Notes under the pieces: generated by a model
Told to the model about the DNA's origin: nothing
Database searches by the model: none
What the model saw: the letters and a program-made list of their open reading frames with translations, nothing else
Shown: piece after piece, positions 1 through 64,000 of the stretch
Position numbering within the stretch: position 1 is the stretch's first letter
Layout: each line of letters opens with the position of its first letter
NCBI GenBank assembly: GCA_014695345.1
Contig: JACJOC010000085.1
Coordinates: 1-64,000 of the forward strand
Direction of reading: 5' to 3'
From: Cyanobacteria bacterium FACHB-471
GTDB lineage: Bacteria; Cyanobacteriota; Cyanobacteriia; Elainellales; Elainellaceae
DNA: 64,000 nucleotides
Position numbers and translations under genes: made by a program

Positions 1-219
1 CAAAACAGTGTCATCGAAAATCAAGTATCCTGCTGCATCTGGAACAATCAGCGGTTTGACCTGCTCCCACAACAGACGAGGGGTCAGCTTTTCACTGCTC
101 AGGTAACGGTTAATCGCATCGTGGCTGAATTGCTGCAAATGCTCCGCTAGATGAGTCAGCGTAAAGTTGGTTTGGCTACTCAACAAATATTGGCAGTAGT
201 CCAGCTTAGTAAATGTCAT
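1..219 (-). CDS. IS701-type transposase, N-terminal part (runs off the window)
   Basis: The first 73 codons of a transposase read leftwards out of the window from an ATG at 219. The protein begins MTFTKLDYCQYLLSS and continues through HLAEHLQQFSHDAINRYL to a segment ending IFDDTVL. This is the usual N-terminus of cyanobacterial IS701/IS4-like DDE transposases, in which the IFDDT aspartates lie near the first catalytic acidic residue. The reading frame is open to the edge, so whether the full gene is intact cannot be judged. The family assignment rests on recognition of this N-terminus. Confidence 0.8.
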   Translation of the reverse strand, partial: MTFTKLDYCQYLLSSQTNFTLTHLAEHLQQFSHDAINRYLSSEKLTPRLLWEQVKPLIVPDAAGYLIFDDTVL

Positions 220-310
220 CGCAATCGCTGTTTGATGCACTCATACTGGAACTGTAGCGAGCATAGCTCAACTTAACCACCCCCTATCCCTAGTGCCGCT
301 GCGTAAGTCC
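1..310. mobile_element. End of an IS701-like insertion sequence
   Basis: The partial transposase implies an insertion sequence whose 5' end lies a short way beyond its start codon. The sequence around 290-310, ending in CTGCGTAAGTCCTG, is a plausible terminal repeat, because similar ends occur in cyanobacterial IS701-like elements. The other end is outside the window, so neither the inverted repeat pair nor the target duplication can be confirmed. The right boundary is an estimate. Confidence 0.45.
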
Positions 311-334
311 TGTACAAGTTGCCTGACTAATAGT

Positions 335-361
335 TAGCCTAGCGAAATGTTTGCTAGGCTA
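335..361. promoter_or_regulatory. Inverted repeat upstream of marR, candidate operator
   Basis: TAGCCTAGC is followed after nine bases by GCTAGGCTA, a perfect 9-bp inverted repeat about 100 bp upstream of the MarR start codon. MarR regulators usually bind palindromes of this size in their own promoter, so autoregulation is a reasonable inference. It could instead be a small hairpin left beside the insertion sequence. Confidence 0.4.
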
Positions 362-458
362 TTTAATAGATAGCTCAATTGAGTTGTATCGGTTCAGCTT
401 TAAGGGTTTGTTCTTTGGGTCTTGTTCTTTCGGTAAGGTCGCGATTGCCCTTTCTCCC

Positions 459-908
459 ATGCTCACCACATCCACTTCAGAGCAATGCGCCGCAAAAATC
501 ATGGAAGTCGTCCCAGGAGTAATTCGCTTTATTCGGGCAGATATGCGACGACAGGGGCAAGCCTCCGTATCCCTCTCCCAACTGCGCGTATTGTGGTTTC
601 TGAACCGTTGCCCCCAGTCTTCTCTTTCTGAAGTGGCTGATGATCTGGATGTCACTCGTCCCACAATGTCCGCAATGATTGAACGGCTGGTACAGCGAGG
701 ATTTGTGAATCGGGTAGAAGATCCTGAAGAGCGCCGTCGTGTTCTGCTAACCCTGACCGCTACAGGTTCCAAGTATTTAGAACAAGTCTCTGAAGCAACT
801 CGGTCTAAAGTGGCTGGAGTTTTGTCACCGCTCTCCGACACCGAGCTTCAGCAACTCATGCAAGGCATTGCCCTATTAGAAAAAGCATTCCGTGATGTTA
901 AAGACTGA
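459..908 (+). CDS. MarR-family transcriptional regulator
   Basis: A 149-residue winged-helix repressor of the MarR family, which typically controls drug or aromatic-compound efflux genes. The core reads LSQLRVLWFLNR, then LSEVADDLDVTRPTMSAMIERLVQRGFVNR (recognition helix) and EDPEERRRVLLTLTATG (the wing). The frame is open upstream from a TTG at 351, but that would place the inverted repeat at 335-361 inside the start region. The ATG at 459 gives the normal family length and is preferred. The gene lies 20 bp upstream of a DrrA-like ATPase and its permease, so it probably controls that exporter. The ligand is unknown. Confidence 0.88.
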   Translation: MLTTSTSEQCAAKIMEVVPGVIRFIRADMRRQGQASVSLSQLRVLWFLNRCPQSSLSEVADDLDVTRPTMSAMIERLVQRGFVNRVEDPEERRRVLLTLTATGSKYLEQVSEATRSKVAGVLSPLSDTELQQLMQGIALLEKAFRDVKD

Positions 909-928
909 ATCCATGCAGAGGAGGTGCG

Positions 929-1726
929 ATGCCCATTATTGAGACCCGTCAACTGACAAAGCAGTTTAGACAGACAGTAGCTGTTGATGCTTTGTCCATC
1001 GCTGTTGAGCCAGGTGAAGTGTTTGGGCTGCTTGGTCCCAATGGTGCAGGAAAAAGCACCGTCATCAAAATGCTAACCACGCTATTGCCGCCTACTTCTG
1101 GTGCTGCTAGTGTGGCTCAGTTTGATGTCACCCAACAGATGCCACTGGTGCAGCGGTCAATTGGCTACGTTCCGCAGGCTCTTTCGGTGGATGGGACGCT
1201 GACAGGCTACGAAAATTTGCTGATTGTGTCCAAACTCTACGACATTCCTCGCTCTCAACGGTTGGGACGGATTCAGGACATTTTAGGCTACGTCGGACTA
1301 GAGGATGTTTCAGATCGATTAGTGCGAACCTACTCTGGCGGCATGATTCGGCGATTGGAAATTGCTCAGGCGTTGCTGCACCGTCCGCGTGTGCTGTTTA
1401 TGGACGAACCAACTGTAGGGCTTGATCCCGTCGCCCGCAATTCCATGTGGAATTTGGTGAAACAGCTTTGCCGCGACTACGAAGCCACGATTTTCCTGAC
1501 GACTCACTTCATGGAAGAGGCAGATAGTTTGTGCGATCGCCTTGCCATCATGCACCTCGGAAAAGTCGTCGCAACGGGCACTCCCAATCAACTCAAAGCT
1601 TCAATCAACAAACCAGATGCCAGCCTCGACGACGTATTCATTTACTACACCGGGGATTATTTAGCATCAGCAGGAGACTACCGTGACACCTCAAAAACCA
1701 GGCGCACTGCTCAGCGGCTCGGCTAG
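929..1726 (+). CDS. ABC transporter ATP-binding protein, DrrA-like (multidrug/daunorubicin type)
   Basis: A 265-residue ABC ATPase with Walker A GPNGAGKST (residues 36-44), signature YSGGM (135-139) and Walker B RVLFMDEPT with the catalytic Glu at 160. It is followed by the H-loop TTHFMEEAD. The DrrA/CcmA-type layout and C-terminus (SLDDVFIYYTG) match antibiotic and drug exporter ATPases that pair with ABC-2 permeases. A good ribosome binding site (GAGGAGG) precedes the ATG. The gene lies between the MarR regulator and the permease, in one probable operon. The substrate cannot be told from sequence. Confidence 0.93.
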   Translation: MPIIETRQLTKQFRQTVAVDALSIAVEPGEVFGLLGPNGAGKSTVIKMLTTLLPPTSGAASVAQFDVTQQMPLVQRSIGYVPQALSVDGTLTGYENLLIVSKLYDIPRSQRLGRIQDILGYVGLEDVSDRLVRTYSGGMIRRLEIAQALLHRPRVLFMDEPTVGLDPVARNSMWNLVKQLCRDYEATIFLTTHFMEEADSLCDRLAIMHLGKVVATGTPNQLKASINKPDASLDDVFIYYTGDYLASAGDYRDTSKTRRTAQRLG

Positions 1727-2534
1727 ACCGACTCAGACTCACTCAGCTAACCCCTTTTCTAGCCTCGGCAACTTCATTTACAAAACGCTGACGGTGACAG
1801 AGCTAGAAGTTCGCAAGCTGCGTCATGATCCGACTCAATTGATGACGCGAGCGGTACAGCCTTCACTGTGGCTACTGATTTTTGGACAGGTATTTAGCCG
1901 GATTCGGGCAATCCCAACCGGGGATCTGCCCTACCTGGACTTTATGACACCCGGAATTCTTGCCCAAAGCATTCTATTTATGGCAATTTTCAACGGGCTG
2001 TCTGTCATTTGGGAGCGCGATTTGGGCATTTTGCACAAACTGCTAGTTAGTCCGACTCCCAGAGCTGCGCTAGTAGTGGGGAAGGCGATCGCCGCTGGGG
2101 TGCGTAGCCTTTCTCAGGTCATCTTGATTTACATCCTGGCTTCCCTGCTTGGCGTTGGAATCGATTGGAATCCATTCGCTCTGCTGGGAGTCCTAATCGC
2201 TACTCTGCTCGGGGCTACCCTCTTCTCCACGCTGTCGCTGATCGTTGCCTGCATCGTCAAAACCCATGAGCGCTTTATGGGAATTGGTCAATTTCTCACC
2301 ATGCCGCTGTTTTTTGCCAGCAATGCTATCTACCCAATCGAAATCATGCCGCATTGGTTGCAGGTGATTTCATACGTTAACCCTTTGACCTATCTGGTAG
2401 ATGTCTTGCGAAGTCTGATGCTCACCAGTGAAACCAGCACCTACCCGATTGCGACAGACTTAGGCATTTTGTTGGCTGCAACTGCCTTTTTGACTATGAT
2501 TTGCGCTCGTCTTTATCCCAAACTCGTAACTTAG
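1683..2534 (+). CDS. ABC-2 type permease, DrrB-like
   Basis: A 283-residue membrane permease of the ABC-2 family, predicted to form the channel for the DrrA-like ATPase upstream. It has about six hydrophobic segments and the typical internal pieces PYLDFMTPGILAQ and YVNPLTYLVDVLRS. The GTG start at 1683 makes it overlap the ATPase gene by 44 bp, which suggests translational coupling. A second in-frame GTG at 1794 would remove most of the hydrophilic leader and the overlap and cannot be excluded. Together with the MarR gene it forms a self-contained regulated exporter. Confidence 0.92.
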   Translation: MTPQKPGALLSGSARPTQTHSANPFSSLGNFIYKTLTVTELEVRKLRHDPTQLMTRAVQPSLWLLIFGQVFSRIRAIPTGDLPYLDFMTPGILAQSILFMAIFNGLSVIWERDLGILHKLLVSPTPRAALVVGKAIAAGVRSLSQVILIYILASLLGVGIDWNPFALLGVLIATLLGATLFSTLSLIVACIVKTHERFMGIGQFLTMPLFFASNAIYPIEIMPHWLQVISYVNPLTYLVDVLRSLMLTSETSTYPIATDLGILLAATAFLTMICARLYPKLVT

Positions 2535-2571
2535 GAACGTGAATTAACTAAACTACTTAATTCCCCTGCTG

Positions 2572-2598
2572 TAGGGGCTTGGCAGTGCCAAGCCCCTA
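2572..2598. terminator. Perfect 13-bp stem-loop after the exporter operon
   Basis: TAGGGGCTTGGCA, one base, then TGCCAAGCCCCTA form a perfect palindrome 38 bp beyond the permease stop codon. There is no T-run after it. It could be an intrinsic terminator or RNA-stabilising hairpin. It could also be a copy of the short palindromic repeats scattered in cyanobacterial genomes. Confidence 0.55.
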
Positions 2599-2953
2599 AC
2601 TGAAATCCTGCACTTTACTAGATTCATGCTCCTTGATGTCCAGTTTGGTGAGTTTGTGGAGTGTAAAAAGCTTTAGATCGCTCTTTCAAAAAAACAAGCA
2701 TCCAGCTCGATTAGAGAAGCGTACTCATTCAAAGGGCGAATTTTAAGCAGAGATCTATCAGATTGGGTTGTGGAACTTACTCCCTTAGTCTGCAGTCTCT
2801 AGGCTCAAGCAGTTGAGTGTTGGTCAAACAGTCAGCAAACGTTTCGACCCTTCTGAATGCATCTCGTTTCAACTTTGCTAGACAAGCTTAACTGCATAAC
2901 TAAGACGTCACTATTTCGCCCATCACCCACAAACACAATATTCATTGCTGACT

Positions 2954-3454
2954 ATGAAGATCCAACCGCTGGCAGCAGGGGTGTTAGGGCTGATCGCAAC
3001 TGGAGGCATTGTCTATGGTGCAGTCAGTTCTGTCCAACCTGCATCAGATGCTCCGACCTCGAACACAGCCAGCTCTGACTCCTCATCACCGTTGCCCTCG
3101 GAGTTTCCAATCCTAGAAACTCCAGTTGCTTCCGCACCTGCCGATGATTCCTCTAGCGCTTCCGCACCAGAACCAGAGCAGTCTCCAGACACGCCACTTT
3201 ACCAGCAGCTAGAAGGCACCTGGTCGTCTGACATGATGACAGTAACTTTCAGTTGGGATCAAGGAGTTTACTCAGGCGTGTTGCTAGATCAGCCGTTTAC
3301 CAAATCCCTAGAGTTTGTCCGAGAACAAGAAAATGCCGTGGTTTTCAAGGCAAGTGGCAGTGAAATGATCTGCGAGTTTCAGGCGGATGGAGCGATCGCC
3401 CTGGTGACGCGAGGCGAGGACAATCCACCCATTGTGTTAAGAAAATCTAGCTAA
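2954..3454 (+). CDS. Hypothetical membrane-anchored or secreted protein
   Basis: A 166-residue protein of unknown function. The ATG at 2954 is preferred to the TTG at 2945. An N-terminal hydrophobic stretch (about residues 6-25, PLAAGVLGLIATGGIVYGAV) would act as signal or anchor. A Ser/Pro/Ala-rich linker (about 28-80) leads to a compact C-terminal domain (about 84-166) starting LYQQLEGTWSSDMMTVTFSWD. That domain looks like a small beta-barrel or lipocalin-like fold judging by GTW and alternating hydrophobics, but I do not recognise the family. It stands alone between the exporter operon and an acetyltransferase gene. Confidence 0.7.
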   Translation: MKIQPLAAGVLGLIATGGIVYGAVSSVQPASDAPTSNTASSDSSSPLPSEFPILETPVASAPADDSSSASAPEPEQSPDTPLYQQLEGTWSSDMMTVTFSWDQGVYSGVLLDQPFTKSLEFVREQENAVVFKASGSEMICEFQADGAIALVTRGEDNPPIVLRKSS

Positions 3455-3526
3455 CTCATCTATTAACTCATCCGTAAGTTCTGAAGCCAAATGTAGAATT
3501 TACAGATGCACGGGTGAGGAAACGCA

Positions 3527-4102
3527 ATGCAGCCTAACAAGACCGAAAAGCAAAAAATGTTGGCGGGTGAACTGTACTGGGCTGCTGACCCAGAGCTAGT
3601 TGCAGGGCGACGGCGAGCGGCTCGGTTGACTCGTGACTACAACGCAACGACCGAGGAAGAACAGGAACGGCGATCGCACCTCTTACAAGAGCTATTCGGA
3701 CAAGTAGGACCAAAGATTTACATTGAGCCTCCGTTCCGCTGTGACTACGGCAGCAACATCTACGCAGGTGAGAATGTGTACATGAATTTTGGCTGCATTA
3801 TTTTAGATTGCAGCACAGTTCGATTGGGTGACAATTTGCTCTGTGCGCCCAATGTGCAAATCTATGCTGCCCATCATCCCGTTAGTCCGGCAGAGCGCCT
3901 AACGGGGCTAGAGCTAGCGTCTCCTGTAACGATTGGCAATAACGTTTGGTTGGGCGGTGGAGTGATCGTTTGCCCCGGTGTGACAATTGGCGACAACACC
4001 ACTATCGGCGCAGGCAGTGTCGTCACGAAAGACATTCCCGCTAATGTGGTGGCGGTGGGCAATCCCTGTCGGGTAATTCGGGAGCTGGGGGTTGAGAATT
4101 AG
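3527..4102 (+). CDS. maa: Sugar O-acetyltransferase, maltose/galactoside type (hexapeptide repeat)
   Basis: A 191-residue trimeric left-handed beta-helix acetyltransferase that transfers acetyl from acetyl-CoA to a sugar hydroxyl. The N-terminal helical part (EKQKMLAGELYWAADPEL) is the Maa/LacA mini-domain. The hexapeptide coils run from about residue 60 to 185, including GSNIYAGENVYMNFGC. The catalytic His lies in YAAHHPV, and the C-terminal coil contains GGGVIVCPGVTIGDNTTIGAGSVVTKDIP. Length and motifs match full-length Maa/LacA proteins. The natural acceptor is usually unknown. It faces the BrkB gene tail to tail, 14 bp apart. Confidence 0.9.
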   Translation: MQPNKTEKQKMLAGELYWAADPELVAGRRRAARLTRDYNATTEEEQERRSHLLQELFGQVGPKIYIEPPFRCDYGSNIYAGENVYMNFGCIILDCSTVRLGDNLLCAPNVQIYAAHHPVSPAERLTGLELASPVTIGNNVWLGGGVIVCPGVTIGDNTTIGAGSVVTKDIPANVVAVGNPCRVIRELGVEN

Positions 4103-4116
4103 GGATTGGGGAATTT

Positions 4117-5145
4117 TTACCGACGCTTTCTTCTGGGATTGTGGGGGAATGGGGGGCGGTGGGGCGATCGCTTCATGCGGCGGTCGCCTCGATGATCGCG
4201 ATCGATACGGTCGGCTTCTTCCACCATTTTTTTGGAAGGGATGCCCTGTTCAGCCCGCGCATCATCCGTGATGGCGACAGCGTGGTCGTCGGGGACAATC
4301 CTAGAACCGTAGCGTCTGGCATAGACCTGCGTTAGCTCTGCCCCAAAAAATAGAATTTGAGCGGAGTAATAGACCCACGCCAGGATGATAATCACCGAGC
4401 CAGCCGCGCCGTAGGCTGAAGCAAATCCGCTGTTACCCAGGTACAACCCGATGAGGTACCGACCAATGGAAAACAGCAATGAAGTCAACACCGCCCCAAT
4501 GGCAACGTCTCCCCAGGTAATTTTCACGTCTGGCAAAAATTTGTAAATCATTGCAAACAGCAAAGCTGTCACGCCAAACGAGATGAAAAAGTTGACCAGT
4601 TGCCAGAGTCCATCAACCCCTGGCACTAAGCCGCTCAGATAATTGTTTAGGGCAGCCAGAACCGCACTGATGACGAGCGACACGAGCAACAAAAAGCCGA
4701 TGCCAAGCACCATGCCAAAGGACAAAACTCGCTTACGTACCATTTCAAATACATTGCCATCGGGTCGTTCTGTCACTTCCCAAATGGTGTTCAGTGCGTC
4801 TTGAAGCTGAGAAAACACGCCAGAGGCACCAAATAGCAAAATTGCGATACTGATGATCGAGGCAAGGAAACCAGTGTTTTCTCCAGGCTGGTGGGCATTG
4901 TTAATCGCCGTCTCGATAAATTCGGCTCCTTCTCGACCCAGCAATCCTTGAATCTGCCCTACAAGTTGTCCTCTGGCAGCTTCTTCGCCAAGTACGGCTC
5001 CGGCGATCGCAATCACGATAACTAGTAGTGGTGCTAGGGAAAATACGGTGTAGTATGCCAGAGATGCGGCTAACCGTGATGCTTTGTCCTTATTCCACTC
5101 TGAAAATGCTTCCTTTAAAAGTCTCCAAATTTTCTTTAAGCTCAC
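4117..5145 (-). CDS. YihY/BrkB-family inner membrane protein
   Basis: A 342-residue integral membrane protein of the BrkB/YihY family (formerly mis-described as RNase BN). It has about six transmembrane segments, the family start AASLAYYTVFSLAPLLVI, and the conserved SGVFSQLQDALNTIWEV and YGAAGSVIIILAWVYYSAQILFFGAE segments. The start is GTG at 5145. A charged, cytoplasm-like tail (about residues 290-342) rich in Arg, His and Pro follows the last membrane span. Its role is not firmly established; transport or envelope functions are proposed for the family. Confidence 0.9.
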   Translation of the reverse strand: MSLKKIWRLLKEAFSEWNKDKASRLAASLAYYTVFSLAPLLVIVIAIAGAVLGEEAARGQLVGQIQGLLGREGAEFIETAINNAHQPGENTGFLASIISIAILLFGASGVFSQLQDALNTIWEVTERPDGNVFEMVRKRVLSFGMVLGIGFLLLVSLVISAVLAALNNYLSGLVPGVDGLWQLVNFFISFGVTALLFAMIYKFLPDVKITWGDVAIGAVLTSLLFSIGRYLIGLYLGNSGFASAYGAAGSVIIILAWVYYSAQILFFGAELTQVYARRYGSRIVPDDHAVAITDDARAEQGIPSKKMVEEADRIDRDHRGDRRMKRSPHRPPFPHNPRRKRR

Positions 5146-5552
5146 AGCCGCCCATCCTTTGAGGTGAAATAAGCCTTGGCAAAAATTGCAATCCCTCTGG
5201 CAATTGACTTATACCGTTTTTGTATAAAGCCATGTATTCGGGAGCGTGCCCTGCGTACGCGCGACACACTTCAAAATACACAGCTAAAGAAAATTGGTAT
5301 TGAACCTCTTGCAAAAGGCTGAGGATTACAGTTCTCGTCTGTCTCCTATTTACTACGAGGTGCCTACTAGAAGGAATCTTCCGCAGGAGCGAATGCATCA
5401 AAATCCTTGCTAACTTAAGACTGGTTTGGTTGAGATGAGTTGAGACTATCAGCCCAAGTTATCGAGCGGGGTAATGCCCCTCTTGTAGCTTGTCGTGTAG
5501 GAGTCTCAAACTGCTATGCAATAATTTTCACAGTGCCAGGGTGTTAAAGATA
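5146..5552. other. Divergent intergenic region between brkB and the pseudokinase gene
   Basis: About 400 bp separate the two divergent start codons. I see no convincing gene here. The minus-strand open frame that crosses the brkB start lacks any recognisable protein pattern. The region should hold both promoters. Confidence 0.5.
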
Positions 5553-7418
5553 GTGAGCCAACTATTGGGTGGTCGTTATCAATTCATCAAAATTTTAGGA
5601 TCAGACGAGCTAGAGCAAACTTATCTGGTCGGGGATACGCAATTTCCAGGACATCCAAAACGGGTTGCCAAACATCTACAGCTTCCCGACCGTAATCCCA
5701 GGACGCTCAAATTTGTATTAATTCTGCTGAAAAAGAAGGCAGAAGCGCTACAAAAGGTCGGAAAGCACGACCAAATTCCGCAAATTTTAGATTTTTTTGA
5801 GGAAAACAATAACTTCTATCTAGTTGAGGAATTTATCCTCGGTCACCCGCTCAGTGACGAAATTTTGCCGAAGCAGGCATTGTCTGAACTGTGGGTTTTG
5901 CAGTTTTTGCGCGAGGCGATGGAGATTTTGGTGGTGGTGCATCGCTGGGGATTCATTCACCGCCGAATTAAGCCCTCCAACCTACTGCGTCGCCATTCTG
6001 ATAGCCGTCTCGTGCTAACTGGCTTTGGCATCTTTAAGGAAATTAGTGCTGAGGTGATGCGATCGCCCGAATACGCTTCTCCCTTTGGCACCAATGGCGC
6101 TTCTGCTTACGTTCCAAATGAGCAAACTCAGGGACAGCTTCAGTCTAATAGCGACATTTACGCAGTCGGGATGATTGGGATTCAGGCGATTACTGGACTG
6201 ACTGCTCCCGAATTAATCAAATTGCAGGATGCCGGACGATTTAGCCAGGGCGAAATTTGGAATGGTCGCACTCGAATTAGCCCAGAGCTAGCAACCATTC
6301 TCGATAAGATGGTACATCCCGATAGCAGCCAGCGCTATCAAGAGGCAACAGAGGTGTTGGACGACCTGAATCGGCTGGTTTCAGGTGAAGAAACTGTGCC
6401 GATTCCATCACCGCCCCGCCCTCCACGCTTAAATCTGTCTGTACCTCCAGTGCGTCGCTCTTTAATCCCTGTGGGAATCGCGCTGGCAGTTCTGGGCGGG
6501 TTGGCGATCGTCCTTTATTCACGCCTTCCCCAAACGCTGATGTCCAACCATTTGCTCAACCGGGGATTGGAGCAGGAAGAACAGGGCGACGATCAGCAGG
6601 CGATCGCCCGCTACGACCAGGCCATTCGCACTAACCCTAGTAGTGAGGTGTACTTTAACCGGGGTGTCGCTCACTCTCGCCTGGGCAACCAGCAAGCCGC
6701 TTTAGAGGATCTGACCCAGGCAATCCAACTGAATCCCAATCAGCCTGAGGCTCACTATTTTCGGGGAAATGTGCGCTACGAATTGGGCGATCGCCAGGGA
6801 GCGCTTTCAGACTATACCGAGGCAATTCGGCTTGAGCCCCAATCTGCCCGTGCTTACGCAAATCGGGGCAGTGTTCGAGCTGACCAGGGAGATGACCGAG
6901 GCGCGATCGAAGACTACACGCAGGCGATTCAAGTTGATCCCAACATGGCAGCGGCCTATCTCAATCGCTGTTTGTCCCGCTCTAATCTAGAGCAGCATCG
7001 AGAAGCAATCGATGACTGCACTCAAGCCATCAGCTTGCAGCCTAACTCAGTCGCAGCGTACCAAAACCGAGGGCTAGTGCGTCGTCGTTTGGGAGATATT
7101 ACCGGTGCAATTGAGGATTTCAACATTGCAATTCGGCTTGATCCCGATGATGCCGATCCCTACTACAACCGAGGGGTGGCACGATCAGAGTATGGGGATG
7201 AAACGGGGGCGATCGCCGACTACAGCGAAGCGATTCAGCGCAACCCCAACCATCCATTTGCTTATTACGATCGGGCCTTGTCGCGGGTAGATACTGGGGA
7301 TCAAGAGGGGGCGATCGCCGACTTTCGCCAGTCTGCCAAACTCTGCCTTGATTCGGGGAGAACTGGCTGTTATGAAGATGCTCAATATCAAATCGAACAG
7401 CTTCAGGGAGCAGAGTAA
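5553..7418 (+). CDS. Serine/threonine kinase-like protein with TPR repeats; catalytic residues lost (pseudokinase)
   Basis: A 621-residue protein: kinase-like domain (about 1-275), Pro-rich linker, one membrane span (about 304-323, LIPVGIALAVLGGLAIVLYS) and about eight TPR units to the end. The start is GTG at 5553 (SQLLGGRYQFIKILG), the common N-terminus of cyanobacterial kinases. A TTG at 5490 would add 21 residues. The kinase core is degenerate. The Gly-rich loop reads GSDELEQTY, HRDxKxxN is HRRIKPSN (Asp to Arg at 138), and DFG is GFG (Asp to Gly at 157). VAK Lys (about 40) and SDIYAVG are kept. Phosphotransfer is therefore unlikely, and a scaffold or sensor role anchored in the membrane is inferred. 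It is monocistronic. Confidence 0.88.
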   Translation: MSQLLGGRYQFIKILGSDELEQTYLVGDTQFPGHPKRVAKHLQLPDRNPRTLKFVLILLKKKAEALQKVGKHDQIPQILDFFEENNNFYLVEEFILGHPLSDEILPKQALSELWVLQFLREAMEILVVVHRWGFIHRRIKPSNLLRRHSDSRLVLTGFGIFKEISAEVMRSPEYASPFGTNGASAYVPNEQTQGQLQSNSDIYAVGMIGIQAITGLTAPELIKLQDAGRFSQGEIWNGRTRISPELATILDKMVHPDSSQRYQEATEVLDDLNRLVSGEETVPIPSPPRPPRLNLSVPPVRRSLIPVGIALAVLGGLAIVLYSRLPQTLMSNHLLNRGLEQEEQGDDQQAIARYDQAIRTNPSSEVYFNRGVAHSRLGNQQAALEDLTQAIQLNPNQPEAHYFRGNVRYELGDRQGALSDYTEAIRLEPQSARAYANRGSVRADQGDDRGAIEDYTQAIQVDPNMAAAYLNRCLSRSNLEQHREAIDDCTQAISLQPNSVAAYQNRGLVRRRLGDITGAIEDFNIAIRLDPDDADPYYNRGVARSEYGDETGAIADYSEAIQRNPNHPFAYYDRALSRVDTGDQEGAIADFRQSAKLCLDSGRTGCYEDAQYQIEQLQGAE

Positions 7419-7437
7419 ATTCTGCTAGAAAGCCGTA

Positions 7438-7469
7438 GATGGGCAAAGAGCAATTGCTCTTTGCCCATC
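7438..7469. terminator. 16-bp perfect palindrome between convergent genes
   Basis: GATGGGCAAAGAGCAA is followed directly by its exact complement, 20 bp after the stop of the pseudokinase gene and before the convergent ndh gene. It is a probable bidirectional terminator. A related, imperfect GATGGGCAAAG pairing occurs again just downstream, around 7490-7520. Confidence 0.7.
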
Positions 7470-7535
7470 TCACAAGTTTATGAGCTTAGGATAGGCACGC
7501 TTTGCTTTGCCCATCCTGCGACTTTCTGGGAGTTC

Positions 7536-8927
7536 CTAAACATTCACCACCGATTTATCGGGCATGACTGACGCAGGTGTGATCTCTCCCAGCAGTTCAT
7601 CATCTTCACCCGTAATTAACCGAGCGCCTCGATTTTTGGTGAAATAGCTCCACGCCCACTGAGTCATGACGATCAGCTTATTATCAAACTCAACCAGGTA
7701 GTAGATGTGAACGAAAATCCAGATCAACCAGGCAGGTAAACCAGCAAACTTGAGCTTACCCAGGTTTGCCACCGCTGCGTTGCGCCCAATCACCGCCAAA
7801 CTGCCGCCATCAGAATACTGGAAGGCTGGCACTGTTTGCCCCTCAAGCCGCTGCTTGATCAGCTTGGCAATGTAGCTACCCTGCTGCATTGCGACAGGTG
7901 CTACACCTGGAAGGGGTTTGTCACCCTGATGGGCAAAATGAGCCAGATCGCCCACCACAAAAATGTTTGGATGTCCCGGCACAGACAGATCCGATTCCAC
8001 GATTACCCGACCGACGCGATCGAGTTCTGCACCTGCGCGCTCTGCCAACACTTTCCCCATCGCGGAGGCCTTAACTCCAGCCGCCCAAAGGATTGTGCGA
8101 GATTGAATCTGTTCGGTGCGATCGCCCTGCTTCATCGTCACCACATTGTCATCAATATTGGTGACCAGAGTGCGCGTCTGCACCGTCACACCCAACTGAG
8201 TCAGCGACTTTTCGGCTTCTGCTGACAACTCAGGTGGATAAGGAGGCAACACCCGATCCAGTCCTTCCAGCAAGAAGATGCGGGCTTCAGTCGTGTCGAT
8301 GTTGCGGAAGTCGTGCTTGAGCGTCGTGTGAGCCAACTCTGCCAGTGCGCCTGCAAGCTCTACGCCGGTTGGACCACCCCCTACTACCACAAAGGTCAAC
8401 CAGGCACGCCGCTTCTCAGGATCAGGCTCCTTCTCAGCCGCCTCAAATGCCATGAAGATCCGTCGCCGCATTTCCAACGCATCTTCAACGGTTTTTAAGC
8501 CTGGAGCAACGTTTTCCCAGGCATCGTTACCAAAGTAGTGATGGCTCACGCCCGTCGCTACGATCAGGCTGTCGTACTCTAAAGTCTGGTTTCGCAGCGT
8601 CACCTGCCGCTGCTCAGAGTCGATATCCGTCACCTCATCCATCAACACTTTGACATTGCGGCTACCGCTGAGAACGGCGCGCAGAGGTGAGGAAATGTCT
8701 CCGGGAGACAGGCCACCCGTTGCCACCTGGTAGAGCAATGGTTGAAACAAGTGAAAGTTGCGCTTATCAACCAGCGTCACTTCTACAGGAGCGCGACTCA
8801 GCGCTTTGGCTGCATACAGTCCACCAAAACCACCGCCAACGATCACAACCTTGTGGGGGGATGGACGATTCTCTGCGTCTGACATCAGCTCCTGCTCCGC
8901 TTGAATAGGTTTTGCAATGGTGTTCAC
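7536..8927 (-). CDS. ndb: Type II NAD(P)H dehydrogenase (NDH-2)
   Basis: A 463-residue single-subunit flavoprotein that oxidises NAD(P)H and reduces quinone at the membrane without pumping protons. It has an FAD-binding GGGFGG (about residues 31-36) followed by FHLFQPLLYQVATGGLSP, and the second nucleotide-binding motif GGGPTGVELAGALAEL. The C-terminal FAD contact reads NIFVVGDLAHF. A hydrophobic C-terminal segment (LPAWLIWIFVHIYYLVEF) should bind the membrane. Length is normal for cyanobacterial NDH-2 proteins, which are thought to act partly as redox sensors of the quinone pool. Which of the NdbA/B/C forms it is cannot be decided here. Confidence 0.92.
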   Translation of the reverse strand: MNTIAKPIQAEQELMSDAENRPSPHKVVIVGGGFGGLYAAKALSRAPVEVTLVDKRNFHLFQPLLYQVATGGLSPGDISSPLRAVLSGSRNVKVLMDEVTDIDSEQRQVTLRNQTLEYDSLIVATGVSHHYFGNDAWENVAPGLKTVEDALEMRRRIFMAFEAAEKEPDPEKRRAWLTFVVVGGGPTGVELAGALAELAHTTLKHDFRNIDTTEARIFLLEGLDRVLPPYPPELSAEAEKSLTQLGVTVQTRTLVTNIDDNVVTMKQGDRTEQIQSRTILWAAGVKASAMGKVLAERAGAELDRVGRVIVESDLSVPGHPNIFVVGDLAHFAHQGDKPLPGVAPVAMQQGSYIAKLIKQRLEGQTVPAFQYSDGGSLAVIGRNAAVANLGKLKFAGLPAWLIWIFVHIYYLVEFDNKLIVMTQWAWSYFTKNRGARLITGEDDELLGEITPASVMPDKSVVNV

Positions 8928-9127
8928 TAAACAAGCTGTATGACTGTGGATTTTGACAGCTTGTTTCGGTTTCTCTGTCTAAATATTTTTACACAAATTT
9001 ACACTATAACCACCACTTTTGCACAGGTTCACTGAGTATTTATACACAGCAGCGATCGCTACATCTAATATTTGCGATCGCCCCCTTGTCCTTAATGCAA
9101 TGGGCTAATGCAGTGAATGACTTTTAG

Positions 9128-10192
9128 TCATTTCTTTTCAGGATGATCGCTCTCACCGGAAGGCGTACCCAGTTGATTGATTATCTTGATCATCTGGTAC
9201 AGTCGCCCCAAATCTCGCTGATTAAAGCTCATGACTAAGCGTGGTAGCTCTGCCATTTCACCGTTGATTTTTTCGGGTACTGCTGGACTTTTCTCAATCT
9301 TTCCCTCTAACAAAATATCTGGGAAGGCTTCGTTGAGGTAATCTACATCTGCGTCAGAAAGTTCGCACTTGAGCCGTAGCACCAGCTTCCCCTGCGTATA
9401 CCGGCTGGAATGGAAAACGCGGTAAAAGCTAATGATCGCTTCATAAGCCACATCCAGGCGATCGGTGATGGTGTAGAGGCTCAAATCATCCGGGCTAATC
9501 AGACCATTTCGCAGCAGTTGATTCTTCACATAATCCTGCCAGCCCAGCCAATATTCGCCCCCTGGACGATCAATCAGTACTAGCGGCAGCAAATCGGATT
9601 TGCCCGTTTGAATCAATGTGAGGCATTCAAAAGCCTCGTCCTGGGTACCAAAGCCACCTGGAAACAGGGCCAGAGCATCGCTTTCCCGCAAAAAGAAGAG
9701 CTTACGAGTAAAGAAATACTTGAAGTTGATCAGCTTGCGATCGCCCTCAATGTAAGGATTAGCGCCCTGCTCAAATGGAAGCTGAATGTTCAAGCCAAAG
9801 GAGCGATCGGCACCCGCCCCCTCGTTTCCAGCCTGCATGATGCCACCGCCCGCCCCCGTCATCACCATAAACCCTTGCTGAGTGATGTATCGGGCAAACT
9901 CCGCAGCCATCTTGTAATGAGGACTCTCTGGCAAAATCCGAGCTGAGCCAAAAATTGTCACCTTACGTACATGACGATAAGGATAGAATCCTCTGAATGC
10001 TCTCTCCATATCTTGCAGAGAAGCATTCAGAATCTTCCAATCCAGCCGATCCACCTCAACCTCTGCCATGCGAACCAGCGTCATGATTGCCTGCTGAACC
10101 AACTCCCCATGCATCATGTCTGGCAATTGGTCGATTAGGTTATTGACCTCTACCCGCAGCGAGTCAAGCGAATGGGATGAAGAAGATACCAT
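9128..10192 (-). CDS. LOG-family protein (lysine decarboxylase-like Rossmann fold, TIGR00730-related)
   Basis: A 354-residue protein with the LOG family core: FGSAR near residue 84, the nucleotide-binding GAGGGIMQAGNEGA and the hallmark PGGFGTQDE. LOG enzymes cleave cytokinin-type nucleoside monophosphates or nucleotides to free base and ribose-5-phosphate. This longer form has an N-terminal helical extension of about 80 residues and a C-terminal extension of about 90, as in conserved cyanobacterial homologues. The substrate is unknown. The start is ATG at 10192 and the gene stands alone. Confidence 0.85.
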   Translation of the reverse strand: MVSSSSHSLDSLRVEVNNLIDQLPDMMHGELVQQAIMTLVRMAEVEVDRLDWKILNASLQDMERAFRGFYPYRHVRKVTIFGSARILPESPHYKMAAEFARYITQQGFMVMTGAGGGIMQAGNEGAGADRSFGLNIQLPFEQGANPYIEGDRKLINFKYFFTRKLFFLRESDALALFPGGFGTQDEAFECLTLIQTGKSDLLPLVLIDRPGGEYWLGWQDYVKNQLLRNGLISPDDLSLYTITDRLDVAYEAIISFYRVFHSSRYTQGKLVLRLKCELSDADVDYLNEAFPDILLEGKIEKSPAVPEKINGEMAELPRLVMSFNQRDLGRLYQMIKIINQLGTPSGESDHPEKK

Positions 10193-10531
10193 GAAGTTCT
10201 TTAACGGAAGGCACTCTATTTTACTGAGGTTTCGGTCGGGTTGCCCTTAAACCAGACAAAATCACCCTTTCGGGTACACGGATTTTGCCCTACTTAAAAT
10301 GTTTGAAAGTTTGCCCCTAAACGGCACAAACACAAGAACAAACTCGTCAGTACATACGAAGGGAATCTGCCAAAGAAGATTTGCGCTGTTCAGAATCATC
10401 TTCCTTCAGGCTCTCCCTTAAACTCACTAGCAAAAAAGACTAAACAACCCTGAAGGGAGAGAGTTCTTCGCTCTTCTCCGCTCAAGATTGCCTAAGTCTT
10501 ATGCAATTTTCAGAGATGTTTTCCCTTAGGT
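10193..10531. other. Intergenic region between trxA and the LOG gene, with alternative stem-loops
   Basis: This 339-bp region holds no recognisable gene. Two mutually exclusive pairings exist between 10403-10419 and 10449-10461: CCTTCAGG with CCTGAAGG, and CTCTCCCTT with AAGGGAGAG. A poly-A run at about 10432 (T-run on the minus strand) lies between the arms. It may be the 3' end region of trxA transcripts. Confidence 0.4.
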
Positions 10532-10855
10532 TTAGAGATATTTCTCTAGGGTGTTAGCTAGCGTTGTCTTAGGAACCGCACCAACAACCATATCGACTCG
10601 TTGTCCTCCCTTGAAGATCATCAAAGTCGGGATACTGCGAATGCCATACTGACTTGCAACGCTGGGATTCTCGTCAGTATTAACTTTAACGACTTTAATC
10701 TGTCCGGTGTACTGCTCAGCGATCTCGTCAACGACAGGTGCAACCATGCGGCAAGGGCCGCACCAGGGTGCCCAAAAATCTACTAAAACGGGAACTTCAC
10801 TATCAAGTACTTCTTGCTTAAAAGTAGAATCCGTAACTTGCGCGGCTGCTGACAT
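10532..10855 (-). CDS. trxA: Thioredoxin
   Basis: A 107-residue thioredoxin with the redox-active WCGPC at residues 31-35, preceded by VLVDFWAP, and the cis-Pro region [11 protein letters not shown]. It reduces disulfides of target enzymes using electrons from thioredoxin reductase. An upstream in-frame start at 10924 would add 23 residues of no thioredoxin character, so the ATG at 10855 is preferred. The gene lies downstream of Yfr1 and guaB3 on the same strand, an arrangement known in other cyanobacteria. Yfr1 has its own terminator in between. Confidence 0.95.
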
Positions 10856-11122
10856 GCCTGAAAAATCCTTGCCTACGTGATCTGTCAAAATCTTACCATA
10901 GTGAAACGAACCGCCTTCGACCAAGAGATGTATATCACTAGATACAACTTAACGGAATGTTGAAGCTACTCATGTTTGTGTCATTTCTGATTTAGCAACG
11001 TAGGCATTTGTATGTTGCTCATCTTCAAACTTCAGCTTGATGAACTAGAAGGATTGAAAGTAAAGATTCAAAATTTTTCCGCTAACTATTCTGGATTGAC
11101 TGCTTTGGTGAAGTAGTTCCTT

Positions 11123-11198
11123 TAAAAGAGGAACCGCCTGAACGGTAGTCCAGGCGGAGTGTGGTGTGAGGAGTGAACGGAAACATGCGTCTCCGCTA
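11123..11198 (-). ncRNA. yfr1: Yfr1 small regulatory RNA
   Basis: The minus strand carries the invariant unpaired core of Yfr1, ACTCCTCACAC (11174-11164). It is flanked by a 5' stem-loop (CGGA paired with TCCG, about 11194-11178) and a 3' terminator hairpin CCGCCTG/CAGGCGG (11157-11134) followed by TTCCTCTTTT. This is the known Yfr1 architecture, and its place between guaB-type and trxA genes is the documented location in several cyanobacteria. Yfr1 acts in trans on mRNAs, for example for outer-membrane porins, by pairing through the core. The 5' end is inferred from the -10 box; the length of about 75 nt is slightly longer than usual. Confidence 0.92.
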
Positions 11199-11204
11199 CT
11201 TTCT

Positions 11205-11210
11205 ATTGTA
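11205..11210 (-). promoter_or_regulatory. -10 box of the yfr1 promoter
   Basis: On the minus strand TACAAT lies about 7 bp upstream of the expected Yfr1 5' end. No good -35 is evident, although TGGAAA lies about 16 bp further upstream. Confidence 0.6.
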
Positions 11211-11288
11211 GGCGATAGTTATAGTTTTTCCAGCAGTTCACCCAAACGGAAAGGATAAACTTATTGAAATAACTTGACAAAACTACGC

Positions 11289-12452
11289 TTACTTGCCCAT
11301 GCCTAATTGTTGCGCTTTTTGGTAAACCTTACCTTCAGTGAGCAGAGAGGGTGCAATTACAACTTCTACCTGCTGCATTTCTCGAATGTCTTTAGCACCA
11401 AGGGTACCCATACTGGTTTGCAGAGCCCCCAGTAGGTTGTGAGTGCCGTCGTCAAGCTGGGCAGGACCACGCAAAATTTGCTCTAGGGTGCCAGTCGTGC
11501 CGACGCGAATTCGCGTGCCTCTGGGCAGGACAGGGCTGGGTGTCGCCATTCCCCAGTGATAGCCGCGACCGGGAGCTTCTTTTGCTCTAGCAAAGGGAGA
11601 ACCAATCATTACACCATCAGCACCGCAGGCAATACATTTACAGATATCTCCACCTGTAACGAGTCCGCCATCTGCAATTACAGGGACATAATTTCCGGTT
11701 TCCTGATAATAATCATCTCGTGCTGCGGCACAGTCTGCGACTGCTGTGGCTTGAGGTACGCCCACTCCTAGCACGCCGCGTGAGGTGCAAGCTGCACCTG
11801 GGCCAATGCCAACTAACACTGCTGCTGCCCCTGCTTTCATCAAGTTGAGGGCAACTTCGTAGGTGACGCAGTTACCCAGCACGACCGGAATTGGCATTTG
11901 TTGGCAAAACTCTGCCAGGTCGAGCGGTGTGACGGCTTCAGGCGATAGGTGGGCGGTTGAAACGACGGTTGCCTGAATGAAGAACAAATCTGCTCCCGCC
12001 TTAGCGACAGCCGAGCCGTACCGAGTTGCTCCAAGGGGAGTAGCACTGACCGCAGCGATGCCACCCTGTTGCTTGATTTCCTGAATCCGCCGTTCGATCA
12101 GTTCTGGCTTGACCGGTTCTGCATAAAGTTCTTGCATCAGCGGCACAAATTCGGTAGTGCCAACTGCGGCAATGCGATCGAGGATGGGGTTGGGGTCTTC
12201 GTAGCGAGTCTGAATTCCTTCCAGGTTGAGTACGCCCAGTGCGCCCATTTGCGAGAGCTGCACTGCCATCTGTACATCAACGACTCCATCCATTGCGCTG
12301 GCGATGATGGGAATTTCACGTTCAATTCCACCGATGCGCCAGCTAGTGTCTGCCAATTTTGGGTCTAGCGTTCGCTGTCCAGGGACGAGTGCGATTTCGT
12401 CAAACCCATATGCCCTACGGGCCGCTTTGCCCCTGCCAATTTGAATGTTCAC
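11289..12452 (-). CDS. guaB3: GuaB3-family IMP dehydrogenase-related protein
   Basis: A 387-residue (beta/alpha)8 protein of the IMP dehydrogenase/GMP reductase superfamily, in the GuaB3 subfamily common in cyanobacteria and actinobacteria. It starts MNIQIGRGKAARRAYGFDEIALVPG and has the active-site loop VGIGPGAACTSRGVLGVGVPQ, where the Cys would form the thioimidate with the nucleotide. This is followed by VIADGGLVTGGDICKCIACGADGVMIGSPFA. There is no CBS pair. By homology it acts in purine nucleotide interconversion. It is the last minus-strand gene of this block and is followed by Yfr1. Confidence 0.92.
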   Translation of the reverse strand: MNIQIGRGKAARRAYGFDEIALVPGQRTLDPKLADTSWRIGGIEREIPIIASAMDGVVDVQMAVQLSQMGALGVLNLEGIQTRYEDPNPILDRIAAVGTTEFVPLMQELYAEPVKPELIERRIQEIKQQGGIAAVSATPLGATRYGSAVAKAGADLFFIQATVVSTAHLSPEAVTPLDLAEFCQQMPIPVVLGNCVTYEVALNLMKAGAAAVLVGIGPGAACTSRGVLGVGVPQATAVADCAAARDDYYQETGNYVPVIADGGLVTGGDICKCIACGADGVMIGSPFARAKEAPGRGYHWGMATPSPVLPRGTRIRVGTTGTLEQILRGPAQLDDGTHNLLGALQTSMGTLGAKDIREMQQVEVVIAPSLLTEGKVYQKAQQLGMGK

Positions 12453-12594
12453 GCTTTTAATTCTTCTATAACCCGTTAAGGCTAGACTATCAAATCTAGA
12501 ACAAAATTAATGCAGCCTAACTATTAAAAACCGAGGGAACACCCTTCCAGGGGAACTCCCCAGTTCTATTCATTTGGCGATTGGAGGAATTGAG

Positions 12595-13233
12595 TTGAGT
12601 CTGACGCTGTACTTACTTCGACATGGGCAAACCGATTGCAGTCGCGCCAATTTGTTTTGTGGCTCGATTGACCCAGAGTTAACGCCCGAAGGAATGGAAA
12701 TGGCTCAGGAGTTTGCGGCAGCTTACCGCAATACAGCTTGGGAAGCAGTTTTTGGTAGCCCAATGCGGCGAACCCAGGCGACGGCTCAGCCACTTTGTGA
12801 GGCAATTGGGCAATCTATTCAACTGCGAGATGGGTTGAAGGAGATTAATTACGGTAAGTGGGAGGGGCAGACGGTCGAGACAGTCAGACAGGATTATCAT
12901 GATGACTATATTCGCTGGCTGGCTGATCCGGCATGGAATCCACCGACGGGTGGGGAGGCAGCGATCGCCATTGCCAACCGTGCCCTGGGTGTCATTGAAG
13001 AAATCCAGCAACGCTATCCTCAGGGCAACGTCCTGATTGTTTCTCACAAGGCAACGATTCGGATTATTCTTTCTAGCCTTTTGGGAATTGACGTGGGGCG
13101 GTTCCGATATCGGTTGGGCTGTCCAGTGGGTTCGGTTAGCGTGGTTGAGTTTGGCTCTCACGGCCCATTAGTCAAGGCGGTTGCCGATCGCCTTCACCTG
13201 AGTGAACGACTGCGCAACCTACCGGGAACTTGA
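12595..13233 (+). CDS. Histidine phosphatase family protein (phosphoglycerate mutase-like)
   Basis: A 212-residue branch-1 histidine phosphatase. LRHGQTDCSR (catalytic RHG near residue 9) is followed by SPMRRTQATA, KEINYGKWEGQ and VSHKATIRIILSSLLG with the second catalytic His. The TTG at 12595 is chosen because GGAGG lies 7 bp upstream. A TTG at 12574 would place that site inside the gene. Possible roles include alpha-ribazole phosphatase or a general phosphatase; the sequence does not decide. A glycosyltransferase gene follows 15 bp downstream, so the two are probably co-transcribed. Confidence 0.87.
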   Translation: MSLTLYLLRHGQTDCSRANLFCGSIDPELTPEGMEMAQEFAAAYRNTAWEAVFGSPMRRTQATAQPLCEAIGQSIQLRDGLKEINYGKWEGQTVETVRQDYHDDYIRWLADPAWNPPTGGEAAIAIANRALGVIEEIQQRYPQGNVLIVSHKATIRIILSSLLGIDVGRFRYRLGCPVGSVSVVEFGSHGPLVKAVADRLHLSERLRNLPGT

Positions 13234-13248
13234 AGTAGGAACTTAAAG

Positions 13249-14001
13249 ATGGCTCGCGTTTCGATTGTGATGCCAACACTCAATGAGGCAAGCTGCTTAG
13301 GACGCACTTTGCGTCACTTGAGTTTGCTTGACCCTGCGGCAGCAGAGGTGCTGATTGTAGATGGGGGCAGTACGGATGAAACGCTAGCGATCGCTCGTCA
13401 AACCCAGCAAGCCTTCCCTCAGACAGAAATGCGTATTCTGTTAACGGAGCAGTGTGGGCGATCGCTGCAAATGAATCGAGGAGCAGAGGCTGCAACGGGC
13501 GATATTCTCTGCTTTTTACACGCAGATACTCTGGTTCCAGATGATTTAGTCACGGTTGTGATTGACACTCTAGCTGATTCGACTGTTGCCTGTGGGGGGT
13601 TTATCTCGCTCATGGCTGGCACTCAGACAACCCGCTGGGGCGTATCACTGCACAACTATTTGAAAACATATTACGCGCCGCTGATTTTTCGTCCCCATTT
13701 GTTCCTGAAAGGGATGCGGCTGCTGTTTGGCGACCAAGTGATGTTTTGTCGGCGGGAGGATTTTTGGGCGTGTGGTGGCTTTGATGCAGCAATGCCAATT
13801 ATGGAAGAGGCGGATTTGTGCTTGAAGCTGACGCAGCGTGGACGAATTCGGCAGGTCAATCGGGTGGTGCAATCGTGCGATCGCCGTGTAGCAAAATGGG
13901 GGACACTCAAAGCAACTGCGATTTATCTCTACATTGGGTTGCTCTGGGGCATTGGTGTTTCGCCTGCATACCTGAAGCAGTTCTATGAAGATGTTCGCTA
14001 G
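13249..14001 (+). CDS. TIGR04283-type family 2 glycosyltransferase (arsenosugar/selenodomain-associated)
   Basis: A 250-residue GT-A glycosyltransferase. VSIVMPTLNEASCLGRTL starts the nucleotide-sugar fold, VDGGSTDET and LHADT follow (the DXD-like site), and the acceptor part contains GDQVMFCRREDFWACGGFD with PIMEEADLC. The short length and the FLKGMRLLFGDQ region match the TIGR04283 group, which contains proteins linked to arsenosugar synthesis. No arsenic gene neighbours are present, so that role is not supported by context. A C-terminal hydrophobic stretch (YLYIGLLWGIGVSPAYL) may touch the membrane. Confidence 0.88.
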   Translation: MARVSIVMPTLNEASCLGRTLRHLSLLDPAAAEVLIVDGGSTDETLAIARQTQQAFPQTEMRILLTEQCGRSLQMNRGAEAATGDILCFLHADTLVPDDLVTVVIDTLADSTVACGGFISLMAGTQTTRWGVSLHNYLKTYYAPLIFRPHLFLKGMRLLFGDQVMFCRREDFWACGGFDAAMPIMEEADLCLKLTQRGRIRQVNRVVQSCDRRVAKWGTLKATAIYLYIGLLWGIGVSPAYLKQFYEDVR

Positions 14002-14243
14002 GTCACAAAACCACAAGAGTTTGATAGAGCCTAACCCTAGGGCAAAAAATCATGAGGTGTGGATAAAAGCTTGAGTCATCTGTCTAAAAGCCCTGGTGAT
14101 TTCAACCGATAGTCAGGATACTTAAACAAGGACTCTGCTGACCTTAAATAGAAACGGATTGTGGGAAACTTCGTTGGGAGCATCCCACCTTTGTGTTTTT
14201 ATAGTGGGCGGAAAAGCGCAGGACAGGAGCAGGCAAAGCAGAC

Positions 14244-15800
14244 GTGAGCAAAGCAGACGCAAGCAAGACGGGTGAGGGCAAGGCAGACATTTTGGTCGTG
14301 GATGACCATCCAGCCAATCTTCGGCTGCTCTCGGCGATGCTTGAGAAACAGGGATATCAGGTCAGGAAAGCACTCAGCGGACAGCTTGCTCTAGATTCTG
14401 TTGAGGCATCTCTGCCGGATATTGTTTTACTCGATGTCAATATGCCTCAGATGAGCGGTTACGAAGTTTGCGCCAAGCTAAAGGCAGCAGAACGGACTCG
14501 CGACCTACCGGTAATTTTCTTAAGTGCTGCTTCAGAGGCGCTCAATAAAATTTATGCGTTTGAGGTGGGAGGTACAGACTACATCACCAAGCCATTTCAG
14601 TTAGAGGATGTGCTGATTCGGGTAGAGAATCAGTTGACGATTCAGCGACAGAAGAGACAGCTTACCGAGCAAAATACTCGGCTTCAGCAAGAAATTCGCG
14701 ATCGCCAACAGGCAGAAGCCGCCCTGCGACGCAGCGAAGCCCAGAACCAGGCTGTATTGGCAGCCATTCCCGACTTGATGTTTCGCGTTCGTCGAGACGG
14801 GGTTTATCTAGACTATTTCCCGGCTAAAGGGTTCCATGAACCACTATCGCCTGAGATGGAGCGGATTGGGCGAAAAATGATGGATGTGATTCCTACAGAA
14901 ATGGCGCGGCGACAACAGCAGTATATGGAATTGGTGCTACAAACGGGTGAGATTGAGGTGTATGAGCAGCAGTATGAGGTAGATGGCAAACTCTTTGAGG
15001 AAGAGGTGCGCGTTGTTGTCAGCGGTGAAGATGAGGTGTTGTTTATCGTGCGGGATATTGGCGATCGCCGCCGCATTGAGCGAGCGCTTTATGAAGCTCA
15101 ACGCAAATCTGAAACGTTGCTGCTGAACATTTTGCCTAAAATCATCGCGGATCAACTCAAGAAGAATCAAGACTCTGTGAATCAAGAGAATGGGGCGATC
15201 GCAGAACAGTTCAGCGAAGCCACAATTCTGTTTGCTGACATCGTTGACTTTACCTCTCAGGCGGCGCGGACTCGTCCAACGGACCTGGTGAATCTGCTCA
15301 ACCAGATTTTTTCGACCTTTGACCAACTGGTCGAACAGCACGGCTTGGAGAAAATTAAGACAATTGGAGATGCTTACATGGCAGTGGGCGGGCTGCCAAC
15401 TCCCAGAGATGACCATGCTGAGGCGATCGCGGATCTTGCCCTGGACATGCAGCAAGCGATTCAGCGGTTTCATCGAGATCAGGGTGAGCCGTTTCAACTG
15501 CGGATTGGCATCAACACAGGAGCTGTCGTCGCAGGTGTAATCGGCATCAAAAAGTTTAGCTATGACCTCTGGGGAGACACCGTCAACGTCGCTTCTCGGA
15601 TGGAAACCCAGGGTGAAGCCGGAAAAATTCAGGTGACAGCAGAAACCTATCAGCACCTTCAGCACCGCTACCAGTTTGAAAAACGAGGGGCGATCGCCGT
15701 CAAGGGCAAGGGCGAGATGACGACCTACTGGCTTTTAGCCAAAGCTTCTAACGATGAGCCGTCAATAGCAGACGCAGAACTCACTGCACAAATAAATTAG
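14244..15800 (+). CDS. Response regulator with PAS domain and class III adenylate cyclase domain
   Basis: A 518-residue protein. The receiver domain (about 14-130) keeps its DD pair (20-21), phosphoacceptor Asp64 (LLDVNMP) and Lys116 (TKPF). A coiled linker, a PAS-like domain (about 165-275, AVLAAIPDLMFRVRRDG) and the cyclase signalling helix (LLLNILPKIIADQLKK) lead to the catalytic domain (about 325-500). There ATILFADIVDFTS supplies the two metal Asp. KTIGDAYMA and YDLWGDTVNVAS carry the Lys and Asp typical of adenine selection. It should make cAMP under control of phosphorylation. The start is GTG. It ends 9 bp from the convergent hybrid kinase gene, a plausible partner. Confidence 0.92.
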   Translation: MSKADASKTGEGKADILVVDDHPANLRLLSAMLEKQGYQVRKALSGQLALDSVEASLPDIVLLDVNMPQMSGYEVCAKLKAAERTRDLPVIFLSAASEALNKIYAFEVGGTDYITKPFQLEDVLIRVENQLTIQRQKRQLTEQNTRLQQEIRDRQQAEAALRRSEAQNQAVLAAIPDLMFRVRRDGVYLDYFPAKGFHEPLSPEMERIGRKMMDVIPTEMARRQQQYMELVLQTGEIEVYEQQYEVDGKLFEEEVRVVVSGEDEVLFIVRDIGDRRRIERALYEAQRKSETLLLNILPKIIADQLKKNQDSVNQENGAIAEQFSEATILFADIVDFTSQAARTRPTDLVNLLNQIFSTFDQLVEQHGLEKIKTIGDAYMAVGGLPTPRDDHAEAIADLALDMQQAIQRFHRDQGEPFQLRIGINTGAVVAGVIGIKKFSYDLWGDTVNVASRMETQGEAGKIQVTAETYQHLQHRYQFEKRGAIAVKGKGEMTTYWLLAKASNDEPSIADAELTAQIN

Positions 15801-15809
15801 GACGCAGCC

Positions 15810-18800
15810 CTATCGTTTGATCAGAGTTTGATTAATTTGATCGAGCAACTCTTTCATCGAAAGCGAGGGAGGGAGGACTTGAGCGGCGATCGCCTCCAGC
15901 ACTTCGCCTAGCCCCCCCATTTCAAACGGCTGGGGTTGACAGTTCCAAACCAGAATGGGCGGTTTAGTACCGACCTGAGCTAGAGTTTGCAGTGCTTTCA
16001 GCACCGACGGATGCGGTTCAGCATGACGCACGCACAACAGCAGCAGATCAACGCTCTGATGCTGGATTTGCTCTAACACCTCAGACCAGGAACGACTGAT
16101 TGAGCTACGAAAGCCCGCTGCTTGAAAATATTGCATTGAGGCTTGCAGCCATTCTGCCGCGCGCTTAGCATTGGGAGCAGGTGCTGTCCCTTCTACCCAG
16201 TCAGACTGCGGTAATGAAGCCCAATCTTGCTGAAGTGCCGCCACGTCAACGACCAAAACATGTGGTGCCCAGCTCATTCCGGCAGCGACCTGAATCACCT
16301 GAAGCAGTGCTGAGTCGGCATTTGAACTAGCTGCCTCGTCTGGCAAGGGCGAAGCCAAACAAGGAAAAACTGTTAGCTCTGGCAGTTGGTTTGCAGCTTG
16401 CGTAATTTCTGCGGTGAGCGTCACTAGCGGCAGGGCTGCTAAAGCTGGATATTCACTCAACTGCTTGAGGTAGGTCATTGGATCAGAGATGACTCCATCC
16501 AACAACATCACATTAGGCTTCCAAACTTTTGCCAGCAAATCTGCCTGGTCTAAGTCATCTACTTCTAGCATCCGACAGTTGTGAGGATGCAACAGACTAT
16601 TTAAGTGAGTCGCTAGATAATGCTCTGATTGGGCAGATAGCTCCTGTCCGCCTACGTTCAGGTGCAGAATGGTTAGACTGGTGACTGTATCTTGTGGCTC
16701 AGCCGCTTTGTGAATTAGAGGCTCCAGGCTTTGCTCTAACGCATCAGGCTGAATCGGCAAGTTAAGAAATCCATTGGCTCCATTGCGCTGAGCCTGAGCT
16801 TTTTCCAAGTGACTGGCAGTCACAATAACCGGGATGTGGCGAGTTTCGGCATCCGATTTTAGCAGGGTCAGGACATCCCAACCAGTTAGCAGGGGCAAAG
16901 CCGGATTTAGAAAGACCGTCGCAGGCTGGAGCCGTCGCACTTTTTCTAGGGCTTCGGTGCCAGAGCGGGCGATCGCCACCCGATAGCCCAGACCAGCCAA
17001 CTGATGGGTCAAGTCTTCTAAAAAGCGGGGCACTACCTCGACCACCAGCATCAGACGGTTGCTGTAAGTTTGTGCGAGCAGCTTAACCGACGATTGCGTT
17101 TCAGTTGCAGTGGCTTGAGGAGGGCTGGGCGGCAGCAAAATAGTAAATTGGCTCCCCTGCCCCTCAACGGAGGTGAATGTCACATCGCCGCCATGCAGCC
17201 GCGCTAGCCGCTGGGTCAATACGAGTCCCAGTCCGGTTCCTTCATATCGACGAGTCAGCGGGTTTTCAAGCTGCTGAAATTTTTGGAAAATCAGGTGTTG
17301 CTTTTCATCAGGAATGCCAATTCCGGTATCCCAAACGGTGAAGGCAATCCAACCTTCCCAGGCTTCCACGGTTAGCCCCACTTCGCCGCCTACTTCTGTG
17401 AACTTAAACGCATTGGAGAGCAGGTTGGTCAACATTTGCCGTAGCCGTAGCTCATCGGCAATCAAGGTTTTTAAACCGGGCTGCACAGTCAAGTCAAACT
17501 GAATTTCTGATGCTGAAGCGTTAATCTCGGTGCCGAGGCTTTCTTCCTGGGGCTGCAATCGACGGGCTTGCTCATAGGCGCGATCGCATACTGTCCTAAT
17601 ATTAACTAGCTCTAACGTTAGCTCCAGTTGTCCAGTTTCAATTCGAGTTAGATCCAGAATGTCATTAACAATTAGCACCAGATGTCTACCGCTCTGGTGA
17701 ATTAGTTGCGCGTAGCGAGTCTGGCGATTGTTTAGCTCACCCAACGCCTGGTCTTTGAGCAGCGTTGATAGCCCTAAAACTGCAGTCAGCGGAGTCTTTA
17801 GTTCGTGGCTGATGCAGGACAGAAACTCATCCTTGAGGCGATTAAGTTGGACGAGATCTGCATTTTTAGCAGTTAGCTCTTTAGCAACCCGGTGCTGCTC
17901 AGTAGTGTCCTGAGCCATTACCAGCCATAGCTCCTGAGAATGGGCTTGAGAAGGATGATCTGGCTCAGCAGCGAGGTCAGGTATCTCATGGGACTGAAAG
18001 CCAGACTGGGCACGACGGCGAGATTCTACCACCGATAAAAGAGCCGCCATACTGAACTGTGCGTAAGTAGAGCGGTTTCCCAGCGGAATTTTGAGAAACT
18101 GCCAGGTTCGCTCCTGTCCGTCTTTCATGGGACAAGTACAGACACAGGTATCTAAGTCAGCCCCTAAATGGCAAAAGCTGAAGCGATCGCCAATCGCATC
18201 AATCGGATTGGCAACACTCCAAGTCCCGGACAGATGGGACCGCTGGGCTGCGCTGAGGAACCACGGAGGCTCAAAGGAAGATTCGGTAGAGAGAGCAGGT
18301 TGGCTACGCTGTAGCACAGGCGTAGCGACTTCCAGCAGTAAAGCGGCTTCTCGACCTACGCTGCTAGGGTCTTGCAGCTCACCGAGTTGTTCCCGCCAAG
18401 ACAAGTTGCGAGCAACAACCTCGCCAGTGCTGGTTTGTAGCATCATGGGCAAGGGCAGTCGCTCTAGCAAATCAATCAACAGGTCTGCGGAAATTGACTC
18501 AGCAGAAATCGACTCAGCAAAGGTTGGCTCTACTGAGGGCGATTGCCTCGTGTGCTCAAACGCGATCGCCTTTTCACCTAACTGTTCCAGGCTTTTTTGA
18601 ATCTCTGCCATCCCTGACGATCGTTTCTGCAAACTGGGCATGGGGTTTAACACCAGAAACTTGAGCAGTTGCGTTTGGTTTAACAGCCCCAGACAGTCGC
18701 CGGACTCATCAATCAAGGCATATTGCCACTGCTCCAGGTCTTTCAGGTAAGGAGCAAGCTGGCTGATCGGCAAATCTGCAGATAGCTCAATTAGCGGCTC

Positions 18801-19100
18801 ATAGAGCGGCTGATCGACAAGAAAGGATAATTGCTGAAGGGTGTGCTGCCAGGGAGCGATCGCAGTCTCAGAGTAATTACGATCTACGACTTCTGTTGTC
18901 TCTTCAACTTCTGCGGTCTCTTTAGATAGAAAGTCTTTAAGGCAATGAAGGGTCAACGTTCCCACTAACCGCTGTCCATCGGTAACAATAACCCGCTCAC
19001 AGCTAATTTGTTGAAATAACCCTAGCACCGCTGGCAGTCTGGCAGTTTGAGCGCAGACTGGCGTAGGTTGGATAAATTCCCTGACAGAAGCAACATACAT
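15810..19100 (-). CDS. Hybrid sensor histidine kinase: CBS pair, PAS, HisKA, HATPase, pseudoreceiver
   Basis: A 1096-residue multidomain kinase divergent from kaiA. Two CBS-like units (about 1-60 and 95-152) form a Bateman module that may bind an adenine nucleotide. A PAS-like region (about 205-350) carries Cys310, 319, 321 and 323. HisKA has the phospho-His at 432 (SCISHELKTPL). HATPase follows (LLSNAFKFT, WDTGIGIP, EGTGLGL, to about 657). A receiver-like domain (about 683-795) has Asn732 in place of the phosphoacceptor Asp and no Lys in LNLPIQ, so it cannot be phosphorylated normally. A further receiver-like part (about 805-910, NVMLLDG) and a C-terminal region of about 180 residues follow. 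No membrane span is evident. Position and pseudoreceiver recall CikA, but the N-terminus is unlike CikA's. Confidence 0.9.
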   Translation of the reverse strand: MYVASVREFIQPTPVCAQTARLPAVLGLFQQISCERVIVTDGQRLVGTLTLHCLKDFLSKETAEVEETTEVVDRNYSETAIAPWQHTLQQLSFLVDQPLYEPLIELSADLPISQLAPYLKDLEQWQYALIDESGDCLGLLNQTQLLKFLVLNPMPSLQKRSSGMAEIQKSLEQLGEKAIAFEHTRQSPSVEPTFAESISAESISADLLIDLLERLPLPMMLQTSTGEVVARNLSWREQLGELQDPSSVGREAALLLEVATPVLQRSQPALSTESSFEPPWFLSAAQRSHLSGTWSVANPIDAIGDRFSFCHLGADLDTCVCTCPMKDGQERTWQFLKIPLGNRSTYAQFSMAALLSVVESRRRAQSGFQSHEIPDLAAEPDHPSQAHSQELWLVMAQDTTEQHRVAKELTAKNADLVQLNRLKDEFLSCISHELKTPLTAVLGLSTLLKDQALGELNNRQTRYAQLIHQSGRHLVLIVNDILDLTRIETGQLELTLELVNIRTVCDRAYEQARRLQPQEESLGTEINASASEIQFDLTVQPGLKTLIADELRLRQMLTNLLSNAFKFTEVGGEVGLTVEAWEGWIAFTVWDTGIGIPDEKQHLIFQKFQQLENPLTRRYEGTGLGLVLTQRLARLHGGDVTFTSVEGQGSQFTILLPPSPPQATATETQSSVKLLAQTYSNRLMLVVEVVPRFLEDLTHQLAGLGYRVAIARSGTEALEKVRRLQPATVFLNPALPLLTGWDVLTLLKSDAETRHIPVIVTASHLEKAQAQRNGANGFLNLPIQPDALEQSLEPLIHKAAEPQDTVTSLTILHLNVGGQELSAQSEHYLATHLNSLLHPHNCRMLEVDDLDQADLLAKVWKPNVMLLDGVISDPMTYLKQLSEYPALAALPLVTLTAEITQAANQLPELTVFPCLASPLPDEAASSNADSALLQVIQVAAGMSWAPHVLVVDVAALQQDWASLPQSDWVEGTAPAPNAKRAAEWLQASMQYFQAAGFRSSISRSWSEVLEQIQHQSVDLLLLCVRHAEPHPSVLKALQTLAQVGTKPPILVWNCQPQPFEMGGLGEVLEAIAAQVLPPSLSMKELLDQINQTLIKR

Positions 19101-19260
19101 GTATTACGAGAAAGCAGGCCCCAGTGAGAATTTTATCAACAAGCTAGCGATCCTAGCTCAATTATGGCCGCATGACAGAAGAAGTAAAGGCGTTTGCAAT
19201 TACAATAAATGTTAAGTATTTTAATGCTGCTTAGCGATCGCCCAGTTTTCGCTAGGATTC

Positions 19261-19288
19261 TTGACAAGTCTACTCCTCTCACTATCAG
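19261..19288 (+). promoter_or_regulatory. Candidate kaiA promoter
   Basis: TTGACA at 19261-19266 and TATCAG at 19283-19288 are separated by 16 bp, giving a start of transcription about 45 bp before the kaiA start codon. The 239-bp region also has to carry the divergent kinase promoter. It contains a HIP1 octamer at about 19234. Confidence 0.4.
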
Positions 19289-19339
19289 TTCAGCTTTATA
19301 GATCTTCTTGCAGTTATTGTCCTTTTTGTAGTCATAGCT

Positions 19340-20251
19340 TTGCGTCCTCAACTGTTTATCTGTTGCCTGATCTCTTCTGATGCACTAGCGCAATCCCTCA
19401 AGCATTCTCTTCAGCGAGACTCTTTCGAGGGCGCGTTAAGTGGACAGTACAGCCTGACTCAATTTGCGGTTGAGACTGAATTTCTCAGTTTTATTGAGCG
19501 AGAAAAACAGTTGGACTGTTTAATTCTGCAAGATACTGCAAAGCTTTTGGCGACGCTTGGACAGCTCAGAGAACGGGCCATTCTCCTGCCAACGGTGATT
19601 TTAGACTCAGTCACCCCATCGTCTGTTCAAGACTCACCTATCTTGGCAGAAGCTGATCTGTCAGATCCGGATGCTCTCTACCATACGGCTGTCCTGAGAA
19701 CATCAGTTGATCAGCTGCATCAGATCGACCAAACCATTGATCGAGCGATTGATCAATTCTTGACGCTATCGCTTTCTTGCCCGCTCCCTGAGCAGGATTC
19801 AACCCCTGGCTCCCTGGCAGCCCTGACCACCCATACGTCTCTCGTTTCTCAACAAAAACGCCTGTCTGACAAACTGAAAGAACGGTTAGGATACCTCGGT
19901 GTGTACTACAAAAGGAATCCCCAAAACTTTCTCCGACACTTGTCCTCATCTGAGCGAAAAGAGCTAATCCAGCAGCTTAAGGAAGATTACCGGGAAATTG
20001 TCCTGAATTATTTTGCCAGAGAAGACAATCTTAACGAGAGAATTGATAATTTCGTCAACGTGGCTTTTTTCGCTGACATTTCAGTCTCGACCATTGTAGA
20101 AATTCACATGGAATTGATGGACGAATTCTCTAAACAGCTACAGCTAGAAGGACGCAGTGATGATATCTTGCTGGACTATCGGCTGACCCTGATCGATGCG
20201 ATCGCCCATCTCTGTGAAATGTATCGTCGCTCCATTCCGAGAGAGTCTTGA
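19340..20251 (+). CDS. kaiA: Circadian clock protein KaiA
   Basis: A full-length KaiA of 303 residues. KaiA stimulates KaiC autophosphorylation by holding the KaiC A-loop. The N-terminal pseudoreceiver (about 1-135, [15 protein letters not shown]) lacks a phosphorylation site, as in known KaiA, and binds quinones in the characterised protein. The C-terminal four-helix domain (about 180-300) is very conserved: [36 protein letters not shown] and [19 protein letters not shown]. The start codon is TTG at 19340 with no strong ribosome binding site. No better start gives the complete receiver, so low translation is possible. kaiB follows after 82 bp. Confidence 0.97.
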
Positions 20252-20333
20252 AAACTCTTATAAGCGATCGCCATCAGCATTTACAATCCTCATTGTCGTC
20301 TCGTCAAAAAACCGAATTCCTCATTGGAGATCC

Positions 20334-20651
20334 ATGAGTCCACTCAAAAAGACTTACATTTTGAAGCTTTACGTCGCTGGGAACACCCCCAACTCGATTC
20401 GCGCTTTAAAGACTTTGAACAACATTTTGGAAAAAGAATTTCAGGGTGTGTATGCGCTGAAGGTGATTGACGTTCTCAAAAATCCTCAGCTTGCCGAAGA
20501 AGACAAAATTCTCGCGACCCCAACCCTATCAAAAATCCTGCCTCCGCCCGTGCGAAAGATCATCGGAGACTTATCGGATCGCGAGAAAGTTTTAATCGGA
20601 CTAGACCTTTTGTACGACGAATTGCGAGAAGATGAACGGGAAGAACAGTAG
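20334..20651 (+). CDS. kaiB: Circadian clock protein KaiB
   Basis: A 105-residue thioredoxin-like, fold-switching protein that binds phosphorylated KaiC and sequesters KaiA. It starts [21 protein letters not shown] and contains [22 protein letters not shown] and [20 protein letters not shown], almost identical to characterised KaiB. The frame is open further upstream, but the ATG at 20334 with GGAG before it matches the family start. The acidic end (REDEREEQ) is usual. The kaiA-kaiB gap contains TACAAT near 20283, a possible -10 of a separate kaiBC promoter. Confidence 0.98.
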
Positions 20652-20740
20652 TTCAATCCAAAAACCTTATCCATCCCACCGCACACTTCACACCATTGAA
20701 CTAACTTTAAAAACTCTTTTGGTAAGCTGTTGACAGATTT

Positions 20741-22303
20741 ATGAATAAAGCTAATCAAACTGGGCAAGCCATTGAATCGACCTCAGCAGGTATCCAGAAG
20801 ATTCGTACCCTAATTGAAGGCTTTGATGATATCAGTCACGGCGGTCTGCCAGTTGGTAGAACTACTCTAGTCAGCGGCACCTCTGGAACTGGAAAGACCC
20901 TGATTGCCGTCCAATTTCTCTACAACGGCATCACTCACTTTGACGAAGCCGGGGTATTTGTCACGTTTGAAGAATCTCCGGCTGATATCATCAAAAACGC
21001 TCACAGCTTTGGCTGGAATTTGCAGCAGCTAATCGATCAGGGCAAGCTGTTTATCCTGGATGCTTCCCCTGATCCCGAAGGGCAGGACGTAGTCGGCAAC
21101 TTTGACCTGTCTGCGCTGATCGAGCGAATTCAGTACGCGATTCGTAAATACAAAGCCAAACGAGTTTCGATTGACTCCGTTACAGCAGTCTTTCAGCAAT
21201 ACGATGCAGCTTCAGTCGTGCGGCGCGAAATTTTTCGGCTGGTCGCTCGCCTCAAGCAGATGAATGCCACAACGATCATGACCACGGAGCGAGTCGAGGA
21301 ATACGGCCCGGTTGCCCGCTTTGGCGTTGAGGAGTTTGTCTCTGATAACGTGGCGATCGTCCGAAATGTGCTGGAGGGAGAACGCCGTCGCCGCACGATC
21401 GAAATTCTCAAACTGCGCGGCACAACCCACATGAAGGGCGAATATCCCTTCACCATCACCAATGATGGCATCAACATCTTCCCACTCGGAGCCATGCGCT
21501 TAACGCAGCGATCGTCCAACGTCCGCGTTTCCTCTGGAGTAAAGACGCTGGACGAAATGTGTGGTGGCGGCTTTTTCAAAGATTCGATCATCCTGGCAAC
21601 GGGAGCGACAGGTACAGGCAAAACGATGCTGGTCAGCAAGTTTTTGCAGGATGCCTGTAGGATTGGCGAACGCGCTTTGCTGTTTGCCTATGAAGAATCT
21701 CGCGCTCAGCTTTCCCGCAACGCCTATTCCTGGGGGATTGACTTTGAGGAACTGGAGCAAAAGGGCTTGCTGAGAATTCTCTGTGCTTATCCAGAGTCGG
21801 CAGGTTTGGAAGACCATTTGCAGATCATCAAGTCTGAAATTGCCCAGTTTAAGCCATCTCGAATTGCGATCGATTCGCTTTCTGCCCTAGCGCGGGGCGT
21901 GAGTAACAATGCATTTCGTCAGTTTGTTATTGGCGTGACGGGCTTCGCTAAGCAGGAAGAAATTACAGGGTTCTTCACCAACACGACCGATCAATTTATG
22001 GGCTCGAACTCCATTACCGACTCCCATATTTCTACAATCACCGACACAATTTTGATGTTGCAATATGTCGAGATTCGCGGCGAAATGGCACGAGCGCTGA
22101 ACGTCTTTAAGATGCGCGGTTCCTGGCACGACAAGGGCATTCGGGAATACACGATCAGCGCTCAAGGACCACAAATTAAAGAATCTTTCCGCAACTTTGA
22201 AGGAATCATCAGTGGCTCCCCCACTCGCATCGCAGTTGATGAGAAGAATGAGCTTTCGCGGATCGTACGCGGCTTCCAAGAAAAATCTGACGACGATGCC
22301 TAA
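20741..22303 (+). CDS. kaiC: Circadian clock ATPase/autokinase KaiC
   Basis: A 520-residue double RecA-like protein, core of the clock oscillator. The CI domain has Walker A GTSGTGKT (46-53) and catalytic Glu77-Glu78 (FEES). The CII domain has Walker A GATGTGKT and AYEES. The phosphorylation sites Thr426, Ser431 and Thr432 lie in SITDSHISTITD, with numbering identical to the Synechococcus elongatus protein. The C-terminal A-loop region (SGSPTRIAVDEKNELSRIVRGF) that KaiA binds is complete. It lies 89 bp after kaiB in the normal order and is probably co-transcribed with it. Confidence 0.98.
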   Translation: MNKANQTGQAIESTSAGIQKIRTLIEGFDDISHGGLPVGRTTLVSGTSGTGKTLIAVQFLYNGITHFDEAGVFVTFEESPADIIKNAHSFGWNLQQLIDQGKLFILDASPDPEGQDVVGNFDLSALIERIQYAIRKYKAKRVSIDSVTAVFQQYDAASVVRREIFRLVARLKQMNATTIMTTERVEEYGPVARFGVEEFVSDNVAIVRNVLEGERRRRTIEILKLRGTTHMKGEYPFTITNDGINIFPLGAMRLTQRSSNVRVSSGVKTLDEMCGGGFFKDSIILATGATGTGKTMLVSKFLQDACRIGERALLFAYEESRAQLSRNAYSWGIDFEELEQKGLLRILCAYPESAGLEDHLQIIKSEIAQFKPSRIAIDSLSALARGVSNNAFRQFVIGVTGFAKQEEITGFFTNTTDQFMGSNSITDSHISTITDTILMLQYVEIRGEMARALNVFKMRGSWHDKGIREYTISAQGPQIKESFRNFEGIISGSPTRIAVDEKNELSRIVRGFQEKSDDDA

Positions 22304-22568
22304 CCCGTAGAGTGGGCAGTACTCACCTTATAATCTTGTTCCCAGGTAAAACTCGGGAGGCATTGCTGATCTGAGGTATGAATTTCGTAGAGTCATGGCA
22401 ATGCCATGACCCTGCAGAGGGAATTGAGAGCCGTGAATCATGCCCGCATTCAGTAACGCCAAACCTAGAAATGTCTATAGTAAGGCTTTGCCTCATAAAG
22501 AGTACAAGAAGCAGAGCCTTTGGTTGGCACTACGAGACTGAGCCTCGTAACGAGGAGAACTAGGGGAT
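22304..22568. terminator. Convergent kaiC/DUF4335 intergenic region with palindromes
   Basis: The 265-bp convergent region contains GTCATGGCA-A-TGCCATGAC (about 22392-22410, perfect 9-bp arms) and CCTCGTAACGAGG (about 22543-22555). One or both may end transcripts arriving from either side. No gene is seen. Confidence 0.45.
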
Positions 22569-24026
22569 TTAAGGGCTTTCCATGAAGGTTTGAACTCTGC
22601 CGCTGGGGTCGAGAACAATGCGGATTTGAGGGTTACCACCATTCTCAACGGGAGAGACAAAGGGTTCACCGGGAAGGGGCATTCCGGTGCGATCGATGTA
22701 GTCCCCAGCAGCCCGTCCGAGGGGAACAATTCGCTGAATTGTGCCGTCAGCGCCTAATTGCAGTCGATATTCCAGTGTTTGGTCGAGGCTTTCGGGCGGT
22801 TGCCAGCGTTCCTGGAAAAAGGCGCGGGCTTCTGCGACTTGGGGAATGGTGTCAAAGGCAGTGCTGCCTGGGTTGGGGCGATCGCCTCCTCCTTCATCCA
22901 ACGGTGCAGCCTCCGACGAAGCAAATGCGTCCCCTTGCCCTGATGAAGATCGCGCTGCACTCGAAGGCGCATCTGCCGCTTCTGATTCCGTTGGAACTTG
23001 CAATTCAGATGGATTGCTGCCTGTTCCAGGTGCATCCGATCGCTGTTGGGTAGGAGCGATCGCTACATCGGGGAGATTGGTGGGAGCGCTGGGAGCGCTG
23101 GAAGTGTTAGGGACAGGAGCATTCGGCGTAGGGGTACGAGGTACCCCTACTGATGGCAACCCGGTACCTGGTGAAGGGAGAGTATTAGCATTGGGCGGCG
23201 GTAGCGGAATATCGAGCGGTTGAGAGTTGGGAGGGGTTGTGTCTTTACCAGACGGAAGAGGGGTAAGCGCAATGTCTTGTGGATCTTCGCTAAAGGTACC
23301 TTCTGCGGTTTGGATTTCGTTCGTGTCTTCGTTAGCAGCAGTAATCGTAGGCTGTCCAGCGTAAGGATCGACAAAGCGAATGATCGACGCTGTTACCCCA
23401 ACTGCCAACACTAGGACAGCGGCAACCTTTGCCCAGGCAGGCGTAGCGTTAAGCCAGGTGGGACGGTTAAGCGTGGGGAGAGCGATCGCCTCCGCACTGT
23501 ACTCATCCAAGGCATTTGCCAAATCAAATAGCTGCAAAGCGCTCAGCCGCACTACATTTGACTCACCTGTGGACAATTCACCCAAGCAAAGGTCGTGGGA
23601 CAGCAAGCCCTTTGGCTTGAGATAAATCTCAGTTGCGCTCCCAGTTGCACCAGTACCATTACCCTCCTCGGGTTGCATTACTGCTGTACCGTTTCCTACC
23701 CTACTAGAAGCAGCACCCGGCAAAGACTCTAGCTGGTCAAAGGATGCCAACAGGGGAGGAGATTGCCCTAGCGTAGGAGCGGTACCTAAAACATTTTGCA
23801 CATAGCGCTCGACTGCTTCACATAGCGCCTCTAACTGAGCGCGATCGCCTGTAATCTGTACCTGCTCTTCTGGCGGTAAGCGTGGGTCATCAAAGCTAAG
23901 CTGAAACCGCAACTGCTTCAACACAGGGCGACCTGCCCAGCGAGACAGAGGCGACCCTTTTGCCGCAATTTCCAGTGTGCAGGTAGGGGGAGTATATCGA
24001 CGCAAAACGGAGTTGGGCAAAGACAT
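22569..24026 (-). CDS. DUF4335 domain protein
   Basis: A 485-residue cyanobacterial protein of unknown function. The DUF4335 domain is at the N-terminus (about 1-190), starting NSVLRRYTPPTCTLEIAAKGSPLSRW. A single membrane span lies at about 197-217 (WAKVAAVLVLAVGVTASII). A long Pro/Ser/Ala-rich linker (about 225-390) leads to a C-terminal domain with ERWQPPESLDQTLEYRLQL and GNPQIRIVLDPSGRVQTF. The ATG at 24026 is preferred; an upstream start at 24125 adds 33 unrelated residues. It lies downstream of a DUF3038 gene, the usual partner in cyanobacteria, so the two products probably act together. Confidence 0.88.
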   Translation of the reverse strand: MSLPNSVLRRYTPPTCTLEIAAKGSPLSRWAGRPVLKQLRFQLSFDDPRLPPEEQVQITGDRAQLEALCEAVERYVQNVLGTAPTLGQSPPLLASFDQLESLPGAASSRVGNGTAVMQPEEGNGTGATGSATEIYLKPKGLLSHDLCLGELSTGESNVVRLSALQLFDLANALDEYSAEAIALPTLNRPTWLNATPAWAKVAAVLVLAVGVTASIIRFVDPYAGQPTITAANEDTNEIQTAEGTFSEDPQDIALTPLPSGKDTTPPNSQPLDIPLPPPNANTLPSPGTGLPSVGVPRTPTPNAPVPNTSSAPSAPTNLPDVAIAPTQQRSDAPGTGSNPSELQVPTESEAADAPSSAARSSSGQGDAFASSEAAPLDEGGGDRPNPGSTAFDTIPQVAEARAFFQERWQPPESLDQTLEYRLQLGADGTIQRIVPLGRAAGDYIDRTGMPLPGEPFVSPVENGGNPQIRIVLDPSGRVQTFMESP

Positions 24027-24183
24027 GGTTAAGGAAGAGAGGTTTGGCTTTCTTCTAAAGACACACGGATAGATCCACAGGTGAACAGAAGCAAGCTGTT
24101 TTGTGGAAGCAAGGATACGACTCAATCACCGAAATTATAAGGATACTGCTGAGATAAAGCTTCGTCTCTGCGGTATATAAAGC

Positions 24184-24801
24184 TCATAGCTCTGGCTTTG
24201 AAGGATGAACTGGCGCGACACCAGTGCGATCGAGCAGTGCCATCCAAAGCCGCCGAGAGCCATTAGGAGCGCTATAAAACAACAGATCAATCAGCAGTTT
24301 CAGCGCCAGGTGAGTCAACTGGTCGGGCGGTGTGTTTTCGCCGTCTTCCATCCGTTCCTGGTAGGCATTGCTGAAATTATCGAGGTAATCCCCCAATAGC
24401 GCAGCCTGGTGAGGTTCACGGTTTTGTTCAGCAAGTTGTTCTAATAGCCCCACTGCACGGCGAATTAGCTCTTGATGCTGGTTTGCCAGACGACAGGCAA
24501 TCAAGACAAGCGATCGCGCCTCCTCTACATCCAACCGCTTACGTCCCTGCCCCTTTCGCAAAGGGCTAGACTGCCTCAACCGCCACAGCGAAACGCGATC
24601 TGCCACGACATCTGCCAGGTTTAGCTCTGCCGCCGTTCGCAACATTGCTTCAGAGCCAATTCCAGCTAACGCCTCCAGCGCCAGCAACACCAAATCCAGT
24701 TGGGCTTTGATGTTGTCCAACTGAGTCGGGTCTGGCTGAATGCCTGAAGTTAGCTCCTCCCAGGCAGCATTTGAATTGGGTGACTTAACGGTAGAAGGCA
24801 T
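24184..24801 (-). CDS. DUF3038 domain protein
   Basis: A 205-residue mostly helical soluble protein. Recognisable DUF3038 pieces are LDNIKAQLDLVLLALEALAGIGSEAML, then RVSLWRLRQSSPLRKG and LTHLALKLLIDLLFYSA. No catalytic motif is visible. Its gene lies 157 bp upstream of the DUF4335 gene on the same strand, and that pairing is conserved in cyanobacteria. Function is unknown. Confidence 0.87.
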   Translation of the reverse strand: MPSTVKSPNSNAAWEELTSGIQPDPTQLDNIKAQLDLVLLALEALAGIGSEAMLRTAAELNLADVVADRVSLWRLRQSSPLRKGQGRKRLDVEEARSLVLIACRLANQHQELIRRAVGLLEQLAEQNREPHQAALLGDYLDNFSNAYQERMEDGENTPPDQLTHLALKLLIDLLFYSAPNGSRRLWMALLDRTGVAPVHPSKPEL

Positions 24802-25024
24802 AAGTCTAAATTACGGCACGAGACAAAGTTTGGCGGAGCAGTTACAGGACTTGAAACAAGACTACTTAACTCTAGAGTAAGTTTCTCTCTACCCTAAAAG
24901 TTGGTTATTTCCGATACATCCCCCAATGGGACAGCTTCTGCAATAACAAATCATTTGCGCCTTGGATAATCTATTAGCCCATCTGCTAGAGCAATCTTAT
25001 TAAGCGGTTTTTACGGAAAAACTA

Positions 25025-25933
25025 TTAACTTGCCTTATGGTGTTCATGCCAGTGTTTAGCAATGTCAATCCGACGGCAAAGCCACACTCGTTCATGCTTT
25101 TGCACATAGTCCAAAAACCGTGTCAGTGCCAGCGCTCTACCCGGTCTGCCGACGAGCCGACAATGGAGTCCAACGCTCATCATTTTGGGTGCTGTTTCAC
25201 CCTCAGCATAAAGACAATCAAAGGCATCACGCAAATAGGCAAAAAACTGGTCACCAGAGTTAAACCCCTGTGGGGTAGCAAACCGCATGTCATTGTTATC
25301 TAACGTGTAGGGAATCACCAGGTGGGGCTTGCCATATTCCTGTACCCAGTAGGGCAAGTCATCGGCATAACTATCAGAGTCATAAAAAAAGCCACCCTCC
25401 TCCACAACCAGGCGGCGCGTATGGGGACTGCTGCGCCCTAAGTACCAACCCAGGGGACGACTGCCTGTGACTTGGGTGTGGAGGGCGATCGCCTTTTCCA
25501 AGTGCTCTCGCTCTGCCGCTTCCCCAAAATACTTGTAGTCAATCCAGCGATAGCCGTGACTGGCAATTTCCCAATCTGCTTCCAGCATGGCAGCCACCGC
25601 CTCTGGATTTCGTTCTAGCGCCATCGCCACTCCATAGACGGTGATCGGAATGCCTCGCTCCACAAATAAGCGGTGCAAGCGCCAGAATCCAGCCCGACCG
25701 CCGTAATCGTAGCAAGACTCCATATTCATGTGGCGCAATCCTTGCAAGGGAACTGCCCCAACGATTTCAGACAGAAAAGTTTCTGAAGCCTGATCGCCGT
25801 GCAGAATGCAATTCTCTCCCCCTTCCTCATAATTAATCACAAACTGCACGGCAATCCGGGCGTGATTAGGCCACTGCGGGTCAGGAGGGGTCTGTCCATA
25901 CCCAATCAGGTCTCGCGGATACGGTGGGGTCAT
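25025..25933 (-). CDS. puuE: Allantoinase PuuE (polysaccharide deacetylase fold)
   Basis: A 302-residue metal-dependent hydrolase of the NodB/polysaccharide-deacetylase fold, PuuE branch, which opens allantoin to allantoate in purine breakdown. It starts YPRDLIGYGQTPPDPQWPNHARIAVQFV and continues with NYEEGGENCILHGD, then ESCYDYGGRAGFWRLHRLF and the metal-site region WEIASHGYRW. Length is that of PuuE. A divergent gene for an AtzF-C-like protein and a nucleoside transporter nearby fit purine or ureide use. Other uricase or allantoicase genes are not in the window. Confidence 0.9.
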   Translation of the reverse strand: MTPPYPRDLIGYGQTPPDPQWPNHARIAVQFVINYEEGGENCILHGDQASETFLSEIVGAVPLQGLRHMNMESCYDYGGRAGFWRLHRLFVERGIPITVYGVAMALERNPEAVAAMLEADWEIASHGYRWIDYKYFGEAAEREHLEKAIALHTQVTGSRPLGWYLGRSSPHTRRLVVEEGGFFYDSDSYADDLPYWVQEYGKPHLVIPYTLDNNDMRFATPQGFNSGDQFFAYLRDAFDCLYAEGETAPKMMSVGLHCRLVGRPGRALALTRFLDYVQKHERVWLCRRIDIAKHWHEHHKAS

Positions 25934-26086
25934 AAGGTTGAAGTTGCCTATTTTGTCCAGATTCTTGAGGGGTTAACATCCTAGCTACCCAAGACGCTGA
26001 ATACGTCCGTCAAAGACATTACCTTAATATCGCTACCGGCTAAGATACTGTATCTACAGACAAAATTCAGGCATTGCTTCACGTCT

Positions 26087-26482
26087 ATGACCTCCCCTAA
26101 CAAGCGAGTTTTCATTTGTGGTTCTGCGCTGCGAGGGCAACCTGACCACCAAAATCTTCAGTCTGCTGAGTTTATTCGTCCAGCAAAAACTCAACCGATT
26201 TATCGGCTCCATGCGGCTGAGAATGACTGGCATCCCGCGATCTATGAGGTGACAGAGGGCGGTATTTCGATTCCGGGTGAGGTATATGAACTCACTCAGG
26301 AGCAGTATGAATATCTGTTAGCCAATGAGCCACCCCATATGTATCCCGGTGATGTGGTGTTGGAGGATGGGGAAGTTTCGACGGCAATGCTCTACCCGCG
26401 TGAGTTAGTAGAGCAGCACAACTGGATTGATATCTCTGATTATGGAGGTTGGGCAGCTTACAAGGCGGCTGTAGTGAGTTAG
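26087..26482 (+). CDS. Gamma-glutamylcyclotransferase-like protein (allophanate hydrolase C-terminal type)
   Basis: A 131-residue protein of the GGCT-like fold related to the stand-alone C-terminal domain of allophanate hydrolase. The fold signature is near the N-terminus (RVFICGSALRGQP), the acidic residue region is in GISIPGEVYELTQEQYEYLLANEPP, and the end is DISDYGGWAAYKA. Its gene is divergent from puuE, 153 bp apart. That supports a part in ureide nitrogen metabolism, but the exact reaction is not known. Confidence 0.82.
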   Translation: MTSPNKRVFICGSALRGQPDHQNLQSAEFIRPAKTQPIYRLHAAENDWHPAIYEVTEGGISIPGEVYELTQEQYEYLLANEPPHMYPGDVVLEDGEVSTAMLYPRELVEQHNWIDISDYGGWAAYKAAVVS

Positions 26483-26499
26483 CTGCAATCTACAAAAAT

Positions 26500-26537
26500 C
26501 TCCGGCAGGGGCAAGCGATCGTTTGCCCCTGCCGGAG
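26500..26537. terminator. Long palindrome after the GGCT-like gene
   Basis: CTCCGGCAGGGGCAA is separated from its perfect 15-bp complement by an 8-base loop containing GCGATCG. It lies 18 bp after the stop at 26482 and between convergent genes. It is a likely bidirectional terminator. Confidence 0.75.
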
Positions 26538-26591
26538 GTTCTCCTATTAAATTTTTAATCTGTATATCGGTGTTTCCACAACGAGCTCGGC

Positions 26592-26831
26592 TTACATTCT
26601 GCCGTTCTGCATAACCTGCTGAAGGTGCTGACGAATCTCTTGTGCCTGCTGTTGGTCAGAATCCCGTAGCTTTTGGAATAGCTCCACACAAGGCTGCGAG
26701 TCCATGCTTTGAGCATCCTGAATATAGGTTTCGTAAGCTTTTACTGCTTCGGCTTTATTTTGCAAAGCTGTAATCAGGTCATACTCTAGATTGCTGACGG
26801 CTGGGTTTTGGCTACTTTGGGTATTAACCAT
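26592..26831 (-). CDS. Small conserved helical protein of unknown function
   Basis: A 79-residue protein predicted to be two or three helices (EYDLITALQNKAEAVKAYETYIQDAQ, then FQKLRDSDQQQAQEIRQHLQQVM). The pattern resembles half of a ferritin-like bundle, but no metal ligands are clear. The ATG at 26831 is chosen because AGAGGTG sits 6 bp before it. The upstream GTG at 26840 is part of that ribosome binding site. It faces the GGCT-like gene across a terminator. Confidence 0.72.
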   Translation of the reverse strand: MVNTQSSQNPAVSNLEYDLITALQNKAEAVKAYETYIQDAQSMDSQPCVELFQKLRDSDQQQAQEIRQHLQQVMQNGRM

Positions 26832-26918
26832 TGGTTTCACCTCTGTGAATGTTCAATCTCACAGTGACTCACCTTTAGGGACAATTCATCTGCCCAAAAG
26901 CGTAGGGGTTGTAACTGA

Positions 26919-27200
26919 TTAAAGTAGTCCCCCGTCGCCCCAAGACATATCAGAGATGTCCCAGCTTTTCAGGTCGGTTGGTGGGCGATCGCTACTCCAC
27001 GCCCACCAGGAAACACCGCAGGTGCAGAGGTAAAACTCCTGCCACCTTTTGCGATGTTCTTCGGTAAAAACGGGCGATCGCCGATTAATCCAAACCTTTT
27101 CTGCTTCTACACAAGCGGTGCGGCAGGTCGGGCAAGAAAATTCGTGAACGTGAACAGCTGAATTTGTCCAGTCAGGTGGAATTGGAGCAAACGCATCCAT
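26919..27200 (-). CDS. Small Cys-rich hypothetical protein
   Basis: A 93-residue soluble protein with two Cys pairs, CPTC (residues 23-26) and CTC (about 59-61), plus a further Cys and many Trp residues (FYLCTCGVSWWAWSSDRPP). The spacing suggests a zinc-ribbon-like site. I do not recognise the family. The 87 bp to the next minus-strand gene leaves co-transcription open. Confidence 0.65.
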   Translation of the reverse strand: MDAFAPIPPDWTNSAVHVHEFSCPTCRTACVEAEKVWINRRSPVFTEEHRKRWQEFYLCTCGVSWWAWSSDRPPTDLKSWDISDMSWGDGGLL

Positions 27201-27536
27201 GAACTAAAACTGAATAGCATCTGCTACCCATTATTAACGGTTTGTTTACGAATCGGGTGAGCTAAATAACTGTAGAAACCCAATCAGAATCTCAAATCTA
27301 GGTAAAAGGACAGTTTTCTAGTTTAATTGAGAACATTCACTGTGCCAGAATTTCCACCTTTAGGTACTGTCTGGGATGAAATTCGTAGTAAAACTAGAGC
27401 AAAACTGAAAGCTATAGTCTTTCAATCTTCTTTCAATCTTGAAGTTCTCAGTTTTACATTGCCTGCTCATTCAAGGCTAGAGTTCAAGTCTCGGATAATC
27501 TTGTAGCCTCACCTCTCCACAGGAAGGATGACCTCT
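27201..27536. other. Intergenic region upstream of the nucleoside transporter
   Basis: The 336-bp divergent region contains one short open frame (GTG 27342 to TAG 27506, 54 residues, MPEFPPLGTVWDEIRSKTRAK) without a ribosome binding site or recognised family. It could be a small gene or a remnant, but evidence is weak. Otherwise only promoter sequence is expected. Confidence 0.3.
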
Positions 27537-29348
27537 ATGACAGACAATCTTCTCATTCTCAGGGTAATCTCCCTGATTGGGATCTTTGTATTGTGTGCGA
27601 TCGCCTGGTTATTTTCTGAAAATCGCAGTTTCAAGGTCTTCCCGTGGCGGCTGGTGATCATGGGAATTCTCTTGCAGCTTATTCTGGGCTTTCTAGTCTT
27701 TCAGTTTCCCCTCACCCGGCTTATTCTTCAGGGCTTTAGCAACCTCCTCAACGTCGTGCTAGATGCAGCCGACTACGGAGCGCAATTTGTGTTTGGTAGA
27801 AACTTGGTACCAGAGCCACCTCGCAATAATCCAATTCAACCCATTTTGCTTTCACCGCTTGCTGCGGGCGGCGTTTGTGCGCCCAATACAGCCGGAGAAG
27901 TCATTCCTGGATTTTGTGGCATCAGACTTGGCTATGTTTTTGCCTTTCGGGCTTTGCCCGCAGTTATCTTCTTCTCGGGTTTTGTAGGCTTGCTCTACAA
28001 CCTGGGGGTTATTCAATTTATTACTAATATTTTTGCCAAAATCTTTTACTCTGTAATGCGGCTGAGTGGTGCCGAAGCTCTAAGCGGTGCCGCCAATATT
28101 TTTGTTGGGATTGAAGCGGCGATCGTTGTCAAACCGTTTCTGCCCAAAATGACGCGCAGTGAGCTTTGTGCCATTCTTGCCTGTTGCTTTGGCACAGCCG
28201 CTTCGTCAACCCTGGCAATTTACGTCAACTTCCTCAGACCTGTCTTCCCCAATATTTTGGGACACCTGGTTTCGGCGTCCATCATGGCAATTCCTGCCTG
28301 CTTTGTCCTATCAAAGATTCTGGTGCCAGAGACAGAAATTCCTCTGACGGCAGGTGGTATTCCAGATGAACGGGCTTTGAGACATAGTCCTGACCCAGTA
28401 GATGAGCGGGTCGAGGAAGCCGACTTTCAAGATGCCCCTAGGGAAACGGTTGCTGGAGAATCGATTGAGCGTGTTAGCCCCTTGGACGCCGCCATTTTAG
28501 GTGCGTTAGATGGAGTCAGAATGGCAGTTTCGATCGCCGCCGTCCTGATTCTGATTCTGGGACTGGTTTACCTGGTCAATCAACTTTTTGTTGGATTGGC
28601 AAGTTTGCAGGAGTCTGAGATTGCTGCCTTACAACCGATTGGTCGCTTCTTTAGCGTCGTCTCTTTAGCAAATATTTTGGGCGCTTTGTTTTTGCCGCTG
28701 ACTGCCCTAACGGGGGTTTCTCTCAGTTGGCAAGAGCTATGGGAATCTTCGGTGATCATCGGACGACGCTTGTTTGAAACTGCTATCCCGCCTTATCAAG
28801 CTTTGGGTGCAGCAGCAGCTTTGCCTGTGGGCGAAAGAATAATTAGCGATCGCGCTGTCCTGATTGTCAGTTATGCCCTATCCGGTTTTGCTCACCTGGC
28901 TTCAGTTGGCATCTTTGTAGGCGGCACAACCGCCCTAATTCCCTCTCGCCGCAAAGACATTTCAGAACTCGGCTGGAAAGCTCTGTTTATTGGGACGTTG
29001 GCAACCCTAATGATCGCTTGCGTCGCTGGCGTTTTCGACACGGGTGATTATTCTGGCATTCTAGGCGCACCTGCCCCTGAAGCGGCTCCCCTGAGTGCTC
29101 CGTCGCCCAGCCCTGAAGAAACGCCAGAGGAAAGCCTGGAGGAAGAGAGCCCAGACGCCTCTCCTGTTCCAACTGAAGCCGAATCACCTGAGGCAGAAAT
29201 TCCCTCCCCTAGCCCAACGGCTCCTGCTGGTCAAGCTCCTGCTGGTCAAGCTGCTCCACCTACCGCCCCAACAACTAGCCCTTCTCCGGTAGATAGCCCA
29301 ACACCACTACGGACTTCACCATCTCCGTCTCCTTCACCGACTCGTTGA
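27537..29348 (+). CDS. Concentrative nucleoside transporter (NupC/CNT family) with long Pro-rich tail
   Basis: A 603-residue cation-coupled nucleoside importer. CNT hallmarks are ALPAVIFFSGFVGLLYNLGV, then SGAEALSGAANIFVGIEAAIVVKPFL, MTRSELCAIL and the gating region GFAHLASVGIFVGG. About ten membrane segments fall within residues 1-505. An inserted acidic loop lies near residues 275-325. The last 95 residues are Pro/Ser/Glu-rich, with SPSPSP runs and no membrane segment, which is unusual for the family. The second ATG at 27537 is preferred because AGGAAGG then lies 9 bp upstream. Nearby puuE suggests nucleosides are taken up as a nitrogen source. Confidence 0.9.
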   Translation: MTDNLLILRVISLIGIFVLCAIAWLFSENRSFKVFPWRLVIMGILLQLILGFLVFQFPLTRLILQGFSNLLNVVLDAADYGAQFVFGRNLVPEPPRNNPIQPILLSPLAAGGVCAPNTAGEVIPGFCGIRLGYVFAFRALPAVIFFSGFVGLLYNLGVIQFITNIFAKIFYSVMRLSGAEALSGAANIFVGIEAAIVVKPFLPKMTRSELCAILACCFGTAASSTLAIYVNFLRPVFPNILGHLVSASIMAIPACFVLSKILVPETEIPLTAGGIPDERALRHSPDPVDERVEEADFQDAPRETVAGESIERVSPLDAAILGALDGVRMAVSIAAVLILILGLVYLVNQLFVGLASLQESEIAALQPIGRFFSVVSLANILGALFLPLTALTGVSLSWQELWESSVIIGRRLFETAIPPYQALGAAAALPVGERIISDRAVLIVSYALSGFAHLASVGIFVGGTTALIPSRRKDISELGWKALFIGTLATLMIACVAGVFDTGDYSGILGAPAPEAAPLSAPSPSPEETPEESLEEESPDASPVPTEAESPEAEIPSPSPTAPAGQAPAGQAAPPTAPTTSPSPVDSPTPLRTSPSPSPSPTR

Positions 29349-29382
29349 TGAACTGGGATTTTGGGTGGTAGTCAACCAAAGC

Positions 29383-29418
29383 TGATGAGAGAGGGGGCGA
29401 TCGCCCCCTCTCTCATCA
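29383..29418. terminator. 18-bp perfect palindrome between nupC-type and marC genes
   Basis: TGATGAGAGAGGGGGCGA is followed directly by its exact complement, with GGCGATCGCC at the centre. It lies 34 bp after the transporter stop and includes the stop codon of the convergent marC gene. It is a probable bidirectional terminator. Confidence 0.8.
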
Positions 29419-30009
29419 AACTAAAAATAGCTCTCGAATTCCGGCACTGCCGATCTCTACCGCCAAAGCCGCCAACAAAAAACCCAAAATCTTGGTAACA
29501 ATAATTGCGCCTTCAGCCCCCATCCATTTATCAATTCGGGAAGACTGACGCACAATAAACCAGGTGACAGCCATTGCCGCCACGATTCCCGCTACTACGC
29601 TTAACTGAGCCGCCTGCGACTCCGACATCATCAGCATCACTGTTGTCAGCGTTCCTGGACCTGCCAGTAGCGGCAATGCTAACGGCGTAATTGCAACATC
29701 GCGCCCCTGCTCTATCACAGGCTCATCCATCTCACCTTTCAGCATATCCAGCGCCACCAGCAGCAGCAGCAAACCTCCCGCAACTTGCAAAGAGGCAATA
29801 CTGATATGCAGGTAATCTAAAATCGCTTGTCCTGCAAAAGCAAATCCCAGAATTACAGCAGTAGCGACGAACGTAGCGCGATCGACAACCCGGTTTCTTT
29901 CATCTATTTCCATTCCCTTAGTAAGCGCCAAAAAAATCGGTGCATTACCCAGTGCATCTGCCAGCACAAAAACCGCGACAAAAGTTCTAACCAGAATTGA
30001 GATGTCCAC
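29416..30009 (-). CDS. MarC-family integral membrane protein
   Basis: A 197-residue protein with six hydrophobic segments, family UPF0056/MarC. Recognisable parts are ADALGNAPIFLALTKGM near the start, GFAFAGQAILDYLHISIASLQVAGGLLLLLVALDML, and PLALPLLAGPGTLTTVMLMM. The function of MarC proteins is unknown; the old link to multiple antibiotic resistance has been withdrawn. The gene is single, convergent with the transporter. Confidence 0.93.
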   Translation of the reverse strand: MDISILVRTFVAVFVLADALGNAPIFLALTKGMEIDERNRVVDRATFVATAVILGFAFAGQAILDYLHISIASLQVAGGLLLLLVALDMLKGEMDEPVIEQGRDVAITPLALPLLAGPGTLTTVMLMMSESQAAQLSVVAGIVAAMAVTWFIVRQSSRIDKWMGAEGAIIVTKILGFLLAALAVEIGSAGIRELFLV

Positions 30010-30293
30010 AGATAGAAGCTCAAGGAATTTCCCCTCAACAGTATCTTGAGTGCTGCCAGATTGCCATCCATTCAGCAGAAGAAAATCCGAAAGGCTCTGC
30101 CAATTCTATTTCAGTAAACCTCAGCCTGAATAAATAGATTTTTGACAAATTTTATACAGACTTTTATCTCTATTGATGAATTTCGATCCTTTGTAATCTA
30201 GATAACATTACAGGTATGGAGAAGGACGGCTACTGCCTATCCCTAATTCCCACCCAACAGGCTTTTGTCGTTTTTTGCTAAGAGGCTTTCAAT

Positions 30294-30854
30294 ATGAAAC
30301 GTTTATTAATCAGCAGTCTTTCACTTCTACTACTGGGAACTGCGGTCATACCCGTAGCTCAAGCACAGTCCCAGTCAGGTCAGTCGAGTCCAGACAGCAT
30401 GCAGCAAAACCAGATGGATCAGGAGAGCCTAGAGGACTCAAACCAGAATCAGCGCGCTACCCCTTACGAGGACGGATCACCAGCCTCAGTTGAAATTCAG
30501 CAAGACAACTCTTCGGAAAATCAGCAAAACAACTCTTCTCAAGATAGCTCCCAACCTGCTGCTAACGAAGGCAATCAAAACACCTATGCAGCTACAGGAA
30601 ACTTTGTTAGCCAGTATGAGCCCACACCTTTTGAGATTGTCAGTCTTGCCCGTCAAGGGTACCTACAGAATCAAGGCATTCCCAGCTACGCTACACTAAC
30701 CGACAACTACCGAACGCGCGATACCACTCCAGAAGACATTGTTCAAGCTGCGGTTGATGCAGGGCGCTTACCTGCTAGCCGAGTTGACGATGCTGCCTAC
30801 ACTTATGGAGTTCTTACTCAGTTGAGAGGGCTAGACCGCAACTTCCGGGATTAA
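30294..30854 (+). CDS. Secreted hypothetical protein with Gln/Asn/Ser-rich region
   Basis: A 186-residue protein with a clear Sec signal peptide (MKRLLISSLSLLLLGTAVIPVAQAQS, cleavage after AQA near residue 24). The mature protein begins with a low-complexity Gln/Asn/Ser/Asp stretch (about 25-100). It ends in a conserved-looking domain (about 101-186) with FVSQYEPTPFEIVSLARQGYL, then TPEDIVQAAVDAGRLP and YGVLTQLRGL. I recognise no family. It is a single gene convergent with acnB, separated by a terminator. Confidence 0.75.
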   Translation: MKRLLISSLSLLLLGTAVIPVAQAQSQSGQSSPDSMQQNQMDQESLEDSNQNQRATPYEDGSPASVEIQQDNSSENQQNNSSQDSSQPAANEGNQNTYAATGNFVSQYEPTPFEIVSLARQGYLQNQGIPSYATLTDNYRTRDTTPEDIVQAAVDAGRLPASRVDDAAYTYGVLTQLRGLDRNFRD

Positions 30855-30875
30855 TTTAGCTGTTGAAGCTATAAC

Positions 30876-30902
30876 AATGGGGTGGGCAATGCTCACCCCA
30901 TT
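30876..30902. terminator. Inverted repeat between convergent genes
   Basis: AATGGGGTG and CACCCCATT are separated by GGCAATGCT, which can extend the stem with one wobble pair. It lies between the stop codons of the secreted-protein gene and acnB and should end transcription in both directions. Confidence 0.75.
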
Positions 30903-30931
30903 ATTAATGAAAGTTCTACAATCTTGTACAA

Positions 30932-33541
30932 CTACCGACTCGCAGTAGTCGGCATTCCTAAAATGTCCTCAATCCGAGGCATTTCCTCTAGTGGAATTAC
31001 CCGACCTTCTTCTTCAAAACCAGCAATCTGGTCAAAGTTGAGGTAGCGATATAAGTCGCCTGCAAAAGGATTCAGCTTGTTTGCCACAATGTCCGTGTAT
31101 TCCTCCACTGTGGGAATGCGTCCCAACAGGGCACAAGCGGCGGCAAGCTCAGCAGAACCAAGGTAAACCCGTGCATCCTTACCCATACGGTTGTTGAAGT
31201 TGCGAGTTGAAGTCGAAAAAACAGTTGTGCCGTCTTCAACTCGTGCCTGATTCCCCATGCAAAGCGAACACCCTGGCATTTCAGTTCGGGCTTTTACTGC
31301 TTCAAAGGTTTCGTAAATTCCCTCTTTGCGAAGTTGGCTTTCATCCATACGAGTTGGAGGGCAAATCCATAACCGACCATTAACCGCAGGTTGAGCTTCT
31401 AGCACTTTTGCTGCTGCCCTATAATGCCCGATATTTGTCATACAGGAGCCGATGAAGACCTCCTGAACTGGGTCACCTGCCACCTCTGACAGCAACTTTA
31501 CGTTGTCTGGATCGTTGGGGGCCGCTACGATGGGCTCTTTGATCTGGTTCAGGTCGATTTCAATAATCTCAGCGTATTCTGCATCAGCGTCGGCTTCCAT
31601 TAGTACCGGATTTGCCAGCCACGCTTCCATCTTGGCGACTCGACGCAGAATGGTGCGGGCATCCTGATAGCCCCGTGCCACCATATTCTTCAGCAAAGCA
31701 ACGTTTGAGCGGATGTATTCTGCTACCGTGTCAGGACTGAGTTTAATCGTGCATCCAGCGCAAGACCGTTCGGCAGTTGCGTCGGTTAGCTCGAAGGCTT
31801 GCTCTAGCTTCAGATTGGGCAACCCTTCGATTTCCATAATGCGTCCAGAGAAGATATTTTTCTTGTTTTGCTTCTCGACGGTAAGCAACCCTTTCTGCAT
31901 TGCCACATAGGGAATGGCGTTAACTAGATCCCGCAGGGTTACGCCAGGTTGAAGTTCGCCCTTAAACCGAACGAGGACAGATTCGGGCATGTCTAAGGGC
32001 ATTACACCCAGAGCAGCAGCAAAGGCAACTAGTCCTGACCCGGCAGGGAAAGAAATGCCAAGCGGGAATCGGGTATGAGAGTCGCCACCTGTCCCTACAG
32101 TGTCGGGTAACAGCATTCGATTGAGCCATGAGTGAATGATGCCGTCACCAGGACGTAGGGCAACGCCCCCTCGCGCGGCAAAGAAATCAGGCAGATCTTT
32201 GTGGGTCAGCAAATCGACGGGTTTAGGATAGGCAGCCGTGTGACAAAAGCTTTGCATGACCAGGTCAGCACTGAACCCTAAACAGGCAAGCTCTTTTAGC
32301 TCGTCGCGAGTCATAGGACCAGTAGTGTCTTGGGAACCTACAGTTGTCATCAACGGTTCGCAAGATGTGCCTGGACGGACGCCAGGTAGACCACATGCTT
32401 TGCCAACCATCTTTTGCGCCAGGGTGAAGCCCTTACTGGAGCTTGCCGGAATGCTGGGGCGGGTAAACACTGGGCTTAGCTCTAGTCCCAACCCAGTTCG
32501 AACTTTGTCGGTAAGAGTGCGTCCGATCAGTAGTGGAATACGTCCACCTGCACGAACTTCGTCCAGAATTGTTTCTGGCTTGAGTTTGAATGTAGAAATT
32601 ACTTCTCCAGCTTCATTGGTGATTTCGCCTTTATAAGGATGGATCGTGATCACCATGCCTGTTTCCATTTGGCTGACATCACACTCGATGGGCAATGCAC
32701 CCGAGTCTTCAGCAGTGTTAAAGAAGATGGGAGCGATCGCCCCTCCCACGATAAATCCACCCGATCGCTTATTCGGCACAAACGGAATGTCTTGCCCAAT
32801 GTGCCATAGAACCGAGTTTATCGCCGACTTACGGGAAGAACCTGTACCCACGACATCGCCCACGTAGGCAACCGGATGTCCCTTTTGCTTTAGCTCAGCA
32901 AGGGTTTCCAACCCACCGGGCATTCGTGATTCCAGCATTGCCAGCGCATGAAGCGGAATGTCAGGACGAGTCGTCGCGTGAACGGCAGGAGAAAGGTCAT
33001 CTGTATTGGTTTCTCCAGGTACCTTAAAAACCGTGACAGTAATTGCTTCGGGCAAAGATGGGCGACTGGTAAACCAATCTGCTGCTGCCCATGAATCGAG
33101 CACTTGCTTAGCATAAGAATTGCTTTCGGCTAGCTCCTCCACATCATGGAAAGCATCGTAAACCAGTAGGGTTTTGCTCAGGGCGATCGCTGCCGCTCCT
33201 GCAATCTCAGCATCTTCTACCTTCAACAAATCAATCAACGATTGCACGTTATAGCCACCCATCATCGTTCCCAGCAATTCCACTGCCTGCACCGGAGAGA
33301 CGAGCGGACTAATCGCTTCACCCTTGGCGATCGCTGTTAAAAATGCCGCCTTCACATACGCCGCCTGATCAACCCCCGGAGGAATGCGATCGCGCAGCAG
33401 TTCCAGCAGTGTTTCTGCCTCATCTGCCGGTGGAGACTTTAGTAATTCACATAGCTCGGCTGTTTGTTCAGCAGTCAACGGTAACGGTGGAATACCCAGC
33501 GCCGCTCTCTCTGCAACTTGTTGACGGTAAGATTCCAGCAT
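30932..33541 (-). CDS. acnB: Aconitate hydratase B (bifunctional aconitase/2-methylisocitrate dehydratase)
   Basis: An 869-residue AcnB of normal length, interconverting citrate and isocitrate in the TCA pathway. The N-terminal HEAT-like domain (about 1-160, [22 protein letters not shown]) is followed by the swivel domain ([23 protein letters not shown]). The catalytic domains contain [18 protein letters not shown]. The [4Fe-4S] ligands are in [19 protein letters not shown] and [13 protein letters not shown]. Substrate-binding [15 protein letters not shown] and SGGF are present. It is monocistronic. Confidence 0.97.
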
Positions 33542-33893
33542 TTCAAGATTCTCCAGACACGATTAAGACATCAAAAATAGTTGAAATTTTTTAGGCTGCA
33601 ATTCGGTTCGCAGCAGTTAAACTCCAGCACTTGCTGCCCGTTCCGCTCTACCTCACCGCCCCTGCCTCAACTTCATCATTTTTAATCTCAAGCATATATT
33701 CCTACGGTAACGTGCTGCACCATTGACTGGGATTGCAGCCAGATTTACGTTTTTTGCGATCGCACAGCTTCAATCCACCCGCATCTGGCAGAATTTTGGC
33801 AGAGCGTAATAGAATAAGATTCATTCTCAAAAAGAAATTGAGATCATTCTCGTTTTGCGTTACCCCCCAAACCTGTTAAAGGAGATCTGCGTC
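33542..33893 (+). promoter_or_regulatory. znu upstream region with Zur-like boxes
   Basis: The 350-bp divergent region ends with AGATTCATTCTC (about 33818-33829) and the palindrome-like ATTGAGATCATTCTCGTT (33837-33854). The second is close to the Fur/Zur-type 7-1-7 pattern TGAGAAT-N-ATTCTCA. It lies about 40 bp before the znuA start, where Zur would block transcription when zinc is plentiful. A ribosome binding site AAAGGAGA precedes the ATG at 33894. Confidence 0.6.
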
Positions 33894-34952
33894 ATGCACC
33901 CAATTTTGCGTCGGCTGCTGATTGCCCTGCTACTACTACCCGTTGCCGCTGGATGTAGTACTTCTGCTCCTGATGCTCAATCACCAGATGTCACTACTGA
34001 AGCTTCAGATGAAAAACTGCAAGTTCTGGCAACATTCTTGCCGATGTATCTATTTACAAAAGCGGTAGCTGGAGATGCAGCAGATGTGGAAGTCTTAATC
34101 CAGCCTGGAACAGAGGTGCATGAATATCAGTCCACCCCCGACGATGTGCGAGCGATCGCCGAAGCAGACGTGCTGGTACAAAACGGCTTGAGCATGGAAG
34201 AGTTCCTGGACAGCACAATTAATAGCGCTCAAAATGCCGAACTAGTTGCAATCAACGCCAGCGAAAACATCGACCCAGTTGGAGAATTATCTCCAGTTGT
34301 TTTTCCGGGTGGAGAAGTTGAGGAAGCACACGGGCATAACGAAGATGAACACGGTCACGATGAGGAGGCTGCAACAACTAGCGAAGAACATGCAGAGGAT
34401 GAACAGGCTCACGAAGCTGAATCATCGGGGGAAACTCACACTCATGCTGAAAATCCTCATGTCTGGCTTGATCCCGTACTGGCTATCCAACAGGTGGAAA
34501 CCATTCGAGATGGTTTAGTTGAAGCAGACCCCAACAATGCCGAAATCTACGAGGCAAACGCAACCGCTTATGTTGAGGAATTGCAGGCACTAAATGCTGA
34601 ATTTGAGCAGCGCTTGGGAACCTATAGCGATCGCACCTTCATTAGCTTTCACGACGCTTTCCCCTACCTGGCGGAGCGGTATAATTTACAACAGGTGGCG
34701 ATCGTCGCGATTCCTGAAGACAGCCTCTCCCCTACAGACATCCAGCAGACTGTTGAAGTCGTAAAAGAATATGATGTCAAAGCCTTATTTGGCGAACCAG
34801 GAGTAGATAATAGACTACTGCAGAGCCTTTCCCAAGATTTAGGTATAGAATTGCAGGCTTTAGATTCCCTAGAGTCTGGTGAACTAGACCCGCAGTACTA
34901 CTTCACTGCAATGAGCGAAAACCTGAAAGTCCTCGAAACTGCGTTTCAATGA
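33894..34952 (+). CDS. znuA: Zinc ABC transporter substrate-binding lipoprotein
   Basis: A 352-residue cluster A-I metal-binding protein. The signal peptide ends in a lipobox (LLPVAAGCSTS), so it is anchored to the membrane and passes periplasmic Zn2+ to the permease. It has the core IQPGTEVHEYQSTPDDVRAI and ENPHVWLDP with metal His. A His/Asp/Glu-rich loop (about residues 145-185, with HGHNEDEHGHDEE) is typical of ZnuA and absent from Mn-binding relatives. The ATG at 33894 gives the signal peptide directly; an upstream start at 33855 would add 13 residues. It is the first gene of znuA-znuC-znuB. Confidence 0.94.
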   Translation: MHPILRRLLIALLLLPVAAGCSTSAPDAQSPDVTTEASDEKLQVLATFLPMYLFTKAVAGDAADVEVLIQPGTEVHEYQSTPDDVRAIAEADVLVQNGLSMEEFLDSTINSAQNAELVAINASENIDPVGELSPVVFPGGEVEEAHGHNEDEHGHDEEAATTSEEHAEDEQAHEAESSGETHTHAENPHVWLDPVLAIQQVETIRDGLVEADPNNAEIYEANATAYVEELQALNAEFEQRLGTYSDRTFISFHDAFPYLAERYNLQQVAIVAIPEDSLSPTDIQQTVEVVKEYDVKALFGEPGVDNRLLQSLSQDLGIELQALDSLESGELDPQYYFTAMSENLKVLETAFQ

Positions 34953-34971
34953 ATTTCAATGAATTGGTGTG

Positions 34972-35814
34972 ATGAACTCTGACCCCCCTGATGCTGCGAT
35001 CGCCCCAAACTCCCGCTCCAAGGAAATTACACCTGTTCTCAAAGTCGAAAACCTGACTGTTTACCAGGGAACTTACGCCGCCGTTGAAGACGTTTCTTTT
35101 GAGCTTCCGGTAGGCACCAACACCGCGATTGTCGGGCCAAACGGTGCAGGTAAAAGTACTCTGGTTCAAGCTATTTTAGGCTTATTGCCATTTGAAGGCG
35201 CGGTTCAAATCTTGGGATGTCCGCTCAGTCGTCTGGGTAATTTGCGTTACCAGATTGGCTACATTCCTCAAAACTTTGTATTTGACCGGGGCTTTCCCCT
35301 ATCTGTAAGTGAGTTGGTTGGCTTAGGTTGGGTTGATCATAAGCTAAGCAATTCGGCTCAACTGCCCGTTTTTCCTCACTGGCGAATTACCTTACCCTGG
35401 AAAACTAACCCTAGAAAAGCACCTGCAATCGCCCAAGCAATGGAGCAAGTCGACATCTATCACCTTCGCAATCGAGCGATCGGTAACCTTAGCGGTGGGC
35501 AACTCAAACGAGTTTTATTAGCCCATTGCCTGGTCATGCCTCGACGGCTCCTGGTCCTTGACGAAGCACTGGCAGGCGTAGACTTGCAGGGAGAAGCAGA
35601 CTTTTACACTCTGCTCAACCAGCTCAAGCGAGAACATGGTTGGACAGTGCTGCAAGTCTCCCACGATCTAGACATGGTAAGTCACCACTGCGATCGCGTC
35701 CTCTGTCTCAACCGTCGCCTCGTCTGCCAAGGGCAGCCCGAAGAAGCCCTCTCCCCCCAAAATCTGCTAAATGCTTATGGTCCTTCCTTTAGCCGCTATC
35801 AGCATCATCATTAA
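34972..35814 (+). CDS. znuC: Zinc ABC transporter ATP-binding protein
   Basis: A 280-residue ABC ATPase of the metal-transport branch: Walker A GPNGAGKST, signature LSGGQLKRVLLAHCL, Walker B LLVLDEALAGVDL and the H-loop in QVSHDLDMVSHHCDRV. An insert of about 30 residues between the Q-loop and signature (HKLSNSAQLPVFPHWRITLP) is longer than in typical ZnuC. It lies 19 bp after znuA; GTG at 34969 and ATG at 34972 are both possible starts. Confidence 0.93.
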   Translation: MNSDPPDAAIAPNSRSKEITPVLKVENLTVYQGTYAAVEDVSFELPVGTNTAIVGPNGAGKSTLVQAILGLLPFEGAVQILGCPLSRLGNLRYQIGYIPQNFVFDRGFPLSVSELVGLGWVDHKLSNSAQLPVFPHWRITLPWKTNPRKAPAIAQAMEQVDIYHLRNRAIGNLSGGQLKRVLLAHCLVMPRRLLVLDEALAGVDLQGEADFYTLLNQLKREHGWTVLQVSHDLDMVSHHCDRVLCLNRRLVCQGQPEEALSPQNLLNAYGPSFSRYQHHH

Positions 35815-35819
35815 ATTCC

Positions 35820-35864
35820 TGAATTGAAGTAAGCGGTGACCTCCTCACCGCTTACTTCAATTCA
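35820..35864. terminator. 20-bp perfect stem-loop inside the znu cluster
   Basis: TGAATTGAAGTAAGCGGTGA and its exact complement enclose a 5-base loop (CCTCC), starting 5 bp after the znuC stop and ending 25 bp before the znuB start. As RNA it is very stable. It could attenuate transcription into znuB or protect the upstream mRNA, giving unequal expression of permease and ATPase. Confidence 0.75.
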
Positions 35865-35888
35865 AAAAACTAAAATCCCCTCTCCCCT

Positions 35889-36728
35889 ATGGAAAACCTG
35901 ATCGAACTCCTCCAATTTCCCTTCATGCAGCGGGCGATCGCGGGAGGAATTCTGCTTGGGCTACTGGGGGGACTGTTGGGTTGCTTTGTTACCCTGCGGC
36001 AACTATCCTTTTTCAGTCATGCCGTCGGTCATGCCGCTCTAGTTGGAATTGCATTGGGAGTATTGCTACAGCTTCCGCTCAATTCAATGCTGCTGCCTTT
36101 CACCCTGGTCTTCGGGCTGGTCGTGCTTTACCTGATTGACCAAACTGACCTCTGGAGCGACAACGTACTGAGCATTGTGCTATCAGGCGCACTGGCGATT
36201 GGAGTCATTCTTACCAGTTTCATCCAAGGCTATCGGGGCAACCTGATGGGTGTTCTATTTGGCGACATTTTGGCGGTTAACGGCGCAGATCTGATTCTGA
36301 CCGCTCTGCTGCTTCTGGGTAGCAGTATTTTTCTGCTTCTGACACTGGATCAGCAGATTCTCTTGACTTTAAATCAGGCGATCGCCAAAGTTCAGGGCGT
36401 TTCCGTTCAGCTACACCGTTATTTGTTTGTCATCCTGCTATCCCTAGCAGTCGCAGTTTCCATCAAAGCCGTTGGCATTTTGCTTGTAAATGCATTCTTG
36501 GTTATTCCTGCTTCAACCGCTAAACTCATCAGTCAGCGATTTACAAAATTTCTGTGGCTCTCCTTAATCTTGGGAGTCTTGAGCAGCATCACCGGAATGC
36601 TGGTATCTGGCATTTTTGATTTTGCCTCTGGCCCCAGCATTGTCCTCGTACAGTTCACGCTCTTCCTGACTTTTCTAGGATTTTCAAAGTTAAATCGAAA
36701 AAATTCGGAAATCCTAAATAAACAGTGA
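35889..36728 (+). CDS. znuB: Zinc ABC transporter permease
   Basis: A 279-residue ABC-3 family permease with about eight membrane segments. The family start FMQRAIAGGILLGLLGGLLGCFVTLRQLSFFSHAVGHAALVGIALG is textbook. DILAVNGADL and the late AVGILLVNAFLVIPASTAKLI segments also match. It forms the channel for ZnuA/ZnuC. Expression may be set separately by the stem-loop before it. Confidence 0.95.
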   Translation: MENLIELLQFPFMQRAIAGGILLGLLGGLLGCFVTLRQLSFFSHAVGHAALVGIALGVLLQLPLNSMLLPFTLVFGLVVLYLIDQTDLWSDNVLSIVLSGALAIGVILTSFIQGYRGNLMGVLFGDILAVNGADLILTALLLLGSSIFLLLTLDQQILLTLNQAIAKVQGVSVQLHRYLFVILLSLAVAVSIKAVGILLVNAFLVIPASTAKLISQRFTKFLWLSLILGVLSSITGMLVSGIFDFASGPSIVLVQFTLFLTFLGFSKLNRKNSEILNKQ

Positions 36729-37072
36729 AAGAAGTAAGTGATGAGGGGCATACTCCGGTTGGCATTGCAGTTAAACCCTGCCTAAATGTCACCATGCTCT
36801 GGTGTATTTAAAGCGAACAAAACCCGTTTGATCAGTAGGAGGAACATTGAGATTCTTTGCAGAGAATATACAGTTTCTTGATGTTTCGCGAAAAGTTTCG
36901 GGTTAACGTTAGTGAAGCAATCTGAGCATTTCTCTACCTCTGGAGATAAATCCAGGTGTTATCTGGAAATAAATTCAGATGTTAGAGCTGATTTCTAGTG
37001 GTGGTTAGCTGATGGCGATCGCGGTCTGCCCTTGCTACCTCCATCCACTCAACTCACAAGGAATTACTGAGG
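36729..37072. other. Intergenic region before gmd
   Basis: This 344-bp stretch has no recognisable gene. It contains short repeated pieces (GATAAATCCAGGTGTTATCTGGAAATAAATTCAG shape, about 36943-36977, with CCAGGTGTTATCTGG as a small imperfect palindrome) and a HIP1 site near 37016. The gmd promoter should lie here. Confidence 0.4.
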
Positions 37073-39162
<2,090 letters not shown>

Positions 39163-39181
39163 CAGCAAAGTCAAAATTTTC

Positions 39182-39218
39182 AAAGCGAGAGTGTTGGTGC
39201 TGCCAACGCTCTCGCTTT
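39182..39218 (+). terminator. Terminator of the gmd-fcl operon
   Basis: AAAGCGAGAGTGTTGG pairs with CCAACGCTCTCGCTTT (16 bp with one wobble) around a TGCTG loop, followed by ACTTTAG. It lies 19 bp after the fcl stop. Confidence 0.75.
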
Positions 39219-39306
39219 ACTTTAGAAATCAGCGATCAAAACAACTTCTAAAATGTTGCTATGCCGTTCCATTTAAGTTTGATAATCAAAGCAATTAGAG
39301 CTTAAG

Positions 39307-39744
39307 ATGTCTACTCTTATTCATCGTCGAGTTGAGGAGGCACGTCAGGGAGTTAATCCAACAGTAATTTGTCGGGTTCCATCAGGTTGGGTAGTGCTTG
39401 GCGATGTTCAATTTTTGCGGGGTTACTCCCTTTTGTTGCCCGACCCAGTTGTGCCCGATCTGGATGCTTTGCCAATGGAGCAGCGCATTAGCTTTTTACA
39501 AGACATGACAATTTTGGGAGATGCGTTGCTTGAAGTAACGGGTGCAATTCGCATTAATTACGAAATTCTGGGTAACAGCGAAGCAGCACTACACGCCCAT
39601 GTGTTTCCGAGGTATGTAACCGAACCAGAAGAGAAACGACGAAAGCCAGCATGGTTTTATGATTGGCAAAGTGCGCCTCTATTTGATCTGAAGCGGGATC
39701 AACACTTGATGGATAAAGTTGCAGCAGCGATTAAGCAGCATTAG
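39307..39744 (+). CDS. HIT-family protein
   Basis: A 145-residue protein of the histidine-triad superfamily, nucleotide hydrolases or transferases. The fold pieces GWVVLGDVQFLRGYSLLLPDP and the motif LHAHVFPRY are present. The first His of the usual His-x-His-x-His is Ala (AALHAHVF), while the nucleophilic middle His and third His are kept. The substrate is unknown. It is followed after about 110 bp by the folate gene. Confidence 0.8.
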   Translation: MSTLIHRRVEEARQGVNPTVICRVPSGWVVLGDVQFLRGYSLLLPDPVVPDLDALPMEQRISFLQDMTILGDALLEVTGAIRINYEILGNSEAALHAHVFPRYVTEPEEKRRKPAWFYDWQSAPLFDLKRDQHLMDKVAAAIKQH

Positions 39745-39851
39745 AAAATTATCTAGGGTAAATAAAGAGCTTGAAGCCCCTTTCCCAGGTGATGGAGATG
39801 TAAATTCTGTCAGTTTAAATGTTGGAGTTAAGTGAATACGGTTGAATTTGC

Positions 39852-40406
39852 ATGGAGAAGGCTGAGTTACGGCGATCGCTCCTCAAAGCTAGACAGGCGA
39901 TGCATCCTGATGTTTGGAGTGAGAAGAGCGAGCGGCTTTGTTGTCATTTAGAAGCTTCTGAGATATTTAGGCGATCGCAAACCATCTTGGCCTATTTCAG
40001 TTTTCGTCAGGAACCTGACCTAAGCCCTTTGTTTACGACATCTCAGCAATGGGGGTTTCCCCGTTGCAGCGATCGCAATTTATCCTGGCATTACTGGTCG
40101 CCTCATCATCGGCTCCCTCCTCCCCAACCTGGAGCTTATGGCATCCTAGAACCTCACCCCAGTACGCCACTTTTGCAACCAGAGCAAGTCGATCTGATTC
40201 TAGTACCTGCTGTGGCATGTGACGTACGCGGATATCGTTTAGGCTACGGAGGTGGTTTTTATGATCGCATGTTGAGCCAACCTGGCTGGCTACACAAACC
40301 AACTGTTGGTGTCGTCTTTGAGTTTGCTCGCCTCCCCAAACTGCCAGTTGACCCTTGGGACCGTCCCCTTCACGGAATTTGTACAGAAGCAGGTTTATTT
40401 TTATAG
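39852..40406 (+). CDS. 5-formyltetrahydrofolate cyclo-ligase
   Basis: A 184-residue enzyme converting 5-formyl-THF to 5,10-methenyl-THF with ATP. Family motifs are the N-terminal KAELRRSLLKARQAM, the folate-site ILAYFSFRQEPDLSPL and the ATP-binding RGYRLGYGGGFYDRML near residue 135. The length is normal. The start ATG at 39852 lies just after a TTGCATGG context. The recQ start follows 66 bp after its stop. Confidence 0.93.
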   Translation: MEKAELRRSLLKARQAMHPDVWSEKSERLCCHLEASEIFRRSQTILAYFSFRQEPDLSPLFTTSQQWGFPRCSDRNLSWHYWSPHHRLPPPQPGAYGILEPHPSTPLLQPEQVDLILVPAVACDVRGYRLGYGGGFYDRMLSQPGWLHKPTVGVVFEFARLPKLPVDPWDRPLHGICTEAGLFL

Positions 40407-40472
40407 CGGTTGCCCAGAGGAAAAAAGCGGGAATTCTGGGAACACAGCTTGCGACTAACTTGCAACTCAATC

Positions 40473-41921
40473 ATGCACCTCTCAGAACAGACCGCCTGGA
40501 ACCGTGTTCGCGCCACATTTCAAAAAGTTTGGGGTTATCAGGACTTTCGCCCTCCTCAGGGTGAAATTGTGCATACGCTGTTAGCCCACCAAGACGCTCT
40601 AGTCGTAATGCCTACGGGCGGCGGCAAGTCAATTTGCTTTCAACTTCCGGCTCTAATGCGAACAGGAGTCACGCTCGTAGTATCGCCTTTGGTCGCGTTG
40701 ATGGAAAACCAGGTGCAAGACCTACAGCAGCGTCAGCTGTCAGCGGCCCTGCTGCATAGCGAACTTCCGACCCATCAACGCCGTCAGACTCTTTGGGCAC
40801 TCGAACGACAAAAACTGCGGCTACTCTACCTTTCGCCTGAAACACTACTGAGTGAAGCAGTATGGGAGCGTTTATGTCAGCCCAATCTAAAAATAAACGG
40901 ATTGATTTTAGATGAAGCTCACTGCTTGGTGCAGTGGGGAGACACATTTCGCCCCGCCTATCGCCGTTTGGGGACAGTCCGCTCGGCTCTTTTGCAGTCA
41001 AAGCCTGCGGGAACCCAGATCGGCATTGCTGCTTTCACAGCAACGGCTGATCCTCAAGCGCAACAGATTATCCAACAGGTTTTGCAGCTCCAACATCCTC
41101 AAATTTTTCGACTTAATCCTTACCGCTCAAACCTTCATTTAGCTGTTCAAATTGCCTGGACACCCAAAGGACGTCGTCAGTCTTTACTCAAGTTCATTCA
41201 AGTTAGATCACCACAAGCAGGGTTGGTTTACGTTCGCACTCGGCAAGATAGCGAAAGTTTGGCAGATTGGTTAGCGGAGAAGGGGTACAAGACAGCTGCT
41301 TATCATGCTGGACTTAGCCCTGAAGAGCGCCGCGCAATTGAATCTGCCTGGTTAAAAGATGAAATCAGATTTGTGGTTTGTACGTCTGCTTTTGGAATGG
41401 GAATCAACAAACCAGACGTACGTTGGGTCGTTCACTTTCATGCACCAGCGCTGCTATCTGAGTATGTGCAGGAAGTTGGACGGGCAGGAAGAGATGGCTT
41501 ACCCGCTGAGACACTAACGCTGGTGAGTGAGCCGACAGGATGGCTCGATCCTGAGGATCGACAGCGGCAGCGCTTTTTTCAAGATAGAGTGCGATCGCTC
41601 CAAAAAAAAGCTCAGCAGCTTGCTCAGCAGCTACCCGTCGAGGGAGACGTTAAAGAAGTATCGCGCCAGTTTAAAGATGGGGCGATCGCACTGGCGATGC
41701 TCCACAGTAGTGGACAGCTAGAGTGGCAAGACCCATTTCGCTACAGGATTCATGCCTCCCCTGCTCGTCAAACCTGCGATCAGGCAAATGCAGCACAGCA
41801 AATGCAGCAATATTTGACAACCTCAGAATGTCGTTGGAAATTTTTGCTGCAAGCTTTCGGTTTTGGCACAGAAGCGAATATTTTACGCTGTGGACATTGC
41901 GATCGCTGTCCTCCAACATAA
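40473..41921 (+). CDS. recQ: RecQ-family ATP-dependent DNA helicase
   Basis: A 482-residue superfamily 2 helicase. Motif I MPTGGGKS, motif II LDEAHCLVQWG, motif III AFTATADPQAQ, motif V VVCTSAFGMGINKPDVRWVVH and motif VI YVQEVGRAGRDG are all intact. The RecQ zinc domain is short, ending CGHCDRCPP. There is no HRDC domain, as in many cyanobacterial RecQ proteins. The ATG at 40473 is preferred over 40410, which would add 21 residues close to the end of the upstream gene. Confidence 0.93.
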   Translation: MHLSEQTAWNRVRATFQKVWGYQDFRPPQGEIVHTLLAHQDALVVMPTGGGKSICFQLPALMRTGVTLVVSPLVALMENQVQDLQQRQLSAALLHSELPTHQRRQTLWALERQKLRLLYLSPETLLSEAVWERLCQPNLKINGLILDEAHCLVQWGDTFRPAYRRLGTVRSALLQSKPAGTQIGIAAFTATADPQAQQIIQQVLQLQHPQIFRLNPYRSNLHLAVQIAWTPKGRRQSLLKFIQVRSPQAGLVYVRTRQDSESLADWLAEKGYKTAAYHAGLSPEERRAIESAWLKDEIRFVVCTSAFGMGINKPDVRWVVHFHAPALLSEYVQEVGRAGRDGLPAETLTLVSEPTGWLDPEDRQRQRFFQDRVRSLQKKAQQLAQQLPVEGDVKEVSRQFKDGAIALAMLHSSGQLEWQDPFRYRIHASPARQTCDQANAAQQMQQYLTTSECRWKFLLQAFGFGTEANILRCGHCDRCPPT

Positions 41922-41954
41922 ACTTAGGTAATTATCAGAGCGATCGCCTATCAA

Positions 41955-42539
41955 CTACTGGCGGCTCATACACCGCACCAACCATAGCGAAGCAACTACA
42001 CCCACAAAATGGGCCAGCACCGTATTCGTGTTTGCCTGCACGATGAAGATATCGGCTGCTTGAATAAACTGAGGATTTCGCCCGAATTCGTATATCGCAC
42101 CTGACTGGGAAAAAGTCCTTGCCAACAACGAACCAACGATCGCCTCTGCTCCTAGGAGCGTCAGCAACATACCAACCAGGTTGATCGTCAGCCCAATCCT
42201 TAGAGCCTGAATGACATCCCCAGGTTTTGGACGACCTCTAGAATCAGGAGATCTCAATCTCCGAGACAGGCGAGTGTAGCGAAATGCCCAGTAAGCGCCT
42301 ATGGAAAGAGCAACCAACCCACAGACGGCAAGAAATAAACCAGAGCCGGTTCCTGGTCCTCCAGACGTTTCAGCCCCACTTCTCAAGCTCAAACTACCAA
42401 CAGCAAAAACAAGAGCTACCCCAGAAACTAAAGCCAGGACTGCTTGCACCCAGAAGCTAAGCCAACCACAAACACGGAAGTAAGTGGCAATCCGTCGAAC
42501 GGCCGGGGGCAACGAGTAGGAATCTATCTTGCTTGTCAT
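41955..42539 (-). CDS. DUF3611 family membrane protein
   Basis: A 194-residue protein with four membrane segments. DUF3611 is conserved in cyanobacteria and plastid-bearing plants. Features are the start SYSLPPAVRRIATYFRVCGWLSFWVQAVLALVSGVALVFA, the loop SGGPGTGSGLF, and the last segment with QAADIFIVQANTNTVLAHFVGVVASLWL. The function is unknown. It is convergent with recQ. Confidence 0.88.
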   Translation of the reverse strand: MTSKIDSYSLPPAVRRIATYFRVCGWLSFWVQAVLALVSGVALVFAVGSLSLRSGAETSGGPGTGSGLFLAVCGLVALSIGAYWAFRYTRLSRRLRSPDSRGRPKPGDVIQALRIGLTINLVGMLLTLLGAEAIVGSLLARTFSQSGAIYEFGRNPQFIQAADIFIVQANTNTVLAHFVGVVASLWLVRCMSRQ

Positions 42540-42680
42540 ATCTGTATGAGAGGGCGCAGTTAACGAAGGGATTGATTCTGCAATGCGCTCTCGCCCTAAA
42601 TCTGGCGATCCATCTATGAAGGTACGATAACAGAGATGCCAGTTCTCTAGCTAGAGATCAGAAGAATTTGCTGAAATAGC

Positions 42681-43544
42681 TTACCTTGCGACTGTTTGAC
42701 GGGGGAATATCTGCGATCGCCTCCACATATAGAAGGCAATTCCACCCAAAAACATTAGTCCCATTCCACCCACTAATGGATTTCGGTCAATTCCTGTAAC
42801 CCACTCAGGCACTTGGTTAGAATATTCCACCAGCTCACCAACTTGAACCATGTAGTAGCCCCAAATTAGCCCAGCGTGTAGACCAATTGATGATCCTAAG
42901 CGACCAGAGTGCGATCGCTTTGCCCAAACGAGAGCCAAACCAAGCAACACCAGTCCTGGAAATTGAGGCAAAGTCCGCAAAACTTCCGCAACTGGCTTTA
43001 GAAAATGCAGACCCGCATAGACTAAGCTGCTACTCCAAAGCGCGACTTTAGGACTGTAATCTCGCTGTAACTCATCCAACAACCAGCCCCGAAACGCCAG
43101 TTCCTCAGCTAAACCAACACCCAGCGCAACCAGCCATCCCTCTAGCAGAATGAGCGGGAAACGTGGAGGAAAGTCTTGCCAACTCAACCATCCCAGCCAG
43201 CCCTGAAGCAAAAACAAAGCCCATAAGCTAGACAGCCCAATGACTAATCCTTCAAGTAAATCCCATCCATTTCGGCGCGTAAAAATCAGACCGTAGCTCC
43301 AAAAAATGTGAGGCTGCCGGTAAACAACTTTCCCCCAAACCTTGACTAGAGCTAAAAATCCAAGTGCCAGCAGCGACATAGCTACGATGCTGAGCGTATT
43401 TGAATCTTTCACTAACCACAGAGATAGACCTGCGAGCGGCAACCACGCTAAAAGCAGAACTGAAACAAAAGTCAGCAGCCGAAGTAAAAGTGGATAGCGA
43501 GCTATGGAGCGAGGGTTAAACCTTGCCTTAAATTGGTCAAACAC
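42681..43544 (-). CDS. CPBP-family intramembrane metalloprotease
   Basis: A 287-residue polytopic protein of the CAAX protease and bacteriocin-processing (CPBP/Abi) family. The diagnostic glutamates and arginine are in AEELAFRGW (Glu147, Glu148, Arg152). Further metal-binding His/Asn lie in VYAGLHFL and GLHAGLIWG. About eight membrane spans are present. Its GTG start shares the last base of the clpS stop codon (TAGTG), so the two genes are translationally coupled. Substrates are unknown. Confidence 0.9.
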   Translation of the reverse strand: MFDQFKARFNPRSIARYPLLLRLLTFVSVLLLAWLPLAGLSLWLVKDSNTLSIVAMSLLALGFLALVKVWGKVVYRQPHIFWSYGLIFTRRNGWDLLEGLVIGLSSLWALFLLQGWLGWLSWQDFPPRFPLILLEGWLVALGVGLAEELAFRGWLLDELQRDYSPKVALWSSSLVYAGLHFLKPVAEVLRTLPQFPGLVLLGLALVWAKRSHSGRLGSSIGLHAGLIWGYYMVQVGELVEYSNQVPEWVTGIDRNPLVGGMGLMFLGGIAFYMWRRSQIFPRQTVAR

Positions 43545-43825
43545 TAGTCGTCTGGTTCAATTGTGCTAGTTAAACCATGAGCGTTAAGGGTTTCACTGTA
43601 GAACTCTGCATGTTCTTGGGCACATGTGATAACCAAGCCCGTCCCGTTGTTGTGAGCCTGCATCATAATGCTAACTGCCTGCGGAATAGTCAAACTAGTC
43701 ACAGTCTTGACTAAAACTTGCACCACGTATTCCATCGAGTTGTAATCGTCATTGTGCAGCAAAACCCGATAGCGGGGTGCGTGTTTGCGGGACGTTGAAC
43801 GCTGTTCAATGGTCTCGACGGACAC
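43544..43825 (-). CDS. clpS: ATP-dependent Clp protease adaptor ClpS
   Basis: A 93-residue adaptor that brings N-degron substrates to ClpC/ClpP. The core LLHNDDYNSMEYVVQVLVKTV carries the substrate-pocket Asp and Met region, followed by AHNNGTGLVITCAQEHAEFY. Cyanobacteria have two ClpS forms; which this is cannot be decided without comparison. It is the first gene of a two-gene unit with the CPBP protease, overlapping by one base. Confidence 0.93.
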   Translation of the reverse strand: MSVETIEQRSTSRKHAPRYRVLLHNDDYNSMEYVVQVLVKTVTSLTIPQAVSIMMQAHNNGTGLVITCAQEHAEFYSETLNAHGLTSTIEPDD

Positions 43826-44251
43826 GACTCTACCCTCTCTATAAACTACTTAAAACCAGTTTATCTAGCCCTGCTTGAATAGTCGTATTGCTGAGCTAGT
43901 AATGAATCCAAACAAGCAGCTAGCAAAGCCTCCAGTACAAAGAAATCAGCGCAAATCACCATAGCAACTAAGTAAACCTACATTCAAATGAGATGCATAT
44001 CTCAACCTTACCAGACTTAACCTTTCGTTACCCAACTTAATTTATGCCTTTCTTCTTACCAAGCAAGTTTTATGAGCTATGTACGTACAGTCGTTTTATC
44101 CTTCCTACATCAGTACTTCAACCACCAGGTAGTTCAAGCATTGCAGTTTCTCTCTGGGCAACCTCACCAAAAGCTACAATCAATTTGACAAAAGTTTAGC
44201 TATCAAAACACTTCTTGACAGCAAGCTAACCCGCTGAGAAGGCAAGAGCTA
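43826..44251. other. Divergent intergenic region, no gene seen
   Basis: 426 bp between clpS and the next plus-strand gene. It is A+T richer than its neighbours. I see no coding pattern, RNA gene or repeat in it. Confidence 0.4.
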
Positions 44252-44659
44252 ATGACCTCTATTACCGATTTTCAACCCAGTCAAATTCTTTGCTTGGAGC
44301 ATGGAGACACCTGTCTATACGCAGAACTCATTCAAATTGCTCCTAAAAACAAAAGTAGGAGAGGGTGGGTTCGTCCATTAATCTTGAAAGTTTCTCCCAC
44401 CCGAGACTTCATCGCCTTTTCTAGTGTAGATATCGACGATCCAACCGCTCTTGAACAGCCTACCCTATATGACCTACGACAGGGGTCTGATCTGCTCTGC
44501 CCTATAGCTCTATTCCGTGCTGCTTTAGATACAGAGGTTGTACCACTGTTGACTCAACTAGCTCATCCCAAGACCCAAACACAAGGCGATCGCATAGCCC
44601 ATCAGCAGCTACATCGCTTTATCCATGATGTTTGTCAGATGCATTTAACGACTCTTTAA
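44252..44659 (+). CDS. Hypothetical protein
   Basis: A 135-residue soluble protein without recognised domain. The N-terminal half looks like a small beta-barrel (QILCLEHGDTCLYAELIQIAP and GWVRPLILKVSP). A central segment mentions the ligand-like DLRQGSDLLCPIALFRAALDTEVVPLL. The C-terminal half is helical (HQQLHRFIHDVCQMHL). It is probably a cyanobacterial family of unknown function. The ATG at 44252 follows GAAGGCAAGAGCTA, a weak ribosome binding site. Confidence 0.65.
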   Translation: MTSITDFQPSQILCLEHGDTCLYAELIQIAPKNKSRRGWVRPLILKVSPTRDFIAFSSVDIDDPTALEQPTLYDLRQGSDLLCPIALFRAALDTEVVPLLTQLAHPKTQTQGDRIAHQQLHRFIHDVCQMHLTTL

Positions 44660-44805
44660 TTCAACTTTCAGCAAGGGTTTAACACAAGCTGAAAAGCGAT
44701 TAGGCTCGTTTAGTTTAAACGAAGTTAGAACTCTATTAGGGGTAATACAAAAGCTAGAAACCCACAAGAACTCAGCAGTAACGTAAAGTACTAACTGAAT
44801 AAAAA

Positions 44806-45000
44806 CTATGGACTAGGAACCAACCGAACTCGACCAGCATCCATCTCTGACATTAATAGCTCTAACGCTTCATAATCTACGTCAGAAATATAGCCTAAGC
44901 GAGTGAGTTCGTAGTTTATCTCGTTCTCAATATCAGGAGTAAGTTGCCTGATATAAAGTGCCTTCTCTACAAGTTTGCGAATAGCATAAGTCGTTTTCAT
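44806..45000 (-). CDS. Small conserved hypothetical protein
   Basis: A 64-residue protein starting MKTTYAIRKLVEKALYIRQLTPDIE and continuing with NEINYELTRLGYISDVDYEALELLM and an Asp-rich end. It is compact and helical, with no catalytic motif. Homologues are common in filamentous cyanobacteria (from memory of the pattern). The ATG at 45000 is favoured over the start at 45048, which would add 16 residues. It is a single gene. Confidence 0.68.
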   Translation of the reverse strand: MKTTYAIRKLVEKALYIRQLTPDIENEINYELTRLGYISDVDYEALELLMSEMDAGRVRLVPSP

Positions 45001-45885
45001 AGCAGGTACCACCAAATTGAGAGGAGGATGCATGTAAAAGGAAGACATGCCTAAGGTGAATTTTCTGCTGAATACCTGGGCAGGAAAGTGATCTACAACC
45101 TTACTTCAGAGTGATCTCAGTCACGGACTTGATTTTGAAGTCACTACTCTCTTAATGCTTTACTCCTTCATAAGTTAAATTTACCATAGTTTCTCTAGTG
45201 GCAGAATATAGGGAAAACATTGCCCTGCCTAAAATCCAACCCCTGCTTCAACCACCTCGCCCGACATATGGGATCCAATGCATCTCTTCTTAGCAACCCT
45301 CCTGTCGCTGACGAATAGTCCTACACAACACAATAGCTTCACAGAGCTGAATACCTCAAAACCTGCCTTCCTCCATAAAGCTTTCAGCTTGTCATGAAAG
45401 GAAATCCTAAGGAACGGCATTAACAGCCCTAGAACAACGAACAATTTATCTACTTGGTCTTAGTGATCTACGAACCCGCGACTTGCAGCATTTCTATGAG
45501 CTATTGCTGAATATGTCTCTGATTTCAAAGTACAAACTTATAGGCATCTATCTTTAGACGCAAACTTTTTGGAGCTTTGTATTAATCAAAACGACTCTAC
45601 AGAAAAGACTTAATTAATTCACCAAAAGCTATAACTTAACCACTCCCAACTCTTTATTGAAGACTCCGCTTCACCCACTAGCAGTAAATCGCTTGATTGA
45701 AGGAATAATTCGTAACTTTGAACACTTTCTTGCAGAATGACTTGCTGAAAACTTCAAGTACTGAAGTTAACTCATAAAGTTTTAGTGAAATGAATTAGAT
45801 TTTGTGGTCTAGACCCGAATCTTAAAGTTATCTTCGGAGCATCTGAAAGCAGTTCTCCAGTTGGTTGTTTTAACAGGATCGAACG
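45001..45885. other. Long intergenic stretch, no recognisable gene
   Basis: 885 bp of A+T-rich sequence. A minus-strand open frame at 45229-45444 has no family features and no ribosome binding site. A small palindrome, AACTTCA-AGTAC-TGAAGTT (about 45750-45768), lies about 120 bp before the STAS gene and could be an operator. The rest may be decayed DNA. Confidence 0.4.
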
Positions 45886-46221
45886 ATGCGAAGTGTTCTT
45901 GCCCAATCTCCAATGACAGTTGTTCAACCTTGCGGTCATCTCAATGCATCCAATGCAGCGGGATTACAGCAGCAGTTAATGTCAGCCGTTTCCTCGCGGG
46001 ACTCTTCTGCCGTTTTGGTAGACATGAGCCAGGTCGAATCTCTCGACAGCGCAGGCTTGATGGCGTTGGTTTCCGCCTTGACCCTATCTCAGCGATTGGA
46101 TCAGCGATTTGGACTATGTTGCGTATCTCCCTCGATTCGCATCATTTTTGAGCTGACTCAACTAGATCGGGTGTTCGAGATTTTTGACAGCCGCTCTGCT
46201 TTTGAAATCGTTGCGGCTTAA
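45886..46221 (+). CDS. STAS-domain protein (anti-sigma factor antagonist-like)
   Basis: A 111-residue single STAS domain. VVQPCGHLNASNAAGLQQQL and VLVDMSQVESLDSAGLMALVSAL carry the conserved Asp-Ser site with phosphorylatable Ser55. Such proteins bind anti-sigma kinases (RsbW-like) and are controlled by phosphorylation. No partner kinase or PP2C phosphatase is next to it. A terminator follows. Confidence 0.88.
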   Translation: MRSVLAQSPMTVVQPCGHLNASNAAGLQQQLMSAVSSRDSSAVLVDMSQVESLDSAGLMALVSALTLSQRLDQRFGLCCVSPSIRIIFELTQLDRVFEIFDSRSAFEIVAA

Positions 46222-46271
46222 GTTTTACTTTTTCACCGAACCTTGTGACTGCTCTCTTTAGTCAATTTGTT

Positions 46272-46308
46272 GCGCCAGATTGTGTTCAACCCCTTACTGA
46301 TCTGGCGC
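46272..46308 (+). terminator. Terminator after the STAS gene
   Basis: GCGCCAGAT pairs with ATCTGGCGC across a 19-base loop, followed by TGAGTTTATTTTG. A second longer-range pairing, ATAGGGTCT with AGACCCTAT (46347-46398), follows downstream. Confidence 0.6.
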
Positions 46309-46509
46309 TGAGTTTATTTTGTCTACCTTACCTAATCCCCTAATTGATAGGGTCTCTCACGACTGAGGGGTTCACTATTGTTGACTAGTAGACCCTATGA
46401 AGGTTTCAAGCAGTAGTCTTCATAGAAGGGCAGTGGACTGCCTGATTGTGTGCGCGTCCAGTATAGTGAATGAGTAAAGCTTAATCCTAATGCTGGAATT
46501 GAATCTACT

Positions 46510-49257
46510 GTGACGGTTGCGGTTGAAAGGTTGTTGACCCCAGAAATTGCTCGACCTGCTCGCTATCTGGGTAATGAGTTAGGGGCAGTTCATAAGGATT
46601 GGAATGCATCAACGGTGCGTTGGGTTTTGACTTACCCTGAGGTTTATGAGGTTGGGGCCTCAAACCTGGGACATGTCATTCTCTACAGCATCTTGAATGC
46701 TCAGCCCAGGCAATTGTGCGATCGCGCCTATCTACCTACGCCGGATCTGTCTGCCAAATTACGAGAAAACAAGATTCCACTGTTTGCAGTGGAGTCGAGG
46801 CGATCGCTGACCGAGTTTGACATTTTGGGATTTAGCCTTAGCTATGAACTAGGGGCTACCAACATCCTGGAGATGTTAAATCTTGCTGGCATCCCCTTAA
46901 CCTGGAAAGAACGGAAGCACGAACTAGCAAGGCAGAATTACCCGCTCATTTTCGCGGGGGGGCAAACTGCCACCTCTAATCCAGAACCTTATGCCGACTT
47001 TTTCGACTTCATCGCGCTGGGAGACGGAGAAGAGCTACTGCCCGAAATCGGTTTGGTGTTGGAAGAGGGCAAATCTGCTGGACTGAGTCGAGAAGAACTG
47101 CTGCTAGATCTAGCACAGGTGCCTGGAGTCTATGTACCGCAGTTTTACAAGATGGGTGCAGATGGCTCTGTTCAATCTATTCGACCAGATGTGCCGGACC
47201 GCATCTTACGTCGGGTTGCCGACCCTATGCCTGCGTATTCAATGGGGTTGGTTCCCTATGTTGAGACAGTACACGACCGTCTCGTGATCGAAATTCGCCG
47301 TGGCTGCACTCGTGGCTGTCGTTTTTGCCAACCTGGGATGCTCACTCGCCCGGCCCGCGATGTGGAGCCAGAGCAGGTTGTAGAAGCGATTGAGCAAGGC
47401 ATGAGAACGACAGGCTACAACGAGTTCTCGCTGTTGTCGTTAAGCTGCTCTGACTATTTGGCTTTGCCAGCAGTCGGCATGGAAATCAAGAATCGGCTCA
47501 AGGACGAGAATATTTCTCTATCTTTGCCCAGCCAGCGAGTCGATCGATTTGATGAAAACATTGCCAATATTTTAGGGGGAATGCGGCAGGGTAGCTTAAC
47601 CTTTGCCCCTGAAGCTGGCACTCAGCGAATGCGGGATATTATCAACAAGGGGCTGACTAACGAGGAATTGTTACGAGGGGTTAAAACCGCTCATGAGCAA
47701 GGGTGGGACAAGGTCAAGCTCTACTTCATGATTGGCTTGCCTGGAGAAACAGATGTTGACGTGTTGGGGATTGCCGAGACAATTCGGTGGCTTCAGCAGG
47801 AATGCAGTACTCCAGGTAGACGAAAGTTAAACTTCAATGTAACGATTTCCAACTTCACACCCAAACCGCATACTCCATTTCAGTGGCACTCGGTTTCGAT
47901 GGCTGAGTTTGAGCGCAAGCAGAAGCTTTTGCGCCAGGAATTTCGCACGATTCGTGGGCTGAAAGCTAACTTTACGGATGTGCGGCTTTCCGCGATGGAA
48001 GACTTTGTTGGACGGGGCGATCGCCGTCTTTCTACCGTCATTCACCGCGCCTGGGAACTGGGAGCTGGAATGGATGCCTGGTGGGAAAGTCTTGATCGTG
48101 CCTTTGCTGCCTGGACACAGGCGATCGCTGAGTCAGGGCTAACCTGGAAATATCGTCAAGTCGAAAGCGGCGAATGGAATTTGATGGAAGGGATGCCACA
48201 ACTGTCTACCAGCCCGTCCCCTCAACCCGACGAGCATTCTACGTCAGTAGAGAAATCTGATCCTTCACTCCCTACTCCTCATCCTGCATGCGATGCTCCT
48301 TTGCCCTGGGATCATATTGATACAGGAATTGATAAACAATGGCTCAAAGCAGACCTACAGAAGGCTTTAGAAGCAGCGATCGTACCAGACTGCTCTTTTG
48401 AGGGTTGCTCCCACTGTGGCGTGTGTGGGGCAGACTTTGGTCACAACGTTGTGATTCAGCCGCTGCCGATTCCTCAGTTTGAGGGACACTTTAAGCCCAA
48501 CCAGGAAAAAGTCCAGCGGTTGCGAGTTTGGTTTGGGAAGCAGGGCGATATGGCTTTGGTGAGCCATCTAGATATGGTGCGCTTGTTTGACCGAGCAGTG
48601 CGGCGAGCCGCTTTACCCATCGCTTTCACAGGAGGATTTCATCCTTCACCTCGAATCTCGATTGCTAATGCTCTATCGCTTGGAGCAACGAGTTCGGGTG
48701 AGCTAGTAGACTTTGAACTGACTAAAACTGTAGATTTAGTCGAGTTTCAGGAAAGATTGGCAGCGGCTTTGCCAGCAGATGTACCCATTTATCAGGTAGA
48801 GGCGATTGCTCCCACTACTGCATCTGCCACCAAGTTACTGGAGCAAGCAAAGTACTATGTCGCAGTTCGTGCTCTGGCTGAGGGCACTTCAGATCCAGAG
48901 CCTCTGTCAACAGCACAGTGGCAAGCTTGGATAGAAGCGATTAAAGCAGCTAATGAAATAGGCTTAGAGCAGAAGACGAAGTCGGGCAAGACTAAGCAGG
49001 TTAACTTGTGCGATCGTCTCTTTGACCTTTCCTTAGTCGAAAATACTGTTTCCTCAAACTTGCCTCCTGCTATTCTGCATCACCAAGCTCAATCTGACGC
49101 TATTATTCTGCAATATGTGGGAAGCTGTCGCAACGACGGCAGCTTGCTGCGCCCAGAGCATGTAGTTTATATGCTGGAGCAAATAGCTCAGCGTCCATTT
49201 CAACTGCTGCATACCCACCGAAGCCAGCTTTTTCTATCCCCAGCAGTCACTGAGTAA
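46510..49257 (+). CDS. TIGR03960-family B12-binding radical SAM protein fused to a DUF2344 (TIGR03936) domain
   Basis: A 915-residue fusion. The N-terminal cobalamin-binding-like domain (about 1-250) precedes a radical SAM core with cluster-binding Cys in RRGCTRGCRFCQPGM (about 255-285) and the TFAPEAGTQRMRD segment. A variable linker (about 565-600) rich in Ser/Pro joins a region with a second Cys set (CSFEGCSHCGVCGADFGH). The DUF2344 domain (about 660-915) starts RVWFGKQGDMALVSHLDMVRLFDRA. The function is not established; its placement before rne is common in cyanobacteria and related bacteria, pointing to RNA modification or processing. The start is GTG. Confidence 0.92.
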   Translation: MTVAVERLLTPEIARPARYLGNELGAVHKDWNASTVRWVLTYPEVYEVGASNLGHVILYSILNAQPRQLCDRAYLPTPDLSAKLRENKIPLFAVESRRSLTEFDILGFSLSYELGATNILEMLNLAGIPLTWKERKHELARQNYPLIFAGGQTATSNPEPYADFFDFIALGDGEELLPEIGLVLEEGKSAGLSREELLLDLAQVPGVYVPQFYKMGADGSVQSIRPDVPDRILRRVADPMPAYSMGLVPYVETVHDRLVIEIRRGCTRGCRFCQPGMLTRPARDVEPEQVVEAIEQGMRTTGYNEFSLLSLSCSDYLALPAVGMEIKNRLKDENISLSLPSQRVDRFDENIANILGGMRQGSLTFAPEAGTQRMRDIINKGLTNEELLRGVKTAHEQGWDKVKLYFMIGLPGETDVDVLGIAETIRWLQQECSTPGRRKLNFNVTISNFTPKPHTPFQWHSVSMAEFERKQKLLRQEFRTIRGLKANFTDVRLSAMEDFVGRGDRRLSTVIHRAWELGAGMDAWWESLDRAFAAWTQAIAESGLTWKYRQVESGEWNLMEGMPQLSTSPSPQPDEHSTSVEKSDPSLPTPHPACDAPLPWDHIDTGIDKQWLKADLQKALEAAIVPDCSFEGCSHCGVCGADFGHNVVIQPLPIPQFEGHFKPNQEKVQRLRVWFGKQGDMALVSHLDMVRLFDRAVRRAALPIAFTGGFHPSPRISIANALSLGATSSGELVDFELTKTVDLVEFQERLAAALPADVPIYQVEAIAPTTASATKLLEQAKYYVAVRALAEGTSDPEPLSTAQWQAWIEAIKAANEIGLEQKTKSGKTKQVNLCDRLFDLSLVENTVSSNLPPAILHHQAQSDAIILQYVGSCRNDGSLLRPEHVVYMLEQIAQRPFQLLHTHRSQLFLSPAVTE

Positions 49258-49714
49258 GGATTGTTGATTGGATTCTGCTCCTGATTTCTCACAAATTGCT
49301 CACTTCTAGTGGCGTTATCGCTGCTCCACGCTATAATTCAATTCAAAGAAGCTGTCGTGGATTGAGAGCCTTCAGGGTTGCCAGTGGTTTAATCGGCAAC
49401 ACAAGTCGGGCGCAGTCTGCTTCTGCAAGGCTTTCCGTTCACCCCTGGTCAATTGCAGATGCCTAACTCCCAGCGGAAGGTATCTTTCCAGGATGTTTGA
49501 TTAGTTGGCTGTAGGTTCGAGGTTCGTTGGAGAGATTCAGCCATTCTGGGGTTGCTGAATTTCTCAATGGTTTTGTTTAAGGATAAGGAGCAGCTTCGTT
49601 TGCCTCCATGTCATGATTGTGATTTTTTCCACACGTTGTCTTATTACCAGGAAAGCAAGCGGTGCTGATGAGGCTAGTGCCTTTTGCTTTGCTGTAAATA
49701 TTCGAGGAAGTTGA
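49258..49714 (+). promoter_or_regulatory. Probable promoter and long 5' leader of rne
   Basis: The 457-bp gap contains a consensus -10 TATAAT at 49332-49337 with no matching -35. A start at about 49344 would give a leader of about 370 nt. No open frame or tRNA is seen. Long, autoregulatory leaders are known for rne in other bacteria, so feedback control by RNase E is plausible. Confidence 0.5.
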
Positions 49715-51772
49715 ATGTCGAAGCAAATTATTATTGCCGAACAGCACCGGATTGCTGCTGTTTTTTCAGAAGATCAAATTCAAGAACTGATTGTTGCTAC
49801 AGGAAGTCACCAAGTTGGTGATATTTATCTAGGTGTAGTTGAGAACGTACTACCTGGAATTGATGCGGCCTTTGTCAACATTGGAGACGCCGAGCGCAAT
49901 GGGTTCATTCACGTCACGGATTTAGGTCCGCTCAGGCTAAAGCGGGCCGCTGGCTCTATCACTGAACTACTAGCACCCCAGCAGAAGGTTTTGGTGCAGG
50001 TAATGAAGGAGCCAACGGGCAACAAAGGACCTCGGTTAACTGGAAATATCAGTCTTCCAGGACGCTATCTTGTACTCATGCCATTTGGTCGGGGTGTAAA
50101 TCTATCGCGCCGTATTCGTAACGAAAATGAACGGAATCGGCTGCGCGCGCTGGCAGTCTTAGTCAAGCCCGCAGGGATGGGGCTACTCGTCCGCACCGAA
50201 GCCGAGGGTGTGGCAGAAGAGGCCATTATTGAAGATTTGGAAGCCCTGCAGAAGCAGTGGGAAAACATTCAGCAAGAAGCAGTGACGACTCGCCCTCCTA
50301 GCTTGCTGAATCGCGATGACGATTTTATTCAACGGGTTCTGCGAGACGTATACAGTGCCGACGTTAACCGGATTGTGGTAGATTCTCACACCGGGATGAA
50401 GCGGGTAAAACAGCATTTAGTCAGTTGGAGCGGCGGTCGGTCACCTCAAGGTGTACTGGTAGACCATCATCGCGATCGCACCTCCATCCTGGAGTATTTC
50501 CGCGTCAATGCAGCAATTCGAGAAGCACTTAAACCCAGAGTCGATTTGCCCTCTGGCGGCTACATCATTATTGAACGGACAGAAGCGCTAACCGTTATTG
50601 ATGTCAACTCTGGTTCTTTTACCCGGTCGGCAACCGCGCGTGAAACGGTTCTTTGGACAAACTCTGAAGCGGCTGTTGAAATTGCCCGACAACTGCGACT
50701 TCGCAATATTGCCGGAGTCATTATTGTCGATTTTATCGATATGGATTCCCGTCGCGATCAACTGCAAGTTTTAGAGCAGTTTAACAAAGCCATAAGAGCC
50801 GACAAAGCTAGACCTCAAATTGCCCAACTCTCGGAACTAGGTTTGGTTGAGCTAACCCGCAAACGCCAAGGCCAGAACATTTATGAGCTGTTTGGAAGAA
50901 CCTGCCCAACCTGCGGCGGATTAGGGCACTTAGTACACCTTCCAGGTGAATCAGAGCGTCAGCTTCAAGAATTTGTCGAACCAGCGGCTCGCGAATATGC
51001 TGCACCTGAGAGCCGCACACCGCAGCTGCGGGAGAACTGGGACGGTCAAAAAGATGAATTTGATGCAGATCCATCTCAAGATTTGCAGGAACTAGATTTG
51101 ACCAACCATCCTAGCTATCAAGAGCGGGGTGGAGCTAACAATCGCCGCCGTCGTCGCAGCCGCATCCGAGTCGGAGAACCTGTTGCGAGAGTGGGTAGCC
51201 CCGTCCGAGCAGAACCTGACGTTGAGCCTGAACTGCCGCCTGCTGCCGAAGAGACAGTACTACCCACGTTGATTTCTAAAGAGAGTCGAAGTGAAAAACC
51301 TGATCGAAGCCGCTCCTCTAATCGACGCGACAAACCTATTGCTGAACCACCTCAAATTGTTCAAGTTGAAATGACACTTGAAGAACAAGATGTCTATGCT
51401 TTAATGGGTGTTTCACCTTTGGTTTTAGCAACTGAGGAAGTAAAAGATCCAAAGTCTGTTGTTGTCACAGTTACATTGCCTGGAGAAAGCTCCCGTACTG
51501 GTAATGGAACACCTGTGCCAGTTGTATTTCCACCTAGTGGATTTGAGCAAACTGAAGCAGAAGAAACCTCCCCATCGAGCACAGACTTTCCTTTAGATGA
51601 CGAAAATGGCGAAGATCCAGTTTCAATACCTGTATCTGTGCCAGCACCCGATTTAGCAGTTTCTGATGGAAGTGCAGATTCGCCTGACGGTAATGGGTCG
51701 TCTCGTCGCCGTCGCCGTCGTTCTTCTGCTGTCGAGTCAGAAAATACTATGAATGCAGTGGGTGATAGCTAG
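49715..51772 (+). CDS. rne: Ribonuclease E/G
   Basis: A 685-residue endoribonuclease of the RNase E/G family, the main mRNA- and rRNA-processing nuclease. The N-terminal S1 domain (about 35-120) is followed by the 5'-sensor and DNase I-like catalytic region with TVIDVNSGSF and IIVDFIDMDSRRDQ (catalytic Asp). The zinc-link is CPTCGGLGH (about 398). The C-terminal third is disordered and short compared with E. coli. It ends with an Arg run followed by SSA, the cyanobacterial motif known to bind PNPase. rnhB starts 2 bp after its stop. Confidence 0.96.
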   Translation: MSKQIIIAEQHRIAAVFSEDQIQELIVATGSHQVGDIYLGVVENVLPGIDAAFVNIGDAERNGFIHVTDLGPLRLKRAAGSITELLAPQQKVLVQVMKEPTGNKGPRLTGNISLPGRYLVLMPFGRGVNLSRRIRNENERNRLRALAVLVKPAGMGLLVRTEAEGVAEEAIIEDLEALQKQWENIQQEAVTTRPPSLLNRDDDFIQRVLRDVYSADVNRIVVDSHTGMKRVKQHLVSWSGGRSPQGVLVDHHRDRTSILEYFRVNAAIREALKPRVDLPSGGYIIIERTEALTVIDVNSGSFTRSATARETVLWTNSEAAVEIARQLRLRNIAGVIIVDFIDMDSRRDQLQVLEQFNKAIRADKARPQIAQLSELGLVELTRKRQGQNIYELFGRTCPTCGGLGHLVHLPGESERQLQEFVEPAAREYAAPESRTPQLRENWDGQKDEFDADPSQDLQELDLTNHPSYQERGGANNRRRRRSRIRVGEPVARVGSPVRAEPDVEPELPPAAEETVLPTLISKESRSEKPDRSRSSNRRDKPIAEPPQIVQVEMTLEEQDVYALMGVSPLVLATEEVKDPKSVVVTVTLPGESSRTGNGTPVPVVFPPSGFEQTEAEETSPSSTDFPLDDENGEDPVSIPVSVPAPDLAVSDGSADSPDGNGSSRRRRRRSSAVESENTMNAVGDS

Positions 51773-51774
51773 TT

Positions 51775-52398
51775 GTGATCCAATCACAATTGTGTTTTTC
51801 AAACCTACTAGACAACTTAAGCCAGTTTCGACTGATTGCTGGAGTTGATGAAGTAGGTCGAGGAGCTTTATTTGGACCAGTGGTTTCCGCAGCAGTAATT
51901 TTACCGGAGCGGGCTATAGCGGGTCTACTCAGTGCAGGCTTAACGGATAGCAAGCAGCTTACTCCTTTACACAGAGAACTGCTTGCTAAACAGATCCGGT
52001 CTCTAGCAGTAGATTGCCGAATTGGTGTTGCTTCAGTTCAAGAAATTGATCGACTCAACATTCTGCAAGCATCTTTGCTGTCTATGCGTCGCGCTATCCT
52101 TCGGCTAACTCCCCAGCCCGATTTTTGTTTGATAGATGGCAATCAAAAAGTTCAAGAATTGCCAATGCCTCATCAAACCTGCATAAAGGGCGATCAGCAA
52201 TTCGCAGCGATCGCCGCTGCCAGCATCATTGCAAAAGTTTGGCGGGATGCACTAATCGTTAGACTAGCAGCCAAGTATCCAGGGTATGACCTATCAACCA
52301 ATAAAGGATATGGAACTGTCAAACACAAGCTAGGATTAAAGCAATTAGGGGCCTCTCGACAACATCGCTTGTCTTTTAGCCCCTGTAAGTTGCAATAA
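51775..52398 (+). CDS. rnhB: Ribonuclease HII
   Basis: A 207-residue RNase HII that removes ribonucleotides from DNA and RNA:DNA hybrids. Active-site Asp25-Glu26 are in GVDEVGRGALFGPVV, the third Asp in LIDGNQKV, and the substrate-side CIKGDQQFAAIAAASIIAKVWRD follows. The start is GTG 2 bp after rne, so the two are co-translated. The rne-rnhB pair is typical in cyanobacteria. Confidence 0.96.
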   Translation: MIQSQLCFSNLLDNLSQFRLIAGVDEVGRGALFGPVVSAAVILPERAIAGLLSAGLTDSKQLTPLHRELLAKQIRSLAVDCRIGVASVQEIDRLNILQASLLSMRRAILRLTPQPDFCLIDGNQKVQELPMPHQTCIKGDQQFAAIAAASIIAKVWRDALIVRLAAKYPGYDLSTNKGYGTVKHKLGLKQLGASRQHRLSFSPCKLQ

Positions 52399-52421
52399 TT
52401 ATATTGAAACGTGCTGAGCAG

Positions 52422-53009
52422 TTAAGCAATTGGTGTATTAGGAGATAGAAGAGATCGCCCGGACTGAGCAACCTGCTCCCTCTGATTAACAGCCCAAGTC
52501 CGATAGTCAGACAAGAGTTGATGTATTAAACGTTGCTTAACGGTGAGCAGGACGCTTCGCAGCAAACCATTGCCTGTTGCCTCTAACAAAGGTTTTGGCG
52601 TAAATAACAGAGGCGGCGGTAACTCAACTAGTACCTCCAAATCTGCTCTCCCGACGAGATAAGTTGTATCGCGCTTTAGTTGTGGAGTTAACTGTCCAAC
52701 GAGGTTAAGGTTAAATCGCTGGTTGATATATTCCACTCCTCGAATCTCACAAGCAAGGGATTCAACCCGAATCGTGCCGTCTGGTTCTGCCCAGATTCTC
52801 ATATCTACTATAGGTTGAACCTTGAGCATCATAAAGTTCAAAGGACGCATCTTTAGCCGAAAGACTTCTGAACTCAACTGCTCAGTCCGACTTGGATCAA
52901 CCAGTGCCTTGACCAAGCGCTGAGGTTGACGCAAGTAATGCTGAATTGGGATAGGCTGATCTGCTACAGCAATCTCAACGGATTGGAAGGCGTTAAATCG
53001 GATAGGCAT
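52422..53009 (-). CDS. DUF1997 family protein
   Basis: A 195-residue protein conserved in cyanobacteria and plants. Recognisable parts are PIQHYLRQPQRLVKALVDPSR, FRLKMRPLNFMMLKVQPIVDMRIW and GRADLEVLVELPPPLLFTPKPLLEATGNGLLRSVL. The pattern suggests a lipid- or pigment-binding START-like beta-helix fold, but the role is unknown. It is a single gene convergent with rnhB. Confidence 0.85.
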   Translation of the reverse strand: MPIRFNAFQSVEIAVADQPIPIQHYLRQPQRLVKALVDPSRTEQLSSEVFRLKMRPLNFMMLKVQPIVDMRIWAEPDGTIRVESLACEIRGVEYINQRFNLNLVGQLTPQLKRDTTYLVGRADLEVLVELPPPLLFTPKPLLEATGNGLLRSVLLTVKQRLIHQLLSDYRTWAVNQREQVAQSGRSLLSPNTPIA

Positions 53010-53192
53010 AGAAGGATTAAAGAATGGTTGAATGCTTCCCTACTCGTTCACTAAATTTTACATACTTTCCAAGGAAACACCCTTAATCTTACGAAGTATA
53101 CGTGTTTTGACGGACAATAGCTGATTGTACTTAATAGAAAGTTTCAATTATCTCAGCTTTGTCTCTGAAAAGTTATTCCTCAAATATTTGCT

Positions 53193-54047
53193 ATGGCACG
53201 CTCAATTGCTTACCTCGGGCCTCCAGGAACCAATGCTGAAGCAGCAGCCCTAATCTGTGCCAGATGGTTGCTAGAGACGACAGAGGAAGAATCTTTACTC
53301 TGTCCCTATCCCAGCATCACACAAACATTAAGAGCAGTAGCAACCCGAGAAACCGACTTAGTAGTAGTTCCGGTCGAAAACTCAATTGAAGGAAGTGTGA
53401 GTGTCACCCTAGATACACTTTGGCAGCTTGACACCCTACGGATACAAAAAGCTCTAGTGCTGCCAATCTCTCATGCTTTGCTGTCGTACAGTCCAGCTCT
53501 GGAGCAGATTCAAACCGTTTACTCTCACCCTCAAGCTCTTGCCCAATGCCAGAGTTGGCTGGAAAGAGCTTTGCCCGATGTACAGCTAATTCCCACAAAC
53601 TCTACAACGGAGGCATTGCAATACCTAGACCGAGACCCTAGTAGTGGAGCAATTTCATCTCAACGGGCTGCTCAGCTCTATAAGCTGCCTGTTCTGGCTC
53701 ATCCAATCAATGACCACCCTGACAACTGCACCCGCTTCTGGGTATTAAGCTTACAACCATCGCCCGGTGGTAACCATACCTCGCTGGCCTTAAGTTTCTC
53801 TGCCAACTTACCAGGGGCATTAGTTAGACCCCTTCAATCTTTTGCCGAACGGGGTATTAACCTAAGCCGTATAGAATCACGTCCTACCAAGCGATCGCTT
53901 GGAGAATACCTGTTCTTTATCGATATTGAAGCTGATGAAAGAGATCCAACAACACAATCTGCCATAAAAGAATTGAGCAACTATGCAGAGACCCTAAAAA
54001 TCTTTGGCAGCTACACGGTTCTTCCATCTCAGATTGCCCAAACCTAA
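53193..54047 (+). CDS. pheA: Prephenate dehydratase
   Basis: A 284-residue monofunctional enzyme of phenylalanine synthesis converting prephenate to phenylpyruvate. The PDT domain (about 1-185) opens AYLGPPGTNAEAAAL and contains VVVPVENSIEGSV and the TRFWVLS motif. The ACT regulatory domain (about 195-280) contains GALVRPLQSFAERGINLSRIESRPTKRSLGEYLFFID, the site for feedback inhibition by phenylalanine. Length is normal. Confidence 0.96.
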   Translation: MARSIAYLGPPGTNAEAAALICARWLLETTEEESLLCPYPSITQTLRAVATRETDLVVVPVENSIEGSVSVTLDTLWQLDTLRIQKALVLPISHALLSYSPALEQIQTVYSHPQALAQCQSWLERALPDVQLIPTNSTTEALQYLDRDPSSGAISSQRAAQLYKLPVLAHPINDHPDNCTRFWVLSLQPSPGGNHTSLALSFSANLPGALVRPLQSFAERGINLSRIESRPTKRSLGEYLFFIDIEADERDPTTQSAIKELSNYAETLKIFGSYTVLPSQIAQT

Positions 54048-54072
54048 GAGAGTTGAACCCCCTTTCCCTTTT

Positions 54073-54714
54073 TTACTTCAAAGCATCCTTCAAGGCTGTT
54101 CGAGCTGCCAGATGATTGCGCGTAGAGGTTAAAATTTCAGCTTCGCGCTCTAGACGAGCCGCCGTGTCTTGCATCTCCAAAAGGGCTTGCTGCTCCATCG
54201 CTACACCATAAAGGTTGCTAGCGACCCAGTAGGAGAGTTCAACGGGCAAATCAGGAATGTCATCAGGCAGTTCAATTTCTTGCCCCGTCAACTTAGCGGA
54301 AAGATGCACAACATCTCGCAATAGCTGATCAACTTCAGTTGATAATGTCTTTAAATTCCTTTCAGTGGGCTGATCTTCAATCCATTCAACCAATCCTACG
54401 TAGTAGGGCTTCTCTCGAACATATTCAAGAATCCGAAAGCGTTGCTGTCCCACAGTCATAACCTTCATCCGGTCATCTGGGAGACGTTGAAAGTGTACGA
54501 TCTCTGCACAACAACCAACCTTTGCAACTTTACCCTCTACCGGGTCAACCATTAGCACTCCAAAGCGGCGATCGCTCTGAAGTATGGTATTCATCATAAT
54601 CCGATAGCGAAACTCAAAAATGTGAAGTGGAAGTGGTTTTCCTGGAAATAGAACTACTTCAGACAACGGAAAAAGTGGAAGCTCTCGAACAGCAACTGAT
54701 GAAGAAGATGTCAT
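54073..54714 (-). CDS. LON peptidase substrate-binding domain protein
   Basis: A 213-residue protein made of the N-terminal LON (PUA-like) domain alone. ELPLFPLSEVVLFPGKPLPLHIFEFRYRIMM is the classic start, followed by FGVLMVDPVEGKVAKVGCCAEI and DRMKVMTVGQQRFRIL. There is no AAA+ or protease domain, so it is not a Lon protease. The ATG at 54714 is preferred over 54732. The function is unknown. It is convergent with pheA. Confidence 0.88.
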   Translation of the reverse strand: MTSSSSVAVRELPLFPLSEVVLFPGKPLPLHIFEFRYRIMMNTILQSDRRFGVLMVDPVEGKVAKVGCCAEIVHFQRLPDDRMKVMTVGQQRFRILEYVREKPYYVGLVEWIEDQPTERNLKTLSTEVDQLLRDVVHLSAKLTGQEIELPDDIPDLPVELSYWVASNLYGVAMEQQALLEMQDTAARLEREAEILTSTRNHLAARTALKDALK

Positions 54715-55038
54715 TGAAATCCTAATCCCCAATAGGGATTCAATATGATTAGGTTTGACCTTATCAACTGCTTTCGGAAACAGGTCAAATGTGTGAGCAG
54801 CAAAGGCTACTCCACATAGTCTATCGCATCCTTCTAGTCTGCAAAAAGGCTATGACCCTAAATCTATAACCAAAGACTGAGTTGGCAACATCTAGCTACT
54901 AGTGCCCACCTAGTACCCTTGATTAAAAAACCTATCCTGCAAAAGGTTATGGCTGATTTCTACCTTCAATAGAAACAATGTCAATCTAACGAACAGAGAA
55001 GAAGCTCTATTATTGCTAAACAGCTAGCTTAGTCGTAC

Positions 55039-55091
55039 AAATGGGTCGTGGGAGACGAACTTCCGAAGAGTTCGTCTCCCACGACCCATTT
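55039..55091 (-). terminator. 23-bp perfect stem-loop after the str operon
   Basis: AAATGGGTCGTGGGAGACG and four more bases pair perfectly with 55069-55091 around a 7-base loop. It lies 24 bp downstream of the rpsJ stop on the minus strand, and is followed there by TTTGTACG. It is the strongest hairpin in the window and the probable end of the str operon transcript. Confidence 0.85.
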
Positions 55092-55115
55092 CATTTCACA
55101 ACCAACCTAAGAGAG

Positions 55116-55433
55116 CTACAGCTTCACTTCAATGTCAACGCCAGCAGGCAGATCCAGCTTCATGAGAGCATCAATCGTTTTAGAAGAAGGTTGGTAAATA
55201 TCAATAATGCGGCGGTGAGTACGGGTCTCAAAGTGTTCTCTAGAATCTTTGTCTACGTGAGGCGATCGCAGCACGCAGTAGATTCGGCGCTTAGTCGGTA
55301 GAGGAATCGGACCAATTGCTGTAGCGTTTGTCCGATTAGCAGTATCGACAATCTTTTCACAAGAGGTATCTAAAAGGCGACGATCGAATGCCTTGAGGCG
55401 AATCCGAATTTTTTGCTGTTGAATAGTTGCCAT
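55116..55433 (-). CDS. rpsJ: 30S ribosomal protein S10
   Basis: A 105-residue S10 with the family core [15 protein letters not shown] and [38 protein letters not shown]. It sits after tuf, as in the extended cyanobacterial str operon. Two long hairpins lie between it and tuf, and another follows it, so its level could be set apart from the upstream genes. Confidence 0.98.
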
Positions 55434-55466
55434 GATTTTGCTTCAGTTGTCCAGGTTCAGTTAATT

Positions 55467-55518
55467 CCAGGTTCATCTCAACATCCTAGCTTCAGCCAGA
55501 ATGTTGAGATGAACCTGG
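55467..55518 (-). terminator. 18-bp stem-loop between tuf and rpsJ
   Basis: CCAGGTTCATCTCAACAT and its exact complement enclose a 16-base loop. It is the second hairpin a transcript from tuf would meet before rpsJ. It may terminate, attenuate or mark an RNA processing site. Confidence 0.65.
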
Positions 55519-55533
55519 CTAAGCTCAAAATTA

Positions 55534-55563
55534 TCAGCAGCCAAACTGTAATTTGGCTGCTGA
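55534..55563 (-). terminator. 12-bp stem-loop directly after tuf
   Basis: TCAGCAGCCAAA and its exact complement enclose a 6-base loop. On the minus strand the hairpin begins 24 bp after the tuf stop and is followed by TAATTTTG, which is more terminator-like than most in this window. Confidence 0.7.
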
Positions 55564-55586
55564 CAAAAACGGCTCAGTAGCTAGAG

Positions 55587-56816
55587 CTACTTGATGATTT
55601 TAGAAACGACACCCGCACCTACGGTACGGCCACCTTCCCGAATTGCAAAGCGCATTCCCTGCTCAATTGCAACCGGGTTAATTAGCTCAACCGTCATTTT
55701 GATGCGATCGCCAGGCATCACCATCTCAGCTTCACTGCCATCGTCAGCAGTAAAAGCACTGATTGTGCCAGTCACATCAGTTGTACGAACATAGAACTGA
55801 GGGCGATAGCCAGGGAAGAATGGGGTATGACGACCACCTTCTTCTTTCTTCAGAATGTAAACCTCAGACTCAAATTGGGTGTGAGGTGTGATCGAACCAG
55901 GCTTAGCAAGTACCATGCCGCGTTCAATGTCAGCTTTCTGAATACCGCGAAGCAGAACTCCAACGTTATCTCCAGCCATTCCCTCTTCCAGAACTTTCTG
56001 GAACATCTCTACACCCGTAACTGTGGTGCTGCGAGTATTTCTGATACCGACCAACTCAACAGTCTCACCGACCTTGACCTTGCCACGCTCGATCCGTCCG
56101 GTTGCGACCGTTCCACGACCCGTGATTGAGAAAACGTCCTCAACAGCCATCAGGAAGGGTTTGTCTATATCCCGCTCAGGAGTAGGGATGTAAGCGTCTA
56201 CTTCATCCATTAGCGCGTAGATTTTGTCTACCCACTCGTTCTCTCCCTTAACGATCTTAGGGTTAGAGACCAATGCTTCCAGAGCCAACAGAGCAGAACC
56301 GGAAACAATGGGAATGTCATCGCCCGGGAAATCATAGGTGCTGAGTAGTTCACGCACCTCTAGCTCAACTAGCTCCAGCAACTCTTCGTCATCAACCTGG
56401 TCTTGCTTGTTTAGGAAAACAACAATGTTGGGTACACCAACCTGCTTCGCCAGCAGAATGTGCTCACGGGTTTGGGGCATCGGGCCATCAGCCGCTGACA
56501 CAACCAGAATCGCTCCGTCCATTTGTGCCGCGCCAGTGATCATGTTCTTCACATAGTCGGCATGTCCTGGACAGTCTACGTGAGCGTAATGCCGCTCTTC
56601 TGTCTGGTATTCAACGTGAGCGGTGTTGATTGTAATGCCTCTTGCCTTCTCTTCAGGAGCAGCATCAATCTCGTCGTATTTTCTGGCTTTGGCACCACCC
56701 GTTGCAGCCAGGGTCATCGTGATCGCAGCGGTAAGAGTAGTTTTACCATGATCGACGTGACCGATGGTACCGATATTAACGTGGGGTTTAGTCCGTTCAA
56801 ACTTTGCGCGTGCCAT
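55587..56816 (-). CDS. tuf: Translation elongation factor Tu
   Basis: A 409-residue GTPase delivering aminoacyl-tRNA to the ribosome. G1 GHVDHGKT, switch [19 protein letters not shown] and the C-terminal RTTDVTGTI with TAD segment are intact. The 24-bp gap to fusA shows an operon. The sequence is uniform with the cyanobacterial form ([20 protein letters not shown]). Confidence 0.99.
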
Positions 56817-56840
56817 GAATCTATGTGTTCCTCTTTCTGA

Positions 56841-58916
56841 TTATGCGTTCCCTTTACTCTTAGCAATGATCGCTTCAGCCACGTTGCGAGGCACCTCATC
56901 GTAGTGGCTAAACTCCATCGAGAATATGCCCCGACCCTGCGTCTTAGACCGGATATCAGTAGCATAACCGAACATTTCTGCCAGTGGCACCTTAGCGGTG
57001 ACTTTGGCAATTCCTTCTTCCGATCCCATCCCTTCAATCTGACCTCTGCGGGAGTTTAGGTCACCCATCACATCCCCCAGAAAATCTTCAGGAACCTCGA
57101 CTTCAACTTTCATCATCGGTTCCAAAAGAACGGGTGAAGCTTTCATCACAGCTTCCTTAATTGCCATTGAGCCGGCAATCTTGAAAGCCATTTCTGAAGA
57201 GTCAACCTCGTGATAAGACCCGTCTACCAGCGTAGCCCTAAGGTCGATTACCGGATATCCAGCCAGAATACCAGACTCACAAGCTTCTTTCATGCCTTGC
57301 TCGGCTGGGCCAATGTACTCCTTCGGTACAGTGCCTCCAACAATCTTGGAAACAAACTCAAAGCCAGTACCAGGCTCTCCAGGCTCCAACTGAATCACGA
57401 CATGACCATACTGCCCTTTTCCTCCGCTTTGACGAACAAACTTGCCTTCTGCCTTAACAGCCTTACGCACTGTTTCCCGGTAAGCGACTTGAGGGGCACC
57501 AATGTTAGCTTCTACCCTAAACTCCCGCAACATCCGGTCCACAAGAATCTCTAGGTGAAGCTCACCCATTCCGGCAATCACGGTCTGGTTTGTTTCCTGA
57601 TCAATGCTAACTCGAAAAGTTGGGTCTTCCTCAGAGAGAGATTGGAGGGCCTTGGAAAGCTTCTCCATATCTTGCTTTGTCTTAGGCTCAACCGCAACCG
57701 AGATTACAGGCTCTGGAATAAACAGAGACTCTAAAATGACTGAGGATTCCTCAGTGCAAATCGTGTCACCTGTAAACGTATCTTTCAAACCAAGAGCAGC
57801 ACCTAAATCTCCGGCTCGAAGCTCGTCAACTTCAGTTCGTTCGTCTGCTTTAAGCACGATTAAGCGAGAGATCCGTTCCTTCTTGCCCTTTGTCGAGTTG
57901 TAGACATAGCTCCCTTTGCTGAGGATACCTGAATAGACTCGAACAAAGGTCAGACGACCATATGGGTCTGCCATGATTTTGAATGCTAGGGCAGCTAGGG
58001 GCTCATCGTCACTTGCATGACGAACAGCCACACTACCATCCGGTAAGGTACCTTGAATTGGAGGCACCTCTGTAGGAGCGGGTAAATAGGCAACCACAGC
58101 GTCCAAAAGAAGCTGAACGCCTTTGTTCTTAAAGGCAGAACCACACAGCATAGGAACTATGGTGCCTGCGATAGTTCCTTTCCGCAAAGCGGCTCGGATC
58201 TCTTCTTCAGTTAGCTCCTCACCTTCGAGGTATTTTTCTGTCAGAGCATCGTCAGTCTCAGCCACTGACTCAATCAGCTTAGTGCGATATTCCTTTGCAA
58301 GCTCAAGCACATCTTCTGGAATATCCGTATCTTCAAAGTCCGTACCTAGATCATTGTTGTAGATACGAGCGCGCATCCCTACTAGATCTACGACTCCTCG
58401 AAAGCGATCTTCACTCCCAATTGGAAGTTGAACAGGCACAGCGTTAGCCCGAAGGCGATCGCGGATCTGGTCATACACCTTAAAGAAGTTAGCACCCGTT
58501 CGGTCCATCTTATTGACAAATGCAATCCGGGGTACTTTGTAACGATCGGCTTGTCGCCAGACCGTTTCTGACTGAGGTTGAACCCCACCGACCGAACAAA
58601 ATACAGCGATCACACCATCTAGGACACGCATGGAACGCTCAACTTCGATCGTGAAGTCAACGTGGCCAGGAGTGTCGATAATATTGATGCGATGGTCTTT
58701 CCAGCTTGTGCTGATAGCAGCAGCAGTGATAGTAATACCCCGCTCCCGCTCTTGCGCCATCCAGTCGGTTACAGCTGTTCCCTCGTGGACTTCTCCAATT
58801 TTGTGAACGACACCGGAGTAAAACAGAATTCTCTCCGTCGTCGTCGTTTTACCAGCATCAATATGGGCGGCAATTCCGATGTTACGTATCCGCTCTAGCG
58901 GGATATTACGTGCCAC
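56841..58916 (-). CDS. fusA: Translation elongation factor G
   Basis: A 691-residue translocase. GTPase motifs are [27 protein letters not shown] and [10 protein letters not shown]. Domains II to V follow, with GMGELHLEI and [26 protein letters not shown] near the end. This is the full-length bacterial factor of the str operon, between rpsG and tuf. Confidence 0.98.
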
Positions 58917-59011
58917 AGCTACCTCCTTAGTCCCTGTCGCAAAGTTCGTTCGGATACCTCTATTAAGATTCTATACACTGCGAACTCTTAACGGAGTCTT
59001 CCTCTAAGAAA

Positions 59012-59482
59012 TTAGTATCTGTAGTGAGCAAACGCTTTGTTAGCTTCAGCCATTCTGTGAGTTTCTTCACGCTTCCGGATTGCGCTGCCAGTTTCATTAG
59101 CTGCATCCATAAGCTCATTTGCTAGCTTACCAGCCATAGTTCGGCCTGTACGCTGGCGAGAGTACTGGGTCAACCATCTTAGAGCCAATGCAATGCCTCG
59201 GTCAGAGCGAACTTCCATAGGAACTTGGTAAGTTGCGCCCCCTACACGGCGTGCCTTGACTTCTACCAAGGGAGTAGCGTTTCGTACAGCTCTCTCAAAC
59301 GTTTCCAACGGGTCTGACCCAGTTCTCTCCTCAATCACCTTGAACGCATCATAAATGAGACGATACGCTAAGGATTTTTTTCCACTTCTCATCAATCGCC
59401 GGACCATCATGCTGACAAGGCGGCTGTTGTGAACTGGATCAGGTTGAACTGGACGCTTTTGGATGACTGTACGACGAGACAT
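59012..59482 (-). CDS. rpsG: 30S ribosomal protein S7
   Basis: A 156-residue S7 binding the 3' domain of 16S rRNA. It starts [16 protein letters not shown] and contains [26 protein letters not shown] and [21 protein letters not shown]. It is 95 bp upstream of fusA. In other bacteria S7 represses its own operon through the intercistronic region before it; the 229-bp gap to rpsL leaves room for such a site. Confidence 0.98.
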
Positions 59483-59711
59483 GGTAAGCCTTAAATTGAG
59501 AGGTTAGATTGCCTTGCAAAAAAGATTGATTGAAACAGAAAGATGTAGACATCACAATCGCAAAGAGAACGCAGTCCCATTACGATATACGCTGAGAACA
59601 CATCGACAGCCACGAAAATGCCACCAATATCCAAGAATAACTCAAGGTAGCAAATTTCGAATAAATCGCAAGTGTAAAGTCAGCACATACGAAAAGTATT
59701 ACGGGCTTAGC

Positions 59712-60086
59712 TCAGGACTTAGGGCGCTTAGCGCCATACTTGGAGCGCCCTTGCTTCCGATCTTTTACTCCAGCCGTGTCCAGAGTCCCGCGAATAATGT
59801 GGTAACGAACACCCGGTAAGTCTTTAACCCGACCACCCCTAATCATAACGACAGAATGCTCTTGTAGGTTATGACCAATCCCTGGAATGTAAGCAGTCAC
59901 CTCAAACCCAGAAGTCAAACGTACCCGCGCAACCTTGCGGAGTGCTGAGTTTGGTTTTTTAGGAGTGGTTGTATAAACCCTCGTGCAAACGCCTCTACGC
60001 TGCGGACAGCTCTTTAAAGCTGGTGACTTTGTCTTTTTCGTTGCCTTTTGGCGTTCGTCGCTAATAAGCTGTTGGATTGTGGGCAT
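59712..60086 (-). CDS. rpsL: 30S ribosomal protein S12
   Basis: A 124-residue S12 of the decoding centre. [14 protein letters not shown] opens the protein, and the streptomycin-site loop [16 protein letters not shown] and [16 protein letters not shown] are intact with wild-type Lys at about 43 and 88. It is the first gene of the str operon; its promoter should lie in 60087-60230. Confidence 0.98.
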
Positions 60087-60230
60087 GGAATAACACTAAA
60101 TCTCGTTCTCTTACTGGTTTGCTCTTTGCAACAGTCTACAACTATAGCGATTTTAGCGATTTTTTGTCAATTTGTTTGGACTTTAATATCTGGCAGCAAA
60201 GCCCTCAGAAATGGGAAGCTCTGGAAACCA

Positions 60231-60557
60231 CTACGAAATAGAGAAAGAGTTGCCACATCCACAGTTTTGGATAGCGTTAGGGTTGTGGAAGCGAAATCCA
60301 CCGCCCATTAGATCCTCGGAGTAGTCTACTGCCAAACCGCTAATACAACTGAGACTCTGAGGGTCTACTACAACAGACATCTCCCCACATTTTAGAACTT
60401 GGTCAGTCGGGTTAATGCAACTATCAAATCTAAGGACATAATGAAGCTCAGAGCAGCCACCGGGCTGAATTTCTAAACGAAATAGCATTTGAGGGTCACG
60501 CTGTTTTGCTTTGAGACGGCTGATTTCGGCGATCGCTGCCTGACTAAGCTGAATCAT
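60231..60557 (-). CDS. IscA/SufA-family iron-sulfur cluster assembly accessory protein
   Basis: A 108-residue A-type carrier protein that delivers Fe-S clusters. It has the family Cys set: the first in PGGCSELHY (about 34) and the pair in NCGCGNSF (about 100-102). The segment VVVDPQSLSCISGLAVDYSEDLMGGGFRFHNPNA is characteristic. It lies 144 bp upstream of rpsL on the same strand, and a terminator separates it from the cupin gene before it. Confidence 0.92.
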   Translation of the reverse strand: MIQLSQAAIAEISRLKAKQRDPQMLFRLEIQPGGCSELHYVLRFDSCINPTDQVLKCGEMSVVVDPQSLSCISGLAVDYSEDLMGGGFRFHNPNAIQNCGCGNSFSIS

Positions 60558-60650
60558 GAATTATATGGAAAAATATAAGTCCTGTGGATGATCTTACAGC
60601 CATCTACCCGCAAGCGTAGAGATGAAAAGAGGTCAGAGTTAGAGCTAGCT

Positions 60651-60686
60651 AAAAAGGGTAGGCTCTTGGTCAAGCCTACCCTTTTT
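60651..60686. terminator. Bidirectional-type terminator between the cupin and IscA-like genes
   Basis: AAAAAGGGTAGGCT pairs exactly with AGCCTACCCTTTTT around an 8-base loop, giving a T5 run on either strand. It lies about 30 bp after the cupin stop, so on the minus strand it should end the cupin transcript before the IscA-like gene. Confidence 0.85.
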
Positions 60687-60718
60687 GATGTAATAGTCAG
60701 GTGAGCGAATTTTGAAAC

Positions 60719-61138
60719 TTAAGCTTTGGCTCGAGAGTAGTCATCCTGGAACCGAACGATGTCATCCTCTCCTAAATATTCTCCGTTCTGAACTTCAATT
60801 AGAACCAGAGAAATTACTCCAGGATTTTCTAAGCGGTGGCTGGTGCAGGCGGGCACGTAGGTTGATTGGTTGCTAAACAACAGCTTTTCCTGGTCGCCGC
60901 AGGTGACTTTGGCGGTTCCGGAGACGACGATCCAGTGTTCGCTGCGGTGATGATGCATTTGTAGGCTAAGACGATGCCCAGGCTTGACTTCAATCCGCTT
61001 AATTTTGTATCCCCGCCCTTCTTCCAAAATAGTGAAAGAACCCCAGGGGCGCAGTTCGGTGGCAGCGACTCCTTTTGGAGTAACCGAGGTAGGTAGGTTC
61101 AAAGCGGCGGGTTGAGTAACTTCTTGGGTTTGAGCCAC
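60719..61138 (-). CDS. Mannose-6-phosphate isomerase-type cupin protein
   Basis: A 139-residue single cupin like the C-terminal domain of type II phosphomannose isomerase/GDP-mannose pyrophosphorylase. ELRPWGSFTILEEGRGYKIKRIEVKPGHRLSLQMHHHRSEHWIVVSG holds the metal His/Glu set, and EVQNGEYLGEDDIVRFQDDY closes it. As a stand-alone domain it would isomerise fructose-6-phosphate to mannose-6-phosphate, feeding GDP-mannose for the gmd-fcl route 22 kb away. The GTG start at 61138 has AGGAG upstream. Confidence 0.88.
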   Translation of the reverse strand: MAQTQEVTQPAALNLPTSVTPKGVAATELRPWGSFTILEEGRGYKIKRIEVKPGHRLSLQMHHHRSEHWIVVSGTAKVTCGDQEKLLFSNQSTYVPACTSHRLENPGVISLVLIEVQNGEYLGEDDIVRFQDDYSRAKA

Positions 61139-61435
61139 GACATTTTCTCCTTATGAACTGCTGTGAGATTGAGTTGACTTCGGGCATTCGCTTGGGTTGC
61201 TTTGACTGGAAAACGATGCCCGACTCAAGCATGATTCCCTCAATTCAAACAACCGAAGCTAACCATAGCAAAAGCGCCCAGATGATTTCATCTGCCAAGC
61301 CACAATTTGAGCTGATTTATATGGATTCTTTACACAATAGGATGAGCTTTAAATCAGCTTTATTTCCTCTAAAGTTGAAAAGGTATAAGTACTCATCCCA
61401 AAAGTAAGCAGTGCGAGTTACGTAGGCTGTTTTAT

Positions 61436-63424
61436 TCAAAGGCTAGGTTGAATAAACACACCGATGCCATTGTGAACGCGGGCTGCTGTATAGGGAGAGC
61501 GGTTAAGCAACTGTCCACCGAGATAAAGTGTTGTGGAACTTCCACCATCTAGATTGAGGGCGTCTACTGCGCCTAATCGCTGCATGATTTGAGCGGTTTC
61601 TGCCAGAGTAGGTCCAGGTCCACCTATTCGATTTTGAACCGTAATCATAATCAGATTGCCTTCTGCTGTTCTACCGATCGCACTGCGGGCAGCTGCCTGT
61701 CGGGCAAAGGCTTCACCAAATTGCTCGGACTGAGCATTGAGTACGACTTGACGATTTTGCAGCAGCAGCGGACCGGCTCCAAGAATTTGGGTATATCGGC
61801 CAAAGTCGGCTGGGTTGCTGGTAGTTTCTAGCTGCACGTTGGTACCTACAGCAAGAGCGTTTGCAGCAGCACTGTAGGCTCTAACGACTATCACATATCC
61901 ATTGGCAGGAATGGGAATGGAGGTTTGCCCTGCAGCTCCAGCAGGTTGCTGATTGACGACCCGATTGTCCTGAACTGTGACCAAAATCTCGTTGTCGATG
62001 ATCGAAGTGTAGGTTGATCCCCAATCACTTGTATAACGAGCAACACCTGCCTGAACGTATCCGCTGTTGAGGGAAAGAACTGTAAACCGCTGCCCTGCAG
62101 GAGTTGTTATTGTTTCTTGAAGCCCGAGGCGGCCGATCGCCACTTCTCCGGCTTCGTTCCAAGCAATCGCCCCTCGATTCAAAATTGGCCCTGAGATCCA
62201 GCGACCATCTCGACGAATTGCGCCCAGCGGCAACTGATTATTGCGGTTGAAGAAACCACCATTAATAGCAGCGATCGCTTGTGAGCTTTGAGCCATCGTA
62301 ATCAGTGGCGTAGTCCCAATAGCACTAGAGGCATTGCTCCAAATTGGTCTAACTGCCAATCCTGACTGACGGGGATCAATGACTAGAGCGATTACTGGAA
62401 ATTGGGCGCTTCCTGTATTCACAACTTGCTCTTGCCAGCGAATACCCGGTGCCCAAACAATATTGCGTTGCACGGTGGAATCTGCTCCAACGTCGATGAT
62501 CATACGATTAGGGTTGGGCAAAGACCAGACGCGAGGACGCAGATTCGTGGGAATGCCAACTCGAATCACCGTTTGATTGCCGCTTGCCTGAACATTGAGC
62601 GAAGTTAGTCGATTACCTGGTCCTGCCTGGAAGTTTCGGACTAACGCAGGATCAGCCTGGGCGTTGATATTAACTACCAATTCTCCAGATTGCTCGGTGA
62701 CCTGCCAAGGGGTTGAGCGGTCGAGGTCAATCACAATGCGATCGCCCCAACTTTGCCGTCCTTGACGAACCGCCATTACTCTAGACACTGGCGTAGAAAT
62801 CCGCAGCACATTGCCACTCACCTGCATCTGCCAGCCAGCCTGCTGTGCGAGTTCAGTGATATCCAAATAGCGATATCGACTGGTGAGCCAGGTTCCCAAC
62901 GCCAGAGCATTTGTACCTGAATCAGAAAACCACTGCACAGCCTGCCTAGAGGCACTTTCAGTATTCAGTAGCTCAACGCCAACTGTTTGCATCAATCCAG
63001 TATCAGCAATGCCAATGCGCTGCTGGCGCTGGCTCCAGGCCGCATTTAGAGTGCGACCGTTAATTACAACCTGAGTACCCTCAGTGACGGGTATGGCTTG
63101 AGAAATCCTAACTAGAACAGGGGTCCAGAACTCTTGCGGAATCACTTCTACATCGGATGCCTGAACAGATGGTTCAGCGGACTGATTGGAGACATTTTCA
63201 GTGACAGGCAAGATATTCGACGACTCTTGAACAACGGGCATTTGGAGCTGTAAACTAGCGCTTTGCAGAGACTGAAGAGATAGGAGCGCTTCATTTCCCT
63301 GAGTAAAATCAGGCGCATGGAAAGTAGCAGCCAGCAGGGGGAAGATCAGCAGGGAAGAAGATTTTTTTGAGAAAGACTGCAGAATTGAGCCTTTGAGGAG
63401 GCGTTGCTTGTTAACTTGATTCAC
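61436..63424 (-). CDS. Secreted phosphodiester glycosidase (NAGPA) family protein with AMIN-like domain
   Basis: A 662-residue exported protein. An N-terminal hydrophobic segment (about 21-40) acts as signal or anchor. The middle (about 130-330) contains copper-amine-oxidase-like and AMIN-like beta repeats (INGRTLNAAWSQRQQRIGI and RLTSLNVQASGNQTVIRVGIP), which often bind peptidoglycan. The C-terminal NAGPA domain (about 365-660) has AINGGFFNRNNQLPLGAIRRDGRW and LNLDGGSSTTLYLGGQLLNRSP, the catalytic Asp region. In this family the domain cleaves sugar-phosphodiester bonds on polysaccharides. The true substrate is unknown. Confidence 0.87.
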   Translation of the reverse strand: MNQVNKQRLLKGSILQSFSKKSSSLLIFPLLAATFHAPDFTQGNEALLSLQSLQSASLQLQMPVVQESSNILPVTENVSNQSAEPSVQASDVEVIPQEFWTPVLVRISQAIPVTEGTQVVINGRTLNAAWSQRQQRIGIADTGLMQTVGVELLNTESASRQAVQWFSDSGTNALALGTWLTSRYRYLDITELAQQAGWQMQVSGNVLRISTPVSRVMAVRQGRQSWGDRIVIDLDRSTPWQVTEQSGELVVNINAQADPALVRNFQAGPGNRLTSLNVQASGNQTVIRVGIPTNLRPRVWSLPNPNRMIIDVGADSTVQRNIVWAPGIRWQEQVVNTGSAQFPVIALVIDPRQSGLAVRPIWSNASSAIGTTPLITMAQSSQAIAAINGGFFNRNNQLPLGAIRRDGRWISGPILNRGAIAWNEAGEVAIGRLGLQETITTPAGQRFTVLSLNSGYVQAGVARYTSDWGSTYTSIIDNEILVTVQDNRVVNQQPAGAAGQTSIPIPANGYVIVVRAYSAAANALAVGTNVQLETTSNPADFGRYTQILGAGPLLLQNRQVVLNAQSEQFGEAFARQAAARSAIGRTAEGNLIMITVQNRIGGPGPTLAETAQIMQRLGAVDALNLDGGSSTTLYLGGQLLNRSPYTAARVHNGIGVFIQPSL

Positions 63425-63811
63425 GTTGCTCAGTGTGACTTAGCGGGAGCAAGGGGCATTACTCCAATGGATAGTGAGGTTAGCGAACTGCCAGTTGGGT
63501 TGCTGGAAACACAGTGTGGTTGAAATGAGGCTGTGAATCGAGCTAACCTTCAATGGGAATTTGCAGCGGTTTGTGCTTCCAGGATCCCCCAGACAACCCC
63601 GTCTTGCCGACAGCTGTTCACAATTGTTAAAAGACGCATCCCCTCAAGGGCGGGTTTACTTATACACCAGTTCTAGAGTTGCGCTGATTGCTGCTCTAGT
63701 TGCATAAGGAATGGTTAGATAGAGCCTTACGCTGATTCCTGAGACGAAACATTCAGCTCAATATGCGCTTAGCCTGCGCTAAGCGACCTCTTCCTGCAAG
63801 GTTTTGCAAAT
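63425..63811. other. Intergenic region upstream of the glycosidase gene
   Basis: About 390 bp with no recognised gene. It should contain the glycosidase promoter (minus strand). Just before the repeat block are small palindromes such as TTGCAAATTTCTAA-type A+T tracts. No RNA gene was recognised. Confidence 0.4.
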
Positions 63812-63877
63812 TTCTAAAAGGGGCTAACAAGAATTCTAAAAGGGGCTAACAAGAATTCTAAAAGGGGCTAACAAGAA
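63812..63877. repeat. Three perfect tandem copies of a 22-bp repeat
   Basis: The unit TTCTAAAAGGGGCTAACAAG plus AA occurs three times head to tail without mismatch (63812-63833, 63834-63855, 63856-63877). Each junction forms an EcoRI-like GAATTC. The origin is unclear. It may be a young slippage product or an array of binding sites. Confidence 0.9.
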
Positions 63878-63990
63878 TTTGGATTGTTTGACTTGAACTG
63901 TTCATCTAAAAGTTGAGCGTAAAACTGCTCTTTCTGGCCGCGATTTAGAGATACAGCCGCTACTTCTTTCTGCAAAGACAAAAATTGCAT
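63868..63990 (-). CDS. Possible small protein (uncertain)
   Basis: An open frame of 40 residues (ATG at 63990, MQFLSLQKEVAAVSLNRGQ) ends with a stop codon inside the third 22-bp repeat. Its composition is protein-like and it is preceded by an in-frame stop. There is no family or clear ribosome binding site. It could be a real short gene or chance. Confidence 0.25.
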   Translation of the reverse strand: MQFLSLQKEVAAVSLNRGQKEQFYAQLLDEQFKSNNPNSC

Positions 63991-64000
63991 TTCTCAGAAA

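Follow-up and report, generated by a model that had tools for sequence, protein, structure and literature searches.

The kinase gene and its neighbours

The window, a stretch of 64,000 nucleotides from contig JACJOC010000085.1 of Cyanobacteria bacterium FACHB-471, carries kaiABC and, transcribed away from it, the gene of a large multidomain histidine kinase (Table 1). A sequence-only reading had placed such a gene divergently beside kaiABC, and Pfam confirmed kaiA, kaiB and kaiC at 19340-22303. The kinase ORF starts with ATG and lies 239 bp from the kaiA ORF. A scan of this shared region for promoters and terminators stayed at chance level (one promoter-like site against 0.7 expected; no terminators). 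A nucleotide-cyclase gene adjoins the kinase gene in the same genus. It was rejected as a conserved partner: of the 30 loci L002-L031, examined with 1.5 kb flanks, three have it, all from that genus.

Table 1. Features of the kinase gene and the adjoining kai cluster (positions in the window; residues of the kinase).
Feature	Position	Strand	Basis and remarks
Kinase gene (CBS-CBS-PAS-DHp-HATPase-three receiver folds)	15810..19100	-	1096 aa; ORF, Pfam, AlphaFold model
Receiver fold 3, residues 947-1095	15816..16262	-	In long members; AlphaFold model
Receiver fold 2, residues 809-939	16284..16676	-	Family hallmark; AlphaFold model; no Pfam match in this kinase
Pseudoreceiver 1, residues 683-797, Asn732 at phosphoacceptor site	16710..17054	-	Pfam, alignment, AlphaFold model
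HATPase_c (CA), residues 497-657	17130..17612	-	Pfam, alignment; motifs intact in this kinase
DHp (HisKA), residues 400-489	17634..17903	-	Pfam, AlphaFold model
Phospho-acceptor His432	17805..17807	-	His in 160/160 non-redundant homologues
PAS fold with long insert, residues 203-398	17907..18494	-	AlphaFold model topology, weak Pfam
Cysteine motif in PAS insert, residues 310-323 (C310, C319, C321, C323)	18132..18173	-	Homologue alignment
CBS pair, residues 5-153	18642..19088	-	AlphaFold model, Pfam CBS in homologues; nucleotide motif not conserved
Divergent intergenic region common to kinase gene and kaiA	19101..19339	.	239 bp
kaiA	19340..20251	+	Pfam-confirmed
kaiB	20340..20651	+	Pfam-confirmed
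kaiC	20741..22303	+	Pfam-confirmed

Domain architecture of the kinase

The intact HisKA and HATPase noted earlier were recovered by Pfam (HisKA, residues 423-490, 1.1e-17; HATPase_c, residues 549-658, 8.1e-29), with the catalytic motifs of a hybrid histidine kinase in place. Across the family the ATP site is less stable than the phospho-acceptor: it is gone in 30 of the 160 homologues, all 30 of which keep the His, 27 of them with T or N at +4. Mapped on a KaiC tree with 144 loci, the loss takes four or more changes.

Downstream of the HATPase the AlphaFold model shows three tandem receiver folds rather than one. Pfam detects only the first of these in the window kinase (Response_reg, residues 685-792, 1.9e-13), and the folds at residues 809-939 and 947-1095 had been missed in the earlier reading. 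Its account of receiver 1 as inert was borne out among the 81 homologues longer than 950 aa: position 732 is Asn in 79, Ser in one and Asp in one, 74 have Leu at 781, the Lys position, and the acidic pair is reduced to E688. Conservation in this domain is highest in alpha2 (0.92) and alpha3 (0.96) and falls in alpha4 (0.54) and alpha5 (0.43). Judged by eye from the alignment, receiver 2 keeps Asp868 without the acidic pair, and receiver 3 has Cys1023 at the place of the phospho-Asp, with Asp952 of the acidic pair kept in 90%. None of the three thus shows the full set of Asp, acidic pair and Lys of a phosphorelay receiver; receivers 2 and 3, as aligned, appear to be without parts of the phosphorylation pocket. 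The likely phosphoacceptor Asp of receiver 2 is present in 81% of long members, so phosphorylation of this domain is possible. It is also receiver 2, overlooked at first, that is the pseudoreceiver retained across lineages, and the constant core of the family is the phospho-His box together with receiver 2.

On the input side, the two CBS-like units proposed from the sequence are backed by a paired CBS fold, as in a Bateman module, in the AlphaFold model. Residues 7-57 fall below the Pfam CBS cut-off (18.2 of 24 bits); among the 36 homologues aligned, 25 have a Pfam CBS match with E no higher than 0.1, the best being 2.7e-9. The PAS-like region likewise found support, in model topology and in weak Pfam matches in 3-4 of the 36 homologues. 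Its insert carries conserved cysteines absent from the earlier account, with C-x-C within the PAS segment in 70 of the 81 long homologues; C429 and C505 are present in all 81.

CBS modules that bind adenosine nucleotides carry the ribose motif G-x-x-S/T-x-x-D. Although G47 and G138 are conserved in 79 of the 81 long homologues, the S/T and Asp positions show no conservation at either CBS site in this set. Adenylate sensing through the CBS pair was rejected on this ground; the suggestion that the kinase reads adenylate state is weakened, and support for such sensing is weak.

Linkage to kaiA across cyanobacteria

The kinase is not peculiar to this genome. A homologue stands divergent from kaiA in 156 of 202 resolved cyanobacterial genomes, spread over 22 of 39 sampled family codes; the other 46 genomes show no such linkage. 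Where the C-terminal match is strong, kaiA linkage rises to 134 of 145 genomes. A scan of named kaiA loci used a Pseudanabaena-like KaiA as anchor and covered the best 80 of 371, 19 of them from that group; 67 of the 80 have the kinase homologue, and a contig edge cuts 5 of the remaining 13. Conserved linkage to kai is therefore supported. All 85 near kinase-kaiA pairs are divergent, and the median frame-to-frame gap in the 67 named loci is 245 bp.

As a control, the widest other non-kai, non-kinase family occurs at 18 of these best 80 named loci, 17 of them Pseudanabaena-like. The control omits ORFs below 120 aa, so that KaiB is under-counted. Left out as well are two kinase matches at 66 other loci each, one of which is a fragment of the family itself, and two families, at 29 and 19 further loci, with named ORFs situated opposite kaiC (one ORF of each was checked).

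Co-occurrence points the same way. Receiver 2 (E up to 1e-8) was found in 178 of 260 KaiA-positive genomes against 3 of 31 KaiA-negative genomes, counted by hand and uncorrected for phylogeny; those three are 69-87% complete. Moreover, across 128 loci the distances between kinases correlate with those between KaiA proteins (Spearman 0.41, a value reached in 0 of 500 permutations). The gene lies away from kaiA in four genomes (G002, G008, G027 and G192), and no such kinase was seen beside kaiA in 35 of the 57 KaiA-positive genomes without a strong match; three of these 35 offer less than 1.5 kb upstream of kaiA, and one of the three shows an N-terminal piece. The family gene was absent from the two S. 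elongatus-like genomes searched, and hence a Kai clock can dispense with it. We infer the tie of the family to the Kai proteins from gene position and co-occurrence only.

Relation to known clock kinases

SasA is a clock-linked HisKA kinase too; its N-terminal domain is KaiB-like, and it is not known to have receivers. The host genome encodes a separate SasA-like protein on contig 63. Across this genome the KaiB-like domain PF07689 matches KaiB, the ORF of the SasA-like protein and a single further site, with no match in the window kinase, which is accordingly not SasA.

CikA of S. elongatus resembles the window kinase more closely: in both, a receiver that cannot be phosphorylated (here with Asn732) comes after the histidine kinase, and both stand in a clock context. 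CikA, however, has a GAF N-terminus and one pseudoreceiver, whereas the window kinase has a CBS pair, a cysteine-bearing PAS and three receiver folds. The host has its own CikA gene, L292 (57% identity over 367 residues to an S. elongatus-like CikA), on another contig than kai, whereas the window kinase gene adjoins kaiA. We regard it as very improbable that the window kinase is a CikA orthologue or close paralogue with a swapped sensor, and orthology as largely refuted: despite 35.5% identity to the host CikA over kinase and receiver, and an AU test that does not reject a joint clade (p 0.61), it is only the seventh best CikA match in the host genome, and the kinase tree places CikA outside the family and sets each apart with SH-aLRT 99. 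Nor did profile comparison reveal a particular kinship between receiver 1 and the CikA pseudoreceiver. In this weak test, which drew on two sequences of CikA and a single ordinary receiver, the latter scored slightly better (profile probability 98.1 against 97.5), and the reading of receiver 1 as a special CikA-type receiver was rejected.

The N-terminus of KaiA, encoded by the neighbouring gene, is itself an inert receiver. Profile comparison gives receiver 3 a weak similarity to it, with a probability of 82; none of 60 column-shuffled controls exceeded 2.8. However, Pfam KaiA_N matches just one of 26 receiver-3 sequences (E 0.023), and a profile search of the PDB started from receiver 3 returned no KaiA match. 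Common descent of the two domains was thus rejected as a conclusion and stays a lead.

A possible role in the clock

Conserved kai linkage and an inert pseudoreceiver make a clock-coupled role the best reading of the window kinase. Of the earlier proposal of a clock-coupled kinase that reads adenylate, the first half is therefore supported as the best reading and the second is weakened. We consider it about evenly balanced that the protein belongs to a cyanobacterial family of clock-linked two-component regulators, in which pseudoreceivers brake the core and an output regulator is the target. Such a protein would probably not run an ordinary phosphorelay. By analogy with CikA and ShkA, its pseudoreceivers may be protein- or ligand-docking brakes on the DHp and kinase core; according to PMC12632262 the pseudoreceivers of both inhibit autophosphorylation and that of CikA binds KaiB. 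The core would phosphorylate or dephosphorylate a separate response regulator, for which RpaA or another regulator of clock output is the most plausible candidate. Signals, perhaps of redox or metal state, would enter through the CBS pair and the cysteine-bearing PAS. Since receiver 2 and the His box, whose +4 residue is mostly Thr or Asn, persist in lineages without the ATP site, removal of phosphate could be the conserved activity, and the family may perhaps be phosphatase-like. Thr or Asn at +4 is also typical of an ordinary kinase, and its retention is no proof of phosphatase activity.

More tentatively, and with less confidence than in the general reading, the family could be a third, unrecognised clock kinase or phosphatase family and an old partner of kaiABC, missing from clocks of the S. 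elongatus type. Its three-receiver module would read the Kai complex or compete with KaiA, and the DHp, in some lineages without an ATP site, would act on the output regulator under control of the clock, as a phosphatase or a phosphotransfer switch.

A different and unlikely, though not negligible, explanation is that the arrangement serves transcription: the kinase gene would control or share the transcription of kaiABC and leave the oscillator untouched. The genes would stay together through their common divergent regulatory region, and the kinase would serve some other pathway or affect nothing but kai expression. The invariable divergence and short gap fit this, and Anabaena all2883 is among the genes with predicted CRP sites listed in PMC2633013; it is a putative orthologue, its tag lying next to alr2884 (kaiA), an order that is no more than suggestive. 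Yet receiver 2 co-occurs with KaiA, in some genomes even when the two genes are not neighbours, and the best conserved parts of the protein are DHp and a single face of receiver 1. The chance-level scan of the intergenic region is neutral here.

Less probable still is an autoinhibited kinase like ShkA, with pseudoreceivers that stay folded onto the DHp until freed by a small ligand or a shift in redox state, and with a target other than clock output. ShkA (Caulobacter hybrid kinase, PDB 6qrj) shares a kinase core followed by a pseudoreceiver able to regulate it, and full-length ShkA ranks second among the structural matches to the model, most of which are kinase cores; the cysteine motif with the invariant C429 and C505 suggests redox or metal input, and a cyclase gene adjoins the kinase gene in this genus. 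Nevertheless, release by c-di-GMP and a working receiver (the latter according to PMC12632262) are features of ShkA, whereas receiver 1 here is inert and receivers 2 and 3 look incomplete. Moreover, among loci L002-L031 the cyclase is confined to one genus, and autoinhibition alone does not explain the kai linkage.

In the literature searched, which took in few subscription journals, we found no description of this kinase family, and the accessible portions of PMC12691664, PMC12084410 and PMC12282138 contain none; the family is apparently unstudied. S. elongatus is the main source of knowledge on the cyanobacterial clock. The presence of a kinase-like protein next to kaiABC in 22 of the 39 family codes sampled suggests that many cyanobacterial clocks have a component of input or output wiring which that organism cannot reveal. 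What the family needs to function is indicated by the lineages that have no ATP site but retain receiver 2 and the His box, and they make the mechanism directly testable. The kai-linked kinase may thus be an overlooked part of the clock.

Linkage of the kinase to kaiA

The kinase gene lies head-to-head with kaiA, 239 bp apart; the kaiA, kaiB and kaiC genes come next, all in the plus orientation. We searched 291 genomes of the class with kinase residues 680-1096 and ran Pfam KaiA on the same 291, of which 260 contain KaiA. Where both were listed (93 genomes), the kinase was within 6 kb of kaiA in 85, always in divergent orientation (85/85). With extra regions fetched for genomes beyond these 93, 202 of the 291 were resolved and 156 carry the linked kinase, spread over 22 of 39 family codes (hand count). 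The remainder comprise 35 genomes without such a kinase next to kaiA, six where kinase and kaiA sit on separate contigs, two where they are distant on one contig and three without kaiA in the stretch examined. Three of the 35 have <1.5 kb upstream of kaiA, and one of these (G214) shows an N-terminal kinase piece at the contig end. Among genomes with strong matches (listed down to E 8e-25), 134 of 145 are linked; all 22 linked genomes without a strong match have a receiver 2 match at E up to 1e-8.

In a second set of 80 named kaiA loci, which overlaps partly with the first and is unbalanced because 19 are Pseudanabaena-like, the kinase is linked in 67. Five of the 13 unlinked loci are truncated at the end of a contig, and eight, including Crocosphaera watsonii WH 8501, show no kinase in the stretch examined. 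With kinase hits and frames opposite kaiC set aside, the most widespread of the remaining gene families is present at 18 of the 80 loci, and 17 of these 18 are Pseudanabaena-like. The position beside kaiABC noticed in the sequence-only reading is conserved in many genomes.

A receiver 2 profile matches 196/291 genomes (E up to 1e-3), mostly once per genome. Those listed matches that were compared by eye lie within the ORF linked to kai; the exceptions include G120 and G133, genomes where the marker is away from kaiA. At E up to 1e-8 it occurs in 178 of 260 KaiA-positive versus 3 of 31 KaiA-negative genomes (hand count, kinship ignored), the latter three being incomplete assemblies (69-87%). 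The profile search did not find the marker in the S. elongatus-like genomes G011 and G031. G011 is so labelled because its CikA receiver matches PDB 2j48, S. elongatus CikA (E 3.6e-58); G031 has an identical family and genus code. In both of these genomes, which lack the kinase, kaiA is preceded at a distance of ~1 kb by a stand-alone, same-strand receiver ORF of ~130 aa (L099:5583-5966, L108:5582-5971).

Domain architecture and conserved residues

Features of the kinase and its neighbours
Feature	Residues	Position (nt)	Strand	Remarks
Kinase gene	1096 in total	15810-19100	minus	
CBS pair	5-153			AlphaFold model
PAS fold with disordered inserts	203-398			AlphaFold model
DHp helices	400-489			AlphaFold model
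ATPase domain	497-657			AlphaFold model
Receiver 1	683-797			AlphaFold model; complete (beta-alpha)5 fold
Receiver 2	809-939			AlphaFold model; complete (beta-alpha)5 fold
Receiver 3	947-1095	15816-16262		AlphaFold model; complete (beta-alpha)5 fold
Receiver-PAS-nucleotide cyclase gene		14244-15800	plus	Convergent with kinase, 9 bp between ORFs
DUF4335 and DUF3038 genes		22569-24801	minus	After kaiC, opposite strand

Pfam identifies HisKA, HATPase_c and one receiver in the kinase; CBS is below cut-off here, but 25 of 36 homologues match it with an E of 0.1 or lower. The AlphaFold model, built from a 36-sequence alignment, has a mean pLDDT of 74 and a pTM of 0.47, and relative domain placement is therefore unreliable. 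The CBS-PAS-kinase-receiver layout proposed from the sequence holds for the domains, found by Pfam and in the model, but the receiver folds number three, not one. Receiver 2 is supported as a receiver relative by sequence profile (KdpE and PhoB, E 0.002-0.004), with Pfam Response_reg matching in only 2/24 members. Profile support for receiver 3 is weaker (TorR, E 0.04); Response_reg matches it in 6/26 sequences (best E 0.00057). Against KaiA 1-140, receiver 3 (15816-16262) gave a profile probability of 82, shuffled controls reaching at most 2.8, which raises the question of whether it might share an origin with the KaiA N-terminal pseudoreceiver. The receiver of the neighbouring cyclase looks ordinary by eye, with acidic pair, Asp and Lys all present; among loci L002-L031 the cyclase gene adjoins the kinase in this genus only.

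The CBS ribose motif has S/T and Asp positions. Both sites retain the CBS glycine, but the S/T and Asp are conserved at neither, so that the suggestion that this module reads adenylate is unsupported; the pair may bind nucleotide in another mode. Among 160 non-redundant homologues, a C-x-C in the PAS segment occurs in 70 of the 81 long members (over 950 aa) versus 8 of the 79 shorter ones, and 69 long members have a further Cys 8-10 residues before it (longest match taken). Two other cysteines are invariant in the long members (81/81): C505 and C429, the latter lying three positions ahead of the His. Redox or metal sensing by these cysteines would be a reasonable idea.

The phospho-acceptor His is invariant (160/160). 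In receiver 1 the phosphoacceptor position of long members is Asn in 79, Ser in one and Asp in one, and Leu replaces the Lys in 74/81; the loss of the usual phosphorylation residues, read from one protein, extends to nearly all long members. At the phosphoacceptor position 26 of the shorter members have Ser, 23 Asn, nine Arg, nine His, seven a gap, four Asp and one Gln. Receiver 2 carries Asp868 at the likely phosphoacceptor place in 81% of long members, the acidic pair being absent (by eye); receiver 3 keeps Asp952 in 90%, with Cys1023 at the phospho-Asp place (by eye). Conservation of receiver 1 in long members (one minus entropy in base 20) peaks at alpha2 (0.92), the beta3-alpha3 loop (0.90) and alpha3 (0.96), and is lowest at alpha4 (0.54) and alpha5 (0.43). 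According to sections of a 2025 review (PMC12632262), the CikA PsR binds KaiB via alpha1-beta2-alpha2 and KaiA binds quinone near beta3-alpha3. The partial overlap of the conserved face with these regions is suggestive only, alpha1 of receiver 1 scoring 0.58.

Loss of the ATP site

The N-box Asn is lost in 30/160 members (630-883 aa). An independent HMM alignment agrees (Asn gone in 30/30, ATP Asp kept in 3/30), and the His is kept in all 30. Among eight proteins, seven of this class, Pfam finds HisKA in 8/8 and HATPase_c above cut-off in 2/7 of the class. On a KaiC tree (144 loci, 28 lost-class), at least four changes are needed. Similarity to the window's receiver 2 is 0.42 in the lost class versus 0.47 in others, while receiver 1 falls from 0.58 to 0.27 and DHp from 0.76 to 0.42. 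Since the His box and receiver 2 persist, they form the family core. In HisKA kinases phosphatase activity uses the +4 residue, and kinase and transfer chemistry use Glu/Asp at +1. The lost class has Thr (16), Asn (11) or Ser (3) at +4 and Glu (19), Ala (10) or Ser (1) at +1, a pattern that would fit, without proving, a phosphatase or phosphotransfer role. L073:4693-6834, L155:1492-3633, L109:3618-5558 and the like are natural kai-linked pseudokinases, with a decayed ATPase domain, intact HisKA and the invariant His.

Relation to known clock kinases and the literature

The same genome encodes a separate CikA (L292), the kinase to which this protein had been likened, and a SasA-like gene (L272). 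A further ORF of 260 aa, distinct from the SasA-like gene and the kai-cluster KaiB, ends in a third KaiB-domain match (G000:C73:301766-302008, L274). The kinase family groups together (SH-aLRT 99) with CikA outside, in a tree with long branches; an AU test did not reject a clade of family plus CikA. No NCBIfam model was above cut-off among the 25 listed of 103 matches, the best being HrmK (284 of 725 bits). Kinase cores dominate Foldseek matches to the whole model, ShkA ranking second.

Full-text literature searches found no description of the kinase gene. Anabaena kaiA is alr2884 (PMC8064755), and from tag order all2883 is the putative orthologue of the kinase. In the literature searched, all2883 is mentioned only once, as a single table entry among genes with predicted CRP regulation (PMC2633013). 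Term look-up in portions of a clock-gene co-occurrence study (PMC5520375) and a kaiA evolution paper (PMC8113500) returned no such kai neighbour, and the sections seen of a 2024 kai-cluster synteny analysis (PMC11372060) do not mention the gene. We infer that the kinase may bind Kai proteins, its output target and direction of phosphate flow being likewise putative. With its domains, linkage and conservation established, it is a real, strongly conserved, kai-linked regulator, apparently undescribed.
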